Shown one piece after another: positions 1 through 25,606 of a stretch of 25,606 nucleotides of DNA (its first letter is position 1; each line of letters starts with the position of its first letter). Under the pieces are notes generated by a model. That model had not been told where the DNA came from and ran no database searches. It saw only the letters and a program-made list of their open reading frames with translations. This DNA comes from an uncultured Asticcacaulis sp. (GTDB lineage Bacteria; Pseudomonadota; Alphaproteobacteria; Caulobacterales; Caulobacteraceae). The stretch lies in NCBI GenBank assembly GCA_946482045.1, contig CAMLPZ010000022.1:1-25606 (forward strand), read 5' to 3'. A program made the translations under genes and the position numbers.

Positions 1-2
1 CG

Positions 3-1397
3 TTCGATCTCGGTCCCGTCCACTTCGTCGGCATCGGCGGCATCGGCATGAGCGGCATCGCCGAAATCATGATCAAGATCGGCTACAAGGTGCAGGGCTC
101 CGACGCCAAGGCTTCGGCCAATACCGAGCGGCTGGAGAAGCTGGGCGCCAAGATCTTCATCGGCCACGCCGCCGAACACGTCACCGAAGGCGTCTGCGCC
201 CTGGTCTATTCGACGGCCGTCAAGCACGACAATCCGGAAATGGTCGAAGCCCGCCGCCGCCGCGTGCCGCTGGTCCGCCGCGCCGAAATGCTGGCTGAGT
301 TGATGCGCCTGCAATTCTCCATCGCGGTCGGCGGCACGCACGGCAAGACGACGACGACCTCGATGGTTGCCGCCCTTCTCGATGCCGGCGGTTTCGACCC
401 GACCGTCGTCAATGGCGGCATCATCAATGCCTATGGCACCAACGCCAAGGTCGGCGACGGCGACTGGATCGTCGTCGAAGCCGACGAGTCGGATGGCTCC
501 TTCCTGCGCCTGAAGTCAACGCTCGCCATCGTCACAAATATCGACCCGGAGCACCTCGACCACTGGGGCGATTTCGAAGCGGTCAAGAAGGGCTTCGTCG
601 ACTTTATCGAGAACATCCCTTTCTACGGCTTTGCCGCGGTCTGCATCGACCATCCGGAAGTCCAGGCCATGGCCGCCAAGATCGACAATCGCCGTCTGAT
701 TCCCTATGGCACCAGCCCGCAGGCCGAGGTCCGCTGCACCAATATCGAATTCGGCCCCGAAGGCGCTGTCTTCGACGTCGTTTTCTCGCCGACCGGCGCC
801 GAGCCCTTCACCTGGGAAAAGCTCAAGCTGCCGATGACCGGCAACCACAACGTTTCGAATGCGACCGCCGCGATCGCGCTGGCGCGTGAGCTGGGTATCG
901 GCGAAGACGCCATCCGGAAGGGCTTAGGCGGCTTCGGCGGGGTCAAGCGCCGCTTTACCACGACGGGCGTTGTGAATGGCATCCGTGTCATCGACGACTA
1001 TGGCCATCACCCGGTCGAAATCGCCGCTGTGCTCAAGGCGGCGCGTCAGGTTGTCGGTGGCGGCCGTGTTATCGCCGTCGTCCAGCCGCACCGTTACACG
1101 CGCCTGCGTGACCTGATGAACGAGTTTTCGTCGTGCTTCCACGATGCCGACACGGTCATTGTCGCCGACGTCTATAGCGCTGGTGAACAGCCGATCGAAG
1201 GCGTGTCCAAGGCCGATCTGGTCGCCGGCCTGCATCGCTTCGGCCACCGCAACGCTATCGCGCTCGAAGGCCCGGCGCAACTGGCCGGTCTGGTGGCGGG
1301 CGAAGCCAGGGAGGGCGATCTCGTCGTCTGTCTCGGCGCCGGCGATATTACGCAATGGGCCTATGCCCTGCCGGGGCAATTGGAAGCGCTGAAATGA
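3..1397 (+). CDS. murC: UDP-N-acetylmuramate--L-alanine ligase MurC (5' partial)
   Basis: MurC adds L-alanine to UDP-MurNAc with ATP, the first amino-acid step of cytoplasmic peptidoglycan precursor synthesis. The reading frame is open to the window edge, and the glycine-rich [10 protein letters not shown] segment of the UDP-binding domain is read from codons 5' of the first ATG (48). That ATG is therefore internal, and only about 10-20 N-terminal residues are missing. The ATP P-loop GTHGKTTTT lies near nt 333-359, followed by the Mur-ligase core ([28 protein letters not shown]) and the C-terminal domain ([20 protein letters not shown]). About 464 codons are visible, normal for the family. 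The stop overlaps the next ATG as ATGA, suggesting translational coupling. Confidence 0.97.
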
Positions 1398-1834
1398 GCG
1401 TGACCGGCGGCTGTCAGTGTGGCGCGGTGCGCTATGAGCTGAGCGTGCCGCCGTCGGGTACGCACTTTTGCCATTGCCGCATGTGCCAGCGCGCCGTCGG
1501 CAATGTCTTTGCCGGGCTGACGGGCGTCTACAAGAACCAGCTGAAATGGACCAAGGGCCAGCCGGCCTTCTACCAAAGCTCCTCGGTCGCCAAGCGCGGC
1601 TTTTGCCGGGATTGTGGCACACCGCTTTACTTTGGCTATGACAAGGGTGAATGGAACTGCGTGACGATCGGCTCGCTCGATCATCCCGAGGACCTGCAAC
1701 TGGAGCAACACTACGGCGTCGAATCGAAGCTGCCGTGGCTTAAACTGTGCGATGGTATGCCGGAAGAAATGAGCGATCCCGAGAGCGACGAACGCGCAAA
1801 AGGCCTCGTCAGTTACCAAGCGGAGACGAAATGA
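1394..1834 (+). CDS. GFA-family (glutathione-dependent formaldehyde-activating enzyme-like) zinc protein
   Basis: This 146-residue protein has the full GFA/CENP-V cysteine pattern: [10 protein letters not shown] near residue 5, FCHCRMCQR near 25, and [12 protein letters not shown] in the middle. These cysteines bind two zinc ions in the family. Characterised members include the Paracoccus Gfa protein, which binds S-hydroxymethylglutathione, but most homologs have no proven substrate, so the role here is open. The start at 1394 was chosen because it overlaps the murC stop (ATGA) and the family domain begins at once; an upstream in-frame ATG at 1355 lies inside murC. Its stop overlaps the murB ATG in the same way, so it is sandwiched and probably co-translated with two peptidoglycan genes. 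Confidence 0.9.
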
Positions 1835-2742
1835 GTTTCATCAAGACCTGGGTTGACGATCTGCCGCCGGTGCGCGGGCGGATCATGCGCGACGCGGCGC
1901 TGGCGCCCTTTACCTGGTTTCGCGTCGGCGGTCCTGCCGACGTCGTCTTCATTCCGGAAGACATTTCCGATTTATGTGAATTCCTGAAAGCGCTCGATCC
2001 CGGCATCCCAGTGATCGCCATCGGCGTCGGCTCGAACCTGCTGGTGCGCGATCGCGGCATCGAAGGCGTCGTCATTCGTCTCGGCAAGGGCTTCGCTGGG
2101 GTCGAAGCGCGCGACAACGCGCAGATCTACGCAGGCGCGGCAGCGCTCGACGCCCAGGTCGCCAAGGTCGCCGCGCAGGCCGGCATCGCGGGACTGGAAT
2201 TCTATCGCGGCGTGCCGGGCACGATCGGCGGCGCCATCGTCATGAATGCCGGCTGCTATGGTTCTGAGACCAAGGACGTACTGGTCGAAGCCTATGCCGT
2301 CACCCGCGCTGGCGAACGCGTCACGTTGTCGAACGGCGAGATGGGCTATTCCTACCGCCACTCCGAACCTGAGAACCTGATCTATGTCGGCGCCCTTTAT
2401 CAGGGCACGCCCGACGACGTGGCGGCGGTCACCGAGCGCATGGAAGCCATCACCGCCCGCCGCGAACAGACCCAGCCGATCCGCGAAAAGACAGGTGGCT
2501 CGACCTTCAAGAATCCGGAAGGCAAATCGGCGTGGCAGTGCGTCGACGAAGCCGGCTGGCGCGGGCGCATGTTCGGCGGCGCGAAGTTCTCGGAGCTGCA
2601 TTCCAACTTCATGATTAACGCCAATGATGCCTCGGCGGCCGACCTGGAAGGTCTGGGCGAGGCCGTGCGCGCCGACGTGAAGACCAAGCTCGGTATTGAC
2701 CTGCAATGGGAAATCAAGCGGATTGGCAAGACCGCGCATTAG
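1831..2742 (+). CDS. murB: UDP-N-acetylenolpyruvoylglucosamine reductase MurB
   Basis: MurB reduces enolpyruvyl-UDP-GlcNAc to UDP-MurNAc with NADPH and bound FAD in the cytoplasm. The 303-residue protein has the FAD-binding segments [12 protein letters not shown] (about 65-76) and [20 protein letters not shown] (125-144), then YSYRHS with the likely catalytic Arg176, [10 protein letters not shown] with the proton-donor Ser224, and a C-terminal QWEIKRIG with the catalytic Glu294. This is the compact type II layout. The ATG at 1831 has GGAG at 1822-1825 and overlaps the preceding stop. murC-murB neighbourhood is normal for the division/cell-wall cluster, but a GFA gene sits between them, and ddl/ftsQAZ do not follow. 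Confidence 0.97.
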
Positions 2743-2753
2743 AAGGACCGGCC

Positions 2754-3623
2754 ATGAAGATTGGATTCCTGGGACTTGGAAATATGGGGGCGGCCATCGC
2801 GCCCAACCTGATTGCCGCCGGACACGATGTCGCGGTCTGGAACCGCTCGCCGGAAAAGGCCGGAGCGCTGGTCGCCAAGGGCGCGACCCATGCCGTAACG
2901 CCGGCCGAAGCCAGCAAGGCCGAGGTCGTTTTCACCATGCTGGCCGACGATGCGGCGGTTGAAGGCGTCGCTGATGCCATCGTAGGCAATCTGGAAAACG
3001 GCGGCATCCATATCTCGCTGAGCACGATCAGCGTGGCGCTTGCCGAAAAACTGACCGAGGCACATGCTGCCAAAGGCCAACATTTTGTCTCCGCGCCCGT
3101 CTTTGGCCGGCCGGCTGCCGCGGCCGAGGCCAAGCTGTTTATCGCGGCCGCCGGCGCGCCGGAGGCTATGGATCGCGTCATGCCGCTACTGCATGCGATA
3201 GGCCAGAAGGTTGAGCTTTTCGGCGACACGCCGTCCGCCGCCAATCTGGTCAAGCTAGCCGGAAATTTCCTGATTATCTCGGTGACCGAATCGCTTGGTG
3301 AAGCCATGGCGCTGGTGGCCAAGGGCGGCGCGGACAACACGAAATTCCTCGATTTCCTGACCTCGACCCTGTTCGGCTCGCTGATCTACAAGAATTATGG
3401 CGCGCTGATCGCGTCGCAGACCTTCGAGCCCGCTGGCTTTGCCGCCGCGCTGGGCGCCAAGGACATGCGTTTGGTCGGCGCGGCGGCTGATGGCTTGGCG
3501 GTGCCGATGCCATTGGCCGACCTGCTGCGTGACCGGCTGGGACGGCTGGTGGCGGAAGGCAATGGTCACCTCGACCTGACGGCGCTGTCGGCGCTGGCGT
3601 TCAAGGATGCCGGACTGAAATGA
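2754..3623 (+). CDS. NAD(P)-dependent beta-hydroxyacid dehydrogenase (3-hydroxyisobutyrate dehydrogenase family)
   Basis: A 289-residue two-domain oxidoreductase. The N-terminal Rossmann fold opens with GFLGLGNMG (G7, G9, G12) followed by VWNRSPEK, where Asn-Arg at the end of beta-2 suggests NADP rather than NAD preference (inference). LSTISV fits the substrate-binding serine/threonine loop and APVFGRPAAAAEAKL the second signature. Lys167 in NLVKLAGNF is the conserved catalytic lysine of the family. Relatives include 3-hydroxyisobutyrate dehydrogenase, tartronate semialdehyde reductase and glyoxylate/succinic-semialdehyde reductase; the substrate cannot be read from sequence. The ATG at 2754 has AAGGA at 2743-2747 just after the murB stop, and its stop overlaps the folP ATG, so it belongs to this operon. 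Confidence 0.88.
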   Translation: MKIGFLGLGNMGAAIAPNLIAAGHDVAVWNRSPEKAGALVAKGATHAVTPAEASKAEVVFTMLADDAAVEGVADAIVGNLENGGIHISLSTISVALAEKLTEAHAAKGQHFVSAPVFGRPAAAAEAKLFIAAAGAPEAMDRVMPLLHAIGQKVELFGDTPSAANLVKLAGNFLIISVTESLGEAMALVAKGGADNTKFLDFLTSTLFGSLIYKNYGALIASQTFEPAGFAAALGAKDMRLVGAAADGLAVPMPLADLLRDRLGRLVAEGNGHLDLTALSALAFKDAGLK

Positions 3624-4453
3624 GCCTGCGCGACCTTGCCGCCCAGAAAGGGCCGCTGATCATGGGCGTGGTCAATGTCACGCCCGACAGCTTCTCCGAC
3701 GGCGGCAAGTGGTTCGGCTTTCAGGCAGCGTTGGATCACGCCCGGCGACTGATCGCCGATGGGGCGGATGTGCTCGACATTGGCGGAGAGTCGACCCGTC
3801 CCGGTGCGCAACCCGTGACCTTGGGTGACGAGATCGATCGCGTCGTGCCGCTGATCCAGGCCGTGGCCAATGAGTGGGACGGGCCGATCAGCATCGATTC
3901 CCTGAAACCCGAAGTGGCGGAAGAGGCTTTCAAGGCGGGGGCCTGCGTGTGGAACGATGTCACGGCGCTGACGCACAGTTCCGAATCTCTGGAAACGGCG
4001 GCGCGCCTCGACGGCGATCTCATCCTGATGCATATGCGCGGCGAGCCACGCACCATGCAGTCTAATCCCTGGTACGAAGATGTGGTCGCCGAGGTCGAGT
4101 CCTATCTGCTGGAGCGCGCCGAAGCCGCGATCCGGGCCGGCGTGGCGCGCGACCGCATCTGGATCGATCCGGGTATAGGCTTCGGCAAGACCCTCGATCA
4201 CAATCTTGCGCTGATCGCCGCAACGAAGCGCCTGGCCGGGCATGGCTTCCCGCTTTTGATGGCGGCGTCGCGCAAACGCTTCATCGCGGCGCTGGAGGAG
4301 CGGGAAGGGGCCGTGGCCACGGATGCCGATCATCGACTTGGGGCGTCCATCGCCGTGCACCTCCACGCCATCGCCAATGGCGCACAAATGGTCCGCGTTC
4401 ACGACGTCGCTGAGATGAAGCAGGCGCTCAGGGTCTGGCGGGCATTGCGCTAA
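3620..4453 (+). CDS. folP: Dihydropteroate synthase FolP
   Basis: FolP joins p-aminobenzoate to 6-hydroxymethyl-dihydropterin diphosphate to make dihydropteroate, and is the sulfonamide target. All family signatures appear in order in 277 residues: MGVVNVTPDSFSDGG with the diphosphate-binding Asn, DIGGESTRPGA, SIDSLKPEVAEEAF, NDVTAL, MHMRGEPRTMQ, IDPGIGFGKTLDHN and the terminal AASRKRF. The ATG overlaps the upstream stop (ATGA). Its own stop overlaps the stop of a convergent gene by 4 bp, leaving no room for a terminator. Nothing suggests a resistance-type insertion in the loop regions, though that needs alignment. Confidence 0.97.
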   Translation: MSLRDLAAQKGPLIMGVVNVTPDSFSDGGKWFGFQAALDHARRLIADGADVLDIGGESTRPGAQPVTLGDEIDRVVPLIQAVANEWDGPISIDSLKPEVAEEAFKAGACVWNDVTALTHSSESLETAARLDGDLILMHMRGEPRTMQSNPWYEDVVAEVESYLLERAEAAIRAGVARDRIWIDPGIGFGKTLDHNLALIAATKRLAGHGFPLLMAASRKRFIAALEEREGAVATDADHRLGASIAVHLHAIANGAQMVRVHDVAEMKQALRVWRALR

Positions 4454-4812
4454 TTCTGCGGATAGATATCGAACGCACCCAGAAAATCCGGATTGTGCAC
4501 GATGGTGCCGCACGACAACTGATAGCGGCCGCGATCGATCAGGTTGAAGGCCGCCGGCACCAATGGCAGAAATAGTTCCTCGCCCGATTTTTTGCCGACC
4601 AGCGACAGGACGAAACCCTCCGACCGGTTGGCGCGGACAAGGCGCCCGGCCAGGATTTCGAACGACAGCATCTCGTCGTTCGCGCCGATCTGGTTCAGCC
4701 GCACCAGGATCAAGGTGCCGCGCATGGCCCGCAGAATAGGGTGGTTTGTTTCAGCGAAGGCTTCCGGAACAAGTTCGTTCCACCGGCTGTGGGGGTCGGG
4801 TGTCTTGCTCAT
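4450..4812 (-). CDS. Hypothetical protein, translationally coupled to a DUF1653 gene
   Basis: I do not recognise this 120-residue protein. It is soluble and mixed alpha/beta in appearance, with segments such as RGTLILVRLNQIG and FEILAGRLVRANRSEGF, and no signal peptide or membrane segment. The start at 4812 was chosen because its ATG overlaps the stop of the upstream DUF1653 gene (ATGA on the minus strand); longer versions would run inside that gene in a low-complexity Arg-rich frame. The 3' end overlaps the folP stop by 4 bp, tail to tail. The coupling suggests a function shared with the DUF1653 protein. Confidence 0.75.
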   Translation of the reverse strand: MSKTPDPHSRWNELVPEAFAETNHPILRAMRGTLILVRLNQIGANDEMLSFEILAGRLVRANRSEGFVLSLVGKKSGEELFLPLVPAAFNLIDRGRYQLSCGTIVHNPDFLGAFDIYPQN

Positions 4813-5069
4813 GCGCTGGCGTCTCCGCTGACAAACGCAAAGCGTGGTACTTCGCCGTCGGAGGTCTCGACCGTCTCTGTGAACATGCCAAGCGGCCGCA
4901 CCCACAGCCGCGCCGCACCTTCTATCTGACCAACAGGCGCGTACAGAACGAGCACCTCTTCGCTTTCGGAATGTGTCACCGTGCCGAAGACTTCATACAA
5001 CCTGTTCTTATAGTGCCGGTACAGGCCGCGCGGGATGGCGCTTTGGTAAAATGAGGTTGCCAGCGCCAT
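4809..5069 (-). CDS. DUF1653 domain protein
   Basis: An 86-residue single-domain protein. The DUF1653 pattern is clear: GLYRHYKNRLYEVFG, then THSESEEVLVLY, WVRPLGMF and a terminal VPRF, which form a small SH3-like barrel in this family. No biochemical function is established; homologs occur as stand-alone proteins or domains of larger ones. The start at 5069 is supported by AGGAGG on the minus strand (5075-5080). The gene is divergent from thiD across an 86-bp gap and is followed by an overlapping hypothetical gene, so the two form one operon. Confidence 0.87.
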   Translation of the reverse strand: MALATSFYQSAIPRGLYRHYKNRLYEVFGTVTHSESEEVLVLYAPVGQIEGAARLWVRPLGMFTETVETSDGEVPRFAFVSGDASA

Positions 5070-5098
5070 GGCTGCCTCCTAAATGGACGGGAGGGGAG

Positions 5099-5118
5099 TC
5101 GGCGCCACTATGCGCCGA
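5099..5118. promoter_or_regulatory. 7-bp dyad in the DUF1653/thiD divergent promoter region
   Basis: TCGGCGC (5099-5105) and GCGCCGA (5112-5118) form a perfect dyad around a 6-nt centre, midway in the short gap between two divergent genes. It could be an operator or a leader hairpin. There is no T-tract, so a terminator is unlikely. It does not resemble a TPP riboswitch, which would be expected only for some thi genes. Confidence 0.3.
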
Positions 5119-5155
5119 TTTGGGCAGCCGTGACAACGTCCCCTTGAGGATCTTC

Positions 5156-5935
5156 ATGCACAGAGTACTGATTATCGCCGGCTCGGACTCGGGCGGCGGC
5201 GCGGGCATCCAGGCGGACATCAAGACTGTCACTATGCTGGGCGGCTATGCGATGACGGCGATCACGGCGCTTACGGTGCAGAACACGCTGGGCGTTACGG
5301 ATGTCATGGGGGTGCCACCATCCTTCATCACGGCCCAGGCGCAGGCCTGCCTCGGCGATATCGGTGCTGACGCCATCAAGACGGGGATGCTGGCCGATAT
5401 CGCGACCATGGAAGCGGTGGCCGAGGTTCTGCTGGCCAGCAGCGCTTTCAAGGTCGTGGACCCCGTCATGGTCGCCAAGGGCGGCCACGCCCTGATGCGG
5501 GAAGATGCCGTCGATGCGCTCAAGGCGCTGATGCTGCCGCACGCCGATCTGTTGACGCCCAATACGCCGGAAGCCGCGGCGCTAACGGGCACGGATGTCG
5601 CTGATGAAGACGGCATGCGCCGCGCCGGCGAAATGATCCTGCGAATGGGCGCCAAGGCTGTTCTGATCAAGGGCGGGCACCTGCGGGGGCCGGAGGTCAT
5701 CGACATTCTGTTCACCCAAAACGAAGAACATCGATTCGCCTCGCAGCGGATCGACACCGCTCATACTCACGGTACGGGCTGCACCCTGGCCAGCGCCTGC
5801 GCGACGCTGAACCAGCAGGGCCGGACGCTGACGGAAACGATTGAGATGGCGCGGGATTACCTTTACGGCGCCATCGTCATGGCGCCGCATCTTGGCGAGG
5901 GGCACGGGCCGTTAAGGCACAACTGGTTGCTGTAA
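5156..5935 (+). CDS. thiD: Hydroxymethylpyrimidine/phosphomethylpyrimidine kinase ThiD
   Basis: ThiD phosphorylates HMP and HMP-P to the diphosphate needed for thiamine synthesis. The 259-residue ribokinase-fold protein begins with IAGSDSGGGAGIQADIKT, which binds the pyrimidine. It continues with IKTGMLA, DPVMVAKGGHAL, LTPNTPEAAAL, VLIKGGH and the HTHGTGCTLASA anion-hole and catalytic loop. The start at 5156 is favoured by GAGGA at 5146-5150 and by the family N-terminus; the frame stays open further 5' but shows no family sequence. It is monocistronic here, with no other thi genes in the window. Confidence 0.95.
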   Translation: MHRVLIIAGSDSGGGAGIQADIKTVTMLGGYAMTAITALTVQNTLGVTDVMGVPPSFITAQAQACLGDIGADAIKTGMLADIATMEAVAEVLLASSAFKVVDPVMVAKGGHALMREDAVDALKALMLPHADLLTPNTPEAAALTGTDVADEDGMRRAGEMILRMGAKAVLIKGGHLRGPEVIDILFTQNEEHRFASQRIDTAHTHGTGCTLASACATLNQQGRTLTETIEMARDYLYGAIVMAPHLGEGHGPLRHNWLL

Positions 5936-5944
5936 GGCTGTTCC

Positions 5945-5979
5945 CAAAAGAGCAAAAGCGCGGAACTGGGGTTCCGCGC
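5945..5979 (-). terminator. Rho-independent terminator of the first Arg/Asp-rich secreted protein gene
   Basis: A perfect 9-bp stem (GCGCGGAAC at 5958-5966 with GTTCCGCGC at 5971-5979) closes a 4-nt loop. Read on the minus strand it is followed by TTTTGCTCTTTTG, an acceptable U-rich tail. It lies 28 bp past the stop of the minus-strand gene at 6007. It may also slow readthrough from thiD on the plus strand. Confidence 0.8.
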
Positions 5980-6006
5980 CTTGCTTAAGATAGACAGGAG
6001 AGACCG

Positions 6007-6372
6007 TTAGCCGCGACGGTTATCGCGGTCATGGCGCTCATAGCGGACTTCGGCCGACAGCTTGTCAAGGCGGGCGTTCAGCGTCGCCTTTTCGCGACGG
6101 TCGAGGCCGCGGCCCGTCCGCATGTAGTCGCGCTTCAAGTCATTGATGCCATCGAGGCGCGTGGTCAGGCGCGTGGCTTCACGGATGCTGATACGATTGA
6201 AGCGACGGCCATCCGAAATACGATCGTGGATACTGTCGATACGGTTTTCGATCTGCCGGTCACTGCGGTGGTCGTAGGCGTGGCGGGGTTGCGCGGTGGC
6301 CGACATGCCGGTCAGGGTAGCGCCGACGGCGGCGACGGCGATCAGCGACTTGAATGTGGTCTTGGTGAACAT
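6007..6372 (-). CDS. Small Arg/Asp-rich secreted protein, paralog A
   Basis: A 121-residue protein with a Sec-type signal peptide (MFTKTTFK then a hydrophobic stretch, likely cleavage after SATA near residue 27). The mature part is highly charged and probably helical. It has two helix-turn-helix-like units, the first built on ENRIDSIHDRIS and ISIREATRLTTRLD and the second on RTGRGLDRREKATLNARLD. It ends in EVRYERHDRDNRRG. The whole mature region aligns with the protein at 6619-7023, so the two are paralogs. I do not know a function; periplasmic location is inferred from the signal peptide. It has its own terminator and promoter region and is divergent from nothing nearby. Confidence 0.82.
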   Translation of the reverse strand: MFTKTTFKSLIAVAAVGATLTGMSATAQPRHAYDHRSDRQIENRIDSIHDRISDGRRFNRISIREATRLTTRLDGINDLKRDYMRTGRGLDRREKATLNARLDKLSAEVRYERHDRDNRRG

Positions 6373-6435
6373 GGTCTGTCTCCTTAGGTTCTGGTTTCGC
6401 TGTCATCAGCGATAATGACAGCTAAACACGATGCC

Positions 6436-6469
6436 CCTGAGCCGTTCCTGAGCCCCACGTTCATGTTCA
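6436..6469 (-). promoter_or_regulatory. Tandem direct repeats upstream of paralog A (putative response-regulator site)
   Basis: On the minus strand GGCTCAGG occurs twice in GGCTCAGGAACGGCTCAGG (6436-6454), an 11-bp period. Two GAAC elements lie next to it (6459-6469). Direct repeats one helical turn apart are typical of OmpR/PhoB-family binding sites; that assignment is inference. The same arrangement lies upstream of paralog B. Confidence 0.5.
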
Positions 6470-6561
6470 GATCATGGACAGGGCAACATTGCGGCAGAGA
6501 TATTTCACACGGAAAGCCATAAGAAAACAATTGTTTGGCAAATGGTAGAATGCTGGTGTGC

Positions 6562-6595
6562 ATAAGAAAGGACGCGGCCCCTGCGGACCGCGCCC
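6562..6595 (-). terminator. Rho-independent terminator of paralog B
   Basis: On the minus strand an 11-pair stem with two G-U pairs (6585-6595 with 6570-6580) closes a 4-nt loop and is followed by TTTCTTATG. It lies 23 bp after the stop of the gene at 6619. It separates the two paralogs transcriptionally, so paralog A must have its own promoter in 6373-6560. Confidence 0.72.
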
Positions 6596-6618
6596 TTCGT
6601 TGTTCAATTGTGGAACTA

Positions 6619-7023
6619 CTACCAGCGGCGGTTGTCGTGGTCGTTACGCTCATAGCGAACCTCACGCGACAAGCGGTCAAGACGGTCGCTCAGCACAGCC
6701 ACTTCACGAGGCGACAGGCCGCGGCCGGTTCGCTCGGCGCGCTTGCGCTCATAGGAGATGCTGTCGAGGCGGCTAAACAGGCGCTCGGCTTCGCGGCGGC
6801 TGATGTCGCCAGTGCGGCGGCCCATGCGGATGCGATCGTAGAGATTTTCGATCCGCCTATCGAGGCGGTGTTCAGCCCGGTCGTCGCGGCCATTGCGGTC
6901 CCAGCGGTCGTAGTCGACGCGGACAACGGCGGCGCCACGGGTATCGGCGATAGCCATGGCGGGAGCCGCAATACCAGTCGCGGCGGCGGTCAGGGCGGCA
7001 AGCGCAATCAGGGTCTTTTTCAT
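6619..7023 (-). CDS. Small Arg/Asp-rich secreted protein, paralog B
   Basis: A 134-residue protein with a clear signal peptide (MKK, a hydrophobic Ala/Leu-rich core, AMA cleavage near residue 24). After a short Asp/Arg-rich linker the mature domain repeats the layout of paralog A: RRIENLYDRIRMGRR, ISRREAERLFSRLDSI, RTGRGLSPREVAVLSDRLD and REVRYERNDHDNRRW. The spaced REAxRL and RLDxLSxEVRYER elements suggest two helical hairpins. The function is unknown. Similar small charged secreted proteins are common in alphaproteobacteria, which I state from general familiarity only. Its 5' region holds repeats like those of paralog A, pointing to a shared regulator. Confidence 0.82.
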   Translation of the reverse strand: MKKTLIALAALTAAATGIAAPAMAIADTRGAAVVRVDYDRWDRNGRDDRAEHRLDRRIENLYDRIRMGRRTGDISRREAERLFSRLDSISYERKRAERTGRGLSPREVAVLSDRLDRLSREVRYERNDHDNRRW

Positions 7024-7107
7024 GGTCGGTCTCCTTTGTCAGTCCCGGTCATCGGGGAGATGGGGTTCGCTGGTCTCTCAGCGATGAAGCTATTTAATCA
7101 CCCGGCA

Positions 7108-7150
7108 CCTGAGCCCAACCTGAACGGCGCGGTTCATTTTCGGTTCATTT
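7108..7150 (-). promoter_or_regulatory. Two sets of 11-bp-period direct repeats between paralog B and serC
   Basis: On the minus strand GTTCAGGTTGGGCTCAGG (7108-7125) holds two CAGG-type half sites 11 bp apart. On the plus strand GGTTCATT occurs at 7131 and again at 7142, also 11 bp apart. The order (GAAC pair, then CAGG pair) and spacing match the region upstream of paralog A. The site lies about 85-127 bp upstream of paralog B and about 120-165 bp upstream of serC, so it could affect either. Confidence 0.5.
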
Positions 7151-7272
7151 CAACGTCGAATTTTTCGTCGACTGTTAAGGCGAAGCCATCATTTGCCGCA
7201 CGAAAAATGCCTTGCCGCCTGGGCTCTCGTGGCGCATAGGGCAGGGGATTTTGTACCTACGGAGGCCGTCAC

Positions 7273-8457
7273 ATGCCGCATCCCGCCAGCCCGTCCAGTT
7301 CCAAGCCGCCGCGCGCGCCGGAGCGTCCGTGGTTTTCGTCGGGCCCGACGTCGAAGCGCCCGGGCTGGAGCCCTCAGGCACTGGCGAATGCGCCGGTCGG
7401 ACGGTCGAATCGCTCCAAGGCGACGGTGGGGCGGCTGAACCAGGCGCTGGAACTGACGCGGTCGATCCTTCAGATCCCCGATGACTATCAGGTGCTGATG
7501 ACGCCCGGCTCAGACACCGGCGCCTTCGAAGCCGCCATGTGGAACCTTCTGGGACCGCGAAAGGTGCAATTGTTGAGCTATGAGAGCTTTGGCCAGTTAT
7601 GGGCCGATGACGCCGTCAACCACCTCAAGCTCGATGCCGAAGTGCTGTCAGCGGCCTATGGTCAGTTGCCCGACCTGACGAAGATCAGCCCGGAAGCCGA
7701 CATTGTCTTTCCGTGGAACGGCACGACGTCGGGCGTGCGCGTGCCGGATGCATCCTTTATCCCGGACAATCATCAAGGCCTGGTTCTGTGCGATGCGACC
7801 TCGGCCGCCTTCTGTATGGAACTGCCGTGGGCAAAGCTTGATGTCGCCACCTTCTCCTTCCAGAAGGCGCTGGGTGGCGAAGCCGGCATCGGTGTGCTGG
7901 TCCTGTCGCCCAAGGCCGTCGAGCGGCTAAACACCTTCGACAGCGGCCGGCCGATCCCGAAGGTGCTGCGCCTGAAGGCCAAGGGCAGCGCCGACATGAA
8001 GATCCTGGGCGGCGATGCCATCAACACCTTCTCCTTCCTGGTCATCGAGGACTATCTCGACGCCCTGCGCTGGGCCATCAATGAAGGCGGCCTCGAGGCG
8101 CTTATCCGCCGCTGCGACCGCAATGCCGAGGTGCTTGCGCGTTGGGTCGAGACGACGCCGTGGATCGACTTCGTCGCTGAAATAGCCGAGACGCGCTCGA
8201 CCACCTCGGTCTGCCTGAAGTTCGTAGCGCCCGAGATCGTCGCGCGCCCGGCCGAGGACCAAGCGAAGCTGGCGGCCAGGATCGGCGCCCTGCTTGAAGC
8301 GGAGGGCGTCGCCTATGACGTGGTCGGTTATCGCAATGCGCCGCCGGGCCTGCGCGTCTGGTGCGGCTGCACGGTCGAGGTCGACGACATCGAAGCCCTG
8401 ACGCCGTGGCTGGAGTGGGCCTATGCCGAGGCAATGGCGGCCTTGGTAACGGCGTAA
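7273..8457 (+). CDS. serC: Phosphoserine aminotransferase SerC (alphaproteobacterial type)
   Basis: SerC is the PLP enzyme that converts 3-phosphohydroxypyruvate plus glutamate to phosphoserine, and it also acts in the DXP-dependent PLP pathway. The 394-residue fold-type I protein has FSSGPTSKRPGW at the N-terminus, TPGSDTGAFEAAMWNLLG, LCDATSAAF with Asp174 placed to contact the PLP ring nitrogen, and the Schiff-base Lys198 in SFQKALGGE. This matches the longer alphaproteobacterial subfamily rather than the E. coli type. The ATG at 7273 has a strong GGAGG at 7261-7265. serA, which I would expect next in many relatives, is not downstream; purA follows after 138 bp. Confidence 0.95.
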   Translation: MPHPASPSSSKPPRAPERPWFSSGPTSKRPGWSPQALANAPVGRSNRSKATVGRLNQALELTRSILQIPDDYQVLMTPGSDTGAFEAAMWNLLGPRKVQLLSYESFGQLWADDAVNHLKLDAEVLSAAYGQLPDLTKISPEADIVFPWNGTTSGVRVPDASFIPDNHQGLVLCDATSAAFCMELPWAKLDVATFSFQKALGGEAGIGVLVLSPKAVERLNTFDSGRPIPKVLRLKAKGSADMKILGGDAINTFSFLVIEDYLDALRWAINEGGLEALIRRCDRNAEVLARWVETTPWIDFVAEIAETRSTTSVCLKFVAPEIVARPAEDQAKLAARIGALLEAEGVAYDVVGYRNAPPGLRVWCGCTVEVDDIEALTPWLEWAYAEAMAALVTA

Positions 8458-8510
8458 AGCCCAAAGGAAGCCGCGCGGTAATTTGTTTCACCTTGATGAC
8501 ACTTAAGGGG

Positions 8511-8538
8511 TTACAAGCCGCGATTCCTGCTCTATAGG
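8511..8538 (+). promoter_or_regulatory. Candidate sigma70-type promoter of purA
   Basis: TTACAA (8511-8516) and TATAGG (8533-8538) are separated by 16 bp in the serC-purA gap, placing a start site about 50 nt before the purA TTG. It is a pattern match by eye only. Confidence 0.35.
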
Positions 8539-8595
8539 GTGCCACCGTTTGTGGTCCGCGCCATTTGCGCCAGTGACCGAGTACGGAGAATTCTC

Positions 8596-9885
8596 TTGGC
8601 AAATGTGACCGTGATCGGCGCCCAATGGGGCGACGAAGGCAAGGGCAAGCTTGTTGACTGGCTGTCCAATCGCGCCGATGTCGTCGTGCGTTTCCAGGGC
8701 GGTCATAATGCCGGTCATACCTTGGTCGTCGATGGCAAGGTCTATAAGCTGAGCCTGCTGCCTTCGGGCGTGGTCCAGGGCAAGTTGTCGATCGTCGGCA
8801 ATGGCGTTGTCATCGATCCATGGGCGCTCTTCGACGAAATCGCCCGCGTGGAGGCGCAAGGTCTGAAGATCACGCCCGATCTGCTGGTCATCGCCGACAA
8901 TGCCTGCCTGATCCTGCCCATCCACTCGGAACTCGATATCGCGCGCGAAAACGCGGCGGGCGCCAGCAAGATCGGCACAACCGGCCGCGGCATCGGCCCG
9001 GCCTACGAAGACAAGGTCGGCCGCCGCGCCATCCGCGTCGCCGACCTGGAAGATCTCGATGCGCTGGAAGGCAAGATCGACCGTATGTTGACCCACCACA
9101 ACGCCCTGCGTAAGGGGCTGGGGCTGCCGGACGTCGATGTCGCTGCCCTGGTCGCGAAGCTGAAAGAAATGGCGCCGCGCCTGCTGCCCTTCATCAAGCC
9201 GGTCTGGTACGTGCTCGACAAGGCCAAGTCGGAAGGCAAGCGCATTCTGTTCGAAGGGGCGCAAGGCGCGCTGCTTGACATCGACCACGGCACCTATCCA
9301 TTTGTCACCTCGTCCAACACCGTGGCGGGTCAGGCGGCGGCCGGTTCCGGTATGGGCCCCAAGAGCGTGGGCTACGTGCTGGGCATCCTCAAAGCCTATA
9401 CGACGCGCGTCGGCTCCGGGCCCTTCCCGACCGAGCTGTTCGATGACATCGGCCAGGGCATCGCCACGCGCGGCCATGAGTTTGGCACCGTCACAGGCCG
9501 CGCCCGCCGCGTCGGCTGGCTGGACGCCGTGCTGGCGCGCCAGTCGATCGCCATCAACGGCATCGACGGCATCGCGCTGACCAAGCTCGACATCCTCGAC
9601 GGCATAGAGACGATCAAGGTCTGCGTCGGCTACAAGGTCGGCGACAAGGTGCTGGATTATCTGCCCGCCGGCTTCAAGGCGCAGCAAGGTATCGAGCCGG
9701 TTTACGAGGAGATGGAGGGCTGGAGCGAGAGCACGCAGGGCGCGCGCTCGTGGAAGGACCTGCCGGGCAATGCGGTGAAATATGTCCGCCGCATCGAGGA
9801 ACTGATCGGCGCGCCGGTCGCTCTGTTGTCGACGTCACCTGAGCGAGACGACACCATTCTCATGCGAGACCCGTTCCAAGACTGA
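8596..9885 (+). CDS. purA: Adenylosuccinate synthetase PurA (TTG start)
   Basis: PurA condenses IMP and aspartate with GTP to adenylosuccinate, the first committed AMP step. The 429-residue protein shows [15 protein letters not shown] with catalytic Asp13, GGHNAGHT with His41, [57 protein letters not shown] and the guanine-binding TKLDILDG. The start was set at TTG 8596 because GGAG lies 7 nt upstream (8585-8588) and the family N-terminus begins there; the ATG at 8539 would add 19 unrelated residues. The last 14 codons and the stop region are repeated 77 bp downstream. Confidence 0.96.
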
Positions 9886-9973
9886 CGGTGGAGTGGTGGC
9901 GTCCGGAAAGCAAAGACTTGCGAGACGACACCATTCTCATGCGGGACCCATTCCAGGACTGGCGGCGGAGTGG
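9843..9973 (+). repeat. Imperfect 54-bp direct repeat of the purA 3' end
   Basis: Copy 1 (9843-9896) covers the last purA codons, the stop and 11 bases more. Copy 2 (9920-9973) lies after 23 bp of unrelated sequence. They match at 49 of 54 positions and all five differences are transitions. Three fall at third codon positions and leave Arg, Pro and Gln unchanged; the fourth turns the stop TGA into TGG. Copy 2 has no start codon of its own in that frame and is a gene-tail remnant. The remaining gap to the response regulator (9974-10120) holds a bulged dyad (CTTTGCA near 10002 with TGCAAAG at 10028). Confidence 0.85.
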
Positions 9974-10120
9974 CTTGCCTGTGTGCGTTGTAATGGGAAA
10001 CCTTTGCAACGCATGGATTTGACGGCGTGCAAAGCCGTTATTAACCACGCCTGATCACGCTATTTTTATCAAACTCTGCCATGCTGAACGATTGAAAGAG
10101 TCCAGTTGCCAGAGTCATCC

Positions 10121-10939
10121 ATGATTAATCTTGATCCCCGCTTGCAAGCCAAGCTGCGCAACAGCCTGAAGCGTGTCCTGATTATTGAGGGAAACCAGGC
10201 CTATGCCCGCATGCTGGCGGACATGCTGAGAGTGCTGGGCGCCGACAACATCGTTGTGGAAACGGACGACCGCCGTGCTCTGAACCTGTGCCGCAACCTC
10301 GACCCGCAATTGATTCTGACCGAATACCGCGCTCAGAGCGTTGACGGCATCGACTTCTGCAAATCCCTGCGCCGCAGCGACTTGAACTGCAAAGCCGTGC
10401 CGGTGATTATGCTCAAGGCGAACCTGACGCCGGCTGAACTGGGGGAAGCCAAGAATGCCGGCATCCACGAAATGCTGGCCAAGCCGTTCGCCTGGCAGGA
10501 TCTGACCAAGCGCCTGCAGAACGTCCTGTTCAAGCCGCGCGAATGGATCGCGGTGGAAACCTATGTTGGCCCCGACCGACGCAGCTTCAATGCCGGCGAG
10601 TACAAGGGCAAGAAGAAGCGCAAGAACGAAGGCGATCAGCGCATTGCCGTTGAGGAGGCCGTTCGCTTGCTGAAGGCTTCGCTCGAGGGCTTCGAGAGCG
10701 ACGCGCAGGGAACTTTGCAGACCATCATGACCCAGATGTCGGTCATTGTTCCGGCGTGCAAGGTCATTAAGGATCCGCGTTTTCTCAACGCTGTCTCGGC
10801 AGTCATCCAGGATATTCGCGCCAAGGCGGTGTCGAAGGAGTCCCTGGCGCCGCGCGTGGCGGAAATGATGGCCTGTCTTGGTCTGGGCGCACAGGCGGCG
10901 GTCGTGCCAGACCCCATGGCGGATGGTCAGGCGGCATAA
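10121..10939 (+). CDS. Response regulator with a degenerate receiver domain and helical C-terminal domain
   Basis: The N-terminal part (about residues 15-135) has the length and hydrophobic pattern of a CheY-like receiver (KRVLIIEGNQ, PQLILTEYR, VDGIDFCKSLR, VPVIMLKA, MLAKPFAW). Key residues are changed: the acidic pair is Glu23-Gly24, the phosphorylated Asp is Glu68, the Thr/Ser position is Lys99, and only Lys121 is kept. Phosphorylation of the usual kind is therefore unlikely. A GPDRRSFN motif and a Lys-rich linker lead to a roughly 100-residue helical domain of unknown function; it is not a recognised DNA-binding domain. An in-frame TTG at 10106 with GAAAGAG upstream is an alternative start; ATG 10121 is preferred by codon type only. 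Confidence 0.83.
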   Translation: MINLDPRLQAKLRNSLKRVLIIEGNQAYARMLADMLRVLGADNIVVETDDRRALNLCRNLDPQLILTEYRAQSVDGIDFCKSLRRSDLNCKAVPVIMLKANLTPAELGEAKNAGIHEMLAKPFAWQDLTKRLQNVLFKPREWIAVETYVGPDRRSFNAGEYKGKKKRKNEGDQRIAVEEAVRLLKASLEGFESDAQGTLQTIMTQMSVIVPACKVIKDPRFLNAVSAVIQDIRAKAVSKESLAPRVAEMMACLGLGAQAAVVPDPMADGQAA

Positions 10940-10970
10940 AAGAGCCGGCCCACCAGGGACCGGCTCTTTT
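10938..10970 (+). terminator. Bidirectional rho-independent terminator between the response regulator and rpoH
   Basis: AAAAGAGCCGG (10938-10948) and CCGGCTCTTTT (10960-10970) form a perfect 11-bp stem with A- and T-runs at both ends. It overlaps the stop codon of the plus-strand regulator and lies 20 bp after the rpoH stop on the other strand, so it can serve both converging genes. Confidence 0.92.
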
Positions 10971-10990
10971 GTCATCCAATTTGCGCTGTA

Positions 10991-11902
10991 TCAGGCCGGG
11001 GTCATCGCCGCATTGGCATTGACCATCGCCTTCTGCAGCTTCTCGAAGGCGCGGACCTCGATCTGACGGACGCGTTCACGCGACACGCCAAAGCGCTCGG
11101 CCAGGTCTTCCAGGGTCGTCGGATTGTCCTTCAGGCGACGCTCAGTCAGGATTTCGCGCTCACGGGCGTTCAACTCGCCCATGGCCGCCTGCAGCAGTTC
11201 CATGCGGATATCATGCTCTTCGGCGTCGGCCAGCACGGTTTCCTGAGACTGCTGCTTGTCGTCGACCAGCCAGTCCTGCCATTCCGCTTCGCCCTCTGAT
11301 GCGCGTAGCGGCGCGTTCAGCGACGAGTCGGGCGACGACATACGGCGGTTCATATTGACGACGTCCTGTTCGGACACGCCCAGCTTGGTGGCGATCTGCT
11401 CGACCTGGTCGTGGCGCAGGTCGCCTTCTTCCAGGGCCGAAATTTCAGACTTCACCTTGCGCAGGTTGAAGAACAGCTTCTTTTGCGCGGCGGTCGTGCC
11501 CATCTTGACCAGCGACCAGGACCGCAGGACGTATTCCTGGATCGAGGCCTTGATCCACCACATGGCATAGGTCGCCAGGCGGAAGCCGCGGTCCGGATCG
11601 AACTTCTTGACCGCTTGCATCAGGCCGACATTGCCTTCTGATATCACTTCGCCGACCGGCAGGCCATAGCCGCGATAACCCATGGCGATCTTGGCGACCA
11701 GACGCAGGTGAGACGTCACCAGCCTGTGCGCGGCCTTGGGGTCCTGATGTTCCTGCCAGCGTTTGGCCAGCATGAATTCCTCGTCCTTGGCGAGCATGGG
11801 AAACTTGCGGATTTCCGACAGATAGCGGTTCAGGCCGCCGTCCGGCGACGGGGCCGGCATGGCCGAAGACGAAAGGTTGCTTACAGCTAAAGAAGTGCTC
11901 AT
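10991..11902 (-). CDS. rpoH: Heat-shock RNA polymerase sigma factor RpoH (sigma-32)
   Basis: A 303-residue sigma-70-family factor. Region 1.2 gives LNRYLSEIRKFPMLAKDEE. Region 2 gives SHLRLVAKIAMGYRGYGLP, EGNVGLMQAVKKFDP and the -10-binding RLATYAMWWIKASIQEY. The RpoH box QKKLFFNLRKVK follows, and region 4 has LTERRLKDNPTTLEDLAERF with the VSRERVRQIE helix-turn-helix. The RpoH box separates it from RpoD and the stationary-phase factors. The start at 11902 fits the known Caulobacter N-terminus best. In-frame ATGs at 11977 (GAAGG 9 nt before) and 12043 would add 25 or 47 residues of no recognisable domain. It lies downstream of rluD, an arrangement I associate with alphaproteobacteria. Confidence 0.95.
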   Translation of the reverse strand: MSTSLAVSNLSSSAMPAPSPDGGLNRYLSEIRKFPMLAKDEEFMLAKRWQEHQDPKAAHRLVTSHLRLVAKIAMGYRGYGLPVGEVISEGNVGLMQAVKKFDPDRGFRLATYAMWWIKASIQEYVLRSWSLVKMGTTAAQKKLFFNLRKVKSEISALEEGDLRHDQVEQIATKLGVSEQDVVNMNRRMSSPDSSLNAPLRASEGEAEWQDWLVDDKQQSQETVLADAEEHDIRMELLQAAMGELNAREREILTERRLKDNPTTLEDLAERFGVSRERVRQIEVRAFEKLQKAMVNANAAMTPA

Positions 11903-12084
11903 CTGCGTTTCGCTTTCTTGTCGGGATTCCGCTTCGCCCTGCCCGGGGCGATCGGAAAAAGGAGACGTGTCGGTCATGAGCAGGTGCCTTCGACTGCGAG
12001 GGGGAGCGCAGGAGGCGACCATGCTCATGGCCGGCAACAGCACTCGATGTGGGTACGCGTTTCAAAAATAAAAGAGGGATAAAC

Positions 12085-12114
12085 GCGGATTTTGTGCGAA
12101 TCCGCATTTTTTTT
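12085..12114 (+). terminator. Hairpin plus T8 on the strand opposite the rpoH leader
   Basis: GCGGATT (12085-12091) and AATCCGC (12099-12105) form a 7-bp stem followed on the plus strand by A and eight Ts (12106-12114). This is a textbook plus-strand terminator shape, but no plus-strand gene lies upstream; rpoH runs the other way. It may end antisense transcripts. On the minus strand the same dyad would be a structure in the long rpoH leader. Confidence 0.5.
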
Positions 12115-12236
12115 GCGAAGTCGCATGAAATGCGGTTCGTCCGTAAGGGCGCCTATTGTGCCTGTTACGCATAAAGCCTTGCAACAGACGCGGGATCACA
12201 GTTAAGTGAGTGCGGCGCACAATAATGTCGGCGAAA

Positions 12237-12260
12237 GCGGGCGGCTTTGGCATTGCCCGT
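12237..12260 (-). terminator. Weak terminator-like hairpin after rluD
   Basis: On the minus strand CGGGC (12255-12259) and GCCCG (12238-12242) can pair around a 12-nt loop, followed by CTTTC. It is only 8 bp past the rluD stop. The stem is short and the tail poor, so it may not stop transcription. Confidence 0.3.
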
Positions 12261-12267
12261 TTATATC

Positions 12268-13278
12268 TCAGAAGTCTGTCCGCAATATGTCGACAAGCGT
12301 CTGCATGTCCTCCGGCAAGGCGGCCTTGAATTTCAACTTCTCACCGGTAACGGGATGCACGAAACCCAGGACGGCGGCGTGCAGGGCCTGGCGGTCGAAG
12401 CCGATGTCGGTGAGCAGGGCCTGGATGTCGCGTGAAGGCGCGCCTGAGCCATAGACGGGGTCGCCCAGGCAAGGGCAGCCGATATGCGCCATGTGGACGC
12501 GGATCTGGTGCGTACGACCGGTTTCCAGGCGGCACCTGATCAGCGAAGCTACAGGTTTGCCGTGGCCGTAGATCTCTTGAACTTCATAGTGTGTGACGGC
12601 TTCGCGGCCACCACCACCGCGTAGGACGGCCATCTTCTTGCGGTCGCCATTCGACCGGCCGATGCGCGTTGTGATCGTGTCTTCGACTTTCCGCGGCGTG
12701 CCGCGGACAACGGTACGGTATTCGCGGTCGATATCATGCTTGGCGAATAGGGCCGACAGGCCGCGATGCGCGGCGTCCGACTTGGCGGCGACCATGACAC
12801 CCGACGTATCCTTGTCGAGCCGGTGGACGATACCGGGGCGCAGCACGCCGCCGATACCGGCCAGGCTATCGCCGCAGTGATGGAGCAGGGCATTGACCAG
12901 GGTGCCATCGGGTATGCCGGCGCCCGGGTGGACCGACATGCCGGCGGCCTTGTTGATGACGATAAGGTGCGCATCCTCATAGAGGATATCGAGTGGGATG
13001 TCCTGCGCCACAGGTACGGCGTCGATGGGGGCGGGGACGAAGAGGTTATAGATGCCTGGCTTGGTCTTATGCTTGCCGTCGGCGACGACCGCGTCGCCAA
13101 AGCTCAGCCGGCCTTCGGCGATCAGGGCCTGGAGCCGCGCGCGCGACAGTTCTGGAAAGTGCGCGGTCAGGACGCGGTCCAGCCGGTCGCCGGCCTCATC
13201 CGCCGCCACTTCGGCGGTCAACCATTCGCCGTTGCCTTCGGCGTCGTCGATATCGATATCGTCTTCGGGTTCATGCAT
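12268..13278 (-). CDS. rluD: RluD-type 23S rRNA pseudouridine synthase
   Basis: A 336-residue enzyme of the RluA/RluD family that isomerises uridines in 23S rRNA (helix 69 for RluD proper). An acidic N-terminal segment precedes an S4 RNA-binding domain (GDRLDRVLTAHFPELSRARL, about 30-49, through GKHKTKPG). The catalytic domain follows, with VHRLDKDTSGVMVAAKS carrying the nucleophile Asp155, then REYRTVV, LETGRTHQIRVHMAHIG and a VHPVTGEKLKF end. RluD is preferred over RluA/RluC because of the S4 domain and length, but which uridine is modified is inference. The ATG at 13278 has an AGG-type ribosome site; the open frame 5' of it lacks family sequence. It lies upstream of rpoH. Confidence 0.9.
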   Translation of the reverse strand: MHEPEDDIDIDDAEGNGEWLTAEVAADEAGDRLDRVLTAHFPELSRARLQALIAEGRLSFGDAVVADGKHKTKPGIYNLFVPAPIDAVPVAQDIPLDILYEDAHLIVINKAAGMSVHPGAGIPDGTLVNALLHHCGDSLAGIGGVLRPGIVHRLDKDTSGVMVAAKSDAAHRGLSALFAKHDIDREYRTVVRGTPRKVEDTITTRIGRSNGDRKKMAVLRGGGGREAVTHYEVQEIYGHGKPVASLIRCRLETGRTHQIRVHMAHIGCPCLGDPVYGSGAPSRDIQALLTDIGFDRQALHAAVLGFVHPVTGEKLKFKAALPEDMQTLVDILRTDF

Positions 13279-13354
13279 CGCTGCCTGATAAGCAATAAAG
13301 CGATGAAAGCCAAGGCTAACAACTCGCAACCGATAAGTTCGCCGGAGACAACGT

Positions 13355-13398
13355 GCAGCCTGACAGGAGCAAAGCGGCGGCAAGGCCTGTCAGGCTGC
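13355..13398 (-). repeat. Perfect 13-bp inverted repeat between exbD1 and rluD
   Basis: GCAGCCTGACAGG (13355-13367) and CCTGTCAGGCTGC (13386-13398) pair perfectly around an 18-nt loop, 10 bp past the exbD1 stop and about 77 bp before the rluD start. There is no T-tract on either strand, so it is not a standard intrinsic terminator. Each arm contains the self-complementary CCTG-N-CAGG element, so it could also be two operator half sites. An mRNA-stabilising or processing hairpin is possible. Confidence 0.7.
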
Positions 13399-13407
13399 GC
13401 GAGAGCA

Positions 13408-13836
13408 TTACTCTGTATCCTCATTGATCAGGGCGACGCGGGTATAGCCCGATTGCTTAAGTGAATTCAGAACGCTGAGGAAGTCCTGATACGCGATATC
13501 TGCTCCGCCACGAACCAGAACGCGTTCGCTGTGCGGGGCCTGTGAGCGCAGGGCGGCGCGCAGATCGGCGTCCATCCGGGCGAGGGACGTCTTTTGACCG
13601 GCGATATAGAGCTCATCCGGCCCCATGACGGAGATGAAAACCGGGTCCTTGCCGGCCTGGCCGCCGTCCGCGCGCGGCATATCGATCTTGATCGCGGTCG
13701 TAGCCGTTGGGATCGACACCATGAAGATGATCAAGAGCACCAGCATGATATCGACGAACGGCGTGACATTGATCTCCGAGTTTTGCGTGACGGTATATCG
13801 GCTTACGCCGCCACTTCCACTGAGCCTTGCGCCCAT
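13408..13836 (-). CDS. exbD: ExbD/TolR-family biopolymer transporter, copy 1
   Basis: A 142-residue inner-membrane protein with a short cytoplasmic N-terminus (YTVTQNSEINVTPFVD), one transmembrane segment (about 27-47, VDIMLVLLIIFMVSIP) and a periplasmic domain ending in SGYTRVALINEDTE. Asp29 at the membrane entrance is the conserved proton-path residue of ExbD/TolR. ExbD works with ExbB to energise TonB, but no exbB or tonB is in the window. It is the paralog of the protein at 16332-16766: N-terminus, membrane helix and C-terminus are near-identical in pattern, while its linker is shorter. GGAAAGG upstream provides a ribosome site. A stem-loop 28-46 nt upstream of the start is shared with copy 2. 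Confidence 0.93.
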   Translation of the reverse strand: MGARLSGSGGVSRYTVTQNSEINVTPFVDIMLVLLIIFMVSIPTATTAIKIDMPRADGGQAGKDPVFISVMGPDELYIAGQKTSLARMDADLRAALRSQAPHSERVLVRGGADIAYQDFLSVLNSLKQSGYTRVALINEDTE

Positions 13837-13863
13837 TGGGTGTTTCCTTTCCTGATAAAGGGC

Positions 13864-13882
13864 TGCCGCGTCGGGTGCGGCA
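13864..13882 (-). promoter_or_regulatory. Conserved leader stem-loop upstream of exbD copy 1
   Basis: TGCCGC (13864-13869) pairs with GCGGCA (13877-13882) around the loop GTCGGGT; in the minus-strand RNA the loop reads ACCCGAC. It ends 27 nt before the exbD ATG. The second exbD has the same loop, stem length and distance, with a different stem sequence that still pairs. Confidence 0.65.
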
Positions 13883-13934
13883 AAGGCAGCATGACACCGT
13901 TATTAGCTTTGCGCAATTGAGCGCACTAAATCTA

Positions 13935-13973
13935 TTGACATGGGCGTCAAAAGTGATATCACTTTGATATAAT
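13935..13973 (+). promoter_or_regulatory. Promoter with 16-bp palindromic operator of the SPFH/RHH operon
   Basis: TTGACA (13935-13940) is a consensus -35 box, with TATCAC at 13957-13962 as a possible -10 (16-bp spacing). AAAGTGATATCACTTT (13950-13965) is a perfect palindrome over that -10 box. TGATAT recurs 11 bp on (13954 and 13965), running into an extended -10-like TGATATAAT (13965-13973). A repressor on the palindrome would block transcription; the ribbon-helix-helix protein of the same operon is the obvious candidate (inference). Confidence 0.6.
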
Positions 13974-13987
13974 TTCCGGAGGGCAAA

Positions 13988-14182
13988 ATGACTGAAGATG
14001 GCAAGCCGTTGAGCGCTTTGGTGGCGCAGGGCTGGGAGATCGTCAACTATTCCAGCTCAAGCGACACGAGCGGATACATTACGCAGAACATCCTGCTCCG
14101 CCGGCAGAAACAGCACCGCATTTTGAGCATCCGCCCCAAGATGATGGGGCAGGGCTATGTGGTAAAGGAAATGGACGTTTAA
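13988..14182 (+). CDS. Small conserved-type protein (DUF4177-like GWEIV motif)
   Basis: A 64-residue cytoplasmic protein without signal or membrane segment. The LVAQGWEIVNY motif followed by a Ser/Thr-rich turn and NILLRRQKQHRIL resembles the DUF4177 type of very small beta-rich proteins (GWELV ... LLRR); this link is by eye and uncertain. A strong ribosome site CGGAGGG lies at 13977-13983. It is first in an operon: the SPFH gene begins 1 bp after its stop. The promoter directly upstream holds a 16-bp palindrome. Function unknown; being co-translated with the SPFH protein suggests a partner or a modulator. Confidence 0.75.
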   Translation: MTEDGKPLSALVAQGWEIVNYSSSSDTSGYITQNILLRRQKQHRILSIRPKMMGQGYVVKEMDV

Positions 14183-14183
14183 G

Positions 14184-15077
14184 ATGAGCGATGTTGCAAT
14201 GAACGATAAAACCATCAACCGGACGCTGGAGACCGGGGGCGTCGGAAGTAGCGGCGGCTTCTGGCTGCTGATATTCCTTATGGCCACTGTGATGGCCGTC
14301 GCGGCGCCATTCCTGCTGGGTAAGCCAGGCGTGCTGATTACCATCCCGATGGCTATTTTTGCCCTGCTGGTGGCGTGTGGTTTCTACGCTATTCAGCCCA
14401 ATCAGGCCGTCGCCGTCATTCTGTTTGGCAATTACAAGGGAACGGACCGGACGACTGGCCTGCGGTGGGTGCCGTTCTGGTATGAGCGCAAAAAGGTCTC
14501 CCTGCGCGTCCGCAATGTCACTAGCGAAGCCCTGAAGGTCAACGACCAACGCGGCAACCCGATCGAAATCGCCGCCAACGTCGTCTGGCGCGTCCAGGAC
14601 ACGGCGCGCGCCCTGTTCGATGTCGATGACTACGCTGCCTTCATCAATATCCAGATCGAGACGGCGCTGCGCGAAACGGCGCGGCAATACGCCTATGATC
14701 ACGGTAACGAGGGCGAGCCAACCTTGCGCGATGACGCCGAAATCGTCGGCGAGCGTCTTAAGCGCGATTTGCAGGCCCGGGCCGACGTGGCCGGCATTGC
14801 CATCGATGAAACCCATTTGATGCACCTGGCCTATGCACCGGAAATTGCCGGCTCGATGCTGAAACGGCAACAGGCCGAAGCCGTCATCGCCGCCCGCCAG
14901 AAGATCGTCGCCGGTGCGGTCGGTATGGTCGAGCAGGCCCTGGAGCAGCTATCGAGCCGCGGCGTTGTCGATCTCGATGAAGAGCGTAAGGCCGCCATGG
15001 TGTCGAACCTGCTGGTCGTGCTGTGCGCCGACCGCGAGGCTCAGCCGGTCGTCAACACCGGCACGCTGTACGGCTAA
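14184..15077 (+). CDS. SPFH/Band 7 domain membrane protein
   Basis: A 297-residue protein with two hydrophobic segments near the N-terminus (about 25-47 and 50-70, a likely hairpin or two-pass anchor). The SPFH fold follows: [62 protein letters not shown] and [13 protein letters not shown]. The C-terminal part ([21 protein letters not shown]) is the Ala/Glu-rich helix through which SPFH proteins oligomerise. Members (HflK/C, flotillin, stomatin) form membrane scaffolds and often control proteases; the client here is unknown. The start is 1 bp after the previous stop, with AAAGGA at 14164-14169 somewhat distant; Met6 is an alternative. The stop overlaps the next ATG. Confidence 0.88.
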
Positions 15078-15268
15078 TGGCGTCGCCGGGCAAGAAGTCC
15101 TTCCTGCTCCGGGTGCCTCCCGAACTGATGGAGGCGGTCGAGCGACTGGCCGCCTCCGAACTGCGCTCGACCAACTCGCAACTCGAGGTGCTGATCCGCG
15201 AAGCCTTGGCCAAGCGTGGTATCAGGATGGATATCGTCAGGCGTGGGCGCGAAGATGACGAGGACTGA
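15077..15268 (+). CDS. Arc-type ribbon-helix-helix DNA-binding protein
   Basis: A 63-residue protein with the MetJ/Arc/CopG layout: a basic N-terminus, the beta-strand KSFLLRVPPELM, then helix A (EAVERLAASE) and helix B (TNSQLEVLIREALAKRG), with a charged tail ending in REDDED. Such proteins bind DNA as dimers through the paired beta-strands. The start at 15077 is fixed by the TAATG overlap with the SPFH stop, which implies co-translation. SPFH followed by an Arc-like gene is an arrangement I recall from other alphaproteobacteria but cannot verify here. Auto-repression at the palindrome in the operon promoter is a reasonable guess; a non-regulatory role is also possible. Confidence 0.85.
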   Translation: MASPGKKSFLLRVPPELMEAVERLAASELRSTNSQLEVLIREALAKRGIRMDIVRRGREDDED

Positions 15269-15347
15269 ACCGTTAACGCGCCGATCACGAAATAATCACG
15301 TACTTGTGATTTTGCCGTGAAAATGACGTGATCTCAGCGCGACATGT

Positions 15348-15375
15348 CGAGGCAGGCCGATTGGGGCCTGCCTCG
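15348..15375 (+). terminator. 11-bp hairpin at the end of the SPFH/RHH operon
   Basis: CGAGGCAGGCC (15348-15358) and GGCCTGCCTCG (15365-15375) form a perfect stem with a 6-nt loop. No T-run follows (TCAAATGG), so termination is uncertain. It lies 80 bp after the RHH stop and 19 bp before the ATG of the next gene (15394), so it could also act as a leader structure there. Confidence 0.45.
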
Positions 15376-15413
15376 TCAAATGGGAGAGAGACCATGTCGC
15401 GTCGGTATTCCGT

Positions 15414-16268
15414 GTGTGTTGCCCTGGCTATATTGTGTGTCTGGCGGCCTGTTCGCCAAAAGCGGCCGAGGAGGTCGCCTTACAAGAGGAGGCCGCGCCG
15501 GCGGTCGAGGCCGTTACCGATACGGCGGGACGCCCCGCCCGCGTCGACCCGGCCAGCCTGCCGCAACTGGCCTACGACTACCGGTTCGACCTGAGCGCAC
15601 CTGACAAACAGCTGAACGCTATGGTGGAGGGGCATCAGGAAGCCTGTTCGGTCGCAGGCCCGGCATCTTGCCAAATACTGTCGCTCGATACAGATCGCGG
15701 CCAGGTTGGTATCGAGGAGCGTCATACGCTTGTCCTTCGCGCGACGCCGCAATGGATTGGCCTGTTCCGCAAAACCCTTGCCAACGAACTGAAGGCCATC
15801 GGAGGCAAGATCGAACGCCAGACGATCGCCACGGACGACCTCAGCCTGTCGATCATCGACCAGGAGGCGCATATCAATAATCAGGTGGCGCTGCGCGACA
15901 ATCTCCAGGCGACGTTGCGCACGCACAAGGGCAAGATGTCCGAGGTCATTGACCTGAAGCAGGAACTGGCTTCGATCCAGTCCGAGATCGACGCGGCGCG
16001 CACGGCCGTCGCCACCATGAAGAAGCGCGTGGCCATGTCGAAACTGACCCTGACCTATACAACGGGAACGGCGGCGGCCTCGCGCGGCACCTTGGCGCCC
16101 CTGACGGCGGCTGTCAGCGGTATCGGTCCGAACTTCGTGTCGGTTCTGACGGTAATGATCACCGTATTCAGCTATTTGGCGCCGCTGGGGCTGGTGATCG
16201 TGCCGCTCGTCTGGTGGCTGCGCCGCTTGCGCAAACACGCTAAGGCGCGGACGGCCGAGTTGACCTGA
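15414..16268 (+). CDS. DUF4349 domain lipoprotein, signal peptide apparently frameshifted
   Basis: The in-frame product (GTG at 15414) has the DUF4349 layout. After an Ala/Glu-rich stretch come IEERHTLVLRATPQWI and LANELKAIGGKIERQTIATDDLS. A coiled-coil helical pair follows (LRDNLQATLRTHKGKMSEVIDLKQELASI, quoted in parts: about residues 160-190), then SKLTLTYTT and a C-terminal membrane segment (about 245-270) with a basic tail. The likely true start is ATG 15394, preceded by GGGAGAGAG, giving MSRRYSVCVALAIL in another frame. The lipobox CLAAC is read only in the GTG frame. One extra GT in the tract 15435-15440 explains the break. It follows the RHH operon on the same strand and converges on exbD2. 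Confidence 0.78.
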   Translation: MCCPGYIVCLAACSPKAAEEVALQEEAAPAVEAVTDTAGRPARVDPASLPQLAYDYRFDLSAPDKQLNAMVEGHQEACSVAGPASCQILSLDTDRGQVGIEERHTLVLRATPQWIGLFRKTLANELKAIGGKIERQTIATDDLSLSIIDQEAHINNQVALRDNLQATLRTHKGKMSEVIDLKQELASIQSEIDAARTAVATMKKRVAMSKLTLTYTTGTAAASRGTLAPLTAAVSGIGPNFVSVLTVMITVFSYLAPLGLVIVPLVWWLRRLRKHAKARTAELT

Positions 16269-16274
16269 CTGACA

Positions 16275-16307
16275 ACAAAAACCCCGGCAGGATAACCTGC
16301 CGGGGTT
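16275..16307 (-). terminator. Rho-independent terminator of exbD copy 2
   Basis: AACCCCGGCAGG (16280-16291) and CCTGCCGGGGTT (16296-16307) make a 12-bp stem with a 4-nt loop. On the minus strand it is followed by a TTTTTGTTG-like tail. It lies 25 bp past the exbD2 stop and 12 bp past the convergent DUF4349 stop, and may act on both strands. Confidence 0.9.
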
Positions 16308-16331
16308 CTGAATTCCGTAGTCCGGAGATAC

Positions 16332-16766
16332 TTAGTCAAGATCTTCGTTGATCAGGCCGACCTTGGTGAAGCCGTTTTGCTGGAGCGTGTTCAGCACCTT
16401 CACGAAATCGCCGTATTCGATGTTCTTGTCGCCGCGGATCAGGACACGCTCTTCATAAGGCGTCGGCGATTGCAAAGCGGCCAGGACGGCGTCCGGCAGT
16501 TGTTCGAGGGCAACCTTGGTGGGGCCGACATAGATGTCTTCCGGGCCCATGACCGAAATGAAGATCGGATCCTTCTTCTTTTCCGCTGTGGGGGGCGCCT
16601 TCGCCGGCGGCAGGTCGAGCTTGATCGACACGGTCGCGGTCGGGATGGACACCATGAAGATGATGAGGAGCACGAGCATGACGTCGACGAACGGCGTCAC
16701 GTTGATGTCCGAATTCTGCTGAACGGTATAACGACCGCCACCACCACCGCCGAGCTTAGCGCCCAT
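16332..16766 (-). CDS. exbD: ExbD/TolR-family biopolymer transporter, copy 2
   Basis: A 144-residue inner-membrane protein and close paralog of the one at 13408-13836. A Gly-rich N-terminus leads to YTVQQNSDINVTPFVDVMLV with the conserved Asp28, one membrane helix, then a longer Pro/Ala/Lys linker (PPAKAPPTAEKKKDP). The periplasmic domain includes FISVMGPEDIYV and ERVLIRGDKNIEYGDF and ends NGFTKVGLINEDLD. The start at 16766 has AGGGAG about 7 nt upstream on the minus strand. No exbB is adjacent, so it presumably works with an ExbB encoded elsewhere. A candidate promoter (TTGTGT-17-CATAAT) and a leader stem-loop shared with copy 1 lie upstream. Confidence 0.94.
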   Translation of the reverse strand: MGAKLGGGGGGRYTVQQNSDINVTPFVDVMLVLLIIFMVSIPTATVSIKLDLPPAKAPPTAEKKKDPIFISVMGPEDIYVGPTKVALEQLPDAVLAALQSPTPYEERVLIRGDKNIEYGDFVKVLNTLQQNGFTKVGLINEDLD

Positions 16767-16793
16767 ATGTCAACTCCCTCTGAGACGCCTAAG

Positions 16794-16812
16794 GCCTGCG
16801 TCGGGTGCAGGC
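16794..16812 (-). promoter_or_regulatory. Conserved leader stem-loop upstream of exbD copy 2
   Basis: GCCTGC (16794-16799) pairs with GCAGGC (16807-16812) around GTCGGGT, the same 7-nt loop as upstream of copy 1. It lies 28-46 nt upstream of the start codon, the identical distance. If the promoter at 16824-16852 is right, the hairpin is almost at the 5' end of the mRNA. Confidence 0.65.
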
Positions 16813-16823
16813 GGCGTTAAGAA

Positions 16824-16852
16824 ATTATGCCATCGGCCATAGGGACACACAA
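16824..16852 (-). promoter_or_regulatory. Candidate promoter of exbD copy 2
   Basis: On the minus strand TTGTGT (16847-16852) and CATAAT (16824-16829) are 17 bp apart. The expected start site is near 16817, giving a leader of about 50 nt that begins just before the conserved hairpin. The rest of the gap up to 16984 is AT-richer and shows no gene. Confidence 0.45.
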
Positions 16853-16984
16853 CAAATCGCATCCTTACAAAACCGTTAGGAACGATTTAGGCCAAATCCC
16901 CGCCCGTTGTAAAGGCTAAAGCCGGTGAAAAGCAGCCATAAGGGATAGAGATTAAGATATTTCAAAAAGCCGTCGTGAAACGAC

Positions 16985-17017
16985 ACCGCGCGGCAGGCGA
17001 GTTGCCGGCCGCGCGGT
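16985..17017 (-). terminator. GC-rich hairpin, probable folE terminator
   Basis: ACCGCGCGGC (16985-16994) and GCCGCGCGGT (17008-17017) form a 10-bp stem. On the minus strand it is followed by GTCGTTTC, a weak U-rich tail, 31 bp past the folE stop. The GC-rich stem supports termination although the tail is poor. Confidence 0.6.
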
Positions 17018-17047
17018 CGCGTCAAAGATGTGGCCGGCTCCGCTGGC

Positions 17048-17689
17048 CTACTTCTGCGCCAGCTTGAGGAATCGGTCCTGAAGGGCAGCGTCAGTCTTGA
17101 AGACGCCTGTAAAGCGCGTGGTGACTGTCGTGACGTGCTTGTGGTGGACGCCGCGCGTCGACATGCACTGGTGTTCGGCATCGATCAGGACGGCCACGCC
17201 CAGCGGCGCCAGCGACGTTTCGATGGCGTCGGCGATCTGCTTCGTCATCGTTTCCTGCGTCTGGAGACGCTTGGCGAAAATTTCCACGACGCGGGCGATC
17301 TTGGAGATGCCGACCACCTTGTCGGTCGGCATATAGGCGACGTACGCCTTGCCGAGGAAAGGCGCCATGTGGTGTTCGCAGTGTGATTCGACATCGATCT
17401 CGCGCAGCAGGACCATGTCGTCATATCCCTGGACATCCTCGAAGGTTCGCGACAGTTCCTTGGCCGGATCGGCCGTATAGCCCTGGAACCACTCGTCATA
17501 GGCTTCGACGACGCGCTTGGGCGTATCGAGCAGGCCTTCGCGGTCCGGATTGTCGCCCGCCCAGGCCAGAAGCGTGCGCACGGCGGCCATGGCTTCTTCC
17601 TTGCTGGGGCGGTTGGTGAAGGTGGTGATGCTCTTCGGACGCGAGCTGTTGAGCAGATTTTCTGCCGAGACCGGATCGAGGCTGTCCAT
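17048..17689 (-). CDS. folE: GTP cyclohydrolase I FolE
   Basis: FolE turns GTP into 7,8-dihydroneopterin triphosphate, the entry to folate (and queuosine) synthesis; it is a zinc-dependent cytoplasmic decamer. The 213-residue protein shows [20 protein letters not shown], the zinc and active-site motif [37 protein letters not shown] and [11 protein letters not shown] with the second zinc cysteine, so this is the canonical type IA enzyme. The start at 17689 gives a normal N-terminus (MDSLDPVS); an ATG at 17764 would add 25 Arg-rich residues that include a hairpin sequence and is not favoured. It is divergent from cysS across 230 bp. Confidence 0.96.
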
Positions 17690-17723
17690 ATTCAATCTAT
17701 AATCCCCTGAGGGCCGAGTAGCG

Positions 17724-17741
17724 CCGGAACGACGGTTCCGG
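17724..17741 (-). promoter_or_regulatory. 7-bp leader hairpin upstream of folE
   Basis: CCGGAAC (17724-17730) and GTTCCGG (17735-17741) form a perfect stem with a 4-nt loop, 35-52 bp upstream of the folE start. It could be a leader hairpin or an operator dyad. The remainder of the folE-cysS gap (17742-17919) shows nothing else I can name. Confidence 0.4.
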
Positions 17742-17919
17742 AAATGACGCGTGGCATCCCTCATGTACTAACAGTCATGCCCCAGGCTTTTGCCGGAAGC
17801 TGACAGCATTTGCATACGCCCGGCGCAATTTGGATTATCGCGCGTAAACATAAACGTGGTGCAAAGACCTGACGGCGTCTATATGGGACGATACCCGGTC
17901 ATTACAACCAAATTTCCAG

Positions 17920-19317
17920 ATGAAACTGCATATTCACGACACGCTGACGCGCGAAAAGGTCGAATTCATTCCTCAGGACCCGTCGCGGGTGACCCTGTAT
18001 GTCTGTGGTCCGACGGTCTATTCCTACGCCCATATCGGCAATGCGCGCCCGGTCGTCGTGTTCGACGTGCTGTTCCGTCTGCTGCGCCAGCTCTATGGCC
18101 AGGACCACGTCGTCTATGCCCGCAACATCACCGACGTTGACGACAAGATCAACAAGGCGGCGATGGAGCAGGGCGTCGAGATTGACGTCATCACCAACCG
18201 CTTTGCCGACATATATAATGAGGACATGGCGACCCTGGGTGCACTCAGGCCGACGCTGGAGCCGCGCGTCACGCGCAACATGGACGCCATCGTCAGGCAG
18301 ATCAGCGACATTGTTAATAATGGCCACGCCTATGCCGCCGAAGGCCATGTCCTGTTCGACGTTGAGTCGTTCAGGGACTATGGCAAGCTGTCCAACCGTT
18401 CGCTCGATGATATGATCGCCGGCGCCCGCGTCGACGTTGCGCCGTACAAGCGAAATCCGCAGGACTTTGTCCTGTGGAAGCCGTCAAAACCGGGCGAGCC
18501 GGTTTGGGACAGCCCGTGGGGGCCTGGGCGTCCCGGCTGGCATATCGAATGCTCGGCCATGATCGCGGCCAATCTGGGCCTGCCGATCGATATCCACGGC
18601 GGCGGCCACGACCTGATCTTCCCGCACCACGAAAACGAGATCGCGCAAGGCCTGTGCGCGCAGCACAGCCATGGCCACGACGTGCAATACGCCCGCTACT
18701 GGATGCATAACGGCTTCCTGACAATGGACGCCGAGAAGATGTCCAAGAGCCTGGGTAATGTGAAGCTGGTTCACGAACTGATCAAGGAGGTACCGGGCGA
18801 GGTCATCCGTCTGGCGTTGTTATCGGCGCACTATCGCGGCCCGCTTGACTGGACCGGCGACCTGATCGGCCAGACGCGGGCGCGCCTCGACGGGCTCTAC
18901 GGCGCGCTACGCAAGGTGAAGGATCTGCCGGTGGTGGACGCGAACGTGTCCGTAGCCGTACTTGAGGCCCTGTGTGACGACCTGAATACACCGCGCGCCC
19001 TGGCCGAACTGTCGAGCCTGGCGCGCGACATCGAGACCGCCGGTGACGACGCCGCGCGCACGGCGGCCAAGGCGGCGCTGCTGGCGGCCGGCCGGGTGCT
19101 GGGTTTGCTTCAGGCCGACGCCGATGCGTGGTTCAAGGCTGGCGCCGGTGACGACCTGACGGCTCAGGTTGAAGGCTTGCTTAGCGAACGCACGGCGGCG
19201 CGCGCCGCCAAGAACTGGCCCGAGGCAGACCGTATCCGCAAGGCGCTCGATGAACTGGGAGTTGAGGTGATGGATAGCCCGTCCGGCCCGACATGGAAAC
19301 TGAAGGTGGGGGCGTAG
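17920..19317 (+). CDS. cysS: Cysteinyl-tRNA synthetase CysS
   Basis: A class I aminoacyl-tRNA synthetase that charges tRNA-Cys. The 465-residue protein has the zinc-binding Cys29 in YVCGPTVYSYAHIGNARP with the HIGH-type motif HIGN. NITDVDDKINKAA comes next, then PGWHIECSAM and DIHGGGHDLIFPHHENEIAQ with further zinc ligands, the KMSKSLGN loop, and the C-terminal anticodon-binding region (ERTAARAAKNWPEADRIRKALDELG). The start at 17920 matches the family N-terminus; the ribosome site is weak. Its stop is directly followed by the ATG of the SRPBCC gene with no gap, so the two are probably co-translated. Confidence 0.97.
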   Translation: MKLHIHDTLTREKVEFIPQDPSRVTLYVCGPTVYSYAHIGNARPVVVFDVLFRLLRQLYGQDHVVYARNITDVDDKINKAAMEQGVEIDVITNRFADIYNEDMATLGALRPTLEPRVTRNMDAIVRQISDIVNNGHAYAAEGHVLFDVESFRDYGKLSNRSLDDMIAGARVDVAPYKRNPQDFVLWKPSKPGEPVWDSPWGPGRPGWHIECSAMIAANLGLPIDIHGGGHDLIFPHHENEIAQGLCAQHSHGHDVQYARYWMHNGFLTMDAEKMSKSLGNVKLVHELIKEVPGEVIRLALLSAHYRGPLDWTGDLIGQTRARLDGLYGALRKVKDLPVVDANVSVAVLEALCDDLNTPRALAELSSLARDIETAGDDAARTAAKAALLAAGRVLGLLQADADAWFKAGAGDDLTAQVEGLLSERTAARAAKNWPEADRIRKALDELGVEVMDSPSGPTWKLKVGA

Positions 19318-19875
19318 ATGTCTTATAAAATCGAATACCGTATCGGCGTCGCGGCGCCCGTAGACGATGTCTATGACGCCATCGCCGATATTGAAAAGTG
19401 GCCCGAGTGGAGCCCGATCCACAAGAAGGCCTCGGGCCAGTTGAGCTTTGGGGCGCCGATCGCCTTGGAAGAATATTATGAGGGCCTCGGCACGTGGGAA
19501 ATCACGGGGGCATTGGCCGACTGGCAGCCGTTGTCGCATATCCATATCGTCGTCCCCAAGAAGTTTTATGAAGGCCGGCTGATCCGCTATTTCGAGATGG
19601 ATGCGCTGTCCGAAGCGGGTTCGTCCTTCTCCGTCGGCGCTCTGTTCAGCGGCTTCCTGTCGGAGCGCGAAGGCCGCCGCTATAGTAAGTTCCTGAAGGT
19701 TGGCTTTGAACGTTTCGCTGAGGCCGTCAAGGCAAGGGCCGAGCAGGCCTATGCCGAGGCGCCGGTCAAGCGCCGGGCCCACCTGCCGCCGCCCGAACCC
19801 AAGAAGCCCAATCTGGGCCCGCCGCCGCGCGCGGTGGAAATGCCGCATATGTGGGGCCGCAAAAAGCAGAAGTAG
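19318..19875 (+). CDS. SRPBCC (START/Bet v1-like) family protein
   Basis: A 185-residue protein. The first 145 residues fit the SRPBCC fold, with YRIGVAAPVDDVYDAIADIEKWPEWSP at the start, a run of beta-strands including SHIHIVVPKKFYEGRLIRYFEM, and a C-terminal helix SKFLKVGFERFAEAVKARAEQ. This fold binds hydrophobic ligands in many families; no ligand or reaction can be assigned. The last 40 residues are a Pro/Lys/Arg-rich, probably disordered tail (LPPPEPKKPNLGPPPRA, ending GRKKQK). Its ATG follows the cysS stop directly. Tail composition suggests contact with nucleic acid or acidic surfaces, which is speculation. Confidence 0.82.
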   Translation: MSYKIEYRIGVAAPVDDVYDAIADIEKWPEWSPIHKKASGQLSFGAPIALEEYYEGLGTWEITGALADWQPLSHIHIVVPKKFYEGRLIRYFEMDALSEAGSSFSVGALFSGFLSEREGRRYSKFLKVGFERFAEAVKARAEQAYAEAPVKRRAHLPPPEPKKPNLGPPPRAVEMPHMWGRKKQK

Positions 19876-19906
19876 TATTTCTGCCGGACGCGCCTATCTA
19901 TCGACC

Positions 19907-20344
19907 ATGATCGACGAACTTTATTCCCGCGAAATCCTGCGTCGGACGACCCAGCTCCAGCACGTCGGCCGGCTTGACGATCCGCACGGATCGGCCGACG
20001 GCGTCGCCAGGCTGTGCGGATCGACCGTACATGTCGAGGTCCGGCTCGATGGCGATGCGGTCAGCGACTTCGCCATGGAAGTCCAGGCCTGCGCACTGGG
20101 GCAGGCGGCAGCAGCTATCCTGTCCCAGCATGTCGTCGGTGCCCCGGTCGCGGATGTGTTCGCGGCGCGTGATGCCCTTCGTGCCGTGCTGAAAGGGCAG
20201 GCGGTAGTCTTTCCGGAACGTTTCGCCGACCTGAACATTCTCAGCGGCGTGAAGGATTATCCGGCGCGGCACGCCTCGACCCTGCTGGCGCTGGAGGCAA
20301 CCTGTGAGGCGATCAGTCGCGCAGATGCGCGATTTGTCGCCTGA
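19907..20344 (+). CDS. NifU/IscU N-terminal-like Fe-S scaffold family protein
   Basis: A 145-residue single-domain protein with the NifU_N/IscU layout. It starts YSREILRRT, has ARLCGSTVHVEVRLDGD with Cys37, EVQACALGQAAAAILS with Cys62, and the C-terminal DYPARHASTLLALEATCEAI. In IscU the third cluster-binding cysteine lies about where Ser124 is here (RHAS against RxxC), though Cys133 is nearby. This protein may therefore bind clusters differently or not at all. The ATG at 19907 gives the family N-terminus. No isc or suf genes are nearby; it sits next to yidD and thrS, a neighbourhood I recall from other alphaproteobacteria. Confidence 0.82.
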   Translation: MIDELYSREILRRTTQLQHVGRLDDPHGSADGVARLCGSTVHVEVRLDGDAVSDFAMEVQACALGQAAAAILSQHVVGAPVADVFAARDALRAVLKGQAVVFPERFADLNILSGVKDYPARHASTLLALEATCEAISRADARFVA

Positions 20345-20405
20345 TCCCGGGTTTGTCCGAAGTGCGGCGATTTGGTCACGGACGTAACTGAAATAATTCC
20401 GAAAC

Positions 20406-20446
20406 GGCAAGTGACTTGCCAAACAGTTGAATCTGCGATCTATGCT
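20406..20446 (+). promoter_or_regulatory. Candidate promoter with dyad upstream of yidD
   Basis: GGCAAGTGACTTGCC (20406-20420) is a perfect 6-bp dyad with a 3-nt centre. It overlaps a -35-like TTGCCA (20417-20422), followed after 18 bp by TATGCT (20441-20446). The resulting transcript would carry yidD and probably thrS. A small hairpin ACGCC-TGCC-GGCGT (20473-20486) would then lie in the leader. Confidence 0.4.
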
Positions 20447-20504
20447 GCATGTGCGAAGCGGAGCCGTGCTTGACGCCTGCCGGCGTTTCATGATTTGAGA
20501 CGCG

Positions 20505-20750
20505 ATGGCTGCTTTGTACGAAAAGTGTGTGCGCGGGGCCCTGCGGGCCTACAAGCTGACCCTTTCGCCGTATATCGGCCAGGCATGCCGTTTCCGGCCT
20601 ACCTGTTCGGAGTATATGGCTGACGCGCTTATCAAACATGGCCCGCTGTCGGGGTCATGGATGGGCGTAAAGCGAATTTGCCGGTGCCGTCCCGGGGGCG
20701 GTTTCGGTTACGATCCAGTTCCGCCGAAAGACGCGGGACATAAGGGCTGA
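20505..20750 (+). CDS. yidD: Membrane protein insertion efficiency factor YidD
   Basis: An 81-residue protein with the complete YidD signature: LTLSPYIGQACRFRPTCSEYM, then ADALIKHGPLSGSWMGVKRICRC, and GGGFGYDPVPP. YidD is a small inner-membrane-associated protein that assists YidC-dependent membrane insertion. In many bacteria it lies beside rnpA and yidC, but here it lies between an IscU-like gene and thrS. The three conserved cysteines (CRF, TCSEY, RC) are all present. The start is the ATG at 20505; the ribosome site is poor (GAGACGCG). Confidence 0.95.
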   Translation: MAALYEKCVRGALRAYKLTLSPYIGQACRFRPTCSEYMADALIKHGPLSGSWMGVKRICRCRPGGGFGYDPVPPKDAGHKG

Positions 20751-20836
20751 AAACGCCGTCGCGTCATCAGCCACCACTGCCTGAGCGATGAAGCCTGCGG
20801 TAAGGGCTACAGGTCGCCAATGAAAGATTATAGACT

Positions 20837-22837
20837 ATGTCGGCTTCTGGTATGATCGACCTGACCTTTCCCGATGGCGCGGTGCGCGCCTTTGAGACAG
20901 GAACAACCGGTCGGGCGGTGGCCGAGAGTCTATCTAAGTCATTGGTGAAGAAGGCCGTCTTGATCAAGCTCGACGGCGAACTGCTCGATCTCGACCGACC
21001 GCTGGAGATGGGCGGAAAACTCGAAATCCTGACGCGCGAGGCGCCCGAGGCGCTGGAGATCATCCGTCACGACGCCGCCCACATCCTGGCCGAGGCCGTG
21101 CAGGAACTGTTCCCGGGCACGCAGGTCACTATCGGCCCGGCGATCGAGGACGGTTTCTATTACGACTTCGCCCGCGATGAGCCGTTCAGCCTGGATGACT
21201 TGCCCAAGATCGAGGCCAAGATGCGCGAGATCGTCGACCGCGACGAGAAGATCGTGCGCGAGGTCTGGGACCGCAACGATGCCATCAGGCACTTCGAAGA
21301 GATCGGCGAAAGCTACAAGGCCGAGATCATCCGCGACCTGCCGGGCACCGAAACCATCACTGTCTACCGTCACGGCGATAAATGGAAGGACTTGTGCCGC
21401 GGGCCGCACCTGCCATCGTCGAAGTTCACCGGTAAGGCGTTCAAGCTGACCAAACTGGCTGGTGCCTACTGGCGTGGCGATCACCGCAACGCCCAGCTTC
21501 AACGCATCTACGGCACCGCCTGGACGACGGAGGCGGAGTTGGAAGCCTATGTCACGCGTCTGGAAGAAGCGGAGAAGCGCGACCACCGCAAGCTGGGCCG
21601 CCTGATGGACCTGTTCCACATGCAGGAAGAGGGCCGGGGAATGGTCTTCTGGCATCCCAAGGGATGGCAGCTGTGGCGCACGCTCGAAGCCTATATGCGC
21701 CGCCGTCTCGACGCCGCCGGCTATGTCGAGGTCAAGACGCCGCAGGTTCTGGACCGCTCTTTCTGGGAAAAGTCCGGGCACTGGGACAAGTATCGCCCCA
21801 ACATGTTCGTCTGTGAGACCGTCGAGGGCGAAACCCTGTCGCTGAAGCCGATGAACTGCCCGGGCCACGTCCAAATCTTCAATGTGGGCCTGCGTTCCTA
21901 TCGCGAATTGCCGATTCGCATGGCCGAGTTCGGCGCCTGTCACCGTTATGAGCCATCGGGGTCGCTGCACGGCCTGATGCGCGTGCGCGGCTTCACACAG
22001 GACGACGCCCACATCTTCTGCCGCGAGGACCAGATCGTCGACGAGACGGCGCGCTTTGTGCGCTTGACGAAAACGATCCACGGCGACCTGGGTATGGAAA
22101 CGGCGCGCATCAACCTGGCGACGCGCCCCGAGACGCGCGCGGGCAGCGACGACTTCTGGGATAAGGCCGAAGGTATGCTGGCCGAAGCCGCCAAGCAGGC
22201 CGGCGTCGAGCCGGTCATTGCCGAGGGTGACGGCGCCTTCTATGCGCCCAAGCTCGACTTTATCGTCAAGGACGCCATTGGCCGCGAATGGACGTGTGGC
22301 ACGCTGCAGCTCGACTACGTCCTGCCGGAACGTCTCGGCGCCGAATATGTTGCCGAAGACGGTTCGCGCCAGCGGCCGGTCATGCTTCATCGCGCCATAC
22401 TGGGGTCGTTTGAGCGCTTCATCGGCATCATGATCGAAAACTATGGTGGAAAGTTCCCGCTGTGGCTGTCTCCGGTGCAGGTTGTCGTTGCGCCGATCAC
22501 GTCGGACGCTAATGATTATGCCGAAAAAGTCGCCGCGGAATTCCGCGCGCGTGGCCTGCGCGTCGAAACGGATTTGCGTAATGAGAAAATCAACTATAAG
22601 GTGCGGGAGCACTCGGTAAAGAAGGTTCCGGTGATTGCGGTCGTTGGCCGCAAGGAAGCCGAAACCGGCGAAGTGGCGCTGCGATTCCTAGGGGGAGAGG
22701 GGCAAACCACATTGAATCTTTATGAGGCGGCGGAGCGTTTACACAACGACGCCTTGCCACCGGATTTGCGTAGCGACGCCGAAGTGTCGCAGTATTTGCG
22801 TACCGAGGAGTCTGCTGCTTTAGAACCTATGGCATAG
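20837..22837 (+). CDS. thrS: Threonyl-tRNA synthetase ThrS
   Basis: A class II synthetase that charges tRNA-Thr. The 666-residue protein begins with a TGS domain ([20 protein letters not shown] to about 65), followed by the editing domain with [18 protein letters not shown], the zinc-type HxxxH of the SAD fold, and GPHLPSS. The catalytic core carries [13 protein letters not shown] with the active-site zinc cysteine, [32 protein letters not shown] (motif 2, split about residues 372-403) and [17 protein letters not shown] (motif 3). The anticodon domain ends near [15 protein letters not shown]. About 30 acidic residues extend past it. No T-box or leader attenuator was seen in the 86-bp gap upstream. 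Confidence 0.97.
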
Positions 22838-22851
22838 GGGGGAGCCTTGTC

Positions 22852-23853
22852 ATGAATCATAATCTGCCGTCTTCGATCGCCGAACTGCTTGCCTCGCGTA
22901 AGCTGGTTTCGGGAGAAGCGCGGGCATTCATGTCGCACCTCGATATGACGCTTTATAACAATCCCGCCGGTGGGGTTACGGTCATCATGATCGTCTATCA
23001 TACTGGCCAGATCCTGTTCGAAAGCATCGAGGCGGTCCTGAAGGACCCGCGGGTCGAACAGTTCATTATCATCGACAATGGTTCGCCCGCCGCGATGGCA
23101 GAGCGGCTGCAGGCCTTGAGCGAAACCTACGACCATATCCTGCTCGTCCAGGGGCAGGGCAATATCGGATTCGCCAAGGCCGCTAATCTGGGCGCGCACC
23201 TGGCTAACCAGCCCTGGCTGGTCTTCCTTAACCCGGACGCACAACTGCAACCGGGCTGCATCGACAAGTTGATTGAGGCCGCCACAGGTCAGCCTTCGCC
23301 GTGCATCGTCGGCGCGCGGCTTCTCAACCCGGACCTGACCGAGCAACGCGGTGCGCGGCGCGGCGAAGTCACGCCGGTCACGACGCTGGTCAGCCTGCTG
23401 CACCTCAGCCGTGTCTTCAAGAGCCTGCGCAAATATGAGATACATTTGGAGGACGAGGTTCTTCCGGATTCGCCGATTTCGGTTCCGACCATATCGGGTG
23501 CCTGTTTCATCACGACGCGCAATGATTTTGCCCGGCTGAAGGGCTTCGATGCCCGCTTCTTCCTGCACGTCGAAGATGTCGATTTGTGCTGGCGTGCGCG
23601 CCAGATGGGCGGAACCGTGCTGTTCCATCCCAAGGCCGAGGTCGTCCACGAGGGGCAGACGTCGCGCGCCGAGCCGGTCTTCGTCGAATGGAACAAGGGC
23701 GTGGGCCTTGTCTATTATTTCCGGAAACGCGCGGACACGCTGTGGCGCAAGCTCTACGTTCTGGCGCTCAGTCCATTCATCCTCGGCGTCTCGGTCGCAC
23801 GTGCCTCGATGCGTCCGCGCCTGCGAGACGACGACGAAGTCCCGGCCGAATAG
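22852..23853 (+). CDS. GT2-family glycosyltransferase (rhamnosyltransferase-like)
   Basis: A 333-residue GT-A fold enzyme. After a 40-residue N-terminal extension come VTVIMIVYHTG, QFIIIDNGSP, GNIGFAKAANLG and the metal-binding region LVFLNPDAQLQPG, then ISGACFITTRNDFARLKGFDARFFLHVEDVDLCWR, read in two parts at about residues 215-250, with the ED catalytic motif. This motif set is that of WbbL/RfbF-type rhamnosyltransferases and related O-antigen or exopolysaccharide enzymes; the sugar is not determined. The C-terminus holds a hydrophobic stretch (LYVLALSPFILGVSVA) that may associate with the membrane. A strong GGGGGGAG ribosome site follows the thrS stop by only a base, so it is probably co-transcribed with thrS. 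Confidence 0.9.
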   Translation: MNHNLPSSIAELLASRKLVSGEARAFMSHLDMTLYNNPAGGVTVIMIVYHTGQILFESIEAVLKDPRVEQFIIIDNGSPAAMAERLQALSETYDHILLVQGQGNIGFAKAANLGAHLANQPWLVFLNPDAQLQPGCIDKLIEAATGQPSPCIVGARLLNPDLTEQRGARRGEVTPVTTLVSLLHLSRVFKSLRKYEIHLEDEVLPDSPISVPTISGACFITTRNDFARLKGFDARFFLHVEDVDLCWRARQMGGTVLFHPKAEVVHEGQTSRAEPVFVEWNKGVGLVYYFRKRADTLWRKLYVLALSPFILGVSVARASMRPRLRDDDEVPAE

Positions 23854-23884
23854 CCCCGCCATATTTGTTGACATCTGACTCGCT

Positions 23885-25576
23885 TCAGGGCGTTTCAGGA
23901 GTGTTCCTGTAGAGCGTCAGGACTTCGTCATGGCCATTATAGTTGTGGCCGCTGACCTGGCTCACCTTTTGGGGTGTGACGCCGGCGGCATGGGCGGCGG
24001 CCTGAAACGCCTGTTCCTGTCTTGACTCCACGAAAACCGGGCGCCCATCGATCAGCGCCTGCACCGCGCAGGTCGCCTCTTCATTGCACAGCTTCGTCCT
24101 GGTGCCCATGGCGAAGACGAAGCTCGGCTCGGCGAAACCGAGCGTGGCCACGGGGCCGGGGGCCTTGCCCTGGCGCGGGTCAAGTTGCGCCGTGCGCAAG
24201 GCGGTCTCCATCTGGCGCGACATCCAGAGTGGTGTCAGCGCCGAGGCCAGACTGAACAGGCCCAGGTGCGTGATGACGCCGGCGGCCAGCAGGAAGCCGA
24301 AGCCGTAGCGCTGGTGCCCGCGCCACAAGAGCCAGCCCGCAAATGGCGCCAGAACCAGCGCGCCGGTCGCGGTCAACAGGGCCAGGAGGAAGGTTGGGCC
24401 ACCGCCCCATTCACCGTGCGCATAAAAGACGATGGCCGTGAAGATGACGCCGCCCAGTGCGCCGCATACGCCGTTGATGATTTGCGCCCAGCGCTTCAGG
24501 GGCACATCTAGCGAGACCGCGCACAGCCAGGCCAGGGCCGCGAACACGGGTAAGGGGTAATGCGGCAGCTTGGTCGGCATCAGTTCGAAAATCAGGAAGC
24601 TGGGCACGAACCAGGCAATGGCGAAACGGACAGCTGGTTCCTTCCAGCGCTGTATCGCCGTCTGGATGGCGCCGCCGAACAGCCAACTGGCTGGGAACAT
24701 GGTCGCGCTCAGCAAGAGGAGGTGGTAGCCCGGCAGGCCGAAATGGCCTTCGGAGCCGCTGTCGAGCTTGTCTTTGAGATCGCCGCCGATCGAGGACGCC
24801 CAAAAGGCGCCGTCGGTGGTGACGGTAATGGCGATGGCCCATGGCCCGCAGATGAGCGCGACCATGATCAGGCCCGACAGCCAGCCCAGGTGTTTCGCCC
24901 AGCCGATGCGGCGGTCCATCGCCCACAGCGCCACGATGGCGGTGCCGAACACCATGGCGGGCACGGGACCCTTTACCAGTATGGCGGCCGCCAGAGACAG
25001 CCACATGACGAATTTCAGCTTGAGGATTTTGGGCTTGGGCGCGTCCGCCGGCAGGTCGCGGGTCCTAAGGTAAATCTGGCCTAGGGCCGCCATCATCAGC
25101 ACAATCAGTCCGCACATCATCGCGTCGGTCTTGGCGAAGAAGGCTTCGGTGGCTAGCATGAAGGTCACGCCGAACAGGAGCCCGGCCTTGGTGCCTATAC
25201 GCGTGCCGAACGCCCGCGAGGCGCCCCAGGCGCAGGCAAAGGCCGCCAGCGCCGCCCCCAGCAGGGACGGGAACCGGTAGGGCGCGATGTCGCGCGCAGC
25301 GACCGAAGAGGTCAGTTTGACGCTTAGTGCCTGCATCCAGTGGATACCGACTGGCTTCTTGTGCCGCGGTGTGTCCTGGTAGTTGATGTTGATGTAGTCG
25401 CCGGTCTCCAGCATTTGCGACGTCGCCTGGGCGAAGCGCGATTCGTCGCGGTCCAATGGCGGCATCAGGAAGACCAGTGGCAGGGCGGCGAGAAGGGTTA
25501 ACAGGGCGGCCAGAAGCGGTCCGCGCATGCCGCCCGAGACGAGATTCACGATCTGGGGCGGAAGAAGCCGTGTCAT
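23885..25576 (-). CDS. ArnT/PMT-like polyprenyl-phosphate sugar transferase (GT-C fold)
   Basis: A 563-residue integral membrane protein with about 11-13 hydrophobic segments. The first loop carries PPLDRDESRFAQATSQMLETGDY, where the Asp/Glu cluster matches the catalytic loop of ArnT and PMT enzymes, followed by QDTPRHKKPVGIHWMQ. FFAKTDAMM and TKLPHYPLPVFAALAW are further family elements. The C-terminal 130 residues form a soluble periplasmic domain (VATLGFAEPSFVFAMG onward) as in ArnT. Enzymes of this family move a sugar from undecaprenyl phosphate to lipid A or another envelope acceptor; which one is unknown. The start at 25576 has a weak AGG site; only 30 bp remain upstream. Its stop is 31 bp from the convergent GT2 stop, with no visible terminator. 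Confidence 0.9.
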   Translation of the reverse strand: MTRLLPPQIVNLVSGGMRGPLLAALLTLLAALPLVFLMPPLDRDESRFAQATSQMLETGDYININYQDTPRHKKPVGIHWMQALSVKLTSSVAARDIAPYRFPSLLGAALAAFACAWGASRAFGTRIGTKAGLLFGVTFMLATEAFFAKTDAMMCGLIVLMMAALGQIYLRTRDLPADAPKPKILKLKFVMWLSLAAAILVKGPVPAMVFGTAIVALWAMDRRIGWAKHLGWLSGLIMVALICGPWAIAITVTTDGAFWASSIGGDLKDKLDSGSEGHFGLPGYHLLLLSATMFPASWLFGGAIQTAIQRWKEPAVRFAIAWFVPSFLIFELMPTKLPHYPLPVFAALAWLCAVSLDVPLKRWAQIINGVCGALGGVIFTAIVFYAHGEWGGGPTFLLALLTATGALVLAPFAGWLLWRGHQRYGFGFLLAAGVITHLGLFSLASALTPLWMSRQMETALRTAQLDPRQGKAPGPVATLGFAEPSFVFAMGTRTKLCNEEATCAVQALIDGRPVFVESRQEQAFQAAAHAAGVTPQKVSQVSGHNYNGHDEVLTLYRNTPETP

Positions 25577-25606
25577 GCGATCAACCTGGAACCAAGGGTA
25601 GAGCCG

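Follow-up and report, generated by a model that had tools for sequence, protein, structure and literature searches.

The locus studied here raises the question of why two paralogous genes carry, at the same distance ahead of their start codons, hairpins with an identical loop and different stems. The window, a stretch of 25,606 nucleotides from an uncultured Asticcacaulis sp. (contig CAMLPZ010000022.1), holds on its minus strand two genes of the ExbD/TolR family (PF02472), exbD1 (16332..16766, ATG at 16766) and exbD2 (13408..13836, ATG at 13836). Read directly on the minus strand, the exbD1 leader contains GCCTGC-ACCCGAC-GCAGGC at 16812-16794 and the exbD2 leader TGCCGC-ACCCGAC-GCGGCA at 13882-13864. 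In both, a 6-bp stem (7 bp with a G-U pair in exbD2) closes the ACCCGAC loop, and exactly 27 nt separate the end of the hairpin from the ATG. Three of the six stem pairs differ between the paralogs, each of them changed on both sides (G-C/T-A, C-G/G-C, and T-A/C-G). On the stem and loop, the equal distances, and the three compensated pairs, the window bears out a preliminary description of this DNA, which had seen in the hairpins an RNA element recognized through an invariant loop by a protein or a small RNA, or a 5' stabilizer.

By sequence and predicted fold, both hairpins are sited upstream of the start codon, and the predicted folds of the two leaders contain them as local hairpins; they are presumably transcribed. 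Each is followed by a Shine-Dalgarno-like (SD-like) sequence, read directly on the minus strand, AGGGAG for exbD1 (16774..16779) and AAGGA for exbD2 (13845..13849). ACCCGAC occurs six times on the two strands of the window, and the four copies outside the exbD hairpins are flanked by stems of 0 to 2 bp. An intrinsic terminator or attenuator was rejected because no U run lies 3' of either hairpin, CTTAGG following in exbD1 and GCCCTT in exbD2. A pseudoknot between the loop and the SD sequence was rejected by eye, with at most 3 pairs. Rfam scans (release 15) of the window and of 14 related loci gave no family at or above its gathering score.

For comparison, exbD matches from 199 genomes (the matches listed) were combined with 40 further stretches chosen by hand. 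Together they gave 161 usable exbD starts, each close to the match and preceded by 120 nt, of which 128 were distinct in their last 60 nt. Twenty-five of these 128 were classed as second exbD copies and removed, by a motif rule and by manual choice once the sequences had been seen, leaving 103 listed, non-identical exbD1-type leaders, the window included. A leader whose start was set 4 nt late (L058) and one that may not be an ortholog (L137) were retained among the 103, and one on the wrong strand (L097) was excluded from the aligned rows. First-ATG starts of long open reading frames (ORFs) provided 223 control leaders. Twenty of them fall in the exbD1 neighborhood, and the main stem counts were redone with the other 203; all figures quoted with 223 controls, as well as the control values of 8% and of 11 vs. 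11 and the comparisons of 6180 leader pairs and of unpaired probability at -18..-4 given below, include these 20. A stem was called perfect with a loop of 3-9 nt and at most one G-U, and its position was counted as a stem end at -26..-16.

There is an excess of hairpins at one leader position in Caulobacteraceae exbD. Perfect stems of at least 6 bp end at -26..-16 in 47 of the 103 listed exbD1 leaders and in 26 of the 203 controls; for stems of at least 5 bp, the counts are 65/103 and 52/203. Fisher p is below 1e-9 for this excess, a value that is too small because the leaders are related. With at most one mismatch and at least five Watson-Crick pairs, stems are found in 81 of the 103 listed leaders vs. 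97 of 223 controls. The unpaired probability of the exbD1 leaders has its minimum at -24..-19. Folding energies agree with this position: at -50..-15, the mean z values of six groups of leaders (n = 22, 10, 7, 17, 20, and 27) are -1.81, -0.83, -1.82, -1.30, -1.74, and -0.77, vs. -0.89, -0.25, -0.86, 0.33, -0.47, and -0.28 at -100..-65 of the same groups, hence lower than the neighboring upstream stretch in 6/6 groups; the 223 controls have a mean z of -0.26. Taken singly, only 25% of the listed exbD1 leaders differ from their shuffles at p < 0.05, vs. 8% of controls. Among the Asticcacaulis-type leaders, only 9 of 22 have a perfect stem of at least 5 bp, and in group B only 2 of 10 do.

The letters that form these hairpins vary. 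Loops differ widely among the 103 listed leaders, with lengths from 3 to 9, and stem arms differ widely even inside one group. In one clean alignment of six distinct rows, two pairs are changed on both sides and all cells are paired (11 of 500 shuffles match); in a second one, also of six rows, one pair is changed on both sides, again with all cells paired (82 of 500 shuffles match). The two alignments together contain only two one-sided changes, both to U-G, and no unpaired cell. In another six-row alignment, where two of the six rows are misaligned, 81% of cells pair. This comparison of aligned relatives indicates that the structure is kept while stem and loop letters drift, with a few compensatory changes, in small counts.

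The same leaders bear on the loop. The preliminary description had named the orthologous exbD leaders as the check on recognition of an invariant ACCCGAC loop, and nearly all of them lack this loop: ACCCGAC is the hairpin loop in only 2 of the 103 listed exbD1-type leaders, that of the window and that of the sister A. solisilvae. In one further leader (L099), the letters occur elsewhere in the 120 nt, not as a hairpin loop. Among the upstream stretches of relatives that were inspected (54 of 62 loci), ACCCGAC was found in 1 of 54. In four further Asticcacaulis genomes (L002, L003, L008, and L010, with L008 judged by eye), the hairpins of the exbD2 leaders differ in sequence and loop, ACCCGAC being the loop in none of the four. 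In A. solisilvae, the loop is kept before both exbD paralogs, but the spacing is not, the exbD2 hairpin lying 65 nt from the ATG vs. 27 nt in the window. Thus, of the RNA-element reading, the leader hairpin with compensatory changes stands, whereas recognition through an invariant loop is not supported by the ortholog leaders; the 5' stabilizer, also offered there, is supported as one option for a putative function. A caution follows, as the window's two hairpins, with their compensated stems and common loop, resembled a loop-recognized element until the orthologs were read. The likeliest reading of the identical loop is a similarity confined to a single lineage, that of the window and A. solisilvae, arisen by copying or coincidence. 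A small mobile hairpin as the origin of the shared loop is not supported, three perfect copies having been found.

A protein or small RNA that binds the ACCCGAC loop and couples both exbD genes nevertheless has some points in its favor. The two window leaders have an 11-mer (GCACCCGACGC) in common, in the same register. At least 11 nt are common to only 8 of 6180 pairs of an exbD1 leader and a control leader, with the same register in 0/8, and exbD1/exbD2 leader pairs in nine other genomes have 6-8 nt in common, so that the match in the window is unusual for one pair. A. solisilvae retains the hairpin before both paralogs, and a GH88/105-like ORF of this genome is likewise preceded, at 32 nt, by a perfect ACCCGAC hairpin. 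Among the 66 sites listed in this genome, at least three have an ACCCGAC hairpin with a perfect 6-bp stem and one more a stem of 5 bp, and at least three perfect stems were obtained in 161 of 5000 permutations of the arms at these sites (mean 0.71), the arms of the three perfect hairpins being kept in the pool. We nonetheless regard loop recognition as improbable, given the other 101 listed exbD1-type leaders and the four other exbD2 hairpins without the loop, the spacing lost in A. solisilvae exbD2, and the GH88/105-like hairpin, which is present in 0/11 of the 80-nt leaders of the protein's other matches, three of them 83-88% identical. Still harder to credit is a more specific proposal for the A. 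solisilvae lineage, in which ACCCGAC hairpins 27-65 nt before the starts of exbD1, exbD2, and the GH88/105-like pectin-degradation gene would make up a small post-transcriptional regulon of recent assembly, coupling TonB energization to plant-polymer use via one loop-binding partner, upon an older leader hairpin with a freely changing loop.

The hairpins might instead be background, G+C-rich leaders forming them anyway and the shared loop being due to chance. Indeed, of 672 leaders taken from 800 kb of A. solisilvae, 231 form a stem of at least 6 bp at some place between -75 and -10, and one loop of at least 5 nt recurs among these 231. The 11-mer is common as well, with 9 sites in A. solisilvae and 8, 7, 10, and 6 in four other Asticcacaulis-type genomes, and the whole 121-nt stretches of the two window leaders fold no better than shuffles (z 0.72 and -0.16). 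This explanation is made very doubtful by the specificity of the excess to one position, relative to control leaders, by the lower energy in all six groups, and by the compensatory changes in the two clean alignments. Inverted repeats beside promoters are often operators, and a site for a dimeric regulator on the DNA could likewise be considered. An RNA helix should tolerate A-C less than G-U; A-C mismatches do occur, and with 5 A-C vs. 13 G-T in exbD1 stems and 11 vs. 11 in controls, the RNA-type excess is weak. However, the varied arms and loop lengths of 3 to 9 are unsuited to a fixed protein footprint, and the one-sided changes in the clean alignments lead only to U-G, so that an operator seems quite improbable. 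Somewhat more credible, if still unlikely, is a translational insulator or standby structure, the hairpin keeping the SD sequence open or aiding ribosome loading. The hairpin ends 3-8 nt before an SD-like sequence in 65 of the 103 listed exbD1 leaders, and positions -18..-4 of exbD1 leaders have, on average, a higher probability of being unpaired than those of controls. However, shuffling the hairpin in 102 leaders left predicted SD exposure unchanged (0.599 with the intact hairpin vs. 0.587 after shuffling; the intact form was higher in 55/102; p 0.55).

The reading that we prefer, with a probability of about one half, is a sequence-independent 5'-proximal leader hairpin, perhaps a protector of the mRNA 5' end, whose identical loop is lineage-specific. 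In each exbD mRNA, a short stem-loop would stand close to the 5' end, downstream of the promoter and ahead of the SD sequence, and selection would act on whether and where bases pair rather than on the sequence of stem or loop. The hairpin may hinder attack on the 5' end (pyrophosphate removal, RNase E entry), which would give a stable exbD mRNA. Because its sequence and loop change freely, it looks shape-based and of a known kind. The 5' stem-loop of E. coli ompA hinders such attack and stabilizes its mRNA, and a fixed loop sequence is not needed. The exbD leaders resemble this type in having a short 5'-UTR stem-loop upstream of a good SD sequence, AGGGA being found within the last 22 nt of 56 of the 103 listed exbD1 leaders vs. 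11 of 203 controls. They differ from it in gene and bacterial class, and here both the half-life effect and the exact 5' end are putative. Reviews of mRNA decay report that 5' hairpins can stabilize bacterial mRNAs and impede RppH, and also that mRNA stability in B. subtilis was lowered when a stem-loop stood too near the SD sequence. Because of this effect, the proximity to the SD sequence seen in 65/103 leaders counts against a stabilizer.

Among known systems, the Caulobacter small RNAs CrfA, SisA-D, RusT, and ChvR act on TonB-dependent receptor mRNAs, a likeness that lies in TonB uptake physiology and in the leader as the usual target. In contrast to the present case, the available parts of the CrfA and RusT papers name no exbD target, and the exbD loop is not conserved. 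An exbD leader element was not found in these parts either, nor was CCCGAC as a word in the available main text of the CrfA paper; the iron-response paper has no mention of the exbD leader terms sought, and a literature search for a hairpin in the leader of exbD mRNA in Alphaproteobacteria found nothing.

The distance from hairpin to 5' end depends on the promoter. On the minus strand, TTTACA (16908..16913), read directly and part of a CTTTAC box found upstream of exbD1 in relatives too, is a candidate -35 of exbD1, 17 nt before CTAAAT (16885..16890), the candidate -10; if this promoter is used, the window hairpin lies about 65 nt from the 5' end. CATAAT (16824..16829, minus strand), 11 nt before the hairpin, is a candidate second -10, and its use would place the 5' end a few nucleotides before the stem. 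Of the 103 listed leaders, 84 have a TTTAC-type box, and the last such box precedes the hairpin by a median of 46 nt. According to the available text of the Caulobacter start-site paper, RpoD motifs have their 5' base 34-37 nt before the start (PMC4287350), which would put the first base of the stem about 10 nt from the 5' end. The term exbD does not occur in the main text of the same paper. The exbD promoter is uncertain because the -10 part of the box is non-canonical in most groups. If the preferred reading is right, Caulobacteraceae exbD has a short leader made up of box, hairpin, and strong SD sequence, in which the shape of the hairpin is often kept and its letters drift. Hence, these leaders would offer a natural series for testing the effect of a 5' hairpin alone on mRNA lifetime in Alphaproteobacteria. 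Finally, CTTTAC-N16-18-GC(C/G)A has 46 matches in the 62 loci, 45 of them upstream of exbD1.

On the minus strand of the window, two genes assigned from Pfam, exbD1 (16332-16766) and exbD2 (13408-13836), which we take to be exbD paralogs, are each preceded by a hairpin in which a 6-bp stem closes an ACCCGAC loop. The preliminary description of these hairpins was confirmed letter for letter: each ends 27 nt ahead of its ATG, hence at equal positions, and three of the six stem pairs are changed on both sides between the two copies. The remaining four of the six ACCCGAC occurrences in the window have stems of only 0-2 bp. From Pfam families, the same strand also carries GTP cyclohydrolase I (17048-17764, presumably folE), a pseudouridine synthase (12268-13383, presumably rluD-like) and a sigma-70-family factor (10991-12043, which we take to be rpoH), and SPFH (14184-15077), small ribbon-helix-helix (15080-15262) and DUF4349 (15414-16268) proteins are encoded on the plus strand. 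After exbD1, at 16277-16307 (minus strand), lies CCCCGGCAGG-TTAT-CCTGCCGGGG, an intrinsic-terminator-like hairpin with a T run after it.

The two leaders, that is the DNA just upstream of each ATG, share 11 nt in the same register. This match is unusual, since only 8 of 6180 comparisons between exbD1 leaders and control leaders of other ORFs share at least 11 nt, none of these 8 in the same register, and since the exbD1 and exbD2 leaders of nine other genomes have 6-8 nt in common. Chance, as the origin of the hairpin and its shared loop, is ranked as a rival explanation. The shared 11-mer itself, however, is not rare: GCACCCGACGC occurs nine times in Asticcacaulis solisilvae, with a 6-bp stem only at the two exbD sites, and at 8, 7, 10 and 6 sites in four other genomes of Asticcacaulis type.

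The loop, claimed to be invariant, is not conserved among relatives. From 161 exbD starts, found among the matches listed and in loci from further genomes, 128 distinct leaders were obtained, and 103 of them were classed as exbD1-type; ACCCGAC forms a hairpin loop in just two of these, those of the window and of A. solisilvae, and it occurs in a single one of 54 upstream stretches of relatives, again that of A. solisilvae. This is the closest locus found (exbD1 96% identical to that of the window), and conservation of the hairpin between the two is uninformative because 261 of 279 aligned bases of the exbD1 intergenic region are identical. Hairpins with other letters are, however, over-represented at the same place. 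Perfect stems ending at -26 to -16 are found in 47/103 exbD1 leaders vs. 26/203 controls for at least 6 bp, and in 65/103 vs. 52/203 for at least 5 bp (20 controls located in the exbD1 neighborhood being removed; the full 223 give 27 and 55). With one mismatch allowed, the values are 81/103 and 97/223. The share reaching a score threshold is 71% for exbD1 leaders (31% for their shuffles) and 38% for controls (28% for theirs), but single leaders reach p < 0.05 against shuffles in only 25% of cases for exbD1 and 8% for controls. Predicted folding energy at -50 to -15 is below that of shuffles in all six groups of exbD1 leaders (mean z -0.77 to -1.82) and, in every group, lower than at -100 to -65 of the same leaders. 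Stems of at least 6 bp ending at -28 to -14 are counted in 19/20 leaders of group P1, 14/27 of P2, 9/17 of X, 4/7 of C, 6/22 of A (Asticcacaulis-type) and 2/10 of B. The strength of the feature thus differs between groups, and by this strict measure the window's own group A ranks among the weaker ones.

A DNA operator is one rival reading of the hairpin. Compensatory changes point to an RNA structure, as had been claimed, in small alignments of few sequences: in A2 (six distinct rows) every cell is paired and two pairs are doubly changed, which 11/500 shuffles equal, and in A3 every cell is paired with one double change, equaled by 82/500. In A4, where two of six rows are misaligned, 81% of cells are paired. 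Slid versions pair more poorly in all three. Upstream of exbD2, hairpins of other sequence are present in loci L002, L003, L008 (by eye) and L010, and inspection by eye of the tandem exbD copies of L004-L006 gave no hairpin of this kind. In A. solisilvae, the 19-nt exbD2 hairpin is kept and followed by 38 extra nt, so that it ends 65 nt before the ATG; this insertion (L064:1517-1554) has complementary ends of its own, CACAGA/TCTGTG.

Recognition of the ACCCGAC loop is a further rival. Among 66 listed ACCCGAC sites of A. solisilvae (C-closed and part of the G-closed patterns, 34 + 11 + 21), stems of 6 bp occur at three: those of exbD1 and exbD2, and one (L151:978-996) lying 32 nt before an ORF that, judging by its sequence, we take to be GH88/105-like, itself downstream of a presumably kduI-like ORF. 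A fourth site (C1:23085) has a 5-bp stem. Re-pairing the arms, those of the three perfect stems included, yielded on average 0.71 perfect stems, and at least three turned up in 161/5000 permutations. ACCCGAC is absent from the 80-nt leaders of all 11 other matches of the GH88/105-like protein, three of them 83-88% identical. In 800 kb of this genome, 722 perfect hairpins with 7-nt loops were found on both strands, 624 loops being seen once each; under this strict rule, ACCCGAC was counted once. The third hairpin runs against a shape-only reading, yet one such copy is too little evidence for a regulon.

The distance to the mRNA 5′ end depends on the promoter. CTTTAC is found at -120 to -41 in 83/103 exbD1 leaders vs. 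0/203 controls. The extended motif CTTTAC-N16-18-GC(C/G)A has 46 matches in 62 loci, 45 of them upstream of exbD1: 41 lie no more than 500 nt ahead of position 4001, the exbD1 start in most loci, and four, from loci whose flanks are shorter, lie 79-85 nt ahead of exbD1; one is elsewhere, in L009. CTTTAC-N14-18-GCCAATGG occurs once per genome in nine of ten whole genomes, always beside the exbD1 match, and has no match in the tenth. In the window's copy (16885-16914, minus strand), CTAAAT replaces the second half. We infer that this box serves as promoter of exbD1 or as an operator overlying that promoter; its -10 part is not canonical. With the box as -35, the stem would begin roughly 10 nt from the mRNA 5′ end; with the window's CATAAT as -10, it would begin a few nt from this end, and with CTAAAT as -10, about 65 nt from it. 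The first two geometries, together with the drift of the letters, would fit a stem-loop protecting the mRNA 5′ end, the reading favored here. According to an mRNA-decay review, a Bacillus subtilis mRNA became less stable when a stem-loop lay too near the Shine-Dalgarno sequence, which counts against this protective role. The hairpin might instead insulate the ribosome binding site, but predicted exposure of the Shine-Dalgarno sequence is independent of it. Stem-loops stabilizing mRNA from its 5′ end are a known kind, according to reviews; the exbD example, in the window and in 14 related loci, stays below the gathering threshold of every Rfam family, and the accessible parts of the literature retrieved for exbD leaders hold no description of it.

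Other repeats were observed upstream of second exbD genes. A 16-bp palindrome, AAAGTGATATCACTTT (13950-13965), lies in the gap separating exbD2 from the divergent SPFH operon, and exact or near-exact copies precede exbD2 in L003, L008, and L010; it is perhaps an operator of the ribbon-helix-helix protein. An inverted repeat, GCTTTACA-N8-TGTAA(A/G)GC, precedes the tandem exbD in L004, L005, L006, and L076-L080 and has a CTTTACA half in common with the exbD1 box. Finally, the palindrome GTAATATNTTAC, upstream of the second exbD in L012, L031, L038, L043, L044, L049, L052, L053, and L054, is probably a regulator site.
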